DNA of 64,000 nt from Vreelandella nigrificans (GTDB taxonomy: Bacteria; Pseudomonadota; Gammaproteobacteria; Pseudomonadales; Halomonadaceae), in the NCBI RefSeq assembly GCF_002374315.1, contig NZ_NWUX01000020.1, positions 1 through 64,000 on the forward strand, in the 5' to 3' direction. Of the stretch, positions 1 through 64,000 are shown one piece after another. The stretch's first letter is position 1. Every line of letters begins with the position of its first letter. The notes beneath the pieces are model-generated. The model saw only the letters and a program-made list of their open reading frames with translations, was not told where the DNA came from and did not search any database. A program made the translations under genes and the position numbers.

Positions 1-61
1 CGCGGTGCCGGTGGGCCGGTGTTGGCAGCGAGGGCTGACAATCCACTCAGCCAGCGCCCTC

Positions 62-328
62 ATGAATAAGGCGGGTTTAACCGGTTATGGTGCTCTAAAT
101 TTTAGCCAAATATTAGCCAGAATTCTAATTACTAGTTCAACGTTGTTGATGTTGCCATTCATTTATGCGTTTTTTATTGTATTTGGTTTCTTGGGAGCGG
201 TATTAAGGCTCATTCTATGGCCAATAGTTCGCCTTGAGAATTCGGTTATTGGCCAAGATCAGTCTCCTCGTTTTTTTGGGGCTCTTAATACTGTTTTTGA
301 GTTTTTTTCTGCAACTAATAGCTCTTAA
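62..328 (+). CDS. Small membrane protein, cassette-borne, function unknown
   Basis: I do not recognise this protein. Taken from the ATG at 62 it is 88 residues with one long hydrophobic stretch (about residues 20-55, LLMLPFIYAFFIVFGFLGAV), so one or two membrane spans are likely. The reading frame is open to the window edge and no ribosome site precedes the ATG, so the gene could begin upstream of the window. The stop codon lies only two bases before an attC site, the usual layout of an integron gene cassette. The AT-rich composition contrasts with the minus-strand operon that follows. Confidence 0.55.
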   Translation: MNKAGLTGYGALNFSQILARILITSSTLLMLPFIYAFFIVFGFLGAVLRLILWPIVRLENSVIGQDQSPRFFGALNTVFEFFSATNSS

Positions 329-330
329 GA

Positions 331-449
331 GCTAACAAACTGCTTAAGAGTGATCCGTAAGCGTGGCATTTTTGGTATGCGGAGGCTTACGTGTTTAAGG
401 TGCGGTAACTTTTGCATTGCGTTACTCACACCTTAGTAAGGCGTTAGGG
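331..449 (+). other. attC recombination site, VCR type (about 119 bp)
   Basis: The site starts with the R'' box GCTAACAAAC and ends with the R' box GGCGTTAGGG. Between them it carries the long imperfect inverted repeat and the GTAAGCGTGGCATTTTTG block typical of Vibrio-type repeats (VCRs). It directly follows the stop of the small membrane-protein gene. No integrase gene is visible in the window. The right end abuts the truncated oxidoreductase gene, so it marks an insertion or deletion boundary. Confidence 0.85.
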
Positions 450-570
450 GCAAGGCGCACCCAGATGCTGTGCGATCCACCAGTGTGGCCTTATCGCCTC
501 TCTGCTGCAGGTGCCAGGCAACGGATACTCCGACCATGCCAGCACCTAGCACCAGAATCTCACGTGCCAT
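433..570 (-). pseudogene. N-terminal remnant of FAD-dependent amine/amino-acid oxidoreductase (DadA-like)
   Basis: Forty-five codons remain, starting with the ATG at 570. Residues 4-33 form a complete dinucleotide-binding beta-alpha-beta unit (ILVLGAGMVGVSVAWHL followed by a VDR strand end), as at the N-terminus of D-amino-acid oxidase/dehydrogenase proteins of about 400 residues. Similarity ends around codon 38, after TASG, where the frame runs into the attC end and stops. The gene lies 15 bases downstream of the transporter gene, in operon with it and the RidA gene. The original product would have oxidised amino acids; the present remnant cannot be functional. Confidence 0.8.
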
Positions 571-585
571 GAATCCATTAACGCC

Positions 586-1665
586 TTATTGGGCTCGTGC
601 AGTTTGTGCCTTGTGACTGTGCTTCATGCGTTGGCGCACCCAGGCAACGGTTATTGCGGTAATCAGGATGAACCCGATGTAGCCGAACACGGGATACACC
701 ATGCCGACCAGACTAACAAATCCAAACATGCTGCAGGCATAGGCAATGATGCCCGCTATTAAGGATCCAACGCGGAAAGACGTGGTATCGGCCGGCAAAA
801 ATCGGGATGAAAAAGAATAGAGGCAGCCCACTGCGGTATTGAAAATCATCAGCAGAATGACGACCGACACTAGCGAGGAAAGCGCAGGGGAAACCTCTAG
901 TGCCAAAGCCAGCATCGGCATAGGCGTATCGACCAGACTGTCCAGGCGCGACAGCATGGCCAGACTGATTGTCATCATCAGCGCACCCAGGGTAATGCCG
1001 CCAAGAATACCGCCCCAGGTTGCTTTGCGGCGGTCTTTTGCAGCACCGCTGGAGATGGCAAGAATCGCGACGCAGCCGAAGATGTTATACGAAACGTACA
1101 GCATGGCGCCCAGTGCCCAATGGCTGGTGGCTGCATTTTGGTCGAGTGCCAACTGGTTCAGTGTCGTCAGGTCGGTTTCTCGGGTTGCCAGTGCGTAGAT
1201 CGCGATACCCAGTGCCACCAGAATCAGCAGAGGAGTGATGCTGCTGATCAGCGTGAGCACTTTTTTCAGTTTGAGACAGGTGGCTGCAATTACCAGCAGA
1301 GTCACCAGCGCGCTGCCCCAGGCTGCAGGCAGGCCCAGTTTTTGTTCCAGCAGTGCACCGGCACCGGCCAGCATCACTACGGCTATGGCAAACATGAAAA
1401 ATGTCATCAGCAAATCGATGGGCTTGCTAAGCCAGGGGCCACAGATAGCTCGCACAACTTCCTTGTGAGAAGTCGCTTGAAGCTCGCTACCCAGATTCGC
1501 CAGCGTCATGCCCAGGAAGATAAAAGCGGCAGTACTCAGCGTGATACCTGCTAGCCCCCAAACGCCGAAGCTAACGAAGAATTGAAGCAGCTCTTGGCCT
1601 GAAGCAAAGCCTGCTCCAACCAGAAATCCGACAAAAGCGCCCGCGATTTTCAATACATCTTTCAT
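586..1665 (-). CDS. YkvI-family membrane transporter
   Basis: This is a 359-residue polytopic membrane protein with about ten hydrophobic segments, beginning with the characteristic glycine-rich first helix (GFLVGAGFASGQELLQFF) shared by YkvI-type members of the amino acid/polyamine transporter fold. The substrate is not experimentally fixed for the family. Here it sits between a RidA-type imine deaminase gene (50 bases upstream) and a broken amino-acid oxidoreductase gene (15 bases downstream), so amino-acid uptake is a reasonable inference. The length is complete and the ATG at 1665 follows a purine-rich stretch. Confidence 0.75.
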   Translation of the reverse strand: MKDVLKIAGAFVGFLVGAGFASGQELLQFFVSFGVWGLAGITLSTAAFIFLGMTLANLGSELQATSHKEVVRAICGPWLSKPIDLLMTFFMFAIAVVMLAGAGALLEQKLGLPAAWGSALVTLLVIAATCLKLKKVLTLISSITPLLILVALGIAIYALATRETDLTTLNQLALDQNAATSHWALGAMLYVSYNIFGCVAILAISSGAAKDRRKATWGGILGGITLGALMMTISLAMLSRLDSLVDTPMPMLALALEVSPALSSLVSVVILLMIFNTAVGCLYSFSSRFLPADTTSFRVGSLIAGIIAYACSMFGFVSLVGMVYPVFGYIGFILITAITVAWVRQRMKHSHKAQTARAQ

Positions 1666-1715
1666 GGTGCCAAATCCTCAGTTTCTTATTTTTCTGTGCC
1701 AGTCAGCTGGCTGAA

Positions 1716-2093
1716 TCAGGCTTCACCGACCCAGGCTTGCACTTCTACTTCTACATCAACGCCCAGTGCTAGGCCTGCTGTCACGGTGGAACGAACCGGC
1801 AGACCTGCTTCGAAATAGCGTTTGTAGACTTCGTTGAAGCCCGCAAAGTGCTTCATGTCCGACAGCCAGACGGTCGCTTTAACGACCTGCGAAAAACTTG
1901 CGCCACAGTGTTCAAGGGACTCGCCGATACGGGTCATGACCGCTTCGGTTTGCTCTTCGATACTGCCTTTGACGACTTCGCCTTCAGCAGTCATGGGAAC
2001 TTGGCCTGAAAGCATCAGGAAACCTCCCACGCGAACGGCACGGGAGAATGGGAAGGGCAAGTCGCTGGGGATACGTTCGATTGAATTGGACAT
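1716..2093 (-). CDS. RidA-family enamine/imine deaminase
   Basis: This is a 125-residue RidA/YjgF/UK114 protein. It keeps the family core: the GxVPM strand region, the EEQTEAVMTRIGE helix and the C-terminal end GVDVEVEVQAWV with an RSTV element at about residues 101-104, although a GLPVRS pattern replaces the more usual P-A-R-S/T. RidA proteins hydrolyse reactive 2-aminoacrylate-type intermediates released by PLP enzymes. The gene is first in a three-gene minus-strand operon and divergent from an XRE-cupin regulator. A PLP-dependent dehydratase gene 1.1 kb away could supply the substrate. Confidence 0.85.
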   Translation of the reverse strand: MSNSIERIPSDLPFPFSRAVRVGGFLMLSGQVPMTAEGEVVKGSIEEQTEAVMTRIGESLEHCGASFSQVVKATVWLSDMKHFAGFNEVYKRYFEAGLPVRSTVTAGLALGVDVEVEVQAWVGEA

Positions 2094-2159
2094 GGGGTTA
2101 TATCTCGTTGATGGCTATTGAGTGACCGAGCCGCGCGGGCAGCACGATAGAATCACCAT

Positions 2160-2191
2160 TTCTCTTAAATGATAATTCTCGTAAAAGAGAA
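2160..2191. promoter_or_regulatory. Inverted repeat in divergent promoter region, candidate operator
   Basis: The intergenic region between the RidA operon and the XRE-cupin gene holds TTCTCTT (2160-2166) and its exact complement AAGAGAA (2185-2191), with a further ATTCTC copy between them. The AT-rich surroundings suit promoters for both directions. The neighbouring XRE-cupin protein is the obvious candidate ligand; this is inference. Confidence 0.45.
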
Positions 2192-2278
2192 TATCAAATG
2201 TGAGAACCTTAAAGTCAAGCTGTTTTCGGGATACACTAGGACTTCGTATTCATAGCCAGGTCGAGCCGCGAAGCTTTC

Positions 2279-2905
2279 ATGCCAACAGACTCTCAATCCC
2301 AGCCGTCCGATACACTGATCGACCGAGTACTGGTCGGCTCTCGCCTAAGGGCTCACCGTAAACAGCAGAAATTCACCCTGAAACAGGTGTCTGAGAAAAG
2401 TGGTGTTGCGCTTTCAACGCTGTCGAAAATGGAGTTGGGGCAGGCAACTGTCGGCTATGACAAGCTTGCTGCCGCCGCACGTGTTCTGAATATCAGCCTG
2501 TCCCAGCTGTTCAACCCTGAATCGGGTGCAGACAGTTCAGCTAAGCCAACGGTGGTCACCAGCAAAATTTCTGAGGCGACTGGGTATGCTACTGGCAGCT
2601 ATGAATATCATCCTATTGCGGGTGAGTTTCCCGGTCGGAGCATGATGCCGGTTTATGCTCGGATTCAGGCGCGTGATCTGGGGGAGTTTGAAGACTTCAT
2701 CCGCCACCCCGGAGAGGAGTTTGCCATGGTGCTATCGGGGCGCGTCTGCATTCGCTTTGAAAATGGTGAAAGCATCAGCTTGGGTGAACGAGAAACGGCG
2801 TACTTCAACAGCTCCATCGGGCATATTTATCTGGCCGAGGGTGATGAAGATGCAGAAGTAATAGCTGTGATGTCGGAACCCAAAGAGGGCGATCTCCAAG
2901 GCTGA
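2279..2905 (+). CDS. XRE-family regulator with C-terminal cupin sensor domain
   Basis: The product of 208 residues has an N-terminal HTH_3 domain (about residues 17-75, with LKQVSEKSGVALSTLSKMELGQATVGYDKL as helix-turn-helix) and a C-terminal cupin_2 barrel (about 110-200, HPGEEFAMVLSGRVCIRFENG). This architecture is typical of small-molecule-responsive regulators (PuuR/SutR-like) controlling amino-acid or polyamine genes. It is divergent from the RidA-YkvI-oxidoreductase operon, with a palindrome in between, and probably controls that operon and perhaps itself. The ATG at 2279 is preceded by a weak purine-rich site. Confidence 0.85.
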   Translation: MPTDSQSQPSDTLIDRVLVGSRLRAHRKQQKFTLKQVSEKSGVALSTLSKMELGQATVGYDKLAAAARVLNISLSQLFNPESGADSSAKPTVVTSKISEATGYATGSYEYHPIAGEFPGRSMMPVYARIQARDLGEFEDFIRHPGEEFAMVLSGRVCIRFENGESISLGERETAYFNSSIGHIYLAEGDEDAEVIAVMSEPKEGDLQG

Positions 2906-3248
2906 ACCAGCTATCAGGCTTCGCTAATTTCGTGAAAACACAGAATGTAAAGGGGGAGCCCCTGGCAAGTTCCCCACCTCACCACATTGGCCAGCTTCGT
3001 CAGTCGGCATGCCGATGAGATTGAAGCACTATCTGAACAAGTGCTGCTGGTGTGCTATTTGCAGAGCGGGATAAGTTACTTTATTAGGGCAAATACAGTT
3101 TTCAACTCACTTGAGCTGAGCGCTCAAGTAGCTGAATGCCGATATTAAGATGATTCATCCGGATGACCGGCTGAGTAAATGAATAAGGAAAACAGGCGGC
3201 GGAAACGGCTCAAAATTGGGCTTTTCTTCATCCTCGTGATAGGTGCTC
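2906..3248. other. Intergenic stretch, nothing recognised
   Basis: This stretch of 343 bases separates the cupin regulator and the dehydratase genes. It contains a G-run/C-run pair near 2952-2980 (GGGGGAGCCCC and TTCCCC) that could fold weakly but has no T-tract. I see no coding region, attC box or repeat copy. Confidence 0.5.
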
Positions 3249-4175
3249 ATGACACTACACATTGAAACTCCTCTGATCGAATTCCGCACAATGAGCGTTA
3301 CCACTGAACGTTCGGTCTGGATTAAGCTTGATGCACTGCAGCCGCCCGGTTCATTCAAGATACGGGGCATTGGCCATGCGTGCGAAACCTATCTGGCTCG
3401 AGGTGCTCGAAGGTTCATTTCGTCATCTGGAGGAAATGCTGGCTTGGCTGTCGCCTACGCCGGTCGTCGGCTAGGTGTTCCGGTTACGGTTGTAGTGCCG
3501 GAAACCACCACTGAAAGAGCAAAAGAACTGCTGCGATTGGAGAAAGCGGAGGTCATCGTGCATGGTGCCTCCTGGCAAGAAGCCAACGCCTTTGCACAAT
3601 CGTTGATAGGCGCATTGGATGCATTTCTCCACCCCTTTGATGATCCGCTGCTTTGGCAGGGCCACGCCACACTGATTGATGAAGTTTTTCGTTCCGGTCT
3701 TAAGCCCGACGCTGTCGTGCTTTCCGTTGGCGGAGGTGGTCTGTTTTCAGGTGTGGTAGAAGGGCTTCATCGTAACGGATGGAGTGATATCCCCGTTTTC
3801 GCCGTAGAAACTACGGGTGCCGCCTCATTTCATGCAGCCGTAAACGCCGGTCATACGGTCGAGTTAGAAAAGATAACAAGCATCGCCACCTCACTTGGTG
3901 CCAAGCGTGTTTGCGAGAATGCTTTCCAATGTTCAAAAACTCACCCTATCCACAGCGTCGTGGTATCAGACCAAAGCGCACTGACTGCCTGCGAACGTTT
4001 CCTTGACGATCATCGCATAGTGGTAGAGCCTGCCTGCGGTGCGAGCCTGGCAATGGCATATGAGAGTGCATCAGAACTCGAAAGTTTCAGCAATATATTG
4101 GTCGTAGTATGTGGCGGCGCTACGTCCACGATTGATCAAATCAGGGATTGGAATAGCGGCAAACACGCCCTATAA
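3249..4175 (+). CDS. PLP-dependent serine/threonine dehydratase-like protein
   Basis: The protein has 308 residues from the ATG at 3249 (an in-frame GTG at 3243 is possible). It shows the fold-type II PLP signature: PPGSFKIRG with the Schiff-base lysine near residue 37, the SSGGNAGLA phosphate/substrate loop, and the VGGGGLFSG cofactor-phosphate loop, with a C-terminal VCGGATST. Such enzymes convert L-serine or L-threonine to 2-oxo acids and ammonia through 2-aminoacrylate or 2-aminocrotonate, which RidA hydrolyses; a RidA gene lies nearby. It is shorter than biosynthetic IlvA because it lacks the ACT regulatory part. The sequence downstream is repetitive. Confidence 0.8.
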   Translation: MTLHIETPLIEFRTMSVTTERSVWIKLDALQPPGSFKIRGIGHACETYLARGARRFISSSGGNAGLAVAYAGRRLGVPVTVVVPETTTERAKELLRLEKAEVIVHGASWQEANAFAQSLIGALDAFLHPFDDPLLWQGHATLIDEVFRSGLKPDAVVLSVGGGGLFSGVVEGLHRNGWSDIPVFAVETTGAASFHAAVNAGHTVELEKITSIATSLGAKRVCENAFQCSKTHPIHSVVVSDQSALTACERFLDDHRIVVEPACGASLAMAYESASELESFSNILVVVCGGATSTIDQIRDWNSGKHAL

Positions 4176-4229
4176 CAAGGCCAAGCAACTAAGATCAGTA
4201 ACTCCCGCTGCTAACGCTGGGCGTTCAAT
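4172..4229 (+). other. Possible degenerate attC after the dehydratase gene
   Basis: The dehydratase stop is embedded in TATAACAAGG (R''-like), and 40-50 bases later lies GCTGGGCGTTCAAT (R'-like but deviating from GTTRRRY). The internal arms pair poorly. This could be a decayed attC or coincidence. Confidence 0.25.
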
Positions 4230-4237
4230 GTTGCCTG

Positions 4238-4394
4238 ATAAGGCGACGGGAATGACTGCTTCTCTCCAGCCGTCATTCCCGCATGCCTTTAGCGGGAATC
4301 CATTTCGATTTAAGCACCCTAGCTTCGGCTGAAAAGGTCAAATTGGATTCCCGATAACCACACTCGGGAATGACGTGGCTGAGGTGGTTCAGGA
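4238..4394. repeat. Palindromic intergenic repeat (MITE/REP-like), copy A
   Basis: This unit of about 157 bases is nearly identical to the one at 8148-8300 and in the same orientation. It contains two hairpins, TCATTCCCGC...GCGGGAAT (about 4273-4299) and ATTCCCG...CGGGAATGA (about 4347-4373), which also pair with each other because GTCATTCCCG is complementary to CGGGAATGAC. It ends with a shared GATTGGTTCATGCTCCTC tail to about 4427. It resembles REP/NEMIS-like non-autonomous elements. Confidence 0.8.
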
Positions 4395-4434
4395 ATGACG
4401 GGATTGAGTAGATTGGTTCATGCTCCTCTGCATT

Positions 4435-4536
4435 CGCCAAGCCCTACATCATCCGCTGAATGAAGTCGATGCCCAAGCCTAGTGCACCGCGACAGATCAA
4501 GTCGTTGAAACCCTGCGTTACGTCCTCAAAGCCTAA
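4435..4536 (+). pseudogene. 3' remnant of an unidentified gene, copy A (with stop codon)
   Basis: The 34 codons match the end of the reading frame at 17213-17341. Both share CGCCAAGCCCTA at the start and a C-terminus reading DQVVETLRYVLKA. In this copy a TGG (Trp) codon of the other copy is TAG and a short internal stretch is missing. I do not recognise the parent protein. The tail is followed, in both places, by the same composite repeat. Confidence 0.5.
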
Positions 4537-4564
4537 GCTCATGCGTCTCCCGCAACATCGTCAC

Positions 4565-4947
4565 TGTATTAGCAGTGTTGTAGGAGGGCGCTTCAGCGCG
4601 CGATGATCACGCCACATAAGCAATCTAGCCACCCCGTAGCGCGACGTAACGCTTGGCGAGGAACGAGCCAAAAGGCACCCGCGATGGCAGCGTCAGCTGC
4701 CCAAAGCCTGCTCCAGCTCAATTTCTCATCGAAGCCACGTGACCTAAGCCAAATTTATCAATAAAGTATGATTAAATCGTAAAAACGAGCCGGCACGCGA
4801 ATTTTGGATATGTTGCCATGCGGGATAAATAAAACTATAAAAACAGTGGTTTATGATTTTTGGAACGGCTAGATAACACCAATAATGTGCTGGCATGTTC
4901 AAGGGTGTTATGCAGCAGGCTATATAATCACTGTTAGGAGAGAGAAT
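4565..4947 (+). repeat. Composite intergenic module, copy A, with attI-like end
   Basis: Three parts follow one another. The first is a GC-rich palindromic part (GTAGCGCGACGTAACGCTTGG, then AAAGGCACCCGCGATGG) shared with 17395-17545 and 22205-22270. The second is an AT-rich core at 4738-4815 (GACCTAAGCCAAATTTAT, GTATGATTA, ACGAGC, TTTTGGATATG) shared with 11551-11628, 15555-15632 and 22279-22354. The third is GTTATGCAGCAGG (4907-4919) followed by GTTAGGAG (4933-4940), which resembles the end of attI1 of mobile integrons. The next gene is a cassette with its own attC. Confidence 0.6.
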
Positions 4948-4952
4948 ATCAG

Positions 4953-5594
4953 ATGGATGAGGAGAAACTGAAAGCGTCGCTAGGCTTTCTCGAAGAATTA
5001 ATGACTGGAACCGCTGATGTTCTACCTGAGCACATCGGAAATCCTATCAAGAAAATTTCGGAGTTTAGGAAGACGTTAAATTCTGAAACTGACCGCGGTT
5101 GTGCATTAATGGCAGCAGCTTATATTGATGAAAAGCTAGGCGGGCTACTTAAGTCATACTTGGTGGATGATCCCAAAATTATAAAACGAATGTTCGATTT
5201 TAATGGGCCTTTTGGAACATTTTCATCAAGGATTGACTCAACGTATTCGCTTGGCCTATTGCCAGGCAATGTTCACAAAGACATTCACCTTTTAAGGAAG
5301 ATACGCAATGATTTCGCTCATGTTTCAAGCGCATTAACTTTTGATGACGAGCCAATTTCTTCAAGGTGCAGAGAACTACATTTAGATGGCAAGGATAACA
5401 CCTCAAGACCGAGAGGAAAATTTACAAGAGCTATGATGGCTGCCCTTGGTGTTATCGAAGTCTCTACTCAGCAATTAAAGAGGCGCTCTGCCATGCCAGA
5501 CCATGATATTTCTCTTAATCAAAAAGGTATAGATGCTCTTAGAGAGTTTCTAAAAAACAACGGGATGGGAGATCTGGTTGATCTTGTGCAGTAA
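4953..5594 (+). CDS. MtlR (mannitol repressor)-like domain protein, cassette-borne
   Basis: This protein of 213 residues has an MltR/MtlR-like domain at about residues 40-165: the signature DRGCALMAAAYIDEKLGGLL, then FGPFGTF-like and RIDSTYSLGLL elements, and the helix LLRKIRNDFAH. Family members are found widely outside mannitol operons, in phages and integrons, and their biochemical role there is unknown, so the name should not be read as a mannitol function. No DNA-binding motif is visible. The start is preceded by GGAGAG, and an attC starts four bases after the stop, so this is an integron cassette gene. Confidence 0.75.
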   Translation: MDEEKLKASLGFLEELMTGTADVLPEHIGNPIKKISEFRKTLNSETDRGCALMAAAYIDEKLGGLLKSYLVDDPKIIKRMFDFNGPFGTFSSRIDSTYSLGLLPGNVHKDIHLLRKIRNDFAHVSSALTFDDEPISSRCRELHLDGKDNTSRPRGKFTRAMMAALGVIEVSTQQLKRRSAMPDHDISLNQKGIDALREFLKNNGMGDLVDLVQ

Positions 5595-5598
5595 ATCT

Positions 5599-5668
5599 CC
5601 TAACAAGTTGCTGCACGCGGAAAAATTACTCGCTGCGCTCCCAATTTTCCGGTGAGCAAGGCGTTGAG
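5599..5668 (+). other. attC recombination site (70 bp)
   Basis: The R'' box CCTAACAAG and R' box GGCGTTGAGG enclose TTGCTGCACGCGG and CCGGTGAGCAAGGC arms with the central ACTCGCTGCGCTCCC motif seen in many Pseudomonas/Xanthomonas-type attC sites. It closes the MtlR-like cassette. Confidence 0.85.
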
Positions 5669-5832
5669 GCTGTAGAAAAAGGTCGTAAGCATTTATCGAC
5701 CAGGAATTGTTCATTAATTGAGCTAAAAATAGCCTCTAATCTTAAAATCTGAAGCGCTTTTCACCGAAAACTCTTCTAGATTTTACATATGAGCATCATC
5801 GAAAAATTGGTCGAGGTTTTTTCTACAGCCTC
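5666..5832. mobile_element. ORF-less 167-bp element with 15-bp perfect terminal inverted repeats
   Basis: GAGGCTGTAGAAAAA at 5666-5680 is repeated in exact inverted form at 5818-5832, and each end is bordered by GTT (GTT before GAGG at 5663 and GTTATATG at 5833). No open reading frame of note lies inside. It occupies the place of a cassette between the attC at 5599-5668 and the gene at 5854. It can be read as a gene-less cassette or as a small non-autonomous element targeted to attC ends. Confidence 0.65.
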
Positions 5833-5853
5833 GTTATATGCAAGGAGAGTATC

Positions 5854-6117
5854 GTGGTGCCACCAATCGTGAAATCAGGTGATTGGATTAAAGTAAAATC
5901 AAATGCAGATAGCTTTGGTATTGATGGGTATGTGTTTTCAGTTGTTTCAAAAGAATGTCTAAGTGTTGGCTACTACCAAAATGGTATCAAGGCGATTCGC
6001 GAGAATGTGATTTGGAGTGGTGAGTATTGGATGTTCGAGAACTCAGGACCTTCAGGTTCATATCTCAAGGGACCTGACGAGGCCATTGTTAAAAGAGGAC
6101 CGCCTAAAAATCGATAG
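5854..6117 (+). CDS. Hypothetical protein, cassette-borne
   Basis: This protein of 87 residues starts at GTG 5854, after CAAGGAGAG. I do not recognise a named family. The content (SGDWIKVKSNADSFGIDGYVFSVV, then GYYQNGIKAI and GEYWMFENSGPSGSYL) suggests a small SH3-like beta barrel of the kind seen in single-domain cassette proteins; that is inference. It begins 16 bases after GTTATATG, where a cassette should begin, and is followed five bases after its stop by another small frame, so the cassette may hold two genes. Confidence 0.6.
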   Translation: MVPPIVKSGDWIKVKSNADSFGIDGYVFSVVSKECLSVGYYQNGIKAIRENVIWSGEYWMFENSGPSGSYLKGPDEAIVKRGPPKNR

Positions 6118-6122
6118 AATGA

Positions 6123-6377
6123 TTGAGTGTACTTAGGCCGATAGGGGCGGTAGGTGGGGGAGTTACGATCCCCATGGCGCTTGTTGGCTCTGTGGCCCTT
6201 CTGCTTATCTTGTTGCGTTACATTAGTATTAGATTGATTCCGTCGGATCAAAACAACATTAAGGAGGTGTCTATGGTAAAAACATTAACTTCTCGTACTC
6301 GTGTTTTTTTAAGCTCAACCCTTGAAACAATATGGGCTGCTGGAGTCGGGAGCGTTGCTGGACACCTATCGACCTAA
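6123..6377 (+). CDS. Small membrane protein ORF, cassette-borne (start uncertain)
   Basis: The frame can start at TTG 6123, ATG 6174 or ATG 6273, the last preceded by an excellent AAGGAGG site but giving only about 34 residues. The longer form carries one hydrophobic segment (PMALVGSVALLLILLRYISI). No family is recognised. It ends 13 bases before ATATAACACC, which looks like the R'' half of an attC interrupted by the IS remnant that follows. Confidence 0.35.
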   Translation: MSVLRPIGAVGGGVTIPMALVGSVALLLILLRYISIRLIPSDQNNIKEVSMVKTLTSRTRVFLSSTLETIWAAGVGSVAGHLST

Positions 6378-6386
6378 GTGAATTCA

Positions 6387-6400
6387 ACATATAACACCAA
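6387..6400 (+). other. Left (R'') stub of an attC split by an insertion sequence
   Basis: CATATAACACCAA directly after a cassette gene looks like the R'' end of an attC (RYYYAAC). The rest of the attC is on the far side of the IS remnant at 7300-7376. Confidence 0.5.
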
Positions 6401-7292
6401 TGAGCCTTCTGTCTGTCAATAGGCCGCAGTGTTTTTATTGGCCGCGTAGCGGTCAATATCAAATCCCTGAGCCAGTGATCCTACTTCATCTGTCATCGTT
6501 GGCTGTGAATGGCTTACAGCAAACACCTATTAAGGCTCTCTAACGTGGTAATTCACCACTGCTAAACCGAGTTGCTCCTTGCAGGTTGGTCTGGGCACTA
6601 GACATTCATCGGTTAACCAGCCTCTGTACTATTCAAACAAATCCCAGTTAGTTTCAGGTTCAGCGCCGGTATAAGTCCACCCGCTCAGGATATTGGTGCG
6701 CGCCAGTAGGATGGGTAATTAAAGCGACGGGCTTCGAGTTGGGTGTAGACGTCGGGCTTCAGATCTCAAGATCAGTCAGAAGATGCCCAATTTTAGCATC
6801 GATATTGCGCTAAGTTGTCATATTGTGAAGGGTTCTGCTAAGTTGTTCTCTGGTGCTGAAATTCTTCAAATTAACCTTGTTGGGTAGCAGGTTGTACTGA
6901 CTCGCTATGTTGACAATATGGGCTTTGAGATCAGTACCGTGGCGAACTAGCCCCGTTCGGCGGCAAAGCAGGTTTCGGGTAGCTCGCATGCTGCGAGGGT
7001 AGACATAAGCGATCCAGTACCAGCAGTGCATGCATTCGACGCCGATTACTAGATCATCCAGGTAGGTGTCGATTAGCCGAAGTAGAGGTTCTGGGCTAGC
7101 GGGAATCTCTTTATGTAACAGGGTTTCGCCCTACTGATCCAGGATGCAGACATATAGGCTACGGGCATGCAGATCAATTCCACAGTAGTGACGGTGAGTG
7201 CTATTGTAAAAGTTCATTGAGTCTTCTCCTGTTAGGTTTGGTCGCCTTTTCAGCTTAGCCAAACAGGCTGAGCTGGGGGAGAAGGCTCAATG
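6398..7292 (-). mobile_element. Decayed IS110-family (IS1111 group) element inserted in an attC
   Basis: The element is bounded by a 10-bp inverted repeat, TGAGCCTTCT at 6401-6410 and AGAAGGCTCA at 7280-7289, which fits the sub-terminal repeats of the IS1111 group. It carries a broken transposase read on the minus strand. It is about 0.9 kb against a usual 1.4-1.5 kb, so internal DNA has been lost. The flanks are the two halves of an attC, matching the known attC-targeting IS1111-attC elements. The part at 6460-6800 shows no recognisable coding content. Confidence 0.7.
6810..7217 (-). pseudogene. IS110/IS1111-type transposase remnant
   Basis: Read from ATG 7217 (preceded by AGGAGAAG), the protein begins MNFYNSTHRHYCGIDLHARS, the DEDD-transposase N-terminus of IS1111 elements with the first acidic residue in GIDLH. 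It then reads ASPEPLL and GVEC-WYW, jumps directly to YVYPRSMRATRNLLCRR, and continues to SQYNLLPNKVN. A TAG at 7131-7133 interrupts it, about 50 codons between WYW and YVYP are deleted, and the catalytic C-terminal half is missing. It is non-functional. Confidence 0.8.
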
Positions 7293-7299
7293 AGTATCA

Positions 7300-7376
7300 A
7301 TCGCATGTTGTCGGACTGGTTTTCCGCTGCGCTCCGAAATTTCCGCAGAGCACGACTTTTGGCGCAAAAGGTTAGT
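7300..7376 (+). other. Right part of an attC split by the IS1111 remnant
   Basis: GTTGTCGGACTGG, TTTTCCGCTGCGCTCCG and the matching AAATTTCCG/CACGAC arm, closed by AAAAGGTTAGTC, form the L''-loop-L'-R' part of an attC. The next cassette gene starts at 7380, right after the R' box. Confidence 0.65.
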
Positions 7377-7379
7377 CAT

Positions 7380-7622
7380 ATGAAATTAAAAATTACAGGT
7401 TTACTTATCTTAATAGCTCTTGTTGCTGGCTGTGCCTCTGCACCTCGGGGAAATAGCTCTTGGATTGGAGGTGCGCGTTACCATTTGATTGACATACAAG
7501 GTGAGCCCTATTTTCTAGACCAAGGAACAGGAAGCGTTTATAGCATCAAAAAACACGATGATGGAAAGTTTGATATCCATCAACGTGTTGGTCGAGTGGG
7601 GTACATGAAAGATGCTCTCTGA
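7380..7622 (+). CDS. Small lipoprotein, cassette-borne
   Basis: From ATG 7380 the product is 80 residues with a clear lipoprotein signal peptide: KLKIT, a hydrophobic core LLILIALVAG, and a lipobox LVAGC with Cys near residue 17. The mature part (RYHLIDIQGEPYFLDQGTGSVYSI) is small and of unknown function. The longer frame from 7290 is rejected because it would translate the attC. The gene overlaps the next one by 11 bases, suggesting translational coupling. Confidence 0.65.
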   Translation: MKLKITGLLILIALVAGCASAPRGNSSWIGGARYHLIDIQGEPYFLDQGTGSVYSIKKHDDGKFDIHQRVGRVGYMKDAL

Positions 7623-8112
7623 CAAAGAAAAAGAAAGAATCCGAGCAGAGGAAATCTACCGAAAGGAGGTACAAGAAGAGCTTATAGACAAGCCAAAAAA
7701 AAGCGGTAATGTCGTATTTAGTTTTCTTGATACACAGCACGGGTTATTTGTGTCGTCGATGGTGGTCTTGCCATTCTTATTATGGTTTTTTGCTTTTATT
7801 CAAAATTCTTACTCTGAATATGAGATAAATCAGAAGCTAATAAAGAAAATAGATCATGAAATGGTGTATCGAATTTCCAATAACCAAGATAGGCTAAAGA
7901 GTGGTGATGTTGCTGGCTTTATTGAAGATGTAGATAGAAGTTACATCTACCAGGAGTTTTCAGGTGTTGGGGCTCAAGGGCTTATGCTTCAGCTTGAGAG
8001 TTTGGTAAGTGGGTCCGATCAAGAAGAAATTATTGTAGCAAGGAACTCTTTGCTTTCTCGTGAAAAATCTAAAATAGAAAGCAGCTTGCGTATTCGAGGC
8101 TGGAGCAAATGA
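7612..8112 (+). CDS. Single-pass membrane protein, cassette-borne, unknown
   Basis: This protein of 166 residues has a charged N-terminus (KEKERIRAEEIYRKEVQEEL), one transmembrane helix at about residues 43-64 (LFVSSMVVLPFLLWFFAFI) and a mostly charged helical domain after it. No family is recognised. It overlaps the lipoprotein gene, so the two probably work together at the envelope. The tail after the stop (CGCCCAATAAGTAGCTCC) looks like a worn R'' end of an attC, cut off by the palindromic repeat. Confidence 0.55.
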   Translation: MLSDKEKERIRAEEIYRKEVQEELIDKPKKSGNVVFSFLDTQHGLFVSSMVVLPFLLWFFAFIQNSYSEYEINQKLIKKIDHEMVYRISNNQDRLKSGDVAGFIEDVDRSYIYQEFSGVGAQGLMLQLESLVSGSDQEEIIVARNSLLSREKSKIESSLRIRGWSK

Positions 8113-8147
8113 ATTTCGCCCAATAAGTAGCTCCACCGGACAAAATA

Positions 8148-8310
8148 ATAAGGCGACGGGAATGACTGCTTTTCTCCAACTGTCATTCCCGCATGCCTTT
8201 AGCGGGAATCCATTTCGATTTAAGTACTCTAGCTTCGGCTGAAAAGGTCAAATTGGATTCCCGATAACCCCGCTCGGGAATGACGGGGCTGAGATGGGGC
8301 GGAAATAATA
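8148..8310. repeat. Palindromic intergenic repeat (MITE/REP-like), copy B
   Basis: This is the second copy of the unit at 4238-4394, same orientation and with few differences (for example TTAAGTACTCT for TTAAGCACCCT). It keeps both hairpins and the shared tail GGTTGGTTCATACTCCTC (about 8322-8338). Copies A and B flank the cassette block 4953-8112 as direct repeats. Confidence 0.8.
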
Positions 8311-8405
8311 GGACTAAGGAGGTTGGTTCATACTCCTCGGAACGAGCATGCTAGCGCGAAAATCTCTCAAAAGCAGATAGAAATGCGCTTTCGAAGTTGG
8401 TCAAT

Positions 8406-8692
8406 ATGCTTGTTAATGCCGCATTGGAGAAGCATCATAGCTAGTTCCTAGAAAGTATTGCCCAGAACTTGCAAGAAGCCATCGACCTTAATCAAGGGCG
8501 CAACGTCGCGTCTAAAACGCATCGGCCAGAGCTGGTTGATGTAGCTGCTTTGCGTAAGAAATTGGGTATGACCCAGATGGAATTTGCAGCTAAATTTTGT
8601 ATTAGCGTCGCCACGTTAAGGCACTGGTATCGTGGTAATGGCCAGCTTTGGCGCTGTTGTATATCGTCGCCAAAGAGCTACAAGCCGTCTAA
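8406..8692 (+). pseudogene. HigA-like/XRE antitoxin remnant
   Basis: The segments in order are MLVNAALEKHHS, an in-frame TAG, then LQEAIDLNQGRN...PELVDVAALRKKLGMTQMEFAAKFCISVATLRHWYRGN, an HTH domain of the HigA/XRE antitoxin type. After a frameshift near 8637 comes PALALLYIVAKELQAV and a stop. The family usually has this C-terminus directly fused to the HTH. No partner toxin gene is visible. The gene is inactive by stop and frameshift. Confidence 0.65.
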
Positions 8693-8794
8693 GAGCCTTA
8701 TCGTAACCCACCACCCAATGCGCCATTCAGTGAAGAAGTGCTCAGATGCAATTATTCTATTAATCCAGGCTATTCAAGGCGATCCATCAATATT

Positions 8795-9748
8795 ATGGCG
8801 AGAAAAACACTCAGTTTGAAAACGAAATGGCAGCTAGATGCCAAGCCCGTCGACGAAGTTGAAGATCAATTTCCTGATGATCCCGAAAAACGTTTTTTGA
8901 ATGGCGTGGCGATTCATCCTAGCCCTCGCATTGTTTTAGAGCTTGGTTCTAAGCAGCGTAGTGTGCGAGCGATGGATTTGATTACGCCCATTGGGATGGG
9001 GCAACGCGGGTTGATTGTTGCGCCGCCGGGCTCTGGCAAAACGACGATGTTAAAACATATCTGTCAGGCCGTGGCAGAAGCTCATCCTGACATAAAGCTG
9101 TATGCCTTGCTGATTGATGAGCGTCCTGAAGAAGTGACCGATTTTAAGCGCAGTGTGTCGGCAGAAGTGCATGCCTCGTCTTCAGACGAAAGCTACTCAC
9201 ACCATGTGCATTTGGCAAATAAGCTCCTTGAGACGGCGCGTAAGCAGGCAGGCGAGGGTCATGATGTGATGATTGTGATCGATTCGCTTACCAGACTCTC
9301 ACGTGTTCATAATGCCGAGCAGCGCGGCAATGGTCGTACGATGTCGGGTGGGCTGGATAGCCGTGCGATGGAAATACCACGCAAACTGTTTGGCGCTGCG
9401 AGAAAGATCGAGAATGGAGGATCGCTCACGATTCTGGCCACCGTGCTGGTGGATACGGGAAGCCGTATGGATCAGGTGATTTTCGAGGAGTTTAAGGGCA
9501 CGGGCAATATGGAAATCGTGCTATCACGTGAGGTGGCAAGTCAACGGATTTTCCCGGCGATAGATATTGCCAAAAGCAGTACCCGTCGAGAAGAGCTTTT
9601 GATTGATGCAAAAGATATTGAAAAAGTAAGGACATTGCGTAGGGCTTTGACAACGCTTAAGCCAGTAGAAGGCGCGCAGAAGTTGCTTGAGCTATTGGAG
9701 AAATATCCAACAAATGCCGAGCTATTAGATATGTTTTCACCAGCCTAA
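8795..9748 (+). CDS. Rho-type hexameric ATPase lacking the N-terminal RNA-binding domain
   Basis: The protein of 317 residues aligns over its length with the C-terminal motor of transcription terminator Rho. It shows MDLITPIGMGQRGLIVAPPGSGKT (Walker A about residues 80-90), LLIDERPEEVTDF, the Walker B VMIVIDSLTRLSR, the Q-loop region GRTMSGGLDSRAM, FGAARKIENGGSLTI, and an R-loop IFEEFKGTGNMEI. Canonical Rho is about 420 residues; the Rho_N and cold-shock RNA-binding domains (about 110-130 residues) are absent, and the upstream frame does not encode them. ATPase and secondary-channel residues look intact. It is probably a paralogue of the housekeeping gene; its role is unknown. Confidence 0.75.
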   Translation: MARKTLSLKTKWQLDAKPVDEVEDQFPDDPEKRFLNGVAIHPSPRIVLELGSKQRSVRAMDLITPIGMGQRGLIVAPPGSGKTTMLKHICQAVAEAHPDIKLYALLIDERPEEVTDFKRSVSAEVHASSSDESYSHHVHLANKLLETARKQAGEGHDVMIVIDSLTRLSRVHNAEQRGNGRTMSGGLDSRAMEIPRKLFGAARKIENGGSLTILATVLVDTGSRMDQVIFEEFKGTGNMEIVLSREVASQRIFPAIDIAKSSTRREELLIDAKDIEKVRTLRRALTTLKPVEGAQKLLELLEKYPTNAELLDMFSPA

Positions 9749-9826
9749 TGGTTAGAGAGAACGTTGACGGCCCCGTGCTTACCCATATGCAGCTAAAGTA
9801 GGCTCTAATTGCAAAGCTTTAGCAAA

Positions 9827-9860
9827 AAGCTCACCTTTTACTTATTTAACAGGTGAGCTT
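9827..9860. terminator. Intrinsic terminator between convergent rho-like and rhlE genes
   Basis: A perfect 10-bp stem AAGCTCACCT/AGGTGAGCTT with a 14-base loop is followed on the minus strand by TTTTGCT, so it fits termination of rhlE. On the plus strand the tail is weak. Confidence 0.65.
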
Positions 9861-9872
9861 CTTGGTTAAGTA

Positions 9873-11069
9873 TTAACGTTTGCCTTTTTTAACATGGTTC
9901 AAGTTTGAAGCGGGTACTGCTTTTTTAACCGGGAAGTCTGCAACTTCTTGGCGCTCAATAGTATTGTTTAACCGCCTTTCAATCGCACAAAGATTTTTAA
10001 AGTCACTGATGTCTACCAACGAGATGGCTTCACCTGAGGCACCCGCACGGCCGGTTCGGCCAATACGGTGGATGTACTCTTCTGGCTGAAAAGGTAAATC
10101 GTAATTCACTACACGGCTCAGCTCACCAATATCCAAACCCCGAGCGGCCACGCCCGTGGCAACTAGGTACTTCAGTTCGCCAGTTTTGAACTGATCCAAC
10201 ACCTTCTCGCGCATGGCCTGGCTTCTGCCGCCATGGATGGAGTCCGCTTGAATGCCGCGTTTTTCCAGTTGAGCAACAAGCTTGGCTGCACTGTGTTTTT
10301 TCTCGACAAAAATCAGCGCCTGATCCCACTTTTGTTCGTTGATCAAGTGGCTCAACAGAGCGGACTTGGTGTCCTTATCTACCGTGATTAACCATTGTTT
10401 GATATTGGCGGCGGCGCGGATATTGGGAGAGATGGATATGTCGGCCGCCAGGTCGGTCATCTTACTATCTGAAAAACCGTAGGCGAGGGCGCGAACATCG
10501 CCGGTCATGGTGGCTGAAAACATTAGGTTCTGCCGGTTTTCAGGCAGCCGTACTATGATTTTGTGGATATCATCGACAAAACCCATGTCGACCATTCTGT
10601 CCGCTTCGTCCAACACCATGACTTGAAGTTCATCAAAGTGCAGCGCTCGCTGATGCGCTAAATCCAGCAACCTGCCCGGCGTGGCGACCAGAATATCCAC
10701 TCCTTCGATTAGCCGCTCTTTTTGAGGCGCCGTATCCACGCCGCCATACACCGCCATAGAGGTTAAGTGCGTGTGTTTAGCGTATTGAGCCACACTGGCT
10801 TCGACCTGAATCGCTAACTCGCGGGTCGGTACCAGAATCAGCGCACGTATGCGTTTGCCGCGTAACGTTTCCGCTTTGCTGAATCGTTCTAACAGAGGCA
10901 GAACAAAGGCAGCGGTTTTGCCTGTTCCTGTTTGTGCGGTGGCGATTAAGTCTTTGCCCGAAAGAATGGCAGGAATCGCTTGTTCCTGGATGGGCGTTGG
11001 CGTTTTGTAACCTAGTTCGGTAATAGCTTGAACAAGAGGAGCGGATAATCCTAGTTTTGCAAATGGCAT
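9873..11069 (-). CDS. rhlE: ATP-dependent DEAD-box RNA helicase RhlE
   Basis: The protein of 398 residues begins at ATG 11069 (MPFAKLGLS; the Q-motif follows). It has all DEAD-box motifs: GYKTPTPIQEQAIP, AQTGTGKTAAF (I), PTRELAIQV (Ia), VATPGRLLD (Ib), VLDEADRM (II), FSATM (III), ALIFVEKK (IV), VATGVAARGLDI (V) and HRIGRTGRAG (VI). RhlE acts in ribosome assembly and RNA turnover. The upstream extension to 11216 lacks similarity and is not needed. The C-terminal basic tail is short compared with other RhlE proteins. Confidence 0.9.
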   Translation of the reverse strand: MPFAKLGLSAPLVQAITELGYKTPTPIQEQAIPAILSGKDLIATAQTGTGKTAAFVLPLLERFSKAETLRGKRIRALILVPTRELAIQVEASVAQYAKHTHLTSMAVYGGVDTAPQKERLIEGVDILVATPGRLLDLAHQRALHFDELQVMVLDEADRMVDMGFVDDIHKIIVRLPENRQNLMFSATMTGDVRALAYGFSDSKMTDLAADISISPNIRAAANIKQWLITVDKDTKSALLSHLINEQKWDQALIFVEKKHSAAKLVAQLEKRGIQADSIHGGRSQAMREKVLDQFKTGELKYLVATGVAARGLDIGELSRVVNYDLPFQPEEYIHRIGRTGRAGASGEAISLVDISDFKNLCAIERRLNNTIERQEVADFPVKKAVPASNLNHVKKGKR

Positions 11070-11439
11070 AAGGCGCCTTGACAGATCGTCGTAAGGTTTG
11101 TCGAAAATAAAAAATGATGCAGTATAGCGTAAAAGCAGCCGTTCGTTACTCGAAATAGCGCAATTAGCTTCATAGTACTGAATGACGACTTTTGTGATGA
11201 AGCTAAAAGTGTTCATTAAGTGAGTGGTAAGTGATGCTTTATAGTATATTTTTGATTTTTATGATCTGGTTTTTTAGTTTCGAATGCTGTTTGTTTGAAT
11301 TATTAGGTTTTACTAGGTAGCCGACCACTGGAGCGGAGGCGCTTTAGGACACGAAGACCCCAGCGCATAAGTAATCCCCGCCACTGAATTGATTCTGTGG
11401 AAGTGCGCTTCAGCCCGCGCATATTTTCGAGTCCCAGCT

Positions 11440-11745
11440 ACGGGTGTACTTCGCTTATAACGCACTATAAAATAATTAAATCAATTGTTTGCGCATTCGT
11501 AGCGCGGCGTAACCGCCAAAAATAGCTATAGAGCAATTTTAAGCAGAGCCGTATGGCCAAATTAAACTTTATTAATAAGGTATGATTAGATCAGTAGGAC
11601 GAGCGGGTATGTGAACTTTGGATATGCTGTCAATCCATTTTTTATTAAATATCAGCTGGTTAGTGGTGTTTTGGTGCGAATGTTAAGAATTCTGAACTGA
11701 ATAGTGCAGTACGTTCATTCAATATCAGAGCGCGAACTGTTAGGC
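11440..11745 (+). repeat. Composite intergenic module, copy B, ahead of a cassette gene
   Basis: GTGTACTTCGCTTATAACGCACTA followed by GTAGCGCGGCGTAACC repeats the GC-rich palindromic part. The AT-rich core is at 11551-11628 (TATTAATAAGG, TATGATTAGATCAGTA, ACGAGC, TTTGGATATGCTG). A segment at 11699-11738 (AATAGTGCAGT, GTTCATTCAATATCAGA) is shared with 15701-15741. The module ends AACTGTTAGGC (11735-11745), after which a cassette gene begins. The rest of the gap 11217-11440 shows nothing else. Confidence 0.6.
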
Positions 11746-11803
11746 TTTTTACATGTGGATGTTTTTATTATAATACAAGCTGTTTTGTATTGGAGATGTA
11801 ATT

Positions 11804-12532
11804 TTGAAACAAAATAAATATGATGACCCGGAGTTTTTTGAAGCCTACTCTAAGATGCCTCGTTCAACTGATGGGTTGAAATCGGCAGGTGAGTGGGAGG
11901 TGTTTCGAACAAATTTACCTGAATTATCAGGGAAGAAGGTTCTTGATCTAGGTTGTGGTTATGGATGGCATTGTCAGTATGCCATTGAGCAAGGTGCTGA
12001 AGTTGTCGTAGGTATTGATTTATCAGAAAAGATGCTTAGTAAGGCGCGTGAGTTAATAATAAAAGGTAATGTTACCTTTGAGCGCTGTGCTATCGAGGAT
12101 TTTGAGGCAACTGAAGAATCATTTGACGTTATATTCAGTTCTCTTGCTTTACATTATGTTGAGGATTTAGGTTCGGTTTTTCATAAAGCGTTCCAGCTAT
12201 TAAAATCAAAAGGTGTTCTCTTTTATTCTGTTGAACACCCGGTATTTACATCAAATAGTTCTCAGGATTGGTGCTACGAAAATAACAATATTCAGCACTG
12301 GCCCCTGGATAACTACTTTCTTGAAGGAAGCAGAACAACGGAATTTTTAGGCAGTCAGGTAATTAAGTATCATCGAACGATTGAAACACATATATCATCT
12401 TTATTAGCAGAAGGATTTGAAATTCAATCGGTATTAGAGCCCAAGCCATCGAAAAAATTGGTGGAAAAAATGGGGTGGTATGATGAACTGAGAAGGCCAA
12501 TGATGCTAATAGTATCAGCAGTAAAAAAATAA
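11804..12532 (+). CDS. Class I SAM-dependent methyltransferase, cassette-borne
   Basis: This protein of 242 residues starts at TTG 11804 after TTGGAGATG. It has the Rossmann methyltransferase motifs: KKVLDLGCGYGWHCQYA (motif I, about residues 44-60), VVGIDLSEKML (post-I), FERCAIEDF, and FDVIFSSLALHYV (motif II), typical of the Methyltransf_11 family for small molecules. The substrate is unknown. The AT-rich gene is followed two bases after its stop by a VCR-like attC and preceded by GTTAGGC, so it is a clean integron cassette. Confidence 0.8.
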   Translation: MKQNKYDDPEFFEAYSKMPRSTDGLKSAGEWEVFRTNLPELSGKKVLDLGCGYGWHCQYAIEQGAEVVVGIDLSEKMLSKARELIIKGNVTFERCAIEDFEATEESFDVIFSSLALHYVEDLGSVFHKAFQLLKSKGVLFYSVEHPVFTSNSSQDWCYENNNIQHWPLDNYFLEGSRTTEFLGSQVIKYHRTIETHISSLLAEGFEIQSVLEPKPSKKLVEKMGWYDELRRPMMLIVSAVKK

Positions 12533-12534
12533 AA

Positions 12535-12626
12535 GCCTAACAAACTGCTCAATAGGGATTCGCAACGCGTGGCATTTTTATAGTGCGTTGATTTTAATAG
12601 TTACGGAGCACTACAGTGGCCGTTAG
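12535..12626 (+). other. attC recombination site, VCR-like (92 bp)
   Basis: It starts GCCTAACAAACTGCTCAATAG, continues through CGCAACGCGTGGCATTTTT and TAGTGCGTTG, and ends TGGCCGTTAGT. The left half is close to the Vibrio VCR consensus; the right half is shorter than a full VCR. It lies between the methyltransferase gene and the end of the divergent soxR gene, whose last codons overlap the R' box. Confidence 0.85.
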
Positions 12627-13078
12627 TTTGGATCGAACAGCCGCGCTCCTGGGCCGACTTCTGCGGCAATGTCGGCAGGGTTGCGTAAAGGACAGCTCTT
12701 CAACGACAGGCAGCCACACCCAATGCAGCCATCCAGCTCGTCGCGGAGCTTGCTTAGCTTGTCGATGCGGTCGCTCAGGTTCGTGCGCCACGCATCCGAT
12801 AGCTGCCGCCAGTCGGATGCGCTGGGTGTACAGCCATCATGTAGCGTCGACAGTGCCTCAGCGATTTCCTCCAGAGGGATGCCGACTCGCTGGGCCACCT
12901 TAATGATAGCCAACCTTCTGAGTACGTCCCGCGCATAGCGCCTATGCCCGCTGACGTTACGGCGGCTCTTGATCATCCCCCGCGATTCGTAGAACCGCAA
13001 TGCGGAAGTCGCCAGGCCAGCGCGCTCAGCGACTTCTCCTATGCTGAGATCCGCGTGAGTTTGAGTGGAGCGAGACAT
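12623..13078 (-). CDS. soxR: Redox-sensitive MerR-family regulator SoxR (first copy)
   Basis: The protein of 151 residues has an N-terminal MerR helix-turn-helix (LSIGEVAERAGLATSALRFYESRGMI) and dimer helix. It carries the [2Fe-2S] cluster motif CIGCGCLSLKSC (C-x2-C-x-C-x5-C) at about residues 119-130 that distinguishes SoxR from other MerR proteins. SoxR is activated by redox-cycling compounds and remodels promoters with long spacers. It is divergent from an arylamine N-acetyltransferase gene, with an 18-bp palindrome between. It lies between two attC sites, so it may have travelled as part of a cassette. GC content is higher than in adjacent cassettes. Confidence 0.9.
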   Translation of the reverse strand: MSRSTQTHADLSIGEVAERAGLATSALRFYESRGMIKSRRNVSGHRRYARDVLRRLAIIKVAQRVGIPLEEIAEALSTLHDGCTPSASDWRQLSDAWRTNLSDRIDKLSKLRDELDGCIGCGCLSLKSCPLRNPADIAAEVGPGARLFDPN

Positions 13079-13094
13079 TTTTTGGCATAGCCTC

Positions 13095-13125
13095 TTGACT
13101 TAAAGTTAACTTTAAGTATTACGCT
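13095..13125 (+). promoter_or_regulatory. SoxR-type promoter with sox box, directed at the N-acetyltransferase gene
   Basis: TTGACT (13095-13100) and TACGCT (13120-13125) are separated by 19 bases, the overlong spacer typical of MerR/SoxR activation. The spacer holds the perfect 18-bp palindrome CTTAAAGTTAACTTTAAG (13099-13116). The same site covers the start region of soxR. Confidence 0.75.
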
Positions 13126-13218
13126 TGTTGCCGTTACATTTCAAGACGCTGAACTAGCCCCTATCAGAAGGTGGAGTAAACCACTCTACAGTTATCCATG
13201 TATGAGGAGTGATTCATT

Positions 13219-14118
13219 ATGAATGCCACAACGCGACCGAACCTTCCAGTTCAGGAGAGGCAGTGGGAATCGGCAGTGCTCGACCTGGAAGCCTACTTAG
13301 CACGTATCGACTATCACGGGTCGATTGCGCCGACCATAGAAACCCTGAGCGCTCTGCAGCGGGCGCATCTGGACGTGATTGCATTCGAGAATCTGAATAT
13401 TATCACCGGCGGCGAGATCCGGCTTGATTTGGCCAGCCTCCAAGACAAGCTGGTTTACCACAGACGCGGTGGGTACTGCCATGAGCAGAATATTCTATTT
13501 GCCACCGTATTGGACCGGCTCGGGTTCGATGTCACCGGCCGCAGTGCACGGATGCTAATGGGGGGCGATGAGCGTGAATTAACGGCTATCGGCCACACGT
13601 GCCTCAATGTCAGGGTCGGCGGAAACGACTGGCATGTGGATGTTGGGGTCGGCAATACCGGGCCTCGGGAGCCAATCCCACTGGAGGATGGGGTCGAGGT
13701 GTCCCATGGCCTCTGGGTATATCGTTTGAACAGAACCGAGGCCGGTCGGTGGCTGCTGCGTTACCGTCGCCACGATGGCTGGTTCAACCTGTACCAATTC
13801 AGTGAGGAACCCTATTACCGGGTGGATTACGAGGACCACAATTATGGTGTGGCGACACACCCCAAATCGCCCTTCGTGCGCCGAATTGTGGCGCAGCGTA
13901 ATGGTGAAGCTATCCGATATGCGCTGACTGACTGTGAGCTGAAAGTGTTTCGTCCAGACGAGCCGCCGGAAAAGCACTCCATTCTCCCTGAGATGATGCC
14001 AGAGTTGCTGCGGGATGTCTTTGGGTTGGATCTGCCACAGGAGGCCTTGAGCCTACTTGTGGATCGGGCTCAGGCCATGTGCGGTGTCGAGGTTAAGGAA
14101 GACTCGCTCGGGGCTTGA
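13219..14118 (+). CDS. nat: Arylamine N-acetyltransferase (NAT)
   Basis: The protein of 299 residues has the NAT fold and a complete Cys-His-Asp triad: Cys87 in RRGGYCHEQN, His126 in IGHTCLNV and Asp141 in WHVDVGVGN, with family-like spacing. NATs move an acetyl group from acetyl-CoA to arylamines and hydrazines. The ATG at 13219 follows GAGGAG. It is read from a SoxR-type promoter, so it may protect against redox-active aromatic amines. The family consensus RGGYCFE has HE here instead of FE. It lies inside an attC-bounded unit. Confidence 0.85.
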   Translation: MNATTRPNLPVQERQWESAVLDLEAYLARIDYHGSIAPTIETLSALQRAHLDVIAFENLNIITGGEIRLDLASLQDKLVYHRRGGYCHEQNILFATVLDRLGFDVTGRSARMLMGGDERELTAIGHTCLNVRVGGNDWHVDVGVGNTGPREPIPLEDGVEVSHGLWVYRLNRTEAGRWLLRYRRHDGWFNLYQFSEEPYYRVDYEDHNYGVATHPKSPFVRRIVAQRNGEAIRYALTDCELKVFRPDEPPEKHSILPEMMPELLRDVFGLDLPQEALSLLVDRAQAMCGVEVKEDSLGA

Positions 14119-14239
14119 TGATGCGTGTGCGGTAGCGTCAAAGGAGGAGCAAGCGGAACAGCCATTGAAAGAGAAAGACGGCTAGTTCATTCTTCAAATA
14201 GCATCTGAGCCGTTAAGCCACCTTGCAACGTTGCCAGAT

Positions 14240-14298
14240 GCCCAACAACGAGCTCAAGCCGACGGCCTTACAGGCCGCAGCTTAGCTCTAGCGTTGAG
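14240..14298 (+). other. attC recombination site (59 bp, classical 59-base element)
   Basis: The site reads R'' GCCCAACAAC, then AGCTCAAGCCGACGGCC, a short TTACA centre, GGCCGCAGCTTAGCTC and R' AGCGTTGAGG. The two arms pair along most of their length, as in mobile-integron attC sites. It stands downstream of the NAT gene and closes the soxR-nat unit. The gap 14119-14432 has nothing else of note. Confidence 0.85.
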
Positions 14299-14432
14299 GC
14301 TTGTAAAAAAGCGCTGAGGCCTAGGTTTTATAGGGTCGGGACAAAAAGACGAGGAGTGGGCTGCAAGCTGTGCTTATCGCAGGATAAGGTCACGGAGGCT
14401 TCGTATCATCATGCGCCACCGTTAGGAATGGG

Positions 14433-15377
14433 TCAGATGAATGTCCAGGCCAATACCCTAGTAATCTTATTTCCCTGCTTCATCTCTATTTCCCGTATAT
14501 CAACTGCACCGAGCTTACGAATCAACTTCTTTGCAGGCTTAACATTGTCAGTTTTTGAAACCAGGCTGCTAAACCAGCGGCATTGAGTTGAATACACTTG
14601 GCTTTCTCTTATTAGCTTTTTAAGAAACAGCTGTTCGCCCCCCTTACACCAAAGCTCTGTACCCATCCCGCCAAAATTCAGTGTGGGGGATTGGGTTTTT
14701 GCGTTTTGTTCACCGCGACTACGAGCAAGGTTATTGAGTTTAAGCTGGCTACCTTTGAGTGCTTCATCGAGCGAGGCATGGAAGGGTGGGTTGCATACGC
14801 TGACGTCAAAGAACTCCCCCGGTTGAATGATCCCTTCAAATATGTGGTTTTTATCGTGCTGTGTGCGCAGCGTGAAGCGATCTTTGAGAGTGGGGTTGTT
14901 GGTGATAATCGTGGCTACGTTCTCAAGCGACTGAGTGTTAATGTCACTACCGACACACTGCCAGCCGTAAATTTGGCAGGCAAGTAGTGGGTAGATTCCA
15001 TTTGCTCCAGTCCCTATATCCAGAAGCTTTATGCTGGGCTGTTCACGCCCAAGCCCCAACTCGAATAAATCCGCCATGTAATGGATATAGTCGGCTCTGC
15101 CTGGGATTGGAGGGCAAAGCGCGCCCTCTGGAATATCCCAATCGACAATGTTGTAGTATCGGTTTAATAATGCGGCGTTGAGAGTTTTCACTGCCAATGG
15201 GTCTGCGAAATCGATGGAAAGTTCGCCATGAGCGTTCGGTTTTACATGGGGGGCTAGTGCAGGGTGGCTTTTTACGAGGGCAGGGAAGTCATAGCCTTGG
15301 TTGTGTAGATTCTTCGGGTGCAGGCCTTTGCGAACAGGCTTGGCTCGACTTTTTTCACTTCGATGGAGGGTGTTCAC
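14433..15377 (-). CDS. rlmF: 23S rRNA (adenine1618-N6)-methyltransferase RlmF
   Basis: The protein of 314 residues matches RlmF (YbiN): HPKNLHNQGYDFPALV near the N-terminus, LLDIGTGANGIYPLL as SAM-binding motif I (about residues 118-132), VGSDIN, the catalytic N-P-P-F motif in VCNPPFHAS for N6-adenine methylation, and NFGGMGTELWCKGGE. It modifies A1618 of 23S rRNA. It is a housekeeping gene lying between cassette-type segments, which suggests that those segments are scattered insertions rather than one array. Confidence 0.9.
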   Translation of the reverse strand: MNTLHRSEKSRAKPVRKGLHPKNLHNQGYDFPALVKSHPALAPHVKPNAHGELSIDFADPLAVKTLNAALLNRYYNIVDWDIPEGALCPPIPGRADYIHYMADLFELGLGREQPSIKLLDIGTGANGIYPLLACQIYGWQCVGSDINTQSLENVATIITNNPTLKDRFTLRTQHDKNHIFEGIIQPGEFFDVSVCNPPFHASLDEALKGSQLKLNNLARSRGEQNAKTQSPTLNFGGMGTELWCKGGEQLFLKKLIRESQVYSTQCRWFSSLVSKTDNVKPAKKLIRKLGAVDIREIEMKQGNKITRVLAWTFI

Positions 15378-15554
15378 AGTAATAGGCCTGAGGCTTGGCG
15401 CTCAATAGTAGAGTGGGTTTGGCTGAGTCTGTGATTATAAGCTTAATGGTTGTGTTGAGCATACTCAGCCGTTCGAGGGCCGCCGGTTATACGCTCGCGC
15501 TCTGTGTCAGGCTGCTGCCTAAAGCCCTCGCCAGCGTTTTTTCTGAAAAGTCTC

Positions 15555-15745
15555 GTGACCTAATTCAATTTTATGAATAGAGTATGATTAGATCAGTAAA
15601 ACGAGCGCGTATGTGTATTTTTGATATGCTGCTAAGCGATTGTTAAATTTATTAAATGTCAGATAGCTAGATATATTTATGTGAGCGTGACAAGAATGTT
15701 TAATAGTGCAGTGCGTTCATTCAATATCAGAACGTGCAGTCTAAT
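15555..15745 (+). repeat. Composite intergenic module, copy C, ahead of a cassette gene
   Basis: The AT-rich core (GTGACCTAATTCAATTTTATGAATAG, GTATGATTAGATCAGTA, ACGAGC, TTTTGATATGCTG; 15555-15632) is shared with copies A, B and D. The segment 15701-15741 (AATAGTGCAGTGCGTTCATTCAATATCAGA) is shared with copy B. The GC-rich palindromic part is not evident in 15378-15554. The next gene is a cassette gene with attC. Confidence 0.6.
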
Positions 15746-15779
15746 ACGCTGTTGTGTGTAATGAGTTCGGAGGGAGCTT

Positions 15780-16034
15780 ATGCAAGATGATATGCCGAAC
15801 CTCAGGCGAGACCGGCAACCTATGCCCGAGTTCGTTAAGCATGCGTTGCTTGAGAGAGGGCTCATGGGTGCATACGGCGAAAGGCCGCCGTATCAGAGGA
15901 ATGATTACTTACTCTGGATCAATAGTGCCAAGAGTCAAGAGACCAAGGGAAAGCGGTTGCGTCAAATGCTTAATGAGCTTGAAACCGGGGGTGTCTATAT
16001 GAACATGAAACATCCAGCCTCGAAAAAGGAATAG
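15780..16034 (+). CDS. YdeI/OmpD-associated-type small protein, cassette-borne
   Basis: This protein of 84 residues carries the motif set MPEFVKHALLERGLMGAYGERPPYQRNDYLLWI, then AKSQETKGKRLRQMLNEL and GGVYMNM. I recognise it as the C-terminal OmdA domain of YdeI/OmpD-associated (bacteriocin-protection) proteins, here as a stand-alone unit. The family's biochemical activity is unclear. The ATG at 15780 has a strong GGAGGG site, and an attC starts 28 bases after the stop. Confidence 0.7.
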   Translation: MQDDMPNLRRDRQPMPEFVKHALLERGLMGAYGERPPYQRNDYLLWINSAKSQETKGKRLRQMLNELETGGVYMNMKHPASKKE

Positions 16035-16061
16035 CTGGACGGTGCTCCCTGGAACTGCTTG

Positions 16062-16120
16062 CATAACAATGCCATACAAGCCGACGCTTGCACCTCGTGC
16101 GGCTGATGGCTAGCGTTAAA
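16062..16120 (+). other. attC recombination site (59 bp)
   Basis: The site reads R'' GCATAACAATG, arm CCATACAAGCCGACGC, centre TTGCACC, arm GTGCGGCTGATGGC and R' TAGCGTTAAA. It separates the OmdA-like cassette from the DUF2071 cassette. Confidence 0.85.
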
Positions 16121-16135
16121 TTTCGAGGAGATATC

Positions 16136-16924
16136 GTGCAAGAGCCGCGAAAGCTAGAAGACTATTTGATAGATAGGCCTAAGCCGAAAGGCATAGATGT
16201 TCTTTGTGGCTTAAAGCATTTTGCAATTATTACTTACGCCGTCCCAGCTGAAAGGTTTCAAGGAATATTTCCCAAACGGTTTCAATTGGATACTGTTGAA
16301 ATCAATGGGCAAGAAATGGGGCTAATATCTGTAGTTCCATTTATTGATGTTGATTTCACTTCAGCCGTTTTCCCGTTCCCAAAATTTACAATGGGACAAA
16401 CAAACTACCGAATTTACATTGTCGACACCAAAACGGGTGAGCGCTGTGTATGGTTTCTCGGTACGACTCTTGATTCTTGGACCTTGGCAGTACCTAGATA
16501 CATATGGAATCTTCCTTGGCACGCGGGAAAGGTCTACTTCGATTGCACCTTGAATGAAGCAACTGGCTTGTACGATAAATACCAGATGAAAACCTTCTCC
16601 GATTGGGCTGAAGCTTCAGTTGATTTAGTACAATCAGAATTCGATTCAATGGAGTTTCCTGGCTTCCCTGATACTGAGTCGGCTCTAGTCTTTCTAACTC
16701 ACCCTCTAGCTGGGTTTTATTATCGAAGAGACAATAAGGTAGGTACGTACCGGGTGTGGCACAAAGAGTTGGAAGTTAAGCCTGCTAGGCTAAAATCAGC
16801 AAGTTTCAAGCTCTTGTCTGATCTCGGTATTGTGAAAGTGTCAGAGCAAAATTCACCTTACAGTGTCTTAATTGAGCCAATAAATGAATTTACTATCTAC
16901 TTGCCTCCTGCTGTGATCGGGTGA
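16136..16924 (+). CDS. DUF2071 (YqjF-like) family protein, cassette-borne
   Basis: The protein has 262 residues from GTG 16136, preceded by CGAGGAG and only 16 bases after the attC R' box. The longer frame from 16088 would read through the attC and is rejected. Features of the acetoacetate decarboxylase-like DUF2071/COG3361 family include FAIITYAVPAERFQGIFPKRFQLDT near the N-terminus, GLISVVPF, TNYRIYI and WFLGTTLDSW. No catalytic function is established. After the stop, AATTTAACAAGCGCGCG looks like the start of an attC that is cut off by the acetyltransferase fragment. Confidence 0.75.
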   Translation: MQEPRKLEDYLIDRPKPKGIDVLCGLKHFAIITYAVPAERFQGIFPKRFQLDTVEINGQEMGLISVVPFIDVDFTSAVFPFPKFTMGQTNYRIYIVDTKTGERCVWFLGTTLDSWTLAVPRYIWNLPWHAGKVYFDCTLNEATGLYDKYQMKTFSDWAEASVDLVQSEFDSMEFPGFPDTESALVFLTHPLAGFYYRRDNKVGTYRVWHKELEVKPARLKSASFKLLSDLGIVKVSEQNSPYSVLIEPINEFTIYLPPAVIG

Positions 16925-16932
16925 AAATTTAA

Positions 16933-17145
16933 CAAGCGCGCGTCTATTATGCGGAGAGTTATTGGTATCCCCTCTTTAACCAACAGTCTAGAGCGGCAAT
17001 AGAAAGGTTAGGTGCAAAGCAGGATGGAATACTACGAAACCACCAGATCATGCGTGATGGGTCGCTCCGAGATACCGTGGTTTACTCAATAATTTCAAGT
17101 GAGTGGCCTGCTGTAAAGATCAATTTGGAGAACAAGTTAAACTAA
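16933..17145 (+). pseudogene. C-terminal fragment of a RimJ/RimL-type GNAT acetyltransferase
   Basis: The open frame reads ...YYAESYWYPLFNQQSRAAIERLGAKQDGILRNHQIMRDGSLRDT, ending SSEWPAVKINLEN, which is the last third of a RimJ/RimL-like N-acetyltransferase (N-x-x-S-x-x-A-I-E-R-L-G-A-K helix and final strands). The acetyl-CoA-binding part is missing. The fragment begins at the truncated attC after the DUF2071 gene, so a deletion likely fused two cassettes. Confidence 0.75.
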
Positions 17146-17212
17146 TGAAGAGCAGTCTTGGCGGCGGTGTTTCCATTGTGGTTGCACCTCCATTACTAGG
17201 CTACTAGTAGTT

Positions 17213-17341
17213 CTCGCCAAGCCCTATACCACCCTGCACAACGAAGAGATTGTTCACCCGCTTAAAGCGGTCGATGCTCAGGCTTGGTGCACCACTACCG
17301 ATCAAGTGGTTGAAACCCTGCGTTACGTTCTCAAAGCATAA
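17213..17341 (+). pseudogene. 3' remnant of an unidentified gene, copy B
   Basis: The frame reads LAKPYTTLHNEEIVHPLK...DAQAWCTTTDQVVETLRYVLKA and a stop. It matches the remnant at 4435-4536, including the DNA before and after. No start codon or 5' part is present. The parent gene is not recognised. Confidence 0.5.
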
Positions 17342-17394
17342 GCACGCAGCGCCTCCCTGCGCTCCGTTACCGCACTGGTATTATGGGAGGGGCT

Positions 17395-17612
17395 TCAGCA
17401 TCTGCATTTTTGCGAGCCACTATTGCGGGTGCGCTTCGCTTACCACGCACTACAAAACCATTAAAATTAAACGATTATGCACTTGTAGCGCGGCGTAACA
17501 CTTGGCGAGGGACGAGCCAAAAGGCACCCGCGATGGTGGTGCAGTTGCCTAAGCTAGCTAAAACACGAACTTTCTGCAAAGCCACGTGAGTTAAACCCAA
17601 TTTATGAATCCA
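17395..17612 (+). repeat. Composite intergenic module, copy E (GC-rich palindrome plus partial core)
   Basis: ATTGCGGGTGCGCTTCGC...CACGCACTAC, then GTAGCGCGGCGTAACACTTGG and AAAAGGCACCCGCGATGG, form a long imperfect palindrome. It is followed by the first third of the AT-rich core (GCCACGTGAGTTAAACCCAATTTATGAAT, to about 17610). The remaining DNA up to 17963 (lodA start) has no other recognisable feature. Confidence 0.55.
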
Positions 17613-17963
17613 GGCTGGATAGTTACCTCTATGAGTTTAGAAATCAACTCATCAACGTAAGTTGGTTGATTTTAGCGATCGCAGAAAATAGTGGTTTGAG
17701 CAGGATTAAATAGAATCAATGCTTAAGCGGGGGATGCCAGTAACCTTGTGAAAGGTAGCAGTACAATCCAAACAGGCTGGTTCCAAATTAAATTTTACTG
17801 TTGCGGTGAATAAGTGGCTGTCTTGTTCTATCTTAGTATGCAGCAATGTACCGCTGAGCCAGCCGTACTATTTCTTCAGTTTCAGTTCAGAGATTCATGA
17901 GCCTATGCGGCGCCAGAGCCTCTATTCCTCTTGGTGTCGTCCCATACAAAAAGGGAGTGACCG

Positions 17964-19793
17964 ATGGCTGAGATCGCTTACGCCAAAATCCACCCGGCTA
18001 TCGGTATCGCCAGGGTCGGCAATTCCAAGCAAACCGACGGTTTTTATATTGGTCCCCAGGTCACGGAGCCTCCGCCCAGGGAGCCGGGCGCCTACCGGGA
18101 TGCCACCGGTGCCTTGAAGCGCGAGGTGGCTGAATTCCGCATCTACGCTTACGACAGCAACGGTCGGGTAGTGCGGGAGCTGACCATGGATGCCGCCACC
18201 GAGATTACCTGGACGGTGGAAGTAGCTAACCATAAAGCAGCTTGGTACAACTTCGAGCTCGCGCTGGATATCCCTGAAGCGGAGAGGGCAGTGCCTTCCA
18301 CGCGTCGTAACGCCGATGTGGCGTTGGATCGGCACAATCTGTCCATCATCCCAGGCGCGCGTAGCATCAATACCTGCTCCGGCTTAGCTCAGTTTCAGGG
18401 CGGAACGTTCATGGGAATAGAGGTGCCACTGGGGGAGTTGCGCACCGACGTCTTGGGCCGGCTGCAGGTCTTCGGCGGCTATGGGCTCTCCGCCTCCTAC
18501 CTGGGAAAGACCCCCATCACCTTCGCCAATAATGATGGCTGGTATGATGACACCAGTGACGGCCCTGTGACCGCCACCGTATTGGTGGATGGCCGTCCGA
18601 TTGCCGTGTCTCCAGCCTGGGTGGTGGTGGCTCCGCCCAATTATGGCCCCCAGCAGAAGGCGGTGCGCACCATGTATGCGCTGATGACGGATGTGGCTAT
18701 CCAGGCTGGTCAGTTGCCAGCACCCACCAGGCCTTCCTTTACCGACGACATACTGCCCATCCTCAAAGCCATGTGCGATCTGCAATGGATGAATGCGGGA
18801 TTTGCCGCTGGTTTCGGCTACGGTATGCCCCAGCATTTCCTTGAGCCCCGTTACCTGTCGCAACTGGCCGAACCGGGCGAAACCTACGCCGAACTCAGGC
18901 GCACGGTGGTCAATAGCTTCCGCAACCCTCAGGACGGCGACATCTCCATGAAGCCATGGCCCTGGATCTATGGCGATGCTATGAACGTCCCCATGCCCAG
19001 GGTGCCCGACGCCATGAATGCCCTGACCACTACTCAACTGGCTCTGCTGGACAAATGGGCAGAAGGGGATTTCGAGGCGGACTATGATCCGAATCGGCAA
19101 CCCCTGGAAAGCATCGACGAGGTGCCGCTGGAGCAGCAGCCCGCCATGCTGGATAGGGCAGCGCTAGAGTTCTGCATTGCCGATGCCTTCCATCCGGGGT
19201 GTGAGATGACTTGGCCGGTACGCCACAGCACCATGTATATGGAACCCTACCGCTGGCGCCACCGCAGCCCCGAAGATCCTGAGCCGGACTACGGCACGAC
19301 CCTGACTTCGGCCATGGTGAAGTCTTATAACGGTCCTCTGTACGGCCAATTTCCCGGTTCTATCACCCGTTGGATGGCCATTCCCTGGCAAACCGACACC
19401 GCCAGTTGCCGCTCCGGCTACGACACCGAATACGATCCCTATCTGCCCACCTTCTGGCCCGCTCGGGTACCCAATCAGGTGCTGAGCAAGGAGAACTATG
19501 ACACGGTGATGAACGACTTGTTGCCGAGGGAAGAGCGCCTGGCGGCCTATCATCAACGCGCCGACTGGGACCGCACCCTGGGCCCTGACCACAAGCAACA
19601 GCTGGCGAGAATGGTGACTGATTTCGATCAGATGGGGGTCGTGGAGGTGCGGCCAGGGCTCAGTGGGGATCCCGATTTCCCGCCGCAGATGCAGGTCGAG
19701 GACAGAGGCGGCCGTGACATGACGCCCGAGGAACGGCACGACACCGACAAGGGAATGCGCAAGCTGTTAATCTCCCAACGACGCGGCCGCTAA
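17964..19793 (+). CDS. LodA/GoxA-family quinoprotein amino-acid oxidase (CTQ-type)
   Basis: The protein of 609 residues starts AEIAYAKIHPAIGIARVGNS, the hallmark of LodA (lysine-6-oxidase) and GoxA (glycine oxidase). The cysteine tryptophylquinone residues can be placed at Cys413 (FHPGCEMTW) and Trp470 or Trp475 in RWMAIPWQTDTASC. Such enzymes oxidise amino acids and release hydrogen peroxide and ammonia, and some act as secreted antimicrobials. The start follows AAAGGGAGTG. The stop overlaps the start of the partner flavoprotein (TAATG). The gene is much more GC-rich than its surroundings, hinting at transfer. The substrate cannot be told from sequence. Confidence 0.85.
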   Translation: MAEIAYAKIHPAIGIARVGNSKQTDGFYIGPQVTEPPPREPGAYRDATGALKREVAEFRIYAYDSNGRVVRELTMDAATEITWTVEVANHKAAWYNFELALDIPEAERAVPSTRRNADVALDRHNLSIIPGARSINTCSGLAQFQGGTFMGIEVPLGELRTDVLGRLQVFGGYGLSASYLGKTPITFANNDGWYDDTSDGPVTATVLVDGRPIAVSPAWVVVAPPNYGPQQKAVRTMYALMTDVAIQAGQLPAPTRPSFTDDILPILKAMCDLQWMNAGFAAGFGYGMPQHFLEPRYLSQLAEPGETYAELRRTVVNSFRNPQDGDISMKPWPWIYGDAMNVPMPRVPDAMNALTTTQLALLDKWAEGDFEADYDPNRQPLESIDEVPLEQQPAMLDRAALEFCIADAFHPGCEMTWPVRHSTMYMEPYRWRHRSPEDPEPDYGTTLTSAMVKSYNGPLYGQFPGSITRWMAIPWQTDTASCRSGYDTEYDPYLPTFWPARVPNQVLSKENYDTVMNDLLPREERLAAYHQRADWDRTLGPDHKQQLARMVTDFDQMGVVEVRPGLSGDPDFPPQMQVEDRGGRDMTPEERHDTDKGMRKLLISQRRGR

Positions 19794-20875
19794 TGGCCGA
19801 CTATCGTCCCTACGATGTAGTGATTGTTGGTGCCGGGCCCGCAGGGCTGGCGCTCGGCTCCCTGCTGCGGCCGGAGTATCGGGTGCTGGTTCTGGAACGC
19901 CGGGCTTTACCGATCAGGTCGAGCCCCATTGGGGAGTCCCTGCCGGGAGCGGCCGCTGTGCTGCTGCAGCGCCTTAACCTGATGGCGGCTTTTCGAGATG
20001 CGGGACACCGGGAGCGGGGCGCTGCAGTATCAGTGTGGGATAATGACAAGCCGTTCTGGAGGGATGCCATCCAGGATCCGGCTGGCCCTGGGTGGTATCT
20101 GGATCGGCGGGAATTCGAGCAGATGCTGCGTCGGCGAGCCCAGGATGCCGGGGTGACGCTGGGGGAAGGCTGCAAGCAAGTGGATATCCGCCATCGTCAG
20201 GGCCAGTGGCTCCTGGATACGACACTGGGATCGTTCAGGGCGCCGGTGTTGGTTGACGCCACGGGCCGCAGTGGGCACTTGGGGCGCCGATTGGGATTAC
20301 GGCGCTACGCCGATGATCCTCTGCTGTGTCTCTACAGTTTTCTGGATCAAGTGGCTGAGAGCCAGGACGCTACTATGCGTATCCAGGCGGATGCCCGTGG
20401 CTGGTGGTATACGGTGCCTCTGCCTCATGGGCAGCGGGTGTTGGCCTACCACATGGACATCGATGATCCGCTGAGCCGTCAGCTGCTGCGCCGCCCCGAC
20501 GCCCTTCTGGCCCGAGCCAGGGAGCATGCTCTGTTGGCAGAGGTGTTGGAGGGGCTGGCTCCTGCCCGTGTACGAGGGCGACCGGCTGGCACTTCTCTGT
20601 TGGAAGTAGACCAGTTGCCGAAGGTGGGATCGGGATTTCTGGCCATCGGTGATGCCCTGCTGGCTTTCGATCCACTCGCTTCCCAAGGGCTCTTTCATTC
20701 CCTGGCCTCGGCAGCCAGTGCGGCCAAGGCTATCGAGTCTGGTTTGCACCAATCACTGGGTGCCTACCAGCAGGAGATGCAGGCGGTTAGCCAGCGCTAT
20801 CTCTGGCATCTCAAGGCCAGCTATCAGGGGCCAAGGCGTTTCAGTCAGGAGGCCTTCTGGCAACGGCGGCAGTGA
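19793..20875 (+). CDS. LodB-type FAD-dependent maturation protein
   Basis: The flavoprotein of 360 residues has an N-terminal GxGxxG (VVIVGAGPAGLALGSLL), PIGESLPGAA as in tryptophan-halogenase-like proteins, LVDATGRSG and GFLAIGDALLAFDPLASQG as FAD-contacting motifs. LodB proteins are required to build the CTQ cofactor in LodA in the cytoplasm. Translation is coupled to the lodA-like gene by a TAATG overlap, so the two form an operon. The high GC content equals that of its partner. Confidence 0.85.
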   Translation: MADYRPYDVVIVGAGPAGLALGSLLRPEYRVLVLERRALPIRSSPIGESLPGAAAVLLQRLNLMAAFRDAGHRERGAAVSVWDNDKPFWRDAIQDPAGPGWYLDRREFEQMLRRRAQDAGVTLGEGCKQVDIRHRQGQWLLDTTLGSFRAPVLVDATGRSGHLGRRLGLRRYADDPLLCLYSFLDQVAESQDATMRIQADARGWWYTVPLPHGQRVLAYHMDIDDPLSRQLLRRPDALLARAREHALLAEVLEGLAPARVRGRPAGTSLLEVDQLPKVGSGFLAIGDALLAFDPLASQGLFHSLASAASAAKAIESGLHQSLGAYQQEMQAVSQRYLWHLKASYQGPRRFSQEAFWQRRQ

Positions 20876-20939
20876 ACAGCAGATGGGACCAAATGGGATG
20901 GTAGGCATGGCAAGCTACCTTTAGCGGCCTTGGGCCTTT

Positions 20940-21692
20940 TCATAGGCGCTGGATCAACTGGGGTAACGACGATGCAAGCAACGCTACACCTGAGCAAATC
21001 AGAAGGCTCAATACCAGTTTTTTGAAAGCCACTTCCGAGATGCCGACATATATTCGTCCACCCAATAGCGTTGGAACAAGCATGGCGGGCGCAACGATGG
21101 CAAACATTGGTACCATCTCAGCTGTAACAATATTCTTTGCAATATAAATACCCATGGTTACGACGAGCGCTGCAAGATTGAAGTTCTGGATTATTGAGCG
21201 CTGCTCATCCTTGTCGAAGCCTCGCAACGTGCACCATAAGGTCGGAACGGTGCCAGTGAACCCCCCGATCCCCCCCATGATCCCGCCGATACCACCTATT
21301 AGGCTATCCGCGACCTTCCCACCGCCCGTTATTCTAGGTATGTTTTTTGCCGCCAGCATAAGTGGACACCAGAGAACAAGGAACCCTCCAAGAATCGCTT
21401 TGAACAACTCGATATCCAGGGCAGGTAATACCGCCACACCCAGTGGGATACCCACCAGACCTCCGAATAAGAACGGCGCCAGCCTGCTCATACTGAAGCC
21501 GCGACGCACGGCCACCGCTGCAATAATTTGTCCCGTCAAGGCCCCGAACACGGCTAAGGCTGCCGCCAGCTTAGGGTCAAGCACCCAAACCCAAAACGAC
21601 ATAGCGGTTAATCCAAAGGCAAATCCAGATAGACCTTGCACGAATCCGGCTACAATAGCGCCGAGGACTACAATAAAAATCACCGAATCCAT
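20940..21692 (-). CDS. Sulfite exporter TauE/SafE-family permease
   Basis: The protein of 250 residues has about eight hydrophobic helices with the two TauE/SafE repeats: GAIVAGFVQGLSGFAFGLT at the N-terminus and the second repeat GGIGGIMGGIGGFTGTVPTLW at about residues 134-154. The family moves small anions such as sulfite, sulfonates and sulfoacetate; the substrate here is unknown. The gene is convergent with lodB and unconnected to other genes by spacing. Confidence 0.85.
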   Translation of the reverse strand: MDSVIFIVVLGAIVAGFVQGLSGFAFGLTAMSFWVWVLDPKLAAALAVFGALTGQIIAAVAVRRGFSMSRLAPFLFGGLVGIPLGVAVLPALDIELFKAILGGFLVLWCPLMLAAKNIPRITGGGKVADSLIGGIGGIMGGIGGFTGTVPTLWCTLRGFDKDEQRSIIQNFNLAALVVTMGIYIAKNIVTAEMVPMFAIVAPAMLVPTLLGGRIYVGISEVAFKKLVLSLLICSGVALLASSLPQLIQRL

Positions 21693-21881
21693 GCTACCCC
21701 TCTAGAGTCTCTGATGTCTGTATCGGGCCTCATCCTGGAGCAGTGCACGTCTATCTAGCCCGGTCCCTAAATTATCTGAAGAAATCCAATATACCCACTC
21801 CTGGATGCTTCGCAAAGCCAACGTCATCGTGGTCTGGTGAGATTACTCTCAGCAAACCATTCAGAACTGTATTCTCGCTGG

Positions 21882-22218
21882 GCCACCATTGCGGGCGTAT
21901 TTCGCTTACCACACACTGCTAAGTCTTTAAAATCAAGCTATTGCATGCCAGGCTGCTATTGCGGGTGCGCTTCGCTTACCACGCACTACAACATCATTGA
22001 AATCAAGCTATTGCGTACCGGACTGCTCTTGCGGGTGCGCTTACAGCATCATTGAAATCAAGCTATTGCGTACTGGACTGCTCTTGCGGGTGCGCTTCGT
22101 TTACCACGCACTACAACATTATTGAAATCAAGCTATTGCGTACCGGACTGCTCTTGCGGGTGCGCTTCGCTTACCGCGTACTACAAAGCCATTAAAATCA
22201 AACTATTGCATACTTGTA
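21882..22218 (+). repeat. Tandem array of a 70-bp unit (five copies)
   Basis: The unit TGCTCTTGCGGGTGCGCTTCGCTTACCACGCACTACAACATCATTGAAATC and so on runs in five head-to-tail copies starting at about 21882, 21954, 22024, 22079 and 22149. The second to fourth differ by a few bases, the third lacks 15 bases, and the first and last are more diverged. Each unit is one GC-rich half of the composite module, whose second half follows the last copy. Confidence 0.85.
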
Positions 22219-22354
22219 GCGCGGTGTAACGCTTGGCGAGGCACGAGCCATAAGGCACCCGCGATGGTGGTCAAACCGTATGACCTAAGCAAAATTTATG
22301 AATAGGGTAGGTTGGCATCATTAAGGCAAGCACGGCTGTGAATTTTGGATATAA
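22205..22354 (+). repeat. Composite intergenic module, copy D
   Basis: GTAGCGCGGTGTAACGCTTGG and AAGGCACCCGCGATGG close the palindromic part. The AT-rich core (TGACCTAAGCAAAATTTATGAATAGGGTA, GTGAATTTTGGATAT; 22279-22354) follows. The sequence to 22516 has no attC or attI-like end that I can see; the next gene is an acetyltransferase. Confidence 0.55.
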
Positions 22355-22516
22355 GTTATCATTTAAATTTAATTTTTAACGGGCATTAGCTTAGAAAACT
22401 GATGGTAAGCTGCACTTGCCGAGTAAGGGTGGCAGCACGTTTATCCTAACCGGATAATATGGCTGCTATAACACTGCCGGTGGTGGCGTAATTATGTGCT
22501 TAATATGGAGGTTGAA

Positions 22517-23074
22517 ATGTCAGGAGAGCTCTTTTTCCCGCTTATTGAAACCGAGCGCTTAATACTAAGGCCCTTAGAAACCGATGATGCGGCGAGCTTG
22601 CTAACAATATTCTCGGACCCTGAGGTCATGAAGTATTGGAACACAGCACCTTGGGAGGGAATTCAGGATGCTTACAACTTCATAAGTGCCAGCAACGATT
22701 CGATGTTACGTCGGGAATCGCTTGTACTCGGCATATATGTCCAGCCTACAGGTGAGCTGGCTGGAAAATGCATGCTGTTCAGTTACGACGAAGGGTCAAA
22801 GCGTGCGGAGATTGGTTTTGGTTTAAGCCGAACCTGTTGGGGTAAGGGCTATATTGGTGAGGCAGGGGAAGCATTAATTCAGTATGGTTTTAACTCCTTG
22901 GGACTGCGTCGCATTGAGGCGGAAATCGACCCTGATAATCACTCCTCAGCGAAAGCATTAGAAAAACTCGGTTTTTCTCAAGAGGGCCTGTTAAGGCAGC
23001 GGTGGGAAATCAACGGGATTGTATCGGATTCCGCGCTATATGGCAGGCTGGCTAGTGATCAGTTTACCCCTTAA
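22517..23074 (+). CDS. GNAT N-acetyltransferase (RimJ/RimL type)
   Basis: The protein has 185 residues from ATG 22517, eight bases after GGAGG; the frame opening at 22496 is longer but lacks this site. It shows ETERLILRPLETDDA at the N-terminus, the EIGFGLSRTCWGKGYIGEA acetyl-CoA pyrophosphate loop (Q/R-x-x-G-x-G/A variant GKGYIGEA), and NHSSAKALEKLGFSQEG near the C-terminus. The substrate may be an N-terminal amine or a small amine; unknown. It is only three bases from the next gene, a methyltransferase, so the two are co-translated. Confidence 0.85.
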   Translation: MSGELFFPLIETERLILRPLETDDAASLLTIFSDPEVMKYWNTAPWEGIQDAYNFISASNDSMLRRESLVLGIYVQPTGELAGKCMLFSYDEGSKRAEIGFGLSRTCWGKGYIGEAGEALIQYGFNSLGLRRIEAEIDPDNHSSAKALEKLGFSQEGLLRQRWEINGIVSDSALYGRLASDQFTP

Positions 23075-23077
23075 TAC

Positions 23078-23713
23078 ATGAGGAAATGGGCACGCCAATC
23101 GCATCATTATGACGTAAGGAGTCTAAACTCAATGATCACCGACCCTTGGCTCCATCGTTGGCTGCCGCTCTTGCGCGAACGTGCTGGCACAGATTTTGTA
23201 TTTGAAATCGGATGCGGGCACGGAGATGACACGGCCATAATGGCTAGCGCTGGGCTCAGCGTCTTTGCTTTTGATCTGTCTCGTACGGCAGTGAGTGTCA
23301 CCAGCGTCAGAGTTCCGTCTGCTACGGTGCAGTGCAGAGATCTTCGTGAACCATTCCCTGAGCAGGTTCATGAGGTGGGCGCCATTGTGGCGAGCCTATC
23401 GCTACACTACTTCGCTTGGGACGAAACTCAAGTCCTCGTTCAGCGAATTCGTTCCACATTACGACCCGGGGGCATCCTGCTCTGTCGTCTCAACTCTACC
23501 CAGGATCATAATTTCGGGGCTAGTGGTCATGCGGAGCTTGAACCACACTTATTTCTTGTGGAAGGCAGTCCTAAGCGCTTCTTCGATAGAGAGTCTGTTG
23601 AGTTACTGTTCAATGAAGGTTGGAACAAGCTCTCAATGGAACACTATGTCACCAGCAAGTATGTCAAACCGAAAGCGCTGTGGGAGATCGTGCTTGAGCG
23701 AAGCGACGCCTAA
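23078..23713 (+). CDS. Class I SAM-dependent methyltransferase
   Basis: The protein of 211 residues has motif I VFEIGCGHGDDTAIMASAG (about residues 41-58), AFDLSRTAV as the post-I acidic strand, AIVASLSLHYF as motif II and LRPGGILLCRLNS as motif III. It has the fold of Methyltransf_11/25 proteins that modify small molecules, and the substrate is unknown. The ATG lies three bases after the stop of the acetyltransferase gene. Confidence 0.8.
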   Translation: MRKWARQSHHYDVRSLNSMITDPWLHRWLPLLRERAGTDFVFEIGCGHGDDTAIMASAGLSVFAFDLSRTAVSVTSVRVPSATVQCRDLREPFPEQVHEVGAIVASLSLHYFAWDETQVLVQRIRSTLRPGGILLCRLNSTQDHNFGASGHAELEPHLFLVEGSPKRFFDRESVELLFNEGWNKLSMEHYVTSKYVKPKALWEIVLERSDA

Positions 23714-23787
23714 CCCTTGGTTTAACCAGTTGCTCGCTGGTATCTCATCCAACTGTGATTGCAACGCTATAAGGGAGATGGGGCTCC

Positions 23788-24348
23788 ATGGTAAAAACCC
23801 CTGACTTCGCTACTCACTATTATTTGCCTGAGACTGGCCCGTTTCGGAGCCTTTCAGAGCTTTCAGCTGGCTCTGAAGATCCCGTGTTTCTAAATCTCTT
23901 GACTCGACATCAGCGTGACCCTGGCTACCGGCGGCGCTATGGTAGTAACTACATTAGGGTTCGGCGTGAGGTTGAAGCTCGGCTGCGAGAGCTCTTTATT
24001 GCGCGAGGAGGGAAGCCTCGCCGCCGTCATCCCTTTTATCTGGTGCTGGGGGAATCTCCTTGGTTTCGTGATTTGAATGCTCATCAACGTGAACTGAAAA
24101 TCCCGCTCTCGGAGCTTGATCCTGAAGTTACGTCTTTGACCTACCCAGATAGCTTTATTGCGTTAACCCGAGACGATAAGCCTTATTACAATCAAGTGTT
24201 TCTGCTTAACGAGGTGAGTGAGCTCGTTACACGATTCGGGGTCCCTACTAATGATAACTTGGTACCTTATGAGCGCTATTGGGAAACCGATTTTGAGCTT
24301 TATATCGAAGTTCAGCTTTGGGATATCCCACCCAGTTTCAATTGCTGA
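23788..24348 (+). CDS. Conserved hypothetical protein
   Basis: This protein of 186 residues starts at ATG 23788 behind GGGAGATGGGG. It has many aromatic and arginine residues (HYYLPETGPFRSLSELSAGSEDPVFLNLL, YRRRYGSNYIRVRREVEARLRELFIARGGKPRRRHP). I do not recognise a domain; the arginine-rich part could bind nucleic acid, which is only a guess. It stands alone between a methyltransferase gene and the minus-strand soxR. Confidence 0.55.
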   Translation: MVKTPDFATHYYLPETGPFRSLSELSAGSEDPVFLNLLTRHQRDPGYRRRYGSNYIRVRREVEARLRELFIARGGKPRRRHPFYLVLGESPWFRDLNAHQRELKIPLSELDPEVTSLTYPDSFIALTRDDKPYYNQVFLLNEVSELVTRFGVPTNDNLVPYERYWETDFELYIEVQLWDIPPSFNC

Positions 24349-24447
24349 CATACGCAATTAATTCAGCCATCGCTGCTCTGGGCTGCAACAAGCTGCCTTA
24401 TTCTGAGAGACACAACGAAGCTTTGAGGAGCTTAAGAGCATGGGCTA

Positions 24448-24927
24448 TTAGCTAGTGTTTGCTTCTTGCTGGGCTCTCGCTTTTTGCTCTGCCTGATCCA
24501 GAAGGACTGGGCCGCTACCTGATTCAGCCAGTTTGTCATCTGGGTTATAGAGTGGGCAATTAGTCATGCTTAGACAACCACAGCCTATGCACCCAGCTAG
24601 GTTATCGCGTAGCTTTTGAAGATAAGCAATACGGCCATCAAGCATCTGTTGCCAGTTTTTTGAAAGCTGCTGCCAGTCTTCAACTGTCGGCGTGCGGTTA
24701 TTGGGTAATGATTCAAAGGCCTGTTTAATCTCTTCCAAGCTAACGCCGACTTTCTGTGCTGCTTTAATCACCGAAATTCGCCTTAACACCTCTGGCTTAT
24801 AGCGGCGCTGATTACCCGCATTACGCCAGCTGTGAATTAGTCCTTGTTGCTCGTAGAAGTGCAAGGTACTGACCTTCACACCGCAGCGCTTCGCTACCAT
24901 TCCGACACTCCAAATAGCATCTGCCAT
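24448..24927 (-). CDS. soxR: Redox-sensitive MerR-family regulator SoxR (second copy)
   Basis: The protein has 159 residues from ATG 24927. It has the MerR HTH (WSVGMVAKRCGVKVSTLHFYEQQGLI) and the cluster motif CIGCGCLSMTNC at about residues 118-129. It is about as long as E. coli SoxR. It is divergent from a VOC protein/flavodoxin-like pair, and the sox box in between is closer to the classical one than that of the first soxR. The two copies in this window are clearly diverged paralogues (for example IHSWRNAGNQRRYKPE against IKSRRNVSGHRRYARD). Confidence 0.9.
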   Translation of the reverse strand: MADAIWSVGMVAKRCGVKVSTLHFYEQQGLIHSWRNAGNQRRYKPEVLRRISVIKAAQKVGVSLEEIKQAFESLPNNRTPTVEDWQQLSKNWQQMLDGRIAYLQKLRDNLAGCIGCGCLSMTNCPLYNPDDKLAESGSGPVLLDQAEQKARAQQEANTS

Positions 24928-24971
24928 CACTCACCCCTGAATATTTTTTGCCATTTTTTCCTAAAAACCAC

Positions 24972-25002
24972 TTTACCTCAACTTCAGTTGAGGTTTTATC
25001 CT
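24972..25002 (+). promoter_or_regulatory. SoxR-type promoter with sox box ahead of VOC/flavodoxin operon
   Basis: TTTACC (24972-24977) and TATCCT (24997-25002) are 19 bases apart. The spacer carries CCTCAACTTCAGTTGAGG (24976-24993), matching the E. coli sox box CCTCAAGTTAACTTGAGG with 8-bp arms. This is the best-supported regulatory site in the window. Confidence 0.85.
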
Positions 25003-25031
25003 GCCATCTTACTTAACGCAAGGAGACTCTT

Positions 25032-25484
25032 ATGTACTTAGAACACGTCAATCTGGTGGTTGCTGATATGGATGCCATGTTGGATTTTTACCGTGCAGCC
25101 TTCCCGCACTGGCGGGTGCGGGATGAAGGCCATAGCGAGTGGTATGGCAAACCGCGTAAATGGGTGCACTTTGGTGACGATGAAAATTACTTGGCGTTAA
25201 GCGATCACGGCGAAGGGGAGAACCGTGATTTGAAAGGTCACAGCGTTGGGCTGGCCCATTTTGCTTATGTGGTCGATAACCTCGATGCCGTTGTTGCCAG
25301 GCTAAATAATGCTGGTTATGCCATTGCCAAACCCGGCGCAACAGAGCCGTTTCGAAAAAATGTCTACTTTGTCGATCCGGCCGGTTTTGAAGTGGAGTTT
25401 GTTGAGTATTTGAGTGATATCCCCGCCGAGCGGAATTTAAACCGTGATGCTCTGCAGCCAGCAGCTCAGGGAGATGCTCAGTAA
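25032..25484 (+). CDS. VOC (glyoxalase/bleomycin resistance)-superfamily protein
   Basis: The protein of 150 residues has two beta-alpha-beta-beta-beta modules: LEHVNLVVADMDAMLDFYRAAF (with the first metal-binding His) and VGLAHFAYVVDNLDAVVARL. The C-terminal YFVDPAGFEVEFVEY holds the Glu ligand of a metal site. Members are dioxygenases, lyases or drug-binding proteins. It is read from a SoxR-type promoter and followed 17 bases later by a flavodoxin-like gene, which suggests detoxification of redox-active compounds or their products. Confidence 0.85.
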   Translation: MYLEHVNLVVADMDAMLDFYRAAFPHWRVRDEGHSEWYGKPRKWVHFGDDENYLALSDHGEGENRDLKGHSVGLAHFAYVVDNLDAVVARLNNAGYAIAKPGATEPFRKNVYFVDPAGFEVEFVEYLSDIPAERNLNRDALQPAAQGDAQ

Positions 25485-25501
25485 CGCAAGGGGGAGGGGT
25501 A

Positions 25502-26062
25502 ATGAAAGTCGCCGTCGTTTTTCATTCCGCTTCAGGCAGTACCAAGCAACTCGCGCAGGCTGTTGCTTCTGGTGCAGCGGTGGTATCTGATGTTGAAGTG
25601 GCCATGGTAGAAATTGTTGGTGCCGATATTATCGAAGGGCGTTTTCGCAATACCAAGCTGCTGCAGCAATTAGACAAGGCCGATGCATTGGTCTTTGGTT
25701 CACCTACCTATATGGGCTGCGTGTCAGCCCAGTTTAAAGCCTTTAGTGATGCCACTGGTGAGCTATGGTCAACGCAATCGTGGGCAAACAAGGTTGCCGC
25801 TGGCTTTACCATTGGTGCCAACTTAAGTGGCGATCAGCTGAATACACTTCAGTACATGCAAGTATTCGCAAGTCAGCATGGCATGCTATGGGTAGGCTTG
25901 GATATCCCGGGCAACTACGATCCAGAAATGCGTAACAGGCTGGGGGCGCAGTCTGGGCTTATTGCTCATTCAGTAGATGGTGTATTAGATGAAACAGACT
26001 TACTTGCCGCGCGTTATTTAGGCCAGCGGGTGGCGCAAGTCAGCAAGAAGCTTGCGGCGTGA
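25502..26062 (+). CDS. Flavodoxin-like NAD(P)H:quinone oxidoreductase (WrbA type)
   Basis: The protein of 186 residues has the FMN phosphate-binding loop HSASGSTKQLAQ (about residues 8-19), GSPTYMGCVSAQFKAFSD as the 60s isoalloxazine loop and a conserved GFTIGANLSGDQ. It resembles WrbA/flavodoxin-family quinone reductases, slightly shorter and without the usual insertion. Two-electron quinone reduction would prevent redox cycling. It is the second gene of the SoxR-controlled pair. Confidence 0.8.
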   Translation: MKVAVVFHSASGSTKQLAQAVASGAAVVSDVEVAMVEIVGADIIEGRFRNTKLLQQLDKADALVFGSPTYMGCVSAQFKAFSDATGELWSTQSWANKVAAGFTIGANLSGDQLNTLQYMQVFASQHGMLWVGLDIPGNYDPEMRNRLGAQSGLIAHSVDGVLDETDLLAARYLGQRVAQVSKKLAA

Positions 26063-26166
26063 AGGTTGGTCATGTGGGCGTGCGGCAGACACAGACAAGT
26101 GATAGATTTATTAATTAGTAAAAATTAATATAAATTGTATTAGCTGTAAAATCTCAGGAGCTTTCA

Positions 26167-26667
26167 GTGAGAATTGACACTAAAAAAGGGATATTGGAAA
26201 GCGATTGGCACTACTTAACCCAATGGAAGGAACGGGTATTTCCTGAAGAGGGGCGTAGTAAAGAGTGGACACCTGTTTCCTGGCATAGCATCGCTTACTC
26301 GGAAGCGAATGATCCTATTGGTCACATTGGTTTTGATCGTTTTGAAGTGCTAATTGATGCTGTGCCACACTTAGTGATTGGTATTGGTGGGGTTGTTGTA
26401 CGGCCAGAATATCAAGGGCAAGGCATTCCAGCTCTACTGTTTAATGAAGTGCATGATCAGGCAAGAAAGCATTTGGGAGCTGGAGTATTTACGCTTTTTT
26501 GCCCATCTCGACTGGTTACTTATTATGAAAAACATGGTTACCAGCGTTATCCTGGCGCCGTTTATTTGCTGCAGCAAGGTGAGAAAGTGCTTTCTACCTT
26601 CGAGTTCATGCATCATGGCGACTTAGCCGCCGTTGGAAAGGTGGTTCTACAAAGTGAACCTTGGTGA
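26167..26667 (+). CDS. GNAT-family N-acetyltransferase
   Basis: The protein of 166 residues starts at GTG 26167, after CAGGAGCTTTCA. The acetyl-CoA-binding part IGIGGVVVRPEYQGQGIPALLFNEV contains the Q-x-x-G-x-P variant of the usual Q/R-x-x-G-x-G/A loop, and TLFCPSRLVTYYEKHGYQRYP the C-terminal Y-E-K-H-G-Y strand-helix. The substrate is not predictable. Just downstream lies an attC-like hairpin (26679-26725). Confidence 0.75.
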   Translation: MRIDTKKGILESDWHYLTQWKERVFPEEGRSKEWTPVSWHSIAYSEANDPIGHIGFDRFEVLIDAVPHLVIGIGGVVVRPEYQGQGIPALLFNEVHDQARKHLGAGVFTLFCPSRLVTYYEKHGYQRYPGAVYLLQQGEKVLSTFEFMHHGDLAAVGKVVLQSEPW

Positions 26668-26678
26668 TTATGAGGCTT

Positions 26679-26725
26679 TTTAACAGGGAAAGTCGCCGCA
26701 GGCTTGGGCGATTTTCCCGTTAGGT
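26679..26725 (+). other. Hairpin with TAAC/GTTA ends: terminator or minimal attC-like site
   Basis: TTTAACAGGGAAAGTCGCC and GGCGATTTTCCCGTTAGGT enclose a nine-base loop. The 12-bp stem GGGAAAGTCGCC/GGCGATTTTCCC has one G-T pair. Outside it, TAAC pairs with GTTA and leaves one unpaired A, the kind of bulge found in folded attC sites. At 47 bases it is shorter than normal attC sites, and no T-run follows as expected for a terminator. Confidence 0.4.
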
Positions 26726-26786
26726 GTCTCTCTGCATATCTTTGTGAACGTAAGTGTAGGCGCCGAATATTTAAAGAAGCAATGGA

Positions 26787-27260
26787 GTGTCAGCAGTGGA
26801 GACAAGAAAATCATCACGGTTAATAATTGTTGATGCAGAAGGACGCTTGCTACTGTTTTTATACCAAGATGAGCATCAGGCGCCATTTTGGGCAACCGTT
26901 GGCGGCGAGCTAAAACCAGGCGAGAGCTACGTTGAGGCCGCGAAACGCGAGTTATACGAGGAAACAGGGTTAACACAAGACGTCGGTGAAATGATAAGGG
27001 AACGGGATGACGTCTATGCCGTAGCAAGGTCGGTGCCAGCACGTTGGCTTGAGCAGTACTTCCTGGTTAAATGGCCTGCAAACAGAGAGGTATTTGCTGC
27101 AAAGTGGACCGATGAGGAGAAGAGCACGATTCAAACGTGGAAATGGTGGAGTTTAGACGAATTACTTGCCAAAGAAGCCTCTCTCTTCAAACCTGATTGG
27201 ATTCCTGATTTGCTTCGTTCTGTGCTGCACAGAAAATGTTTATTAAATGTTTCTCAATGA
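26787..27260 (+). CDS. Nudix hydrolase
   Basis: The protein of 157 residues starts at GTG 26787 (GTG 26796 also possible). The Nudix box is complete: GELKPGESYVEAAKRELYEE followed by TGL (about residues 38-60), with the REL-x-E-E catalytic glutamates. Nudix enzymes hydrolyse nucleoside diphosphate derivatives with Mg2+; no specificity motif is seen. It lies in a run of small enzyme genes with the same direction and loose spacing. Confidence 0.85.
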   Translation: MSAVETRKSSRLIIVDAEGRLLLFLYQDEHQAPFWATVGGELKPGESYVEAAKRELYEETGLTQDVGEMIRERDDVYAVARSVPARWLEQYFLVKWPANREVFAAKWTDEEKSTIQTWKWWSLDELLAKEASLFKPDWIPDLLRSVLHRKCLLNVSQ

Positions 27261-27299
27261 TGCCTTTGGCGCAGTTGACCATCAGTAAGGAATATCTAG

Positions 27300-27725
27300 A
27301 TGATTCGCAAATACCGGGAGGCGGATATTGGTCAAATTTTGGATATCTGGCTTGCAGCATCAATTAAAGCCCACTCCTTTGTTGGGTCAGCGTTTTGGGA
27401 ATCAAAGGTTAGCGAAATGCGTGATGTATACATCCCAGCATCGGAGACCTTTGTATTTGAGTCTGAAGATCAAATAGCTGGATTCTATAGCCTATACGGA
27501 GATACGTTGGCTGCCATTTTTGTATCGCCAAGCTTGCAGGGTAAAGGTATAGGAGCAGCGCTGATTGATGATGCCAAGAGTAGAAGGGAGTGTTTGCAAC
27601 TGACGGTCTATAGTGAAAATACCCCAAGCATCTATTTTTATAAGAAACATGGATTTATTTCATTGAGTAAGCAAATTGATGAACAAACTGGCCACCCAGA
27701 GCTTGTCATGGAGTATTACTGCTAA
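27300..27725 (+). CDS. GNAT-family N-acetyltransferase (YjaB-like)
   Basis: This short protein of 141 residues starts MIRKYREADIGQILDIWLAAS. Its acetyl-CoA loop is SPSLQGKGIGAALIDDA (Q/R-x-x-G-x-G/A satisfied: Q-G-K-G-I-G) and it has NTPSIYFYKKHGFISLS. It resembles YjaB/YafP-like acetyltransferases and the protein at 31637-32083. TAAGGAATATCTAG precedes the ATG. Confidence 0.8.
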   Translation: MIRKYREADIGQILDIWLAASIKAHSFVGSAFWESKVSEMRDVYIPASETFVFESEDQIAGFYSLYGDTLAAIFVSPSLQGKGIGAALIDDAKSRRECLQLTVYSENTPSIYFYKKHGFISLSKQIDEQTGHPELVMEYYC

Positions 27726-27788
27726 CAACGTGAAGAGGCCAGCGGTGGTTTGCTGGCTACTTGATGTGAAGTATCACAGGGGTGTTCG

Positions 27789-28223
27789 ATGAAAGGTGAG
27801 TGTCTCTGCGGAAAGGTTAAGTTCGAAATTAAAGGAGAGCTACCAAATCTCTATCAATGCCACTGTTCTTTGTGTCGTAAAGCAACGGGGTCGGCAGCTA
27901 ATGCTGCCACTTTGGTGAGAGAGGAGTGCTTCCTTTGGCTTTCTGATCAGTCCTGCATTAGCTCTTTTCAAAAGCCAACCGGCTATCGGAGCGATTTTTG
28001 CTTGGTCTGCGGTAGTCCGGTGCCGAACAAACTGAAAGACACCAGCCTAATGTGGATCCCTGCTGGCTTGCTTGATGGTGTGACGTTATCTCAAGTTTCT
28101 GTGCACCTTCATCTGACTTCAGCAGCAACATGGGCAAAAGAGTCAGATAGCTGTGTCTGGTTGAAGGATGGCCCTGATAGTTTGGATGCACTTAACCAGG
28201 CATTGCAGCGGAAAAACCGCTGA
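27789..28223 (+). CDS. GFA (glutathione-dependent formaldehyde-activating)/CENP-V-family protein
   Basis: The protein of 144 residues has the zinc-binding cysteines of the GFA fold: GECLCGKVKFEI (Cys-x-Cys-Gly), YQCHCSLCRKATG and DFCLVCGSPVPNKL. The family includes glutathione S-hydroxymethyl adduct lyase-type proteins, but most members lack an assigned reaction. The start at 27789 follows GGGGTGTTCG. Another, collapsed GFA gene is present at 30699-30902. Confidence 0.85.
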   Translation: MKGECLCGKVKFEIKGELPNLYQCHCSLCRKATGSAANAATLVREECFLWLSDQSCISSFQKPTGYRSDFCLVCGSPVPNKLKDTSLMWIPAGLLDGVTLSQVSVHLHLTSAATWAKESDSCVWLKDGPDSLDALNQALQRKNR

Positions 28224-28439
28224 AGTTGAGGTGAACCTGTGCGCCACAGGCGGCCTTTCCGAAACCAGCCAAGTAAGCTATGCCATCATTGCCCTACAAA
28301 AACCTCGAAAGGATCGCCCTTAGCGCCATCTCCAAGGGGTATAATGTCACTTGCCATGGAGCAGTTTTGGTGTTTTAACTGTTGATTTTTAGATGGTTTT
28401 TTACTTTTTATTGTTTCCAATCGAGAAAGGTAGTCGTTC

Positions 28440-28862
28440 ATGATTAATACTAAAATATACAAAGCGGTTTACGAACTCGCTGAAAAACTCATGAAGGCTG
28501 CTGATAAAGAGGATCGGCAGGCTTTCGATGCGCTTTATGCGGAGTTGAAGGCGATCTGCACTGATAACGAGAACACTGATAAAGATCACCCGGAGCAGTG
28601 GGAAACACTGGCTGATTTCACAGAAGAGCTAGAAGATGCGCTACCTATCTATGAACAAGCCCTAGAAAAAGCCATTGCCATTAATTCGAAAGACCACATT
28701 TCATCCATCGCGTTTTCCATGGCGACGTTGCAAGTGGAGCTGGGCCAAACAGACGCTGCCATCAAAAGCCTGCAGCATGCCAAAACCAGCGCTCATGGCA
28801 TTGAAGATAACGAACTGAAAGCAGAAATCGATGAGCTACTTGAAACACTAACCACTGGCTAG
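28440..28862 (+). CDS. TPR-like helical protein next to yehS
   Basis: This acidic, all-helical protein of 140 residues has a tetratricopeptide-like C-terminal half (ALPIYEQALEKAIAINSKDHISSIAFSMATLQVELGQTDAAIKSLQHA). Its role is not known. The stop is 10 bases from the next gene, a YehS homologue, and I believe such pairs recur in related genomes, so a joint function is likely. Confidence 0.65.
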   Translation: MINTKIYKAVYELAEKLMKAADKEDRQAFDALYAELKAICTDNENTDKDHPEQWETLADFTEELEDALPIYEQALEKAIAINSKDHISSIAFSMATLQVELGQTDAAIKSLQHAKTSAHGIEDNELKAEIDELLETLTTG

Positions 28863-28872
28863 GAACCCTATT

Positions 28873-29358
28873 TTGACCAACAATGATATTTTTCGCCGTA
28901 TACGTTATACCTTCGATTTAAAAGATAGCGCCATAGTGGATATTTTCTCGCTGGCGGAAGTCAGTGTAAGCCAAGAGCAGGTAACCGCTTGGCTGAAAAA
29001 GGATGACGACGACGCCTTTGTGACGATGAAGAACAGGGAGCTGGCGGCGTTTCTGAATGGGTTTATCAGCTTTAAGCGTGGCAAGCGCGAAGGCCCACAG
29101 CCAGTGCCTGAATCGCAGCTAAACAATAATATGGTGTTCCAGAAGCTGCGCATTGCGCTGAATTTAAAAGCGGACGATATTTTAGAGGTGTTTGAACTGG
29201 TGGGCTTACCGTTAAGCCACCATGAGCTCAGTGCTTTTTTCCGTAAGCCAAGCCATAAAAATTATCGTGAATGTAAAGACCAAATGCTGCGCAATTTCTT
29301 ACTCGGCATCCAGTTACAATTACGACCAAATCCTAACGGTTCAGGTACAGATGTTTGA
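28873..29358 (+). CDS. yehS: YehS family (DUF1456) protein
   Basis: The protein of 161 residues starts at TTG 28873 after AGGAACCC. It carries two DUF1456 repeats: NNDIFRRIRYTFDLKDSAIVDIFSLAEV (1-75) and NNMVFQKLRIALNLKADDILEVFELVGL (about 83-150), each ending in a conserved LAAFLNGFI or LRNFLLGIQ helix. The biochemical role of YehS is unknown. It forms an apparent operon with the helical protein upstream. Confidence 0.85.
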   Translation: MTNNDIFRRIRYTFDLKDSAIVDIFSLAEVSVSQEQVTAWLKKDDDDAFVTMKNRELAAFLNGFISFKRGKREGPQPVPESQLNNNMVFQKLRIALNLKADDILEVFELVGLPLSHHELSAFFRKPSHKNYRECKDQMLRNFLLGIQLQLRPNPNGSGTDV

Positions 29359-29409
29359 CCTTCGCTACGTCAAAGTCACCAGTGCACTTTGGGGTTAAGG
29401 GTTTACCAT

Positions 29410-29916
29410 ATGGCCAGGAATATTGAGATCAAAGCACGTATCAGCAACATCGGAATGCTCGAATCCAAGGTGGCTAAGATCGCTGGTAATGGCCCAACCG
29501 AGATATTTCAAGACGATACATTTTTTCAATGTGATACTGGGCGATTGAAGCTCCGGGTGCTTTCGGACAAGCACGGCGAACTGATTTTTTACCGGCGTGA
29601 AAATCAGGCTGGGCCGAAAGAATCATTTTACGTTCGTTCGCAAACCGATGAACCTGAGACGTTACGCGAGACGCTTTCGCTGGCTTATGGTGTAGTTGGT
29701 CGTGTTCGGAAGCATCGCACGCTGTATCTTGTTGGCAGGACGCGTATACATCTCGATAGAGTGGAAGCCCTTGGGCACTTTCTTGAACTTGAAGTGGTAC
29801 TTTCCGACAGCGAGCCATCACGGGTCGGTATTGAGATCGCACACCGTCTATTGAACCAGCTTGGTATTGAGTCATCCCAGCTCATCGAAGCCGCTTATGT
29901 TGATATGTTTGAATAA
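29410..29916 (+). CDS. CYTH-domain protein (class IV adenylate cyclase/thiamine-triphosphatase-like)
   Basis: The protein has 168 residues from ATG 29410. It has the N-terminal NIEIKARI strand (variant of the E-x-E-x-K signature), TGRLKLRV, ELIFYRREN, KHRTLYLVGRTRIHLDRVEALGHFLELEVVL. CYTH proteins form a tunnel that hydrolyses or cyclises triphosphates with a divalent metal. The match suits the class IV adenylate cyclase-like branch; the real substrate cannot be given. Confidence 0.8.
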   Translation: MARNIEIKARISNIGMLESKVAKIAGNGPTEIFQDDTFFQCDTGRLKLRVLSDKHGELIFYRRENQAGPKESFYVRSQTDEPETLRETLSLAYGVVGRVRKHRTLYLVGRTRIHLDRVEALGHFLELEVVLSDSEPSRVGIEIAHRLLNQLGIESSQLIEAAYVDMFE

Positions 29917-29970
29917 GCGGGAAGCTAACCATTCATTCGGCAGGCTCTGAGCAAGGAGCCATGAAAGTCA

Positions 29971-30624
29971 ATGAATTCAGACGTTAAGGTAATGGCTATG
30001 GGAACGGAAATTTGGCTTTTGTATGCCAGCACCGTATTCATTTTAATGAGCACGCCGGGCCCTAGCCAGCTTCTGATGCTTTCAAATAGTATTAGTAATG
30101 GCTTTCACCGATCACTATTTACCGCCGCTGGCGATTTGTCAGCCAATTTTTTACAGATGATTGTCGCCTCGATAGGCTTGGTGAGCATTATTCAGCAATC
30201 GGGTAATTTCTTTACCGTTGTGAAGTGGGCGGGAGTGGCATATTTATCGTACTTAGGTTTGCGGTTAATTTTTTCTAAGAAAGCCAGCAATGCCAATCTG
30301 GCCAGCCAAGTAAGGTCAAGCCGTAGCTTGTATTGGCAAGGCTTCGTTACTTCAGCTGCCAATCCTAAAGCTGTTATCTTTTTCGCTGCCCTATTTCCAC
30401 AGTTTATTAACCCCTCTGAGCCCCTTCTTCATCAGTTTGCGATACTCAGTGCCACTTATCTCATCATGGACGCGGTCTTCTTGTTTTCCTACGGGAAATC
30501 AGCTGAATGGGTTAGTACGAAACTGAAGTCATCAGCACGCCAGCACTTAGGTAAGGTGTCTGGCTCGTTTTTGATTGGAGCAGCAGTGCTTCTAGGTCTG
30601 AAGAACGTTGATACTAACTTATAA
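29971..30624 (+). CDS. LysE/RhtB-family exporter
   Basis: The protein of 217 residues has about six transmembrane helices, the N-terminal MSTPGPSQLLMLSNS loop (P-G-P signature) and FVTSAANPKAVIFFAALFPQF (N-P-K signature). The family exports amino acids and related compounds. The start at 29971 follows AAGGAG at 12 bases, and ATG 29992 or 29998 are alternatives. Two more LysE-type genes appear near 47 and 49 kb. Confidence 0.85.
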   Translation: MNSDVKVMAMGTEIWLLYASTVFILMSTPGPSQLLMLSNSISNGFHRSLFTAAGDLSANFLQMIVASIGLVSIIQQSGNFFTVVKWAGVAYLSYLGLRLIFSKKASNANLASQVRSSRSLYWQGFVTSAANPKAVIFFAALFPQFINPSEPLLHQFAILSATYLIMDAVFLFSYGKSAEWVSTKLKSSARQHLGKVSGSFLIGAAVLLGLKNVDTNL

Positions 30625-30698
30625 AAGCTTAGCTAGGATCCGCAAAAGGGGGCTTCGCAATCTGGCTTTTCTAAAGCCTCGTCAATGATACGAAAGGG

Positions 30699-30902
30699 AT
30701 GGCTGTGATCAAGCAAGTGGGCGGAGTTAAGATCCAAGCTAGGCACAAAGCCACATGCCACTGCGGCATCTACACCCACCACCAAACACGCTCGAATCCC
30801 AATGTGTATGGATTCAATGTCGGGTGTTTGGAAGATGTTAACCCCTTTGACTTGGATGATGTTTCTGTTAGCGATGGCATCAACCATGAATCTGATCAAT
30901 AG
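30699..30902 (+). pseudogene. GFA-family protein with large internal deletion
   Basis: The frame of 67 codons joins an N-terminal ATCHCG motif directly to IYTHHQTRSNPNVYGFNVGCLEDVNPFDL and SVSDGINHESDQ. The latter is the known C-terminal part of GFA proteins, which normally begins CGIYTHH about 45-50 residues after the first CHCG. The join lies within the repeated TGCGGC, so the deletion probably ran between the two Cys-Gly motifs. Two of the zinc cysteine groups are lost. The frame is still open, but the protein is unlikely to fold. Confidence 0.65.
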
Positions 30903-30980
30903 CAGGGGGTAAGGAAGACGTAGTTTTATTGTTTGGTCGGTTTTTCACAGCTAAAACAGGCGTCTGAGTTGGGTATTGAG

Positions 30981-31526
30981 ATGGATCATGAAACACTGAT
31001 CAAAAATTGGATAAGACAGGACTCTCTGCGAATGGAGGCGCTTACTATTGCGGCTGAGCAGAAGCTGTCGGGTTGGTGCCTCGCTGCTGGGTTCGTTAGA
31101 AATTTGGCATGGGACAAGCTACATGCCTTTTCATCGAGTACACCGCTAAACGACATTGATTTAATTTACTTCGATCAGCAAGATATGAGCGATACTCGTG
31201 ATCGGGAAATTGAACACGAGTTAAGGGCCGTCTCTAAGCTGCCGTGGTCGGTAAAGAACCAGGCAAGAATGCACGAGCGAAATAGGGATTGTCCGTACAC
31301 TTCAACTGAAGATGCGATGAGCTTCTGGGTTGAAGTAGAAACTGCAGTAGGTGCTGCTTTAGATGATGATGGAGAGGTTATCATTGTGGCTCCCTTTGGT
31401 GTTAAGCCTCTGTTTGACTACACCATCACATTAAATCCCAAGCGGCCCAAACGAACAGAGTTTGAAGCCCGAATATGCAGCAAGCGGTGGTTGCAAACGT
31501 GGCCAAGACTGGTGGTAAATGTTTAA
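30981..31526 (+). CDS. Nucleotidyltransferase-family protein (DUF925 type)
   Basis: The protein has 181 residues from ATG 30981. It shows WCLAAGFVRNLAWDKLHAF, then LNDIDLIYFD (D-x-D active-site-like pair) and DYTITLNPKRPKRTEFEARICSKRWLQTWPRL, characteristic of the COG3575 nucleotidyltransferase family. The substrate is unknown. It stands alone; the frame from 30933 is longer but has no ribosome site. Confidence 0.75.
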   Translation: MDHETLIKNWIRQDSLRMEALTIAAEQKLSGWCLAAGFVRNLAWDKLHAFSSSTPLNDIDLIYFDQQDMSDTRDREIEHELRAVSKLPWSVKNQARMHERNRDCPYTSTEDAMSFWVEVETAVGAALDDDGEVIIVAPFGVKPLFDYTITLNPKRPKRTEFEARICSKRWLQTWPRLVVNV

Positions 31527-31636
31527 TAAGGCCCACTACTTCGAACATAGCGTTCAAGTATGTATAAGCGTCTTTTGCTAGGACTTTGCTACCATTGCGA
31601 GCGGCTATTAACTCTTTTCTTTGTATCGAGCTAATC

Positions 31637-32083
31637 ATGAAGATAGAAAACGCAAAAAAATCAGATTACCCCAAACTGTTGGAAATCTGGGAGGCATCAG
31701 TGCGAGCCACTCATGATTTCCTGGCTGAGGAAGATCTTCTGGAGCTCAAGCCGCTGATTCTTGAGCAGTACTTTGATGCGGTTGAACTTAATGTCGCTAA
31801 AAGTAGCGAGAGCGATATATTGGGCTTCTGTGGCGTTAGTGATGGCAACATTGAAATGTTATTCATTTCGCCTGCTGCGCGTGGAAAGGGTATTGGCTCA
31901 TTACTAGCGACCTATGCGATCAAAACGCAGAGAGCTACCAAGGTTGATGTTAACGAGCAGAATGAGCAAGCGTTGGGATTCTACCAGCATATTGGCTTTT
32001 CGATTACAGGGCGTTCGCCGCTAGATGGTCAGGGTAAGCCTTATCCTCTGCTTCATATGGAGCTGTCGAAAGAATCAAAGTGA
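31637..32083 (+). CDS. GNAT-family N-acetyltransferase (YjaB-like)
   Basis: The protein has 148 residues from ATG 31637. It carries IENAKKSDYPKLLEIWEASVRATHDFL, the loop SPAARGKGIGSLLATYA (R-G-K-G-I-G), and NEQALGFYQHIGFSITGRSPLDGQGKPYPLLHM. The N-terminal A-T-H-x-F-L pattern is typical of YjaB/YedL-like acetyltransferases. The substrate is unknown. Confidence 0.85.
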   Translation: MKIENAKKSDYPKLLEIWEASVRATHDFLAEEDLLELKPLILEQYFDAVELNVAKSSESDILGFCGVSDGNIEMLFISPAARGKGIGSLLATYAIKTQRATKVDVNEQNEQALGFYQHIGFSITGRSPLDGQGKPYPLLHMELSKESK

Positions 32084-32184
32084 TCATCCAGTGAGCTTGC
32101 AAAGCTATTCAAACAGTTAATTTTTAAGGCAGTCTAAGTAGTACAGCAGCAACAGCGGTTTTGGGCATCATACACAAGGAGGAA

Positions 32185-32739
32185 ATGGTGCAAATTTGCG
32201 AAACGGAGAGGCTGGTTATACGAACGTTGTCCTTCAGCGATGTTCCTGAATTGACCAATATCCTCAGTGACCCTGAGGTAATGAAGTATTCGATCCGAGG
32301 CGTTTGCGACGAAGCAGCAACGCGGCGATTTATCGATTGGTGTTTGGAATGCTATGCGTCTCATCGTATCGGGCCGTGGGCCCTAGTAGAGAAGGTTTCC
32401 GGTAAGCTTATTGGTTTTTGCGGTGTCAGCCCCGAAGAGGTTAATGGCGTTGAGGAAATCGGTCTGGGTTATCGGCTAGCCAAGCAGTATTGGAACAAGG
32501 GATTTGCGTCAGAAGCCGTGCAAGCGGTACTCAATGATGCATTAAGTCAAAAGCAACTCTCTTCCGTGGTCGTTATTATTGAGGCTGAGAATGTTGCGTC
32601 ACTTAAGGTTGCAGCGAAAGCAGGATTTTATACGTTCGACACCCTTGAGTTCCATGGACGCCCCGTGAGGTTATATCGGTTAACGTTGTCGCAATGGTAT
32701 GTATCACAGAATAATGCGGCGAACACGGCCAGTGTTTGA
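32185..32739 (+). CDS. GNAT N-acetyltransferase (RimJ/RimL type)
   Basis: The protein has 184 residues from ATG 32185, preceded by a strong AAGGAGG. The parts are CETERLVIRTLSFSDVPELTNILSDPEVMKY, then EIGLGYRLAKQYWNKGFASEAV (N-K-G-F-A acetyl-CoA loop) and NVASLKVAAKAGFYTFD. It resembles the protein at 22517 in the first 40 residues. The substrate is unknown. Confidence 0.85.
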   Translation: MVQICETERLVIRTLSFSDVPELTNILSDPEVMKYSIRGVCDEAATRRFIDWCLECYASHRIGPWALVEKVSGKLIGFCGVSPEEVNGVEEIGLGYRLAKQYWNKGFASEAVQAVLNDALSQKQLSSVVVIIEAENVASLKVAAKAGFYTFDTLEFHGRPVRLYRLTLSQWYVSQNNAANTASV

Positions 32740-32867
32740 TGCAGGATACCGAAGGCGGAAATGCTAGCGCCATTAGTCTTGCATGGGGCAACTCTCACCG
32801 CACTACCTTCTATAGCCACTAGGTAGCTAAAACCCAGCGGCTATATCAACATCAAATGTTGAACCAA

Positions 32868-33086
32868 TTAGCTACACTGCTTACCTGCATTTTTGATACT
32901 CATTGCGTAAATAATAAACATGATTAGTGAGCCCATCACAAAGCACCATACGCCTACGGTTGCATAGCTCGAAAAAGCAGGCAGAAACAAAAGACTGCCA
33001 AAGAAAAAACATAAGCTTGATAAGAGGCCTAAAAGGTGGGGTAGCTGTTGATGCTGCTTTGTCACACTGCTCATTGTGTTTCCCAT
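32868..33086 (-). CDS. Small YrhK-like membrane protein
   Basis: The protein has about 72 residues from ATG 33086 (ATG 33074 or TTG 33104 are possible). It has two hydrophobic helices, LLGLLSSLCFFFGSLLFL and VGVWCFVMGSLIMFIIYAMSI, separated by a short PAFSSYAT turn, as in YrhK-domain proteins of unknown function. It is 32 bases downstream of the peroxidase-like gene and may be co-transcribed with it. Confidence 0.6.
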   Translation of the reverse strand: MGNTMSSVTKQHQQLPHLLGLLSSLCFFFGSLLFLPAFSSYATVGVWCFVMGSLIMFIIYAMSIKNAGKQCS

Positions 33087-33118
33087 CTGAAATTGTATTT
33101 TCAAGTGCCCAAGAGGAT

Positions 33119-33574
33119 CTAAATACTGATATCAGGTGCAAACTGAAAACCCACGGATATCCTGTTCCAGCTGTTGATTTGAACAATTATGGTCGTGAGC
33201 TCAACCAATCCATGCTCGCCAAAGGCAGTTAACGCATTTTGGTAGGTCTCTTCGCTGATGGTGGGCTGCTGGTTGATTAATGTGAGTGCTTCGGCCCAGG
33301 CGAGTGCGGCGCGTTCTTGCGTGCTGAAGCAGGGAGCTTCACGCCAAGCAGGTAATACGTCTAGGCGAACCTGATGCTCGCCATCGTCTCTAGCTTCTTG
33401 TGTATGCATATGCTGACAAAAGCAGCAGTGATTAATTTGCGAAACACGCAAATTTACTAAGTGAGTAATTGTGCGATTAACCGTTGAGTCAGCAACGTTA
33501 CCTAATGCAACCAAGTGTTTAGCTAGACGTGGGACAAGGCGATACACCGACTGTTGGGGTATACGAGTAGACAT
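33119..33574 (-). CDS. Carboxymuconolactone decarboxylase/AhpD-like protein
   Basis: The protein of 151 residues has the AhpD-like core HLVNLRVSQINHCCFCQHMHTQEAR with the redox Cys-x-x-Cys (CCFC) and the following His, then ERAALAWAEALTLI. Such proteins are alkylhydroperoxidase-type thiol peroxidases. The gene is followed by a small membrane-protein gene and preceded, 52 bases away, by a minus-strand AraC-type gene; the three may form one transcript. Confidence 0.8.
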   Translation of the reverse strand: MSTRIPQQSVYRLVPRLAKHLVALGNVADSTVNRTITHLVNLRVSQINHCCFCQHMHTQEARDDGEHQVRLDVLPAWREAPCFSTQERAALAWAEALTLINQQPTISEETYQNALTAFGEHGLVELTTIIVQINSWNRISVGFQFAPDISI

Positions 33575-33626
33575 GTAAATGGCCTCAATGTGTAAGTTGA
33601 GGGTTCAGCTTAACGTCGAGGTTTTT

Positions 33627-34460
33627 TTACGCCTTGTAAATTTGCGACAGTTTGCGCTTGCGATAGGCGGCGGGTGTTTCATAGGCGAGTGATTGGAAGG
33701 CGTGGGTGAAGTGAGCTTGGTCATAGTAGCCACATTGCAGCGCTATTTCCGCTAGGGGCAGGGTGGTTTCAAGCAGCCCGTGGCGGGCACGGTTTAGCCG
33801 AGAATAGGCTACTAATTGGCCTGGGGTTACGCCCACCTCGCGTTTTAATTTGCGCTCCAGGGTGCGTCTGGTAAACCCTAGTGTGGCACCTAACTGTTGA
33901 GGTGGAAGCTGTAGCTCTCCAATCGCTTGAACAATCGTAGTGATACGGCTATCGGAGGGCGGCTGGCTCTCTAGTCGATGTAATAACCATGTTTCCAGCA
34001 GTCGTAAGCCTTGTTGTGAGTCCAGCTGGTAGAGGCGCTCTACCACGGGCTTTAACCCTTGCAACCTTGGTCTTTGCAAACTTGATGTTTGCAAACTTAG
34101 TGGTTCAAGCTCGTTATCTAAGCGGTGGTGTGTATCTGTGAATGCTTCGGGTAGCAAACCCAGTAAGCAGTGGGCGCCTGCTGCTTTAAAACGAATGCCC
34201 AGACAGGGTGCGGTAGTGTCGAGTGTTTCTATCAACGTGTGCCTGTTGAAACAGAACGTGATGATGGGGTGGCTGCTGGTGAGCCTGATGCTAAGACTAG
34301 CGCCAGCATCAGGGTAGAACTTTTCGGTTCTAGGTTCAGCGAGGCGCCCAGTGCCACCTATTGACCAAAGGCACTGAACCCATGGGGCTAAGCGTTTATC
34401 GGGCAGGCGATGCTGAAAATTTAGATAGTTGGCGTTACTTGGCAGGATAAGGTCGGTCAT
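33627..34460 (-). CDS. AraC-family transcriptional regulator
   Basis: The protein of 277 residues has an N-terminal DUF6597-type domain (PDKRLAPWVQCLWSI) and a C-terminal AraC domain with two HTHs (about 185-275: QQLGATLGFTRRTLERKLKREVGVTPGQLVAYSRLNRARHGLL and LPLAEIALQCGYYDQAHFTHAFQSL followed by ETPAAYRK). It may control the neighbouring AhpD-like gene. The effector is unknown. Confidence 0.85.
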   Translation of the reverse strand: MTDLILPSNANYLNFQHRLPDKRLAPWVQCLWSIGGTGRLAEPRTEKFYPDAGASLSIRLTSSHPIITFCFNRHTLIETLDTTAPCLGIRFKAAGAHCLLGLLPEAFTDTHHRLDNELEPLSLQTSSLQRPRLQGLKPVVERLYQLDSQQGLRLLETWLLHRLESQPPSDSRITTIVQAIGELQLPPQQLGATLGFTRRTLERKLKREVGVTPGQLVAYSRLNRARHGLLETTLPLAEIALQCGYYDQAHFTHAFQSLAYETPAAYRKRKLSQIYKA

Positions 34461-34505
34461 GGGGTCAACCAGCGATATTGTTTTTTAATAGTAGCTTACA
34501 TTGAT

Positions 34506-35513
34506 TCAATCAAGTAGCTTTTGGGAGCTGGCCCTGCGCCATACGCTAGGTGGCATTTTCTCTTGGCGAGCCCAGATGCGCCTGAGTTGCCGTTCATCAC
34601 CGAACCCTGATGCTTCGGCGATTCTTGCTAGCGTCCATGTCGTCTCAGTCATTAACGTTTTGGCGCGCTGCAGGCGCAACCCCAGAATATATTCGCCCAC
34701 CAGCATACCAGTAAGGTTTTTGAATCGGCGTCGGAAATGACGCTCGCTCATGGCTGCATGAGCTGCTAGCGCTTCGATAGGCCACTTTTGAGAGGGTGCG
34801 GCGCATATTGCATCTTGAGTGCGATGTAGCCGTTCATCCACATGATTACGGCCCTCAAGCCAAGCGCCAAGCTGAGGTTCCTGTCCGCTACGGCGAAGAT
34901 ATAGCACCATTTCCCGCGCTACCGCCAAGGCCAGTGAATGGCCACAAACACGGGTAAGCCAGTACAGTATAGTATCAATACCCGTCGAAATTCCGGCACT
35001 AGTTAAATAGCGGTCATCTTCGATAAAAATACAGTCGCTTTGCACTTTGGCTGTTGGGGCTTTAGCTTGTAACTGCTCGATTAACGTGTGGTGCGTCGTG
35101 CAGCGTTGTCCCTCTAATAAGCCCGCATCAGCAAGCAATAGCGCGCCGGAGCAAACGGTCATTAGCGTATCCGCATAGCGAGCGTTTGCCTTGAGCCAGC
35201 TGATACACTCCTGTTGTGCCAATGGTTCAAGACTATTGCGATACTGCCCTGGAACAAGCAATAGATGTTGAGGGGAAAGCTGCTCAGGTAGCGGGTCAAT
35301 GCCGCTAAGGGTCAGCGGTCCTAGCCATTGCATGGCCGCTTTCGGGCCGATATAGCGCACCTGAACATCTATTGAAAGCCGACCAGCACACTGCAACACC
35401 TGAAGTGGGCCAACCAGATCAAGAGGCACTTGGCCTGGCATCATCAGTACCGCAATCCGCAAAGTTTTGGCTCTTTGGGACTGCGGTTGGCTATTTTGCT
35501 GCTCTTCACTCAC
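34506..35513 (-). CDS. GlxA-type regulator (DJ-1/PfpI domain plus AraC domain)
   Basis: The protein of 335 residues has an N-terminal DJ-1/PfpI amidase-like domain (about 18-200; LRIAVLMMPGQVPLDLVGPLQVL and the nucleophile-elbow-like MTVCSGALLLADAGLL) and a C-terminal AraC HTH domain (about 235-330; IEALAAHAAMSERHFRRRFKNLTG, TLARIAEASGFGDERQLRRIW). The gene overlaps by eight bases the stop of the upstream cysteine hydrolase gene, so both are in one operon. Confidence 0.85.
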   Translation of the reverse strand: MSEEQQNSQPQSQRAKTLRIAVLMMPGQVPLDLVGPLQVLQCAGRLSIDVQVRYIGPKAAMQWLGPLTLSGIDPLPEQLSPQHLLLVPGQYRNSLEPLAQQECISWLKANARYADTLMTVCSGALLLADAGLLEGQRCTTHHTLIEQLQAKAPTAKVQSDCIFIEDDRYLTSAGISTGIDTILYWLTRVCGHSLALAVAREMVLYLRRSGQEPQLGAWLEGRNHVDERLHRTQDAICAAPSQKWPIEALAAHAAMSERHFRRRFKNLTGMLVGEYILGLRLQRAKTLMTETTWTLARIAEASGFGDERQLRRIWARQEKMPPSVWRRASSQKLLD

Positions 35514-36072
35514 GTTGGTTTTGCCATTCGTTAATCAAGTCCTGTGTACTAATAATACGCGCAAAGCGGCCTTCAAGTACCAGTTCGGTGCGTGCCTTAA
35601 TATCATCCGATGACCAAGTGATGCCGTGGCGTGTCATAGGGAACGTTAGGGTAGCATCGCTAATAAAATCGACGCTAAATCCTAAATCTGACGCCACACG
35701 GGCGGTTGTTTCGCAGCATTGCTCGGTACGAATACCACTAATGGCAAGTCGTTCAATACCGTGTTCGTGTAGCCAATCTTCAAGTTGAGTATCGCTAAAT
35801 GCATTGTGAACACGCTTATGAAATGTCACCGCTGCTATGTCGTCAAAATCATCAAGCGGACGAATAAGGCCACAATCAGGGTCGAAAGGCCCTTGGCTGT
35901 CTGGCTCTTCATGCAGAATGCGTACAACGGGTATGTTGCTCGCTTGTGCAGCGTTCAGTACTGCACGCTGCTTGGGTCGCCAGTCTTGAGCCAGCGATTC
36001 TAGCCAGTAATCGCGTGCGGGAAAGGAGGCTTGAACGTCAATTAATAATAAGGCGGTTTTAGACTGGGGCAT
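35506..36072 (-). CDS. Isochorismatase-family cysteine hydrolase
   Basis: The protein has 188 residues from ATG 36072 (ATG 36084 is in frame too). It carries TALLLIDVQASFPARDYW with the catalytic Asp, FHKRVHNAFSDTQLEDWL with the lysine, and GIERLAISGIRTEQCCETTARVASDLGF with the nucleophilic Cys (about residue 119). Members hydrolyse isochorismate, nicotinamide or ureido compounds. A T replaces the common V-E/T of other members. It is first in an operon with the GlxA-type regulator. Confidence 0.85.
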   Translation of the reverse strand: MPQSKTALLLIDVQASFPARDYWLESLAQDWRPKQRAVLNAAQASNIPVVRILHEEPDSQGPFDPDCGLIRPLDDFDDIAAVTFHKRVHNAFSDTQLEDWLHEHGIERLAISGIRTEQCCETTARVASDLGFSVDFISDATLTFPMTRHGITWSSDDIKARTELVLEGRFARIISTQDLINEWQNQRE

Positions 36073-36301
36073 GGCTAATCTCATCGTGTTGAAGTGAGAC
36101 AACAGATTAGCGGTTACATATTCCGGAAACGATGTGTGGATCGGTCTAAAAGCGGGCAATTTCGGACATATGTAGCCAAAAGGGTAGCAGCAAACAGAGC
36201 AGGTGAAACGATTATTAACACGTCTCGATAACGGTAGGCTTAATGTAATATTAATACATTCCCATTTAAGGTAACTGCCCGTTTTTCCGTAGTCGGCCTC
36301 C

Positions 36302-36973
36302 ATGAAAACATTAATTATTGAAGATGACCGGGACTTGGCACTGGCTATTGCCGAGTACCTGGAACTGCACCGTGTCGAATGCGACTTTGCTTATACTGGG
36401 GCTAGCGGTATCACTCTGGCATTCCAGCAGCATTATGACTGTTTGATTCTGGATAACATGCTGCCGAAGGTGCAGGGCATTGATGTTTGTCGGCAGTTGA
36501 GGGCTAATGGTATCGACACTCCGATACTGATGCTGACCGCTTGCGATACGGAAGGCGATCAAATGGAGGGTTTTAATGCTGGTGTCGATGACTATGTCAT
36601 CAAGCCTTGTACGATGCCGCTGCTCTTGGCCCGACTGAATGCGCTGTACCGCCGTCGTCACCCCGAGCGTGAGTGTATACGGATTACTGATCTCAGGATC
36701 TACCCAAAAGAGCACCGGGCCATTCGTGCTGAGCAGGAGCTGAAGCTGACGCCGACCAGCTGGAAAATTCTGTTATTTCTTGCCCGTCGATCGCCTGCTG
36801 TGGTTTCGAGAAACGAGATTGTGGAGCATGTCTGGCCAGGTGAGGAGGTGGAGGAAGGAACCGTCAACGTGCACTTACACCAACTGCGCAAAGTGGTCGA
36901 TAAACCTTTTAAACAGCTCCTTATTCATACCCATGTCGGGGTTGGTTTGTCGCTGTGTGGGGGGACGCTGTGA
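36302..36973 (+). CDS. OmpR-family response regulator
   Basis: The protein of 223 residues has a receiver domain (1-118) with acidic pocket EDD, phospho-acceptor Asp51 in LILDNMLPKVQG, Thr in MLTACD and Lys in VIKPC. The winged-helix DNA-binding domain (about 130-220) contains LTPTSWKILLFLARRSPAVVSRNEI and GTVNVHLHQLRKVVD. The stop overlaps the histidine kinase start (TGATG). It is divergent from the isochorismatase gene. Its targets probably include the downstream porin and the former RND system. Confidence 0.9.
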   Translation: MKTLIIEDDRDLALAIAEYLELHRVECDFAYTGASGITLAFQQHYDCLILDNMLPKVQGIDVCRQLRANGIDTPILMLTACDTEGDQMEGFNAGVDDYVIKPCTMPLLLARLNALYRRRHPERECIRITDLRIYPKEHRAIRAEQELKLTPTSWKILLFLARRSPAVVSRNEIVEHVWPGEEVEEGTVNVHLHQLRKVVDKPFKQLLIHTHVGVGLSLCGGTL

Positions 36974-38244
36974 TGCCTTCCAATCCGGTTCGTAGCTTGG
37001 CCTCCCAGTCTCGACAGTACTTGCTGTATTTGGCCATTGCCATCTTTGTCGGGCAGATTGCCCTGGTCACCATTTTCAGCTTTTATCAGGTTGGTCAGGC
37101 TGCTAAGTATTATATGTATCTTGATGCGATTAAGCTGGAGCAGGCGGCCAATAACGATCCCGACTATGTCTTGCCGCAACGAGATGACGTCAGCGCCTAC
37201 CGGGAGTGGGATGATATTCCTCTAGAGATCAGGCAGCTGTTTTCTGGCAGTAAAATCCAACCCCTGGAGCCACTGGAAATAGAGCGGGTCAATGAGCAGG
37301 GTGTTCGTGAATACGGTTACTTGCTCTATTCACAAGTTCAGTCACAAGAACAACAGACCGGTGGCCTTTACCTGTTGGAGTTTGAAGAGGCTGACAAGAT
37401 TGATGCCTTGGCTGAAGCTATTTTCAAGCAGACACTGATTGAGGCCAGCCTGATTACTGGGATATTTAGCCTGGTTCTGTTTTTGGTTATCTCCTGGCTG
37501 TTTAAGAACACAGTGAAGCCTCTATCGCTACTCGTGGAGTGGTCAAGTCGGGTCAAGCAGCATCCAGGCAGCGAGATTGATGTTCAGTTCTCGATCAGTG
37601 AGCTCAATGAAATCGCCAATCAGTTGCTTTCGACACTGCAACAGGTAAGAGAATACAACGAACGTGAGCAGCAGTTTCTTCGTCATGCCAGCCACGAGCT
37701 GAGAACCCCTCTCGCCATTATTCAGGCCTCCCTGGATACTTTAGGAGTGAGAACTGCCCCTGAGGATCCCAATTTTCCCTCTCTGTTACGGGCTAGCCGA
37801 GCCTGCGCCAATATGATCTTGTTGTCGGAAGCCCTTTTGTGGCTGGCACGCCCATCCTCCAGGCCTATTGGAAAATCCATCGTCTGGCCAGGGACGTTGT
37901 GTGGCGAGCTGTTAGTGGATATGCAGCACCTGGTTGAGAATAAAAGAATTCAGGTTTCACTTAACGACCAGGCTAGCAGTATCAGAATTGAAAATGATCT
38001 ATTTCGCATTGTACTAGCCAACTTGATCCGCAATGCCTTCCAGCACACTAGCGGCGGTACGATTACACTGGTGATAACAGATAACTCGTTTGTTATTTCA
38101 AACCCCGTAGACGCTGGTAGCAAACCTGAAACGGTCAGTTTCGGATTGGGTTTGCAATTGGTCGAACGTATTGCTAGTCAGCTTGATTGGCAGTTTGATT
38201 TTGCCCTTGACCACCAGTGGGCTTGTGTAACCCTACGCTGGTAA
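36973..38244 (+). CDS. Membrane sensor histidine kinase
   Basis: The protein has 423 residues from ATG 36973. It has a transmembrane helix near residues 13-35 (YLLYLAIAIFVGQIALVTIFSF), a periplasmic domain of about 125 residues, a second helix at about 160-180 (LITGIFSLVLFLVISWLF), HAMP-like DNA, a H-box RHASHELRTPLAI with the phospho-His, an N-box LIRNAFQHT and a G-box FGLGLQLVERIA. It is coupled with the response regulator by start/stop overlap. The signal is unknown. Confidence 0.9.
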   Translation: MPSNPVRSLASQSRQYLLYLAIAIFVGQIALVTIFSFYQVGQAAKYYMYLDAIKLEQAANNDPDYVLPQRDDVSAYREWDDIPLEIRQLFSGSKIQPLEPLEIERVNEQGVREYGYLLYSQVQSQEQQTGGLYLLEFEEADKIDALAEAIFKQTLIEASLITGIFSLVLFLVISWLFKNTVKPLSLLVEWSSRVKQHPGSEIDVQFSISELNEIANQLLSTLQQVREYNEREQQFLRHASHELRTPLAIIQASLDTLGVRTAPEDPNFPSLLRASRACANMILLSEALLWLARPSSRPIGKSIVWPGTLCGELLVDMQHLVENKRIQVSLNDQASSIRIENDLFRIVLANLIRNAFQHTSGGTITLVITDNSFVISNPVDAGSKPETVSFGLGLQLVERIASQLDWQFDFALDHQWACVTLRW

Positions 38245-38366
38245 TCATCGCCATTCCCACCAGAGCATCTTAAGACCCGCTTAATACCCTCTGTCTGACA
38301 ATAGATTCCGCAAACATCAGCCTCTCACTTCACCTTGAGTCACTGATTCAAAACGGAGTCAAAACA

Positions 38367-39125
38367 ATGAAGATTTTTTCTCTAATTCCCCTGGCTATGG
38401 CCATTCTGGCCACCTATTCACCCTGGTCCTTCAGCCAGGATCAAGAAAACGCCGACACCTTCTCTATAGGGCTTATTGCCTACACGGAACCGTCCCTCTA
38501 CGTGGGCGGTAAGGGTAATGCAGGCCTGCTGCCCTATATCGAGTGGGATTCGGATAACTGGTTCTTTCGTGACTATTCGCTGGGTAGCTATCTAGCCGGA
38601 GGGGACAATTGGGCCTTATCCGCTGCAATTAGTTACGACGCTTTCGGCGATGTTGAACGGGGTAACAGTCGAGAGCTCAAGGACATGAAGAAACTCGACG
38701 ACATCTATACTGCCGTAGTGAGTGTCGATTGGTTTGGTTCATTGGGTTACCTGACGCTAGGCTACCGGCAGGATATCACAGGCAACCATAATGGGGGTTC
38801 AGCCGTGATCGGCTACGGTTACCCTCTTGAGTTCCAGCGGTGGCGTATTGAACCGCATGTTTCACTGACCTACGCGGGCAGTCAGGTGACGCGCTACTAC
38901 GTTGGAGTAGGTGCCGATGATGCGAAGGTAGGGCGTCCAGCATACCGCCCGGGCGGTGCCTTTCAGTATCAGACCGGTGTTAGCCTGTCCCGTTTGTTTG
39001 GCGAATCGCATCGGTTGTTGGTTAACGTCAGTCACCGCGGTTTTTCCAACGAGGTTCACGATAGTCCTATCATCGACAAAGATCACCTTTGGTCTATCAG
39101 CGCAGGCTATCTCTATGCGTTTTAA
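38367..39125 (+). CDS. MipA/OmpV-family outer-membrane protein
   Basis: The protein of 252 residues has a signal peptide (MKIFSLIPLAMAILATYSPWSFS, cut near residue 24). It is a MipA/OmpV barrel with alternating strands: SIGLIAYTEPSLYVGGKGNAGLLPYIEW, a FGGDVERG-like loop and the C-terminal WSISAGYLYAF ending in a terminal aromatic residue. Homologues often stand beside a two-component system and an RND pump, as here. A ribosome site is GGAGTC. Confidence 0.85.
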   Translation: MKIFSLIPLAMAILATYSPWSFSQDQENADTFSIGLIAYTEPSLYVGGKGNAGLLPYIEWDSDNWFFRDYSLGSYLAGGDNWALSAAISYDAFGDVERGNSRELKDMKKLDDIYTAVVSVDWFGSLGYLTLGYRQDITGNHNGGSAVIGYGYPLEFQRWRIEPHVSLTYAGSQVTRYYVGVGADDAKVGRPAYRPGGAFQYQTGVSLSRLFGESHRLLVNVSHRGFSNEVHDSPIIDKDHLWSISAGYLYAF

Positions 39126-39155
39126 AAGGCTGCTCAATCGCCGCGTCCTGGCCTT

Positions 39156-39683
39156 ATGGTACTAATCTACGTGCTAATGACGGTGCCGCTAAAATCCTAC
39201 TGGCAGCCCTTTATTATCCTGGCGATTATTCCGTTCGGCTTTGTCGGCGCCATTCTCGGCCACCTGTATCTCGACCTGGCCCTGTCGTCACTATCGATGT
39301 TCGGCATGTTAGCCCAGGCTGGTGTGGTCGTGAACGATAGTCTGGTGATGTTGAGCCGTCACAACGAGCTTGTTGCCGAAGGCATAGCCCCCTATGGCGC
39401 GATACAGGCTGCAGCTACTAGCCGGTTTCGGGCGATTTTTCTCACCACGGCCACAACGGTTGTTGGTTTGCTGCCGCTGCACTCAGAAACCTCTGGACAG
39501 GCCCAATAGCTGAACCCTGCTACGGCCTCCCTAGCCTTTGGCGAGCTATTCTCCACTGTCCTAATGCTGTTCCTAGTACCTGTGCTAATTGCCATTACCC
39601 AAGATCAGAAGCAGCCCTGTCGGGTCGCTCCGTCAGCCAAACCGCCCAAGGAACCCCATGCCATCTTTCTCCGTAAGTGTTAA
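39156..39683 (+). pseudogene. C-terminal fragment of an RND efflux permease
   Basis: The sequence LIYVLMTVPLKSYWQPFIILAIIPFGFVGAILGHLYLDLALS, then GMLAQAGVVVNDSLVML and FRAIFLTTATTVVGLLPLHSE matches the last transmembrane repeat of AcrB/MdtB-type permeases. About 85% of a normal gene (over 1000 codons) is missing at the 5' side. An in-frame TAG (39507-39509) interrupts the rest, followed by ATASLAFGELFSTVLML. The reading frame runs into the start of the hydrolase gene. It is non-functional. Confidence 0.85.
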
Positions 39684-40722
39684 GCGCATTGCTATTGTCT
39701 TGCTGCTGCTATGCCTGGCCTCATGCGCGGGTTTTATTATCGCTAACGAAGATCCCTTGGTGCGTAGGGAGATTAGCTTCGTTCACGCTGGTAATACCCT
39801 GCAAGGCGTATTGGTACTGCCAAACTCGATGGCTATGCCTGACGCATGTGTGGTGTTTGTTCACGGCTCCGGCGACATACCTCGTGATGCTTATGGCTAC
39901 TACGAATCTCTGTGGCGCCTGTTTGCGGAGAAAGGATGGTGCTCGCTGTCCTGGGACAAACCTGGCGTTGGCGAGTCCGAAGGCGATTGGCGGCTGCAAT
40001 CAATGGAGGATCGGGCCTATGAAGTTGCTGCGGCTATTGAATTTCTGCACACACAAGAGGGCTTGGGGGAGAGGCAAATTGGCTTGGTCGGTTTTAGCCA
40101 GGCGGGCTGGGTGCTTCCCAAAGTCGCTAACCTGCGCGACGATATTACCTTCCTGATCTCGGTGTCGGGCGCGGTCAACTGGATGGGTCAATCGCGCTAT
40201 TCTGGACGTCAGCGCATGATTGCAGAGGGTATGACGGAGCAGGAGATCGATGAGGAAGAGCATGCCGCTGACCTAGTCAACGCCTTAATTCAACGCGATG
40301 CACCTTATACAGACTATCTGGAGCATATCGCAGGTGAGGTAGGTGTTAAGCCAATGAGCGAAGCTTTCTGGGGCTTCGCGAAACGCAACTGGCAAGCTGA
40401 TGTGCGTAGTGACCTGCAGGCTATCAACGTGCCTATGTTGGCGCTCTTTGGCTCGCATGATGCCTATGTCGATCCGGTTTCCAGTGCTACTACCTATCGT
40501 CAACTACTTAAGTGCTCAGCCGCGCCGTTCTTCGAGGTTCGCCGCTTCGACCACGCTGACCATAGCCTGATGAAGTCAGACCAGGTGAAACCTGAGCATC
40601 AAGGCATGGATGCTTGGCTGAAGCTGTTCAAAATCTGGTTTCTTGGCGACGCTATCTTCGCCGACGGCGTTCTCGATTGCCTAGCTGACTGGCTCGATAG
40701 GTTCCCCGAGGCAAGTGCCTAG
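39658..40722 (+). CDS. Lipoprotein alpha/beta hydrolase
   Basis: The protein has 354 residues from ATG 39658, with a lipoprotein signal (RIAIVLLLLCLASC, lipobox LASC). The alpha/beta hydrolase fold shows oxyanion HGSGD, nucleophile elbow GFSQAG (Ser about residue 150), acid in GSHDAYVDP and His in FDHADHSLM. It resembles cytoplasmic dipeptidase/acyl-esterase COG1073 proteins but is membrane-anchored. The substrate is unknown. Confidence 0.8.
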   Translation: MPSFSVSVKRIAIVLLLLCLASCAGFIIANEDPLVRREISFVHAGNTLQGVLVLPNSMAMPDACVVFVHGSGDIPRDAYGYYESLWRLFAEKGWCSLSWDKPGVGESEGDWRLQSMEDRAYEVAAAIEFLHTQEGLGERQIGLVGFSQAGWVLPKVANLRDDITFLISVSGAVNWMGQSRYSGRQRMIAEGMTEQEIDEEEHAADLVNALIQRDAPYTDYLEHIAGEVGVKPMSEAFWGFAKRNWQADVRSDLQAINVPMLALFGSHDAYVDPVSSATTYRQLLKCSAAPFFEVRRFDHADHSLMKSDQVKPEHQGMDAWLKLFKIWFLGDAIFADGVLDCLADWLDRFPEASA

Positions 40723-40779
40723 TCGGCATCTGGAGGTGGCTGGTTAACATGTGGTGGGGTGGGAGAGAAAATCCTGTGC

Positions 40780-41376
40780 TTAGGTGGTGTCTGTTAGCTT
40801 CAACACCATGGTTGTTGACCCAGAGAAACCGATTAACCATTTCAAGTAGGGAAAATTCTCTTCGTTTACGGCTATAAATCCTTTGGATTCGTACAGCCTC
40901 CTTGCTCTCGGGTTGCTATCGATAACGTCTAAGCGGATTGTCTCGAAACCATTATCCACGGCATGTGCAATAATGCTATCCAAGAGTCTGGAGCCTATAC
41001 CTTGGCCTCGGAATCGGCTATCGACAGCAATCCCATCCATCACCAATTCTTGAGATTTTGGCTTGCGCTCGAATAAGCTGAACACCAGACATGCCCAGAG
41101 CCCTTTCAATGTTCCAAGCTTGCCTATCAGCTGTTTTATCCCGACTCCTCCCGTTAGCGAACCATTTGGCTGCTGAAACCCTGCTAGCCCAATGACCTCA
41201 TCTTCAAGGATGGCAGTAAAGGAAAATTCAGGGATAAAGCAGTCGGAGAGCAATTGAATGCGTTTAGCCTTGTCAGGTATTGCGCTGGCGAATTTAGCGC
41301 CGAAAGCTTCCTCATAAAGCCTAGCGACAGGCTCAGCCTTTTCAAGGTTAAAGCCTTTCTGAATCACAATGCCCAT
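40780..41376 (-). CDS. GNAT-family N-acetyltransferase
   Basis: The protein has 198 residues from ATG 41376. It contains FGAKFASAIPDKAKRIQLLSDCF near the N-terminus and the loop IAVDSRFRGQGIGSRLLDSII (R-G-Q-G-I-G), followed by FETIRLDVIDSNPRARRLYESKGF. It is a member of the COG0456 type. The substrate is unknown. It is convergent with the hydrolase gene. Confidence 0.85.
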   Translation of the reverse strand: MGIVIQKGFNLEKAEPVARLYEEAFGAKFASAIPDKAKRIQLLSDCFIPEFSFTAILEDEVIGLAGFQQPNGSLTGGVGIKQLIGKLGTLKGLWACLVFSLFERKPKSQELVMDGIAVDSRFRGQGIGSRLLDSIIAHAVDNGFETIRLDVIDSNPRARRLYESKGFIAVNEENFPYLKWLIGFSGSTTMVLKLTDTT

Positions 41377-41650
41377 ATGCTGTTTCCTAGATTCAAAGAG
41401 TAATAACAATTGATCCAGACGTGGTGGTGTTAATTTTTATTTGCAGAGGTGGGGCAATATCAGAAGCTGATCACTCAGCTATTAAAGCCAATGCCAATCA
41501 AGCTAGCTGCCAACTCAACTATAATTCATGCTTTGTAGGTTTGATACCTTAAGCTTTATGGTCATCTAATGAGGCTTTGCCTTAGCATTGAAAGCAATGC
41601 AGTCTACGCGACAAGTGCGTGAGAGTGACCGTTAAACATAGAGAACTCCC

Positions 41651-42089
41651 ATGGAAATTCGGCAAGTCTATGAAACAGAACTTGCCAGCGTGCTAGACCT
41701 TATTGATGAATATGACCGTGATCTTTCACCCAGGCCTGCGGATGAGGAATTGCAGCGTATCTTTGGTTCGATATTACACAGTGGGGGCGTCGTTGGTGCC
41801 ATCACTGATGATGGCATGGTGGGTACCTGTACCGTGAATATTTGTGCTAACTTGAGCTGGTCTGGTCGCCCGTATGCAATCATCGAAAACGTGATTGTAT
41901 CCAAGGCTTACCGCAAGCAAGGTATCGGACACGCTATTCTTAGGTACGCTGCAGAATTTGCACAGCAAGCTGGCTGTTATAAGGTGGTGCTTATAACTTG
42001 CTCTAAAGTCCCCCTCGACACACATGTTCTACGAGTTTTCAGGTTTTAGTCCCGATAAGCTGGGGTATCAAGTAAGGTTCGATGCATAA
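41651..42089 (+). pseudogene. GNAT acetyltransferase with frameshift near the C-terminus
   Basis: The first frame codes for VYETELASVLDLIDEYDRDLSPRPADEEL and the acetyl-CoA loop VSKAYRKQGIGHAILRYA, then derails after VVLITCSK. The usual continuation HMFYEFSGFSPDKLGYQVRFDA is in the next frame (42017-42089), ending at TAA 42087. A single base change around 42005-42020 would restore the protein. It is probably inactive, since the last acetyltransferase strand is lost. Confidence 0.75.
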
Positions 42090-42133
42090 CGCTAATTTAC
42101 CTATTAGCGCGATGATGTACTTGGCAGGTGATA

Positions 42134-42877
42134 TTAAACTTTCACACACACAAAAATCGCATTACCAGAGCCGTTATCCCAGGGAATGATTTTTTCGTAG
42201 TTGTGCTCAAATACATGAACCTCAAAGTGAGGCGTTAAGAGTGCGCTTAACTCCGCAAAGCTGATGGCCACCATAGGGTGTTCGTCGTCCCAAAGCTGTG
42301 TCTCTTCCGCGTTAGTCTTTTCAATACTTAGCCTGAGTGATTGCTTTTCTCCTTGCCCGCTGTAGTGCCAACCAGAGCGGAATGTGAATACAGCATCTTC
42401 TTGTTTAGCGCTGTGTTTAACAGATAAATCGTTATCAATTTTATCTTTATCGACAGCATTAAAACAGAAAACACCGCCAGGCTTGAGTGCGTGGTGTACG
42501 GTGGATATACATGCTGCCAGTTTTGCAATGCCATCGTTGTAGTGGATGGAGTATAAAAAACAGGTAATTAGATCGAGGGGGACGCTTACCTCGAAGGTGC
42601 TCATGTCTTGCAAGGTGAAGTGTGCTTCTGGACAACGTATGGCGGCGATATCCAGCATCGGTTGGTTGATATCCAGCCCGCTACTGACATAGCCAAAATC
42701 AATAAAATGGCGTACGTGAGGGCCGGTGCCACAGGCTAAATCTAGGTGTGTGGTACCGCCGTTACCGAAAAGCTGATGCAACCTGCGAATGGCATTGCTT
42801 TGTGCTGGGTAGTTGATATCTACGCACATCAAATCGTAGTAGCCAGAAAGGTCGGTATAGAGTGCGTTGGCGGACAT
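42134..42877 (-). CDS. Class I SAM-dependent methyltransferase
   Basis: The protein of 247 residues has THLDLACGTGPHVRHFIDFG as motif I (about residues 40-58), GLDINQPMLDIA, CFLYSIHYN as motif II and LKPGGVFCFNAVDK as motif III. It belongs to the Methyltransf_25-type small-molecule methyltransferases, with a middle insertion near 140-190 that may bind substrate. The substrate is unknown. It stands alone on the minus strand. Confidence 0.8.
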   Translation of the reverse strand: MSANALYTDLSGYYDLMCVDINYPAQSNAIRRLHQLFGNGGTTHLDLACGTGPHVRHFIDFGYVSSGLDINQPMLDIAAIRCPEAHFTLQDMSTFEVSVPLDLITCFLYSIHYNDGIAKLAACISTVHHALKPGGVFCFNAVDKDKIDNDLSVKHSAKQEDAVFTFRSGWHYSGQGEKQSLRLSIEKTNAEETQLWDDEHPMVAISFAELSALLTPHFEVHVFEHNYEKIIPWDNGSGNAIFVCVKV

Positions 42878-43093
42878 GGTTGCCTAATGCTGGGTGCTAA
42901 TGAAGGAGGGGGCAGCATAGTAAACGAGCGGATTGGTTTTGAGAAGCGGGCATAGCTTGGAGTTTTTCTTTTACCTACATTATTGCCATTACCCCATATT
43001 GCCATGGCTCTAAAGAAACCCTGATGATTACCGATATAGAATTAAGACGATCAAGAATTTTCTGGTTGTTGCTCAATATCAAGAGAGACCGCT

Positions 43094-43501
43094 ATGCCCA
43101 AAACAGTGACCTGTATCGTCGCCACCTTGCTCTTATCTTTATTCACCCAGGTGCATGCAAGTACCAATGCGGCAGAGGCAGTTGCGTTGGCGTGGCTTGA
43201 AGCCATCGATAGTGGTCAGTACAAGCAAGCCTGGGAAGCTTCTTCTCCGATACTGCAAAGACCGCTTTCACCGTACATGTTAGAGCGCACCATCGGCGCG
43301 GCAAGACGAGATTTTGGTGCGGTAGAGTCGCGTCAACGAGTCCGTGTAAGCCGTGAGCGGTCAATGCCCGGCGCGCCTGATGGCGACTACATGGTGTTCA
43401 CCTTTCAAACGCGATTTGAGAACAAAGCGAGGAGCATCGAAACGATTACTCCCCACTTAGAAGAGGGGGCCTGGCGGGTTAGCGGTTATTATGTGAAGTA
43501 G
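43094..43501 (+). CDS. Exported DUF4019-like protein
   Basis: The protein of 135 residues has a signal peptide (MPKTVTCIVATLLLSLFTQVHA) and a DUF4019-type cone-like domain: AEAVALAWLEAIDSGQYKQAWEASSPILQ, then GDYMVFTFQTRFENK and WRVSGYYVK. It is a periplasmic protein of unknown function. The gene is convergent with the alternative oxidase gene, separated by 35 bases. Confidence 0.75.
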   Translation: MPKTVTCIVATLLLSLFTQVHASTNAAEAVALAWLEAIDSGQYKQAWEASSPILQRPLSPYMLERTIGAARRDFGAVESRQRVRVSRERSMPGAPDGDYMVFTFQTRFENKARSIETITPHLEEGAWRVSGYYVK

Positions 43502-43536
43502 TTGCCCTTGAAAAATCTTAAGTTAATTTTTCTTGG

Positions 43537-44190
43537 CTAGTCAGTCTGTTTCGACAGTTGGTCGGCAAAGTCGTGGTTGGTGTCGCGGTGGTCTGCTTCA
43601 TCGGCCCTTACTGCAACTACCACTTCACGTAGTCGGGCATCCTGTGACAGGTTCCAGTAATCGATGGCGATTTGTGGTGCGGGAATGTTCTCGTATTCAC
43701 CACGATCAATGCCTTCTAAGTATTCGGTGTAGCTATAAACGGCTTCCTCTTCTAAGTAACCTACCACGCGGTGGGCGGTTTTGCTGGAGCAGAGGTAAAG
43801 CAGGAAAAATAGGTTAAAGAAAATACCTTGCGCAACCATAATAATGAACCGCTCAAAGCGGTTAGGTTTCGCCACCTCGATAAACGTCATTAAGTGCATA
43901 CGCTCGTTCTCGGCTTCATCTAATAGCGTGCGAATCCAGCCATCATCATCTTTAATTCGCCGTAGGGCATGTAAGTGCTGAATTGCGCCTCCTACCATGC
44001 CAGGTACAGCAGCCACTGTCTCTAAAATAACCGCTCGGTGACCGTAGCGGCCTGCAAAAAAAACATCCGCAAAAAAACGCATAAAGCGTACCAGTCGATA
44101 AGCGATTCGATCTGAAAGCCCGCGTGGCTGGTAGTGCGTCTGCTGTGTATCTGTTTTGGTTGAATTAGTTGAATGGTTATCGGCTGCCAT
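43537..44190 (-). CDS. aox: Alternative ubiquinol oxidase (AOX)
   Basis: The protein has 217 residues from ATG 44190, behind AAGGAGAAG; the upstream frame to 44271 is not needed. The di-iron ligands of AOX are present: Glu in [11 protein letters not shown], Glu-x-x-His in [10 protein letters not shown], Glu in [10 protein letters not shown] and Glu-x-x-His in [16 protein letters not shown] is a monotopic inner-membrane ubiquinol oxidase that passes electrons to oxygen without proton pumping. It is uncommon but known in marine proteobacteria. The promoter lies in the region 44191-44513. Confidence 0.9.
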
Positions 44191-44513
44191 AGAGCTACTT
44201 CTCCTTTTTGAAGTCTCTTGGTACGACTTCTGTATAAGAGTGTGGTTCACCTTGTCAGAATAAATAGTCATTTGATTAGGGCTTGTTTTTATTTATGTAT
44301 GAAAATTTATTTAGGATTTTGTGGACGGATAGGTCGCTTTGTTAAAAGTGCTTGGTTATAGCTCGTTGTCCATGATTTGTACAAAATATAAGGTTTGTGA
44401 AACAAGACGGCACTATGGTGGTCTCTATTAATGAGCGTGGAATAAGAGGCATGGCGATGTTTGTCAAAGTGAGCTAGACAGTGACATGAAGGCGCAAAGC
44501 GCGGGGAGTCGAT
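44191..44513. promoter_or_regulatory. Divergent intergenic region between aox and the NfeD gene
   Basis: The stretch of 323 bases is AT-rich near 44270-44320 and must carry both promoters. I can make no secure -35/-10 or operator assignment. No gene or repeat is seen. Confidence 0.4.
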
Positions 44514-45890
44514 ATGAAAGCTCTTTCCCACAAATACCATTGGCTTTGGATATTTATTGCTGGTGTCTTCATGGCCTCTCTTTCATTTACTTGGCAAGCG
44601 TTGGCGCAGAGCGGTACTGGCAACGCTGTGGTACTAAACGTTGAGGGGGCCATTGGCCCAGCCACTAAGGACTATTTTGAACGGGGCATGCGTCATGCGC
44701 GTGATCAGGGGAGTGAGCTGATGGTTGTCGAGCTCAACACTCCAGGTGGGTTGGTAGATACGACCCGTGACATGATCCAGACCATGCTGAATGCCGATAT
44801 ACCTGTAGTTATGTATGTATCGCCCAGCGGAGCAAGGGCGGCAAGCGCAGGCACCTACCTGCTATATGGCAGCCATGTGGCTGCCATGGCGCCAGCAACA
44901 CATCTGGGCTCTGCAACGCCAATACAAATGGGCGGAGGCGGGCTGGTGAGCAGAGATGCTGACGAAGGCACTGCTGAAGAGAGCGAGGAGGCTACTGATA
45001 GGCCAAGCCGTGAAGGCAGTGCAATGGAACGTAAAGTGATGGAAGACGCAGTGAGCTTTATCCGAGGCCTGGCTGAGCGCCACGGGCGTAATGCTGATTG
45101 GGCTGAAGAGGCGGTTCGAGATGCGGTAAATCTCACCGCTAGCCGGGCATTGGAGCAAAACGTAATCAATGTGGTGGCACGTGATCTTGATGATCTGTTG
45201 GCGCAGATCGACGGCATGACGGTCGTGATGGAGCGCGGAGAATATACGCTGGCGACTTCGAATCTTACCATTGAGCGCTTCGACCCAGATTGGCGTACCC
45301 AGCTGCTATCGCTGATTACTAACCCCAATATCGCCTACTTCCTAATGATCATTGGCTTTTATGGAATAATTTTTGAACTCTCCAGCCCTGGAAGCCTGTT
45401 CCCAGGCACTATCGGAGTCATTTGTCTGCTGCTGGCGCTCTTTGCCTTCCAGGTACTGCCCATCAATTATGCTGGGCTTGCACTAGTCTTAGTAGGAATA
45501 GCGCTAATGGTGGGGGAAGCACTGCTACCTAGTTTTGGCGTATTAGGAGGGGGAGGCGTTGTCGCCTTTGTGCTTGGTTCGGTGATGTTGATGGACGCTG
45601 AACACTTAGCTATATCGCTACCGCTAATTGGCGGAGTGGCGTTGGTGTCAGGCTGCTTGATGGTGTGGACAATGACACGTTTTGCCGCGCTGCGCAGGCG
45701 CCCCGTACACAGTGGTGCAGAACAGCTGATTGGTGCGGATGCGATTGCATTAGAAGACTTTCATACCCAAGGCCATGTTCGCCTGCATGGTGAGCGCTGG
45801 AACGCGGTGTGTGACGTGCCCGTTAAGCAGGGCGATACCTTAAAGGTAGTGCGGCTTGATGGGTTAACTGTGCATGTGCTCCCCGACTGA
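44514..45890 (+). CDS. NfeD1b-type membrane serine protease (ClpP-class)
   Basis: The protein of 458 residues has a signal anchor (LWIFIAGVFMASLSFTWQALAQ), an N-terminal ClpP-class protease domain (about 38-225; catalytic Ser in ARAASAGTYLL at about residue 110, and the matching lysine in MERKVMEDAVSF), four transmembrane helices (about 260-400) and a C-terminal OB-fold NfeD domain. Its partner is the stomatin-like protein encoded 30 bases downstream; together they form a membrane-quality-control pair. Confidence 0.9.
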   Translation: MKALSHKYHWLWIFIAGVFMASLSFTWQALAQSGTGNAVVLNVEGAIGPATKDYFERGMRHARDQGSELMVVELNTPGGLVDTTRDMIQTMLNADIPVVMYVSPSGARAASAGTYLLYGSHVAAMAPATHLGSATPIQMGGGGLVSRDADEGTAEESEEATDRPSREGSAMERKVMEDAVSFIRGLAERHGRNADWAEEAVRDAVNLTASRALEQNVINVVARDLDDLLAQIDGMTVVMERGEYTLATSNLTIERFDPDWRTQLLSLITNPNIAYFLMIIGFYGIIFELSSPGSLFPGTIGVICLLLALFAFQVLPINYAGLALVLVGIALMVGEALLPSFGVLGGGGVVAFVLGSVMLMDAEHLAISLPLIGGVALVSGCLMVWTMTRFAALRRRPVHSGAEQLIGADAIALEDFHTQGHVRLHGERWNAVCDVPVKQGDTLKVVRLDGLTVHVLPD

Positions 45891-45920
45891 CGGAAAACCA
45901 ACTTCTATACGAGGTGTGCC

Positions 45921-46709
45921 ATGATGCTTTCATATTTTGTCCCCGTTGTGTTGGTAGTGATGCTATTCGCTGCCTCTATTCGCATATTGCCGGAATATAA
46001 GCGTGGGGTAGTGTTTTTCCTGGGTCGATTCCAGACGGTGAAAGGGCCAGGGCTAGTGGTCGTGATTCCTGGGATTCAGAAGATGGACGTGGTGGATTTA
46101 CGCGTCATCACTATGGATGTACCGGAGCAAGATGTTATCTCTCAGGATAACGTGACGGTTAAAGTGAATGCAGTGCTTTACTTCCGTGTGGTAGACCCTG
46201 AAAAAGCAATTATTCAGGTGGAAAACTTTACTCAGGCAACCAGCCAGTTGGCGCAAACCACCTTGCGTTCAGTGCTGGGTAAGCATGACCTTGATGAAAT
46301 GCTTTCCGAACGCGACAAGTTGAATGATGACATTCAAGAAATTATTGATACCCAGACGGAGGAGTGGGGGATCAAGGTCGCGAACGTTGAGATTAAACAC
46401 GTCGATTTAGACGAGAGCATGATCCGTGCTATTGCGCGTCAAGCGGAAGCTGAGCGTGAACGGCGCGCTAAGGTTATCCACGCTGAAGGTGAGCTGCAGG
46501 CTTCGAAAAAGTTAGTTGAAGCAGCTAATGTGATGCAGGAAAACTCAGCCGCACTTCAGCTGCGCTATCTGCAAACCATGAGTGATATGAGTAATAAGAA
46601 TGCTTCGACGATTTTCTTCCCGCTACCCATGGATATTATGGAAGCATTCAGGGATATGAAAGCGAAACACTCGACGCCAATGCCGGATAAAAAATCAGAT
46701 GATGCATAG
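45921..46709 (+). CDS. Slipin (stomatin-like SPFH-domain protein)
   Basis: The protein of 262 residues has an N-terminal membrane anchor ([18 protein letters not shown]), an SPFH/Band-7 domain (about residues 25-200; [30 protein letters not shown]), and the coiled-coil [29 protein letters not shown] typical of slipins. It is a membrane scaffold and the partner of the upstream NfeD protease, in the same operon. Confidence 0.9.
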
Positions 46710-46819
46710 AAAGTGGCAGCACACACCCACTGCAAGTTGACTTTCTAGCGCGGCTGGAAGTGGGTGGGCTACCAGCAAGCACGTTCGTTAAGATGCTCAG
46801 TCGTTAAGATACTAAGTCG

Positions 46820-47431
46820 TTAAGAGGCTAAGCGCAGAGCGAAGCCAATGAGTAGCGTGCCAAATACCCAGTTCTGTATTTTTTGCTTTGTTTTATTGCC
46901 AGCAAACCAACGCTGCATTTTGGCCCCAGCGCAAGCATACAACGTATCATATATGAGCCCTACGCTAACTAGCATAGCCCCCAGTAGCGTGAACTGAAGC
47001 GCTACTGACCCCTGTTCGCTATGTACAAACTGGGGCAGTAGTACTGAGCAAAAAAGTAGCGACTTGGGGTTCAATAGGTTCGTTAGCAGCCCGCGCCGCC
47101 ATGCCATGTAATAGCTTCCTTGAAGAGGCGCTTCCTGCTGATTAGCTGGGGCGCTAGACCGTGCCCGGATAAGCTGTAACGCCAGCCAAACCAAGTAGGC
47201 GGCACCTACATAACGAACCGCATCAAATAGCCATGGAGCAGCAATGAAAAGTGCTGCTAACCCTAATCCTGCTAGAGCTACATGTACGCCTCTGGCAATC
47301 GCTAGGCCTATTGCAGTGGCTAGTCCATGCCCGCGCCCAAGGGTGCTGCTGGTATGTAAAACGAGCAGCATATCAGGGCCAGGGACGAGGTAAACAATGG
47401 CTAAAGCGCCAATAAAAAGCCCGAGCTCCAT
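46820..47431 (-). CDS. LysE/RhtB-family exporter
   Basis: The protein of 203 residues has about six helices, with YLVPGPDMLLVLHTSSTLG (P-G-P), GVHVALAGLGLAAL, NLLNPKSLLFCSVLLPQFV (N-P-K) and a final helix FGTLLIGFALRL. It is divergent from an Lrp-type regulator, the usual layout of a regulated amino-acid exporter. Confidence 0.85.
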   Translation of the reverse strand: MELGLFIGALAIVYLVPGPDMLLVLHTSSTLGRGHGLATAIGLAIARGVHVALAGLGLAALFIAAPWLFDAVRYVGAAYLVWLALQLIRARSSAPANQQEAPLQGSYYMAWRRGLLTNLLNPKSLLFCSVLLPQFVHSEQGSVALQFTLLGAMLVSVGLIYDTLYACAGAKMQRWFAGNKTKQKIQNWVFGTLLIGFALRLAS

Positions 47432-47471
47432 AGTTTTACTTCCTGCTATAGATAAGTTGTAGGTAAACAGT

Positions 47472-47523
47472 GCTTTGAGAAAGCACTTTGAGAAAGCACT
47501 TTGAGAAAGCTCTTCGAGAAAGC
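47472..47523. repeat. Tandem repeat, 13 bp x 4
   Basis: GCTTTGAGAAAGC, ACTTTGAGAAAGC (twice) and TCTTCGAGAAAGC follow one another in the intergenic region between the LysE and Lrp-type genes. This may be slippage or a repeated protein-binding site. Confidence 0.8.
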
Positions 47524-47625
47524 TAATGGTAGCGTTAAAGTGATGAGTGATTTCTTGCCATTTACACTTCTAAAAAGTCACTTGTTGGCAGTTTGTGCCA
47601 ATTGAAATAAGAGAAATGCTTGTCT

Positions 47626-48102
47626 ATGCCAAACAGCCAATTAGATGCCACTGACCGCCGTATTCTTGCTTTGCTCCAAGGCGATGCTCGTTTAACTAAT
47701 GTCGAGTTGGCAGAGAAGGTGAACTTGTCGCCATCTCCCTGTTTACGCCGAGTGCGGCGCTTGGAAGCCAGCGGCATTATCCGTGGCTATCACGCCGAGC
47801 TTGATCGCCGGAGCGTCGGGTTAGAGTTAACTGTGTTTGTCGGCATTAAGGTGGAGCGCCACCGTGAGGAGCAGGCAAACGCCTTCCGTGAGGCTGTGGT
47901 GAAATTGCCTGAAGTGGTCACAGCCCACCTTGTATCAGGTGAGTCAGATTTTCTGCTACAGGTAGTGGTGCCAAGCCTGGCGGCTTATGATGCATTTCTC
48001 ACTAGCACGCTGCTGCGTTTGCCAGGAGTAAGCGATATCCGCAGTAACTTTGCTATACAGCCGGTGAAAGAGTACGGAATTTTGCCGCTTACGGGAGGTT
48101 AG
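47626..48102 (+). CDS. Lrp/AsnC-family transcriptional regulator
   Basis: The protein has 158 residues from ATG 47626 (TTG 47620 is also in frame). It has the N-terminal HTH LDATDRRILALLQGDARLTNVELAEKVNLSPSPCLRRVRRLE and the C-terminal AsnC ligand domain (VVTAHLVSGESDFLLQVVVPSLAAYDAFLTSTLLRLPGV). It is probably the activator of the divergent LysE gene in response to an amino acid. Confidence 0.9.
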   Translation: MPNSQLDATDRRILALLQGDARLTNVELAEKVNLSPSPCLRRVRRLEASGIIRGYHAELDRRSVGLELTVFVGIKVERHREEQANAFREAVVKLPEVVTAHLVSGESDFLLQVVVPSLAAYDAFLTSTLLRLPGVSDIRSNFAIQPVKEYGILPLTGG

Positions 48103-48188
48103 CTGCTACGTTAAATAAATTGATAATAGCGTGATGTATAGCGCTGGTCTGGCTACCAGGAACTACTTTTCAATACTGCGAGCAGAGC

Positions 48189-49037
48189 ATGAGTCCAATC
48201 TCGACACCTATTTTCTGGCGTGATGCGCGTATGCCCTATGTGGAGCTGCGTAAAATTATTGACGCACGCCAGGTTTGCTATGCACCCCATAGCCATGCGC
48301 ATTGGTCGCTGGGGGCGGTAACGGCAGGTAAAAGCACGTTTAGCTATCGTGATGCCACGTATCAGATTTCTGCCGGCGATCTGGTCATGATGAATCCGCA
48401 CTGGGTACATGCTTGCAACCCCATTGAGAACCAGCCCTGGGCATACTTAATGCTTTATGTAGACGCAGCGTGGTTAAGTGAGTTGCGCTACCAAATGGGG
48501 CTGCTGGATACTCCTCGCTGGCAAGATATTGCGACTGCGGTTATTACTCAGCCTAAGCTCTTTAGTGGTTATTGCGATATGGCGACATGCTTGCTGGATG
48601 AGCGGCGTGATATAGAGGATAAGAAAGCGGTACTTACTGAATATCTGGCTGAAGTTATGCAAACGCTTGCGCAGGAGCCCGAGGTGGAGTTTCCAGGTGC
48701 CCCCTGCATGCTGGAACATGTTGCGGCCTATGTACGTGCCAACTGTACCGCCGATATACCGCTCAAGCGCTTATGTCAGCTGTCTGGCTATAGCGCTGGG
48801 CATCTTGTTCGAGCGTTTAAGCAGCACTTCGGGCTAACGCCCCATGCCTACCTGATTAACCAACGTATCCAGATGGGGCAGAATGCACTTAAGCGAGGAC
48901 AGCCTATCGTTGAGGCAGCCTTAAACGCAGGCTTTAATGATCAGCCCCACTTTCAAAGAACGTTTAAGCGCTTGGTGGCAGCGACACCGAACCAGTATCG
49001 CTATCCACTGCTCAAACAGCAGGAGCTATTCCAGTAG
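48189..49037 (+). CDS. AraC-family regulator with cupin N-terminal domain
   Basis: The protein of 282 residues has an N-terminal AraC-binding (cupin) domain with PHSHAHWSLGAVTAGKSTFSYRDATYQISAGDLVMMNPHWVHAC and a C-terminal AraC HTH (VRANCTADIPLKRLCQLSGYSAGHLVRAFKQHFGLTPHAYLINQRIQMGQNALKRGQPIVEAALNAGFNDQPHFQRTFKR). It overlaps, tail to tail, the minus-strand LysE gene and probably controls it. Confidence 0.85.
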   Translation: MSPISTPIFWRDARMPYVELRKIIDARQVCYAPHSHAHWSLGAVTAGKSTFSYRDATYQISAGDLVMMNPHWVHACNPIENQPWAYLMLYVDAAWLSELRYQMGLLDTPRWQDIATAVITQPKLFSGYCDMATCLLDERRDIEDKKAVLTEYLAEVMQTLAQEPEVEFPGAPCMLEHVAAYVRANCTADIPLKRLCQLSGYSAGHLVRAFKQHFGLTPHAYLINQRIQMGQNALKRGQPIVEAALNAGFNDQPHFQRTFKRLVAATPNQYRYPLLKQQELFQ

Positions 49038-49619
49038 CAGGAACAGTGCGCTAGCGGCCAAGCAAACAGCCAGTGTGCGATTAATGCTCAGCAGAATGAG
49101 TGGGCGGTGAATGTAGCGTTTAAGAAAGGCACCTGCATACACCCAACTGGCCAGAGATAACCAGCAAATGGGTAGGTAAAGTGAGGCGAATAGCCATAGC
49201 TGATAGGGCTCATTACCGCTGGTATAAGCACCAATACCAGCGGCAGACGCCAACCACGCTTTAGGGTTTAGCCACTGCATCAGGGCGCCAGTCATAAAAC
49301 CCGGTGGCTTATCGCTACTCTGGCCATGAATAGAGCCGTCATGGCGGAAGAGCTGGTAGCTCAAATAGAGTAAAAACAGTATACCCGCCCAGCGTAACGC
49401 TTCTTCCAATATGGGCACCACGAGCAGTAGCGAATAGAGCCCTGCCCCGATTGCCAGAAAAAGAGCCAAAAAACCTAATGTCGCGCCAGTCACGAAAACA
49501 AGACCTTTCGCGATAGGGTGGTGGGTGCCACTACTCAGGCAAACAATGTTGACCGGGCCTGGCGAAATAGACGCGGCAAGGGCAAATGCAGACATCGGTA
49601 AAAGTAGCGAAACACTCAT
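49026..49619 (-). CDS. LysE/RhtB-family exporter
   Basis: The protein has 197 residues from ATG 49619 (AAGGAGG six bases upstream). It begins SLLLPMSAFALAASISPGPVNIVCLSSG (S-P-G-P) and has WLNPKAWLASAAGI (N-P-K) with six helices. The 3' end overlaps the AraC gene by 12 bases on the opposite strand. The substrate is likely an amino acid. Confidence 0.85.
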   Translation of the reverse strand: MSVSLLLPMSAFALAASISPGPVNIVCLSSGTHHPIAKGLVFVTGATLGFLALFLAIGAGLYSLLLVVPILEEALRWAGILFLLYLSYQLFRHDGSIHGQSSDKPPGFMTGALMQWLNPKAWLASAAGIGAYTSGNEPYQLWLFASLYLPICWLSLASWVYAGAFLKRYIHRPLILLSINRTLAVCLAASALFLLLE

Positions 49620-49798
49620 TGCCATCCTCCTTAAAAGAGTAGGCAGTTTGCAACGGTGTATGTCAGGTGTATTGAACAAAATTGAGGTGCCGTACCATTG
49701 CGCAAGATTCGGGTAGGCTGAGCGCTTTTGGCTGGTTAAGCTTGGTCTATATTTTGAACTCTGTGCTTTTCCCCGTTTGGATCCGTGAGAACTTAGCT

Positions 49799-50647
49799 AT
49801 GAACGACTATGCCCGTATCGAAAAAGCAATGACCTATATGGTGGCTAATGCGACGGAACAGCCAAGCTTGGAAACGGTGGCGGCACAGGTTCATTTAAGT
49901 GCTTACCACTTCCAACGGTTGTTTTGTCGTTATGCGGGCATTAGCCCCAAGCGTTTTTTGCAGGCGTTGACACTGGAAAGAGGCAAGCAACTGATTGCTT
50001 CAGCGGAGAGCCTCACCAACACCGTGCATGCGCTTGGGCTGAGTGGTGGCTCGCGGTTGTACGATCATTTTGTGCAGTTGGAAGCGGTCACCCCTGGTGA
50101 GTACAAACGCCAAGGGGAGGGGGTAGAAATAGCGTACGGCGTTCATGAAACACCATTCGGCAGTATGTTCGTCGCCGTTACGCATCGCGGCATTTGTCGA
50201 ATGGGATTTGTCGATGCCACCAGTGCTGATGAGTTACTAGCACGGCTCACCAAAGAGTGGCCGCGCAGCACGTTTTGCCACAGCCCTGATACCACCCGCT
50301 GCGCGGTGGAGAGGCTCTTTACTAAACCTGAGGGGGGAAGGGCCGCTTTATCTCTGCATGTCACTGGCACCAATTTCCAGATTGCCGTATGGCGAGCGCT
50401 GCTGACTATTCCCGAAGGACAATTTGCCAGCTATTCGCATATTGCCCAGGCTTTAGGCAGGCCTAAATCTTCCCGGGCGGTAGGTAATGCGGTGGGCGCA
50501 AACCCGATAGCGCTATGGATTCCTTGCCATCGGGTGATTCAACAAAGCGGTGCACTCGGTGGTTATCGCTGGGGTTTAGAGAAAAAGCAGATAGTGCAAA
50601 CATGGGAAGTGGCCAAGCACTCATTATTGATTGGGACACATTCATAG
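49799..50647 (+). CDS. Ada-like AraC/methylated-DNA-cysteine methyltransferase
   Basis: The protein has 282 residues from ATG 49799. It has an AraC HTH domain (about 8-105; LETVAAQVHLSAYHFQRLFCRYAGISPKRFLQ) and a C-terminal O6-methylguanine-DNA methyltransferase domain with the NPIALWIPCHRVI active-site Cys (about residue 247). It lacks the N-terminal zinc-binding Ada domain that senses methylphosphotriesters, as in many Ada-like proteins. It repairs alkylated guanine and may regulate its own operon. Confidence 0.9.
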   Translation: MNDYARIEKAMTYMVANATEQPSLETVAAQVHLSAYHFQRLFCRYAGISPKRFLQALTLERGKQLIASAESLTNTVHALGLSGGSRLYDHFVQLEAVTPGEYKRQGEGVEIAYGVHETPFGSMFVAVTHRGICRMGFVDATSADELLARLTKEWPRSTFCHSPDTTRCAVERLFTKPEGGRAALSLHVTGTNFQIAVWRALLTIPEGQFASYSHIAQALGRPKSSRAVGNAVGANPIALWIPCHRVIQQSGALGGYRWGLEKKQIVQTWEVAKHSLLIGTHS

Positions 50648-50670
50648 AAAAGCACTATTCAGAAAAAGCA

Positions 50671-51591
50671 TCAGTGTCCAAATACCGACCAACCAGTGCG
50701 CTGAGCAAACATTTCCAGTGCGCGAGTGCCAAGCAGGCTATTACCGTATTTATCTAGCCCTGGCGACCAAACAGCCAGTGAACCGCGCCCAGGGGCGATA
50801 GCCAGTATGCCGCCGCCTACGCCACTTTTTCCGGGTAGCCCAACGCGGAAGGCAAACTCTCCAGAGGCGTCGTAGTGCCCGCACATCATCATTAATGAGT
50901 TGATCCGCCGTGCTCGTTGTGGCGACACCACGCGCAAGTTGCTGGGGCGGTTAACGCCATCGGAAGCCAAAAATAGCCCTGCGTGGGCCAACTGTTCGCA
51001 GCTCATGGCAATGGCACATTGGTGGAAGTAGGTGCCGATCACTTTATCGACATCATGACGTAAGTGACCAAAGGCTTTCATAAAATGAGCCAGTGAGGCG
51101 TTGCGATCTTTGTGTTGCATCTCGGACGCCGCAACTTGGTGGTCAAAGCAGATACTGTTGTCATCGGCGATATAGCGCACGAAACTTAGAATTTCTCCCA
51201 GCGTCTCTTTTGGCTCGTGACCCATCATGATCGCGTCGACTACCGCAATAGCCCCGGCATTAATGAATGGATTTCGCGGTTTGCCTCCTTCGTGCTCAAG
51301 CTGAACAATGGAGTTGAAGGGGTCACCGGAAGGCTCACGCCCAACTTTCGACCAGAGCGCATCGCCCAACTTCCCAAGTGCGATGGTTAGCGTAAATACC
51401 TTTGATATGCTCTGAATGGAAAAGGGGGTAGTAGCACAGCCCGCCGAAAAGCGTTCACCCTCTACGGTGGCTAGGCTGATTGCGAACTGGCTAGGGTCTA
51501 CGTGGGCAAGCTGAGGAATGTAGTCGGCCACTTTGCCGCGCTCGGTTTCTTCGGCCAGCTCGGCGACAATATTGTTAAGTAATTCTTGCAT
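50671..51591 (-). CDS. glsA: Glutaminase
   Basis: The protein of 306 residues is a GlsA/YbaS-type serine-dependent beta-lactamase-fold glutaminase: [12 protein letters not shown] (Ser-x-x-Lys), [39 protein letters not shown] and [16 protein letters not shown]. It turns glutamine into glutamate and ammonia, with a role in acid resistance or nitrogen use. It is convergent with the Ada-like gene, 23 bases apart. Confidence 0.95.
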
Positions 51592-51767
51592 TTAGGGCGG
51601 ATTCGTTTGGCAGCATGAAGCGCTACACTAGCGGAAATTAGTCAGCTTGTCTGCTGGTAGGTGATACCGAAATACTATGGGCTATGCGCCCTGTTATGTA
51701 ACCTTGTCCATTGCGCGCCATGCGCTCCACGGCTACAGTTTGGCTCTTTTAGAAGGGGCCGTCGCAC

Positions 51768-53237
51768 ATGACCACATTAATGATTCAAGGCACCACTTCG
51801 GATGCTGGCAAGAGCACGGTCGTTGCGGGGCTGTGCCGTGTGCTGAAGCGTCGTGGTGTGTCGGTGGCGCCATTTAAACCACAAAATATGGCTCTGAATA
51901 GCGCAGTGACCAGCGACGGCGGTGAAATTGGCCGCTCAACGGCGCTTCAGGCCCAGGCCGCGGGTGTGGTCCCCCATAGCGATATGAATCCTGTGCTGTT
52001 AAAGCCGGAAACTGACCGCGGTGCCCAGGTGATTTTACGTGGCAAGGTGTACGGCCATATGGATGCACTGGACTACCACGCCTTTAAGCGTACTGCTAAA
52101 GAGAGTGTGATGGCAGCATGGCAAGCCTTGGAGAGCCGCTTTGACGTAATTATTGCCGAAGGTGCGGGCAGCCCTGCCGAGATTAACCTACGCAAAGGCG
52201 ATATCGCCAATATGGGCTTTGCCGAGGCGGCTGACTGCCCAGTATTACTGGTGGGCGATATCGACCGTGGCGGTGTTTTTGCCCAGTTGGTAGGCACTCT
52301 GGCGCTACTGAGCGATAGCGAGCAGGCGCGCACCAAAGGTTTTATTATTAACCGTTTTCGCGGTGATATAGCGCTGCTAAAGCCCGGGCTTGAGTGGCTA
52401 GAGGAACGCACTGGAAAACCGGTATTTGGCACGCTGCCTTATCTGCAGGGGCTGGTGCTCGATGCTGAAGATAGTATTGGTTTAACCCACGCAGAAAAAG
52501 CCAGTCAAACGCTTAACGTCATCGTACCCGCGCTGCCGCGTATCAGTAACCACACTGATTTTGACCCTTTACGGTTACATCCTCAGGTCTCGTTGTCGTT
52601 TATCCGGGCCGGCCAGCCAATTCCTGCTGCCGATGTGATTATTCTGCCCGGTAGTAAAAGTACCGCAAGCGATCTGGAGTGGTTAAAACGCCAGGGTTGG
52701 GATATCGCCATTCAGCGTCACCTGCGCTATGGCGGCAAGGTGTTGGGTATTTGCGGTGGCTTTCAAATGCTGGGCGAGTGGGTAGATGACCCGGAGGGCT
52801 TGGAGGGAAAACCTGAAAAAGTAGCAGGATTAGGACTGTTGCCCATTACCACGCGTATGGTAGCAGGTAAGCAGCTGCGCAATGTGAGTGGTTTAACGGT
52901 GGCGGAGGGCGCTACCGTTACTGGCTATGAGATCCATAACGGCGTAAGCGACGGGGCAGCGCTTAGTTCACCGCTGTTTGATTTGAATGGACGCCCAGAA
53001 GGCACCGTTAGCAAAGATGGCCAAATTATCGGTACTTATCTGCACGGGTTATTTGACCACCCGGATGCCTGCCAAGCACTGTTAAAGCAGCTCGGCCTTG
53101 TGAATGGGGAGCAAAGTGATTATCAGGCCCACCGTGAGCGTGAGCTTGATCGTTTGGCCGATATGCTGGAGGAGCACATTGATATTGAAGCGGTTATTGC
53201 GCTGATTGATGCTGGCGCCATGAAAACTGTTAAATAG
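51768..53237 (+). CDS. cobQ: Cobyric acid synthase CobQ
   Basis: The protein of 489 residues has an N-terminal dethiobiotin-synthetase-like ATPase ([21 protein letters not shown]-loop, [12 protein letters not shown]) and a C-terminal class I glutamine-amidotransferase domain with catalytic Cys in [10 protein letters not shown] and His in YLHGLFDHP. It amidates adenosylcobyrinic acid a,c-diamide in cobalamin biosynthesis. No other cob gene is next to it, and I see no cobalamin riboswitch in 51592-51767. It overlaps the LysR gene tail by eight bases. Confidence 0.95.
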
Positions 53238-54135
53238 ATTCTTTAACCCAGTGCTCAAGCAATAAATCAATAAATAACTGTGCGGTACTGGAGAGGCTGT
53301 GGGTATTGCTACGCACAAGACCAATGGAACGCTGAATGCGTGGCTCAGGAAGATCTCTAGAACACAGTGTGTCGTGATCTGGGCCAGGCATGGTCATACG
53401 CGGCAAAATAGCCACCCCTAAGCCTGACTCCACTAAACCCAAAGAGGTCGACAAGTGCTGAACCTCATAAAAGCTGTTTAAGTGGATACCCTCAGCAGAA
53501 AGTGCATTATCTAGCAAAGTGCGATTTCCACTATCGCGGCTCACAGTGATAAGTCGCACATCTTCTAGATCGCTCCACTCGATCTGTTTTTTGCTGGCGA
53601 GCGGATGATCCGAGCGTAGTGCCAATACAAAGGGGTCTCGCAACAGCGGGGTAAAGCGCACCTCCGAGCTTTGTGCGCTGATCATATTGATACCGAAATC
53701 CGCCTCGCCATTGATAACTTTTTCCAGCCCCTCGTTAGCACTGACATCCAAAATTCGGATACGAATACCCGGCCAAGCCTCGCTAAACACGCGAATGACA
53801 CTAGGCAAAAAGTAGAAGGCCGCCGTCGGCAAGCAAGCAATTGTCACGGTTCCTTTTTGGTGCGTGACCAACTCCCGAATCCCCAAAATAGAGGACTCGT
53901 ACTCCTCAAGCATGCGCCTGGCCCGGGGCAAAAAATCTGCCCCAATAGGCGTTAGCCGAGTACGCCTAGTGGTTCTCTCAAGTAGTTCAACTTCAAGGAG
54001 TTCTTCCAGCTTTTGGATACGGCGAGTAAGGGCCGGTTGCGACAAATGCAAGCGCTGAGCCGCCTCATGAAAGGTGCCTAATTCAGCGACTAAAATGAAT
54101 GCATGAAGGTCAAGAAATTCGAGTCTATGCAGCAT
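53230..54135 (-). CDS. LysR-family regulator of the downstream divergent operon
   Basis: The protein has 301 residues from ATG 54135. It has the N-terminal HTH ([43 protein letters not shown]) and a periplasmic-binding-like effector domain ([33 protein letters not shown]). It is divergent from the PrpF/GalD-like, TctC and TctAB genes, which it most likely controls, with a tricarboxylate or oxo-acid as ligand. Confidence 0.85.
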
Positions 54136-54283
54136 GGGATTGTTGCGCAAAAAAAGTGGATTAATAACCAAAACACATTAATGCAAGAATCGTATTTATA
54201 GCAATCTATATTTGCATTTGAGACATTAAAGATTGGCTGACATTCTCCGTGCATACAGTCATCGCGAACTATGGCGGAACGAT

Positions 54284-55408
54284 ATGAACAGCATTCCTTG
54301 TGTCATTATGCGGGGCGGCACCTCTCGAGGCCCCTTTATTCGCATGAAAGACCTACCTAGTGATCAGGCCCAGCAGGCTGATATCTTGCTGAGTTTGATG
54401 GGCTCCGGCCACGCGCTACAGATTGATGGTATCGGGGGCGGCGACCCGCTCACCAGCAAAGTGGCCATTGTGGAGCGCTCGTCACACCCTGACGCCGATG
54501 TTGACTATCTATTTGCTCAAGTGGATGTAGTGAACAAGCGCGTCGACTTTAACCCCAACTGCGGCAATATGCTCTCTGCTGTAGGGCCATATGCCATAGA
54601 GACGGGGCTGGTAGAACCGCAAGACGGTACCACCGTGGTGAAAGTCCATAACTTAAACACCCAGCGGTTGATCGAATGCCATGTCCCTACACCGGGGAAG
54701 CAGGTGCAGTACGAAGGCAGTGTCACCATTAGCGGCGTTCCAGGAAGTGCTGCAGGCATCCAGCTTAGCTTTTTAGACATCATGGGCAGTAAAACAGGCC
54801 AGCTGTTACCCACCGGAAAAGCATGTGAAGAGATTGAAGGCGTCGCAGTGAGCTGTATCGATGCGGCCACCCCGATTATGCTGCTGCGCGCTGAGTCGGT
54901 TGGATTAGCCGGCCATGAGTCGCCTGCCGAATTGGATGATAATGCGCCATTGTTAACCCGCTTAGAAACTCTGCGCCGGGAAGCGGGGCGGCGGATGGGA
55001 ATGGGCGATGTTAGTCACAGCGTACTGCCCAAAGTGGTGCTGATTTCAGCGGCTGAAGCGGCATCGCATACGCTCAATGTTCGCTATTTTGTGCCTCATC
55101 GCTGCCACAAAGCCATTGCCGTCACCGGGGCAATGGCCGTTGCTGCCGCGGTTAATCTACCCGGCTCCGTTGCCAATCATATGGCCATCAGCCATCAAAA
55201 GCTTTTTGCTGGGCAGCTGCTATCACAGATCGTCCTGGAACACCCTTCTGGCTCTATTGAGCTGACGGCAGAGTATCGCCAACAGAATGCGTTTGATCTG
55301 GCGCGTGTATCGCTTATCCGAACGGCTCGCAAAATTATGAGCGGGCAAATTTTCTACGCGAGCCCTTCAAAGCAAGTGGGTCATCACGCCATCGAAACCG
55401 TTGATTGA
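54284..55408 (+). CDS. 4-oxalomesaconate tautomerase/PrpF-family isomerase
   Basis: The protein has 374 residues from ATG 54284 (MNSIPCVIMRGGTSRGPF). Features of the PrpF/GalD family include NPNCGNMLSAVGPYAIETGLV with the catalytic Cys, DGIGGGDPLTSKVAIV, GYPGSAA-like GVPGSAAGIQLSFLD and a C-terminal RTARKIMSGQIFY. Family members tautomerise oxalomesaconate or isomerise aconitate. It is the first gene of an operon with tricarboxylate-type uptake genes, so the substrate is likely a related di- or tricarboxylate. Confidence 0.85.
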   Translation: MNSIPCVIMRGGTSRGPFIRMKDLPSDQAQQADILLSLMGSGHALQIDGIGGGDPLTSKVAIVERSSHPDADVDYLFAQVDVVNKRVDFNPNCGNMLSAVGPYAIETGLVEPQDGTTVVKVHNLNTQRLIECHVPTPGKQVQYEGSVTISGVPGSAAGIQLSFLDIMGSKTGQLLPTGKACEEIEGVAVSCIDAATPIMLLRAESVGLAGHESPAELDDNAPLLTRLETLRREAGRRMGMGDVSHSVLPKVVLISAAEAASHTLNVRYFVPHRCHKAIAVTGAMAVAAAVNLPGSVANHMAISHQKLFAGQLLSQIVLEHPSGSIELTAEYRQQNAFDLARVSLIRTARKIMSGQIFYASPSKQVGHHAIETVD

Positions 55409-55460
55409 ATCACGCTACGACTATTACCAAACGACAATAATCAATAACAGGAGTATCGCC

Positions 55461-56567
55461 ATGACCACCATGAAGCACACAACGCTTAACACGTTTAAAA
55501 AAGCGCTACTTGTCGTTGCTTGTTCCACGCTAGGCGCTATCAGTGTGAATGCCCAGGCTGACGATGTGAGCGTGCCTGACACCATTCGCTGGACTATTCC
55601 GTTTGGTGTGGGCGGAGGAACCGACGTATGGGCACGCTTTTTCACCACGTGGATGAGCGATCATATTCAAGGCAATCCTACGCTAGTCATCGATAACGTG
55701 CCCGGCGGTGGCTCCATTAATGGCAGTAACCTGTTCGCTATGCGAGCTGCCGCGGATGGTAGCCAATGGATAGGCACGTCTGCTTCCACCCAGTACCCTG
55801 CCATGTTGCAAGACCGTCGAGTACGTTATAACTACGACGATTGGACACCGATTTTAGCGACCCCCACAGGCGGCGTAGTGTATGCCCAGCCTAGTCTGGG
55901 TGATAGCGCAGAGGAGGTGCTGAGCGCGGTGACCAATCAGCGCGTCAAGTTTGCCGTGCAAAGCCATACAGGGCTGGAGCTGCCGGTATTGATTGCGCTT
56001 GATTTGCTGGGTGCCGATGTACAGGCCGTTTCTGGCATGCGTAGCCGTGGAGAAGGGCGGTTAGCCTTTGAGCGCGGCGAGGCGGATATCGACTTCCAAA
56101 CCACCTCTGCCTATTTCAGTAGCGTAGAACCTCTGGTAGAGAGCGGGCGAGCGGTGCCGCTATTTTCCCTGGGCGTGCTCAACGACAGCGGCGAGATCGT
56201 TCGTGACCCTGCCTTCCCTGACTTGCCGACCTTCAATGACGTTTACGAAACCTTGCATGGCGAAGCTCCCAGCGGCCCCGCCGCCGAAGCGTATCGCAAA
56301 TTCTTTGCCTCAGGGTTCACGCTGCAAAAATTGATTCTGCTGCCTAGCGATGCGCCCGCTGATCTCATTCAGGAGTATCGCGAAGCGGCACAGCGTTTTG
56401 TGGATACAGAAGCGTTTAAAGATGCAGCAATGGCACAGCTTGGCCCCTACACGCCAGTGGTGGGTGAGATCGTCGAGCAGCATCTACAGGAGGCCATGTC
56501 ACTTGATGATGCCACGCGCCAGTGGTTGGTCGAGTGGCTGCTAGAGCAGCACGGTGCCCGTATTTAA
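55461..56567 (+). CDS. TctC-type tripartite tricarboxylate transporter substrate-binding protein
   Basis: The protein has 368 residues from ATG 55461 after AACAGGAG. It has a signal peptide (about residues 1-34: FKKALLVVACSTLGAISVNAQA) and a Bug/TctC periplasmic-binding domain with IRWTIPFGVGGGTDVWARFF and NVPGGGSINGSN. It catches carboxylates for the TctA/TctB membrane part encoded just downstream. Confidence 0.85.
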   Translation: MTTMKHTTLNTFKKALLVVACSTLGAISVNAQADDVSVPDTIRWTIPFGVGGGTDVWARFFTTWMSDHIQGNPTLVIDNVPGGGSINGSNLFAMRAAADGSQWIGTSASTQYPAMLQDRRVRYNYDDWTPILATPTGGVVYAQPSLGDSAEEVLSAVTNQRVKFAVQSHTGLELPVLIALDLLGADVQAVSGMRSRGEGRLAFERGEADIDFQTTSAYFSSVEPLVESGRAVPLFSLGVLNDSGEIVRDPAFPDLPTFNDVYETLHGEAPSGPAAEAYRKFFASGFTLQKLILLPSDAPADLIQEYREAAQRFVDTEAFKDAAMAQLGPYTPVVGEIVEQHLQEAMSLDDATRQWLVEWLLEQHGARI

Positions 56568-56648
56568 CACGCCAGTTAACACAAAAAAAGCACTGCTTGA
56601 GCGGTGTTTTTGGGCTCCCTTACACTAAATAACATAAGAGCCATAACA

Positions 56649-58592
56649 ATGTTAGATGTCTTATTCTCCAGTTTGGGGCAGTTGTTTACTGTTCCCCATA
56701 TGCTGTACATGGTTATCGGTGTCCTGATTGGGCTGATTGTGGGCATCATCCCTGGGCTTGGCGGCATTGCCGGTATGTCGCTTCTGTTGCCTTTCCTCTA
56801 TGGCATGGAGCCTTCTGTCGCCCTGGGTATGCTGATGGGGTTAGTGGCGGTGATCCCCACAGGTGATACGTTTGCCTCTGTACTGCTTGGGATCCCAGGC
56901 TCTAGTGCTTCCCAGGCCACCGTGGTGGATGGCTTTGCGTTGGCTAAGAAAGGGCAGGCTGCACGAGCACTCTCTAGCGCGTTTCTGTCGTCAATGATGG
57001 GCGGCCTGATTGGTGCGGTGGTGCTCACGGCCTTTATTCTCATCGCCCGGCCTGTTGTGCTGTCGTTTTCTTCATCAGAGCTATTTATGTTAACGCTGCT
57101 GGGGCTCTCCATGGTGGCGGTGCTTTCTGGCAAGGATGTTTTTAAAGGCATTGCCGCCTGCGGCGTTGGCTTATTGGTCGGCACCATCGGCATGGCGCCA
57201 GCTACCGGAGAGTTTCGGCTGCCGTTTGAACTTGACTACCTCTATGACGGTTTGCCGTTAGTGGTGGTCGGTTTAGGTATTTTCGCACTGCCTGAAATCA
57301 TTGATCTATTGGTGAAGCGCGGCGCGATTGCCGAACAGCCCTGCCAGTTGGGAAAGGGCTGGAAAGAGGGCGTAAAGGATGTGGCCAGGCGACCTGGATT
57401 AGTGGCCCGCTGCGCGGGCATTGGTAGCTTAATGGGCACGATTCCTGGCTTGGCGGGCTCGGTGGTGGATTGGCTCACCTACGGCCACGCGGTGCAGAGC
57501 GCCAAGGATAAATCCCAGTTTGGCAAAGGTGATATTCGCGGCGTGATTGCGCCGGAGTCTGCTAACAACGCCTGTGCTTGCGGGGCGATGGTGCCTACTT
57601 TACTGTTTGGTATTCCCGGTTCAGGTACGGCGGCGGTGTTTTTAGGTGGTCTACTTCTGCTTGGCCTTCAGCCCGGTGTCAGTATGTTAGAAACGAACCT
57701 CGATCTGACGTACACCATCATTTGGTCGTTAGCACTGGCGAATATTTTAGGCGCTGCGCTCTGTTTGGGGTTGGCGCGGCCGGTGGCCAGCTTAACCCGG
57801 GTGCCATTCGTGATTTTAGCGCCCCTAATTACCATCTTGATCCTCTTCGCTGCCTATCAAGCGACGCGTTCGCTGGGTGATCTATTTGCACTCGGCATTA
57901 TTGGTGCGATTGGTGTGCTGTTTAAGCAGGCAAACTGGTCTCGTCCCGCCTTTTTAATTGGCTTTGTGCTAGCTCCCGGTGCAGAAGCATACTTCTATCA
58001 AGCCGCTCAGTTTCAAGGTGCAGAAGCCTTTATGCGGCCTGGGGTACTGATTATTGGTGCACTGATTGCGGCATCACTGATTGTTCCTCCTTTACGCAGC
58101 TACCTGCAAAAGCGCCGCCCAACCGAGCAGTCTGCTGCATCTACGCTTCAGGAAGAGGTGGCGCCGTTGTCGCTGGGTGTGATTGACGTAGTATTGCTGG
58201 GTAGCCTGCTAGCAGGTGCCGGGTATATGTGGCTGACCTTTGCAGATCTTTCCATGTTGGGGGGCATCATGCCCAGGCTGGCGATTGCCATTATTGTGGC
58301 AGCATGTCTGTTGGAAATTATCAGAACGGTTATCAAACCGATGAAGTGGCAAATTCAGACATTACGCCAGCAGTTCGTTTGGGTGGCCGGCTTCTTTGCC
58401 TTGATTGGTAGCGTGATGGTGTTTGGCTTCCTATTTACCGCCGCCGTATTTTGCCTTGGGTTTTTACTTGTGGTGGCGCGGATGAAACCGGTCATTGCAG
58501 TGGGGATGGCAACGGGTGTAACACTTTTCTTAGTGGGGGTAGCCAATCTTTTAGCGTTGACTTACCCAGCCGGAATGTTGGCAGCTTTATAA
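56649..58592 (+). CDS. Fused TctA-TctB membrane component of a tripartite tricarboxylate transporter
   Basis: The protein has 647 residues from ATG 56649. The first 500 or so residues are TctA (GIIPGLGGIAGMSLLLPFLYG, GDTFASVLLGIPGSSASQAT, ESANNACACGAMVPTLLFGIPGSG with about 12 helices). After a basic linker near 500-525 comes a TctB-like unit of four helices (LSLGVIDVVLLGSLLAGAGYM...). Normally TctA and TctB are separate proteins. The operon also encodes PrpF/GalD-like and TctC proteins. Confidence 0.85.
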   Translation: MLDVLFSSLGQLFTVPHMLYMVIGVLIGLIVGIIPGLGGIAGMSLLLPFLYGMEPSVALGMLMGLVAVIPTGDTFASVLLGIPGSSASQATVVDGFALAKKGQAARALSSAFLSSMMGGLIGAVVLTAFILIARPVVLSFSSSELFMLTLLGLSMVAVLSGKDVFKGIAACGVGLLVGTIGMAPATGEFRLPFELDYLYDGLPLVVVGLGIFALPEIIDLLVKRGAIAEQPCQLGKGWKEGVKDVARRPGLVARCAGIGSLMGTIPGLAGSVVDWLTYGHAVQSAKDKSQFGKGDIRGVIAPESANNACACGAMVPTLLFGIPGSGTAAVFLGGLLLLGLQPGVSMLETNLDLTYTIIWSLALANILGAALCLGLARPVASLTRVPFVILAPLITILILFAAYQATRSLGDLFALGIIGAIGVLFKQANWSRPAFLIGFVLAPGAEAYFYQAAQFQGAEAFMRPGVLIIGALIAASLIVPPLRSYLQKRRPTEQSAASTLQEEVAPLSLGVIDVVLLGSLLAGAGYMWLTFADLSMLGGIMPRLAIAIIVAACLLEIIRTVIKPMKWQIQTLRQQFVWVAGFFALIGSVMVFGFLFTAAVFCLGFLLVVARMKPVIAVGMATGVTLFLVGVANLLALTYPAGMLAAL

Positions 58593-58654
58593 AACCGATC
58601 AGCTTTAAGTCAGCACAAAAAGTCATTAAATTGGCTTTTTGTGCTTAATGGAAA

Positions 58655-59044
58655 TTAGAGGTTAGCTCGCTTCGCCATCAGAGTGACCTCCACTGAGCTG
58701 CCACCGCAAATATTGGGTGACTCTGTGCAGGTGCGTGCCGGATAGCGGCCTGGTTCAAAAAACTCCGCGTACATGCTGTCTAATGCATTGATCTGCTTTA
58801 AGTCAGCAAGGTGAATATCGACTCTAACAATATCCGCTAGGCTGCCACCTTCCTGTTCTAGCATGCGTTCAAGTTCGCGCATGACGAGGCGGGTTTCTTG
58901 TTTGACATCGCCGCGGGCGGCTTTTCCATTAGAAAGGTCAGTAACGGTTAAGCCGGAAATAAATACATAATGATCGTCGATCACCATATGGCTAGCTGGG
59001 AATGCTGGTTTGGGCAGCGTAGGGTCGTTGATAAACGTTGGCAT
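58655..59044 (-). CDS. RidA-family protein
   Basis: The protein has 129 residues from ATG 59044. It has the RidA core (HYVFISGLTVTDLSNGKAARGDVKQETRLVMRELERML and VRVDIHLADLKQINALDSMYAEFF, then PARTCTESPNICGGSSVEVTLMA). The sequence has Cys-Thr at the P-A-R-T-C site, typical of archetypal RidA-like subgroups rather than the first one at 1716. It is convergent with the transporter gene and may process a by-product of the pathway. Confidence 0.8.
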   Translation of the reverse strand: MPTFINDPTLPKPAFPASHMVIDDHYVFISGLTVTDLSNGKAARGDVKQETRLVMRELERMLEQEGGSLADIVRVDIHLADLKQINALDSMYAEFFEPGRYPARTCTESPNICGGSSVEVTLMAKRANL

Positions 59045-59219
59045 TAATGCTCCTTGGCGACAGCATAAGCGCGCCGCGCTAGCTGTGACAATGTTAGTAT
59101 CGTCTAGTTCCACTTAAGCCAAGAGGCTGGTACTTGATAGTACTTTGTTCTACGCTGGCGGGCTTTTCATACTCGCCAGCTTTATTTGGCGTTATAAGCG
59201 AACGCAACGAGAGAGCGTA

Positions 59220-59780
59220 ATGAAAGTAGTCCATATCAGTCAGAGCGCCCTGCGCGATGCGTGTTTGGCCAAGCTATGTGCCGAGGTATACGGGCAGAAA
59301 TCAGGGTTAACGCCGCTAGTGGTATTTACGGGCACTAAAAATGTACTGTTTGCCCAAGAAGGCGCACGCCTGCTGGCAGGCGTTGATGGCGAAGGTAAAC
59401 CTCTAGCGTTGGCCCTGCTGGTGCTGGATGAAGCAGGGCAGGGTATGACCGTTACTCATGCCTGTGAGTTTATTGAAGGTGCTAAAGCACGTTTGATTAA
59501 AAAGTTAAGCCTGAAGGTACCTCTTCGGGTTGAGGTGAATGACGCTAAAGATGAAGCATTTTACCGACAATGCGGTATTAAGCGCTGGTTGAATGGTGAG
59601 AACGCTACACGCATTGGTTTGGGGGCACGCCATCCCGTTAAAAGTAACGATGCACTTGCTCCAACCTTAAGCCTGGATGAGGCGTTAATTCTTCGCCGTT
59701 TTAAGCATGACCCAACTGCATTTGCCACGGCTAAAGATGCGTTTCTATCAGGTTTAAATAGTTTTCCGGAAACACTTTGA
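59220..59780 (+). CDS. Conserved hypothetical protein
   Basis: The protein has 186 residues from ATG 59220 (AACGAGAGAGCG upstream). The middle contains KVPLRVEVNDAKDEAFYRQCGIKRWLNGENATRIGLG, which resembles the last strand-helix pair of GNAT acetyltransferases (FYRxxGI), but no acetyl-CoA loop is clear. I assign no function. It stands alone. Confidence 0.6.
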   Translation: MKVVHISQSALRDACLAKLCAEVYGQKSGLTPLVVFTGTKNVLFAQEGARLLAGVDGEGKPLALALLVLDEAGQGMTVTHACEFIEGAKARLIKKLSLKVPLRVEVNDAKDEAFYRQCGIKRWLNGENATRIGLGARHPVKSNDALAPTLSLDEALILRRFKHDPTAFATAKDAFLSGLNSFPETL

Positions 59781-60015
59781 GGCAAGAGAAAGCAGCCAAT
59801 TTTAGCTAGCAGAAACCTTCCTCTGAATCCTTTCTCTGAGACTAAGCGCTTGAATACCGGCTGGTACCATAGGCCAGCCGGCTATTTGAAACAGCGTGTT
59901 CCATTTTATGCAACTGAATTGCACGCTGTTGTCATGATGTTGCCTGCCGGGCTGGGTAAAATGGAGCTATATAAAGTGACACTATGATTTATCTTTTGTG
60001 ACGAGGGAAAAGTGT

Positions 60016-60546
60016 ATGGCGCTAGCAGTGATGGATACTAATAAACGTTATGGGTTGGTCAGTCGTGTGCTCCACTGGGGGATGGCATTACTGTTTGTGT
60101 GGCAGTTTAGTGGTGCAGCTGCTCGAGTATTTTTGGAAGATACTGCGTTGGAATCTTTCCTGTGGGGCACCCACCGCACCGTAGGGGTTACACTGATGTC
60201 GCTGGTCTTGTTGCGTGTGTTATGGGCGTTAATCAATACATCGCGCCGGCCACCGTCTGTGAGCATTATGGCTAAACTAGGCCACTTAGCTCTGTATGGG
60301 TTGATGATGGCGGTGCCTACTATCGCACTTATTCGTCAATATGGCTCTGGCCGCGCCCTGGATGTATGGGGCATCAACCTAATGTCTGGCTTTGAAGGTG
60401 AGCGCATTGACTGGATGGTGAACTTGGGTGGCTTGTTGCATGGTGAGCTAGGCTGGACATTGCTGGCGCTGATTGTGGGCCATATCGTGATGGCAATGTT
60501 ACATCGCAAATTAACCAATCACGATGTGCTGACCCGGATGGCATAA
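60016..60546 (+). CDS. Cytochrome b561-family membrane protein
   Basis: The protein has 176 residues from ATG 60016. It has four helices with the haem-ligand histidines of bacterial b561: His in SRVLHWGMALLF, His in WGTHRTVGVTLM, His in GHLALYGLMMAV and HGELGWTLLALIVGHIVMAMLHR. It passes electrons between quinol and haem in the inner membrane. A strong terminator follows. Confidence 0.85.
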   Translation: MALAVMDTNKRYGLVSRVLHWGMALLFVWQFSGAAARVFLEDTALESFLWGTHRTVGVTLMSLVLLRVLWALINTSRRPPSVSIMAKLGHLALYGLMMAVPTIALIRQYGSGRALDVWGINLMSGFEGERIDWMVNLGGLLHGELGWTLLALIVGHIVMAMLHRKLTNHDVLTRMA

Positions 60547-60573
60547 AGCAGGCTTATCTTTCGTTACCATATT

Positions 60574-60613
60574 TAAAAAAAACGGCGCGTTCAATCGAAC
60601 GCGCCGTTTTTTT
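60574..60613. terminator. Bidirectional intrinsic terminator
   Basis: AAAAACGGCGCGTTC and GAACGCGCCGTTTTT form a long perfect stem of 14-17 pairs with a short AATC loop. A-run and T-run flanks are on both sides, ending both the b561 gene and the minus-strand VWA gene. Confidence 0.9.
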
Positions 60614-60654
60614 AGGGACACCACTGCCGCTATGCCAGAAATAGCGGTGTAGTG

Positions 60655-61833
60655 CTACTTGGCTAATTCACGCATAGCGGTTTCCAGGCCTTCCATGGTC
60701 ATGGGGTACATGCGGTCTTCAATGATCTCGCGGATCAACTGGGTCGAATGAGTGTACTCCCAAGCTCTGGGCGGCATAGGGTTAAGCCACACTAAGCGTG
60801 GAAAGGTTTCGCATAAACGCTTAAGCCATACGCCGCCCGCTTCATCGTTGAAGTGTTCCACGCTGCCGCCGGGGTGGGTGACTTCGTAAGGCGACATCGC
60901 CGCATCGCCGACAATCACCACCTGATAATCAGAGCCGTAGGTGTGCAGCACGTCCATGGTTGGGATACGTTCATTGCCACGGCGCAGGTTATTTCTCCAC
61001 ACACCTTCATACAGGCAGTTATGGAAGTAGTAGTGCTCCAAGTGTTTGAATTCAGAGCGCGCCGCTGAGAACAACTCTTCGCATACACGGATATGGTCAT
61101 CCATTGAGCCGCCAACGTCCAAAAACAGCAGCACTTTCACCGCGTTGTGGCGTTCGGGACGCATTTGAATATTGAGCAGCCCAGCATCCTTTGCTGTTTC
61201 GCGAATGGTGCTGTCTACATCAAACTCATCCAATGCCCCTTGCCGAGCGAACTTGCGCAGCCGCCGCAAGGCCATTTTGATATTCCGGGTGCCAAGCTCC
61301 AGTGAGTCATCGTAATCGCGAAAACGTCGCTCGTCCCAGACTTTCACTGCACGGCGGTGGCGCGAACCATCCTGGCCGATACGAATACCTTCTGGGTTGT
61401 AGCCATACGCCCCAAAAGGGCTGGTGCCTCCGGTACCAACCCACTTGTTACCCCCTGCGTGGCGCTCCTTTTGCTCTTCCAGGCGCTTTTTAAACGTCTT
61501 GATTAGCTCTTCTAGACCGCCGAGAGACTCAATCTTGGCTTTCTCTTCGTCGCTGAGCTGTTTTTCGAATTCACGGCGTAGCCACTCTTCAGGAATTAAC
61601 GCCTCGATAGCCGCATCCAGTTCTTCGATACCTTTAAACCAGGCGGCAAAGGCACGGTCGAAGCGGTCAAAGTAGCGCTCGTCTTTGACCATGACGGTGC
61701 GTGCGACCTGATAGAAGGCTTCCATGTCAGCAAACACCACACCGTGTTCAACTACGGCGTGAAGGTCTAACAGTTCGCGCAGTGAAACGGGCACACCAGC
61801 ACGTTTGAGGGCATCAAATAGGCCAATAAACAT
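60655..61833 (-). CDS. VWA-domain protein of the CoxE type
   Basis: The protein of 392 residues has the C-terminal von Willebrand A domain (about 210-380) with a metal-site variant VLLFLDVGGSMDDHIRVCEEL (D-x-G-x-S) and a long charged middle region (KQLSDEEKAKIESLGGLEEL, GAYGYNPEGIRIG). It pairs with the MoxR-type ATPase encoded directly upstream, three bases away. Such pairs act as metal- or cofactor-insertion chaperones. Confidence 0.85.
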   Translation of the reverse strand: MFIGLFDALKRAGVPVSLRELLDLHAVVEHGVVFADMEAFYQVARTVMVKDERYFDRFDRAFAAWFKGIEELDAAIEALIPEEWLRREFEKQLSDEEKAKIESLGGLEELIKTFKKRLEEQKERHAGGNKWVGTGGTSPFGAYGYNPEGIRIGQDGSRHRRAVKVWDERRFRDYDDSLELGTRNIKMALRRLRKFARQGALDEFDVDSTIRETAKDAGLLNIQMRPERHNAVKVLLFLDVGGSMDDHIRVCEELFSAARSEFKHLEHYYFHNCLYEGVWRNNLRRGNERIPTMDVLHTYGSDYQVVIVGDAAMSPYEVTHPGGSVEHFNDEAGGVWLKRLCETFPRLVWLNPMPPRAWEYTHSTQLIREIIEDRMYPMTMEGLETAMRELAK

Positions 61834-61836
61834 GGC

Positions 61837-62691
61837 TTAACGCCCCGTACTCTTTTGGCGGCGGAGCATAAAAGCTAAACGCTCCAGTAGGTGTGTGTCC
61901 TGTTCGTTTTTAATCAGCGCACCGGCCATGGGAGGTAAAGCTTTTGCTGGGTCGCGGTTATAGAGCGCTTCCTGGGCTAGGTCATCAGCCATTAGCAACT
62001 TGAGCCAATCCACCAGTTCCGAGGTCGAAGGCTTTTTCTTCAAGCCAGGCGCATTGCGCAGCTCGAAAAACACTTCCAGGGCTTCGCCGACCAGCCTGGG
62101 AGCGATATCCGGGAAGTGGACATCGACAATGGCTTGCATGGTTTCGCGGTCAGGGAATTCGATGTAGTGGAAAAAGCAGCGGCGCAGGAAGGCGTCGGGT
62201 AGCTCTTTTTCGTTATTCGAGGTGATCACGATGATAGGGCGCTGTTCGGCTCGGATGGTTTCGCCGGTTTCGTAAACATGAAACTCCATACGATCCAGCT
62301 CCTGGAGCAGGTCGTTGGGAAACTCGATATCCGCTTTGTCGATTTCATCGATCAGCAGTACCACACGCTCACCTGCGGTGAAGGCTTCCCACAGCTTGCC
62401 GGGTTTGATGTAGTTGCCTACATTTTCCACCCCTTCCACACCCAGCTGGGAATCGCGCAGGCGACTAACTGCATCATACTCGTAAAGCCCTTGGGCGGCT
62501 TTGGTGCTGGACTTTATATGCCAGGTGATCAGCTTGGTTCCCAGGGATTCAGCGAGTTCTTCGGCCAGCAGTGTTTTACCGGTACCGGGTTCGCCTTTGA
62601 TGAGTAGCGGACGCTGCAACACAACAGCGGCATTGACCGCCTGTTTGAGTGCATCCGTTGCGATGTAAGAAGAGGTAGAATCAAACGCCAT
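61837..62691 (-). CDS. MoxR-family AAA+ ATPase
   Basis: The protein has 284 residues from ATG 62691 (TTG 62742 is an alternative). It shows Walker A in GEPGTGKTLLAEELAE, Walker B in VLLIDEIDKADIEFPNDLL, sensor 1 IVITSNNEKELPDAFLRRC and the arginine-finger region. The protein operates with the CoxE-type VWA partner encoded downstream. Confidence 0.9.
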   Translation of the reverse strand: MAFDSTSSYIATDALKQAVNAAVVLQRPLLIKGEPGTGKTLLAEELAESLGTKLITWHIKSSTKAAQGLYEYDAVSRLRDSQLGVEGVENVGNYIKPGKLWEAFTAGERVVLLIDEIDKADIEFPNDLLQELDRMEFHVYETGETIRAEQRPIIVITSNNEKELPDAFLRRCFFHYIEFPDRETMQAIVDVHFPDIAPRLVGEALEVFFELRNAPGLKKKPSTSELVDWLKLLMADDLAQEALYNRDPAKALPPMAGALIKNEQDTHLLERLAFMLRRQKSTGR

Positions 62692-62795
62692 GGGGAGTGC
62701 CTCGGCTTGTTGAAACGAGTTTTTAAAAGTCGATTCAAACAAGTGTACGTGAGGGGCACCCTCAAGGCCAAGGGGAGGCTACTGCGTCCGTCTTA

Positions 62796-64000
62796 TCAAT
62801 TCTGCCAATTCGGCGGCACAATGCCTTGGCGCTGCATTTGACGGTATACCGTAGGCCGTGAAACGCCTAGTTCGCGGGCAACAGCGCTTATATTCCAGTG
62901 GTGCTGCTTTAAAAGGTTCACAAGTGAGTTAGCTTGAGCTTCAGTGTGGTTTTCGAGTACAGGGGGCGCTTTGTGGGTGATTCGCTGGCTAAGGCACTGT
63001 TCGGGTAGGTCGTTAACGGTAATTTCGTCACTTTCTGAGGTGGCTAGCGCAAAGGCGAGGGCGTTTTTTAATTGACGAATATTGCCGGGCCAAGCGTAGG
63101 CGAGCAGCGCACTAATCGCATCTGCACGTAGGCGCGGGGGTACGCTGGCAGCACGCTCTGTAGCGGCGTCTTCGAAGACACGACGAATAACATACAGTTT
63201 ATCGGCGCGTTCACGTAGCGCAGGCAAACGTAGCTGCGCACCGTTAAGCCGATAATAGAGATCTTCGCGAAATTCCCCTTGTTGGACCATCTCTTCGATA
63301 TTTCGATGGGTTGCTGTGATAACTCGAATGTCGACCTTTACAGGTGTATTGGCACCCAGCGGCATGACTTCCCGCTCTGCTAAGATGCGCAGCAAGCGTG
63401 TCTGTAGCGCTAATGGCATATCGCCTATTTCATCCAGAAACAGCGTGCCGCCATGGGCCTGAGGGATAAGCCCGCGCATCCCTTTGGCACGGCCCCCGGT
63501 AAACGCCCCTGGCTCGTAACCAAATAGTTCGCTCTCGATCAAAGCTTCGGGTATAGCGGCGCAATTAACGGCGATAAACGGCCCCTTGGCGCGGTTGCCG
63601 CTTGCGTGCAGCGCACGGGCTACAACTTCTTTGCCGGTGCCGGTTTCGCCGCTAATCAGCACATTTACACTGGCCTCATTGCGCAGCCGTTCGGCCAGCT
63701 TCTGTACCTTGCGCATCGCTGGGTCGTCGGCACCTAGTCGAGCCAGTGACTCGGGTAGTGAGGACGCAGACACTTTATCAAACTGGGTAGAACGGGGACG
63801 GCGAGGTTCCAGCAGGCTGATAAAGTAGATGACGTTACTGGCGCGTGCGCGAAAAGCACGCAGCTGGTCACTGGTCCCGCTATTTATGCTGAGCACATCA
63901 GTGATATCGCACTCGAACAGTTCACCAAGCATCGGAGTATGGCTGGCCGACCAAGGTGGCCAGCGCTGCTGATGTTGCGCTATTAGCTCGCGTCCCACCG
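62796..64000 (-). CDS. Sigma-54-dependent transcriptional activator (AcoR-like), 5' part outside the window
   Basis: About 400 residues are visible and the frame remains open to the window edge. There is a sigma-54 AAA+ domain (about 110-330) with GETGTGKE Walker A, the sigma-54 contact ELFGYEPGAFTGGRAKG and Walker B GGTLFLDEIGDM, and a Fis-type HTH (about 360-395; HHWNISAVARELGVSRPTVYRQM). An N-terminal GAF or related sensor is expected beyond the edge. The gene may control an acetoin- or alcohol-type pathway outside the window. Confidence 0.85.
   Translation of the reverse strand, partial: VGRELIAQHQQRWPPWSASHTPMLGELFECDITDVLSINSGTSDQLRAFRARASNVIYFISLLEPRRPRSTQFDKVSASSLPESLARLGADDPAMRKVQKLAERLRNEASVNVLISGETGTGKEVVARALHASGNRAKGPFIAVNCAAIPEALIESELFGYEPGAFTGGRAKGMRGLIPQAHGGTLFLDEIGDMPLALQTRLLRILAEREVMPLGANTPVKVDIRVITATHRNIEEMVQQGEFREDLYYRLNGAQLRLPALRERADKLYVIRRVFEDAATERAASVPPRLRADAISALLAYAWPGNIRQLKNALAFALATSESDEITVNDLPEQCLSQRITHKAPPVLENHTEAQANSLVNLLKQHHWNISAVARELGVSRPTVYRQMQRQGIVPPNWQN

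Follow-up and report, generated by a model that had tools for sequence, protein, structure and literature searches.

We analyzed a 64-kb stretch of Vreelandella nigrificans DNA (hereafter the window) and propose that a SoxR-controlled detoxification operon was probably captured as an integron gene cassette, lost its reductase gene and is now the second cassette in an integron that lies beside rlmF and lacks an integrase. An operon with the order soxR, SoxR box, FMN reductase gene and nat would have been captured within the genus, the reductase gene would then have been lost stepwise, and the shortened soxR–nat unit would have persisted in its present position. The array reads attI-like site, methyltransferase gene, damaged attC, soxR/nat, attC2, insertion sequence (IS) remnant and rlmF (Table 1), and is by its layout a fossil integron without an integrase. 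If so, the integron took up a whole sensor–promoter–effector module and not a bare gene.

Table 1. Coordinates of the soxR–nat cassette and adjoining features in the window.
Feature	Position	Strand	Basis or remark
Orphan attI-like site	11537-11739	+	Crossover G^TTAGGC at 11739/11740; no intI beside it; tied in through sister copies
Class I SAM methyltransferase gene, first cassette of the putative fossil array	11804-12532	+	Pfam; ends 2 bp before the VCR-like attC
VCR-like left attC	12535-12628	+	R'' GCCTAAC 12535-12541; core GTTAGTT 12622-12628; ~32 bp missing at 12620/12621
soxR	12623-13078	-	151 aa; cysteine motif CIGCGCLSLKSC; TIGR01950 208 bits; dN/dS 0.12
SoxR-type promoter, TTGACT-19 bp-TACGCT	13095-13125	+	Consensus match; conserved in G020 and L017
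FMN reductase gene remnant, last codons	13147-13179	+	Alignment with L017 and G020
Arylamine N-acetyltransferase gene (nat)	13219-14118	+	299 aa; PF00797, PDB relatives, motif positions
attC2, right attC of the soxR–nat cassette	14240-14299	+	Pairing score 8.5; fold of 14245-14300; cassette exchange at core
IS1182-family left-end remnant joined to the attC2 core	14296-14366	+	Followed by rlmF

The initial annotation had described a divergent pair of soxR and an arylamine N-acetyltransferase (NAT) gene, and profile searches bore out both identities. The soxR product passed the cut-off of the NCBIfam SoxR equivalog TIGR01950 (208.4 bits; cut-off, 116.9), and the motif CIGCGCLSLKSC in its translation fits CX2CXCX5C, the four-cysteine [2Fe-2S] motif of SoxR. 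The nat product matched PF00797 with 192.3 bits (gathering score, 22.8; E 1.5e-56) and has solved relatives in the PDB (3d9w, 4guz and 2bsz). The Cys–His–Asp triad, the mark of arylamine N-acetyltransferases, is present as Cys87, His126 and Asp141, with the motifs YCHEQN at 86, GHTCLNV at 125 and HVDVGVG at 139. The protein does not belong to the NhoA equivalog NF011621, against which it scored 127.5 bits with a curated cut-off of 493.

The promoter between the two genes consists of TTGACT (13095-13100), a 19-bp spacer and TACGCT (13120-13125), and contains the perfect palindrome ACTTAAAGTTAACTTTAAGT at 13098-13117. An own SoxR-type promoter with a perfect 18-bp palindrome had been claimed; the promoter stands, and the palindrome measures 20 bp. 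Using a SoxR-promoter consensus derived from the soxS box of E. coli together with the matches seen among relatives, we found agreement at 24 of 27 positions; in ten shuffled versions of the 64-kb window (mononucleotide shuffles, both strands), the score peaked at 19. Near-identical promoters are present in the congener G020 and in L017, a contig of an Ectothiorhodospiraceae metagenome-assembled genome. Oxidation of the Fe-S cluster of SoxR untwists an over-long promoter spacer and thereby starts transcription, and NAT moves acetyl groups onto aromatic amines and hydrazines. Redox-cycling compounds would thus oxidize SoxR, the promoter at 13095-13125 would be realigned and nat would be switched on, after which the enzyme would N-acetylate its aromatic amine or hydrazine substrates. 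Where the operon was complete, reduction of quinones and of nitro or azo compounds by the flavin reductase would precede this step and could supply amines to NAT. We infer SoxR binding to this promoter, nat induction and the enzyme substrate from the sequence. In E. coli soxRS, soxR is likewise divergent from its target; the soxR–nat unit resembles such SoxR regulon units in its SoxR, its 19-bp-spacer promoter with a palindrome and its divergent layout, but differs in that its target is an arylamine N-acetyltransferase and its operator is a variant, CTTAAAGTTAACTTTAAG.

The unit had been described as a two-gene cassette, which holds for its present state and not for its original one, which comprised soxR, an FMN reductase gene and nat. 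In L017, soxR and the box are followed by a gene for an NADPH-dependent FMN reductase (PF03358, E 4e-39) and, 39 bp later, by nat. In G020, the start and the last codons of the reductase gene are kept around an internal deletion, and the window retains the last codons alone. These pieces, together with the intact gene in L017, indicate that the two-gene cassette is a shortened three-gene unit; the remnant at 13147-13179 rules out a cassette that had two genes from the beginning. The L017 unit is similar to that of the window in soxR (77% identical), nat (82% identical) and promoter; it differs in keeping the reductase gene, in having other neighbors and in showing no attC after nat when inspected by eye. 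The same inspection revealed no attC at the soxR–nat pair of L086. The occurrence of soxR–nat pairs without attC in relatives had been named as an observation that would contradict the initial annotation; L017 and L086 tell against a module made by integrons, not against a cassette at this site.

The loss of the reductase gene raises the question of whether nat and soxR are still useful without it or form a dying fossil. The stepwise loss itself, the lack of an IntI over the cut-off in the draft genome of the strain and the presence of nat in only 2 of the 37 genus genomes searched, its own included, are consistent with a dying fossil. However, both genes are intact, their promoter is conserved, and the dN/dS values between the window and G020 were 0.115 for soxR and 0.252 for nat, compared with 0.085 for rlmF, values which indicate purifying selection on both genes. 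We therefore consider decay of a useless unit improbable.

We then compared nat loci in other genomes, 16 of which came from a scan of named genomes and more from 369 sampled genomes of the class (10 matched, own included). Twelve loci, L018-L029, from Halomonas, Billgrantia, Litchfieldella, Franzmannia and Alkalilimnicola, carry a nat of 60-68% identity (lowest, 59.7%). In all twelve, a SoxR-type promoter scoring 22-25 of 27 lies 70-191 bp upstream of nat; shuffling each upstream region 200 times never gave such a score. None of the twelve has soxR within 8 kb of nat. In L083 (nat 70% identity), a box of 24 of 27 precedes nat, and no soxR was found beside it within the ~1.5 kb searched. In L017, the box precedes the FMN reductase–nat pair. 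Taken together, a SoxR box stands before nat or its operon in 14 of the 15 loci outside the genus at ~60% identity or more, and 13 of these 14 have no adjacent soxR. L086 is a separate case, with a nat 33-36% identical, its own divergent soxR and a box. The box is missing in Luteimonas L030 (61%), Nocardiopsis L031 (53%), Acinetobacter L032 and before most of the distant NAT genes; that of the distant NAT L088, with 17 of 27 reached by 0 of 200 shuffles, was left uncounted. SoxR itself scored above the cut-off in all 19 genomes searched. Among 197 plasmid records with a NAT relative, all were below 60% identity, and no NAT relative was found in viral contigs.

The boxes in 14 of 15 loci suggest that SoxR control of nat is conserved, and the cassette looks like a captured, decayed copy that carries its own sensor. 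The proposed connection of redox-cycler sensing with arylamine acetylation thus gained support from many other genomes. A conserved link of this kind would mean that Halomonas-type bacteria couple arylamine acetylation to the sensing of redox stress, and points to a role that bacterial NATs could play in nature. In addition, FMN reductase homologues in the Halomonas loci L025 (4590) and L029 (13491), 52-53% identical, have a SoxR-type box of their own 65 bp upstream (score 22); in these genomes, one SoxR regulon may therefore include reductase and nat as separate units.

A second, native SoxR is encoded at 24448-24930, 11 kb from the cassette, and a canonical box, TTTACC-TCAACTTCAGTTGAGGTTT-TATCCT, lies at 24972 before a VOC-family and a flavodoxin-like gene. 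This region (24448-26062) has soxR divergent from the two other genes, whose labels come from reading the translations. The native box, together with the nat genes elsewhere that have a box without an adjacent soxR, would be compatible with nat being controlled mainly by the native SoxR or by an upstream cassette promoter, the cassette SoxR being redundant. The regulator–operator pairs are different, however. The cassette SoxR contains LRFYE and SGHRRY and faces the operator ACTTAAAG..CTTTAAGT, whereas the canonical pair, the type of the native SoxR, has LHFYE and GNQRRY with ACCTCAAG..CTTGAGGT. The cassette box thus departs symmetrically from the canonical half-site, in which the second base is C and not T. 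We surveyed 42 distinct SoxR loci, 35 of which had a box scoring at least 20 within 300 bp; the other seven were left out, and five of them have a box further away (L151, L152, L155, L156 and L189, the last as L146). The T variant occurred at 5 of the 7 loci in which the SoxR recognition stretch reads R and then E, at 0 of 21 with H and at 0 of 7 others (Fisher p 0.0002, a value that ignores relatedness, 3 of the 5 variant loci being close relatives). L194 and L198, both among the five, encode SoxR proteins 52-56% identical to that of the cassette. The tracking of the variant with cassette-type SoxR suggests that the operator of the cassette is recognized by the cassette SoxR itself and makes redundancy of this regulator unlikely. 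We tentatively suggest, as one possibility, an insulated redox switch, in which the cassette SoxR and its operator co-evolved away from the canonical pair so that the module keeps its own inducible control in a new host.

The right boundary of the unit is attC2, which comprises R'' GCCCAAC, L'' GAGCT(C)AAGC with one extrahelical base, L' GCTTAGCTC and the core GTTGAGG at 14293. We called attC sites with a home-made pairing score, which is noisy, as 38 of 600 control GTT positions reach 7.5; attC2 scored 8.5, a value found at 7 of the 600 controls. The attC2 of G020 carries a paired arm change, GGGCT/AGCCC, which preserves pairing, and its R'' reads GCCCAGC. The stretch from attC2 to rlmF was matched in 51 of 81 genus genomes, some of which match just the IS end of the query, and the best 30 of the 51 were analyzed (30 genomes, own included). 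Nine of these 30 rlmF-side loci, own included, retain the IS1182 left end. The 400-bp flanks left of the core in the nine genomes fell into seven unrelated groups, {G000, G020}, {G098, G095}, G083, G096, G005, G084 and G003, with local alignment scores of 16-27 between groups and 675-676 within, and all of them stop at the attC core. An attC score of at least 7.5 was obtained in 7 of the 9 genomes; G098 (6.5) and G095 (5.5) were weak, with the core GCT for GTT. Excluding G000 and G020, five of the seven junction genomes score as attC. The distance from the IS left end to the rlmF anchor was 271-286 bp in G098, G083, G096, G084 and G003 and shorter in G000/G020 (141/142 bp), G095 (174 bp) and G005 (97 bp). 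Similar IS remnants beside rlmF point to one ancestral insertion. Seven unrelated left flanks ending at one attC core indicate that cassettes were exchanged there, and of all observations this exchange, at the crossover point of the integrase, speaks most strongly for entry of soxR–nat as a cassette. More generally, the 3' flank of rlmF (L055-L069; G005, G083, G084, G096, G098, G095 and G003) acts as a hot spot where sequences that differ between species, mostly attC-tailed, lie by the same IS remnant.

The unit had been placed between two attC sites; the right one is of textbook form, and the left one is VCR-like and damaged, with a pairing score of 5.5, so the claim held in part. In alignments with Photobacterium and Vibrio sites, ~32 bp are gone before CGTTAG, the L' arm included. 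Most congener matches to the left attC end at 12596-12606, while G029 and two plasmid sites extend the match to GTGGC, ending at 12620. The bottom strand has no attC-like fold, which together with the score and the missing bases rules out an intact site. A fusion with a foreign soxR flank was rejected as well: the right end of the site corresponds in alignments to the middle part of VCR-like sites, so that internal loss fits better. The core G^TT (12622/12623) falls on the soxR stop codon (12623-12625), exactly at the start of the similarity to L017, confirming that an attC ends in the last codons of soxR. The left edge is, to judge from these alignments, a cassette edge with a crippled attC. 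The segment 12608-12640 is common to the window and G020, in which other DNA precedes it; the bases were therefore probably lost from the attC before the two copies diverged, with further loss in G020 since. Two more attC sites, one VCR-like and one short, tail other genes of the window at 329-447 and 5598-5668.

The attI-like site at the head of the array belongs to a ~200-bp repeat family with copies at 4740-4935, 11537-11739 and 15539-15740. We considered these repeats as IS remnants and rejected this, as they are attI-like. At 10 of 18 congeneric intI loci, the DNA adjoining intI is matched by the copy at 4740 or by that at 15539; among these matches, that in L033 is ~1 kb from intI and that in L034 is on its far side. 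The 11537 copy, which precedes the soxR–nat array, has no direct BLAST match to intI-adjacent DNA; like the 4740 copy, it ends in ACTG^TTAGG. The attI alignment is loose, with L044 and L046-L048 aligning poorly. L046 is the intI of G020, a genome that has similar repeat copies and a different region upstream of its own intI. Orphan attI-like sites also occur at L014:7181-7396 and 13714-13920, and two orphan sites without intI precede a gene with an attC, one of these attC sites being damaged. Between repeats of the same region in the window, a GC-rich (~61%) lodA-type gene (17964-20875; LodA_N/LodA_C domains) lies with a flavoprotein gene alongside. An Rfam search of the 64-kb window gave no result. 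An IntI scored above the cut-off in 18 of 81 genus genomes, G020 among them, in 0 of 14 control genomes, and not in the strain's own draft assembly of 84 contigs. The damaged left attC and this lack of an IntI make mobility of the cassette today doubtful, and its original capture would have been by IntI.

These observations also bear on whether soxR–nat was ever a cassette, since an ordinary chromosomal operon could have been brought between decayed attC sites by IS-mediated rearrangement. The damage to the left attC, the soxR/nat and soxR/FMN reductase–nat loci elsewhere in which no attC was seen by eye and the plentiful IS remnants around the unit are in keeping with such an origin. It is nevertheless very improbable, given that the unit ends on the right in a canonical attC whose arm change in G020 is compensated, that unrelated sequences end at the same junction in seven other genomes, five scoring as attC, that the left edge coincides with the core of a VCR-type attC, and that an attI-like site precedes the array. 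Capture as a cassette is thus the reading that we follow.

The promoter had been taken to set the unit apart from the usual promoterless cassettes, a contrast that does not hold, as cassette-borne promoters are not exceptional in the accessible text of PMC8876359. Internal promoters are described there for cmlA1 and toxin–antitoxin cassettes, and most cassettes of the large Vibrio rotiferianus array are transcribed from their own promoters (PMC8876359). The soxR–nat unit is like these cassettes in being attC-tailed with its own promoter, but is unlike those covered in that text in that the promoter is SoxR-type and inducible and the divergent sensor gene lies in the same cassette. In the available portions of the open-access literature, we found no report that a cassette carries a SoxR switch, that SoxR controls NAT or that NAT is cassette-borne.

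Finally, the 85-bp sequence right of attC2 was considered as a cassette leader; this was ruled out, as an IS1182 element has its left end there. In one copy of the element, a frame of 259 residues matched the IS1182-type transposase model NF033551 with 103 bits, below its cut-off of 270, and IS5 weakly; another copy matched PF05598. The element often lies in attC cores, with ...GCGTT/GAGSCTGTAGAAAAA on the left and TTTTTCTACAGCCTC/GTTA... on the right, that is, with GTT on both sides (L092-L111 and L112-L139). The loci were collected partly with a query overlapping attC2 and otherwise with an internal IS query. At 29 of 48 distinct IS left ends, the left flank scored 7.5 or more and was thus attC-like, compared with 38 of 600 control GTT positions; a score of 8.5 was reached at 16 of 48 and at 7 of 600. 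Past the end motif, GTT comes first in 30 of 77 distinct flanks and AAC, which marks left ends read on the opposite strand, in 41; the remaining 6 start with neither. A search of plasmids for the element found none. We take IS1272 to be an IS1182-family element. IS1272 replaces stem-loops without target duplication, according to the accessible text of PMC5678879. IS1111-family elements target attC (Post & Hall 2009 and Tetu & Holmes 2008, as cited in the available part of PMC11187229). The element by attC2 resembles these in inserting at one end of attC sites; unlike them, as they are described there, it encodes an IS1182-type and not an IS110-family transposase and has GTT on both sides. An IS1182-type element with attC preference was not found reported in the accessible portions of the open-access literature. 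Besides the remnant at 14296-14366, the window holds a MITE-like pair of ends of this element at 5666-5832.
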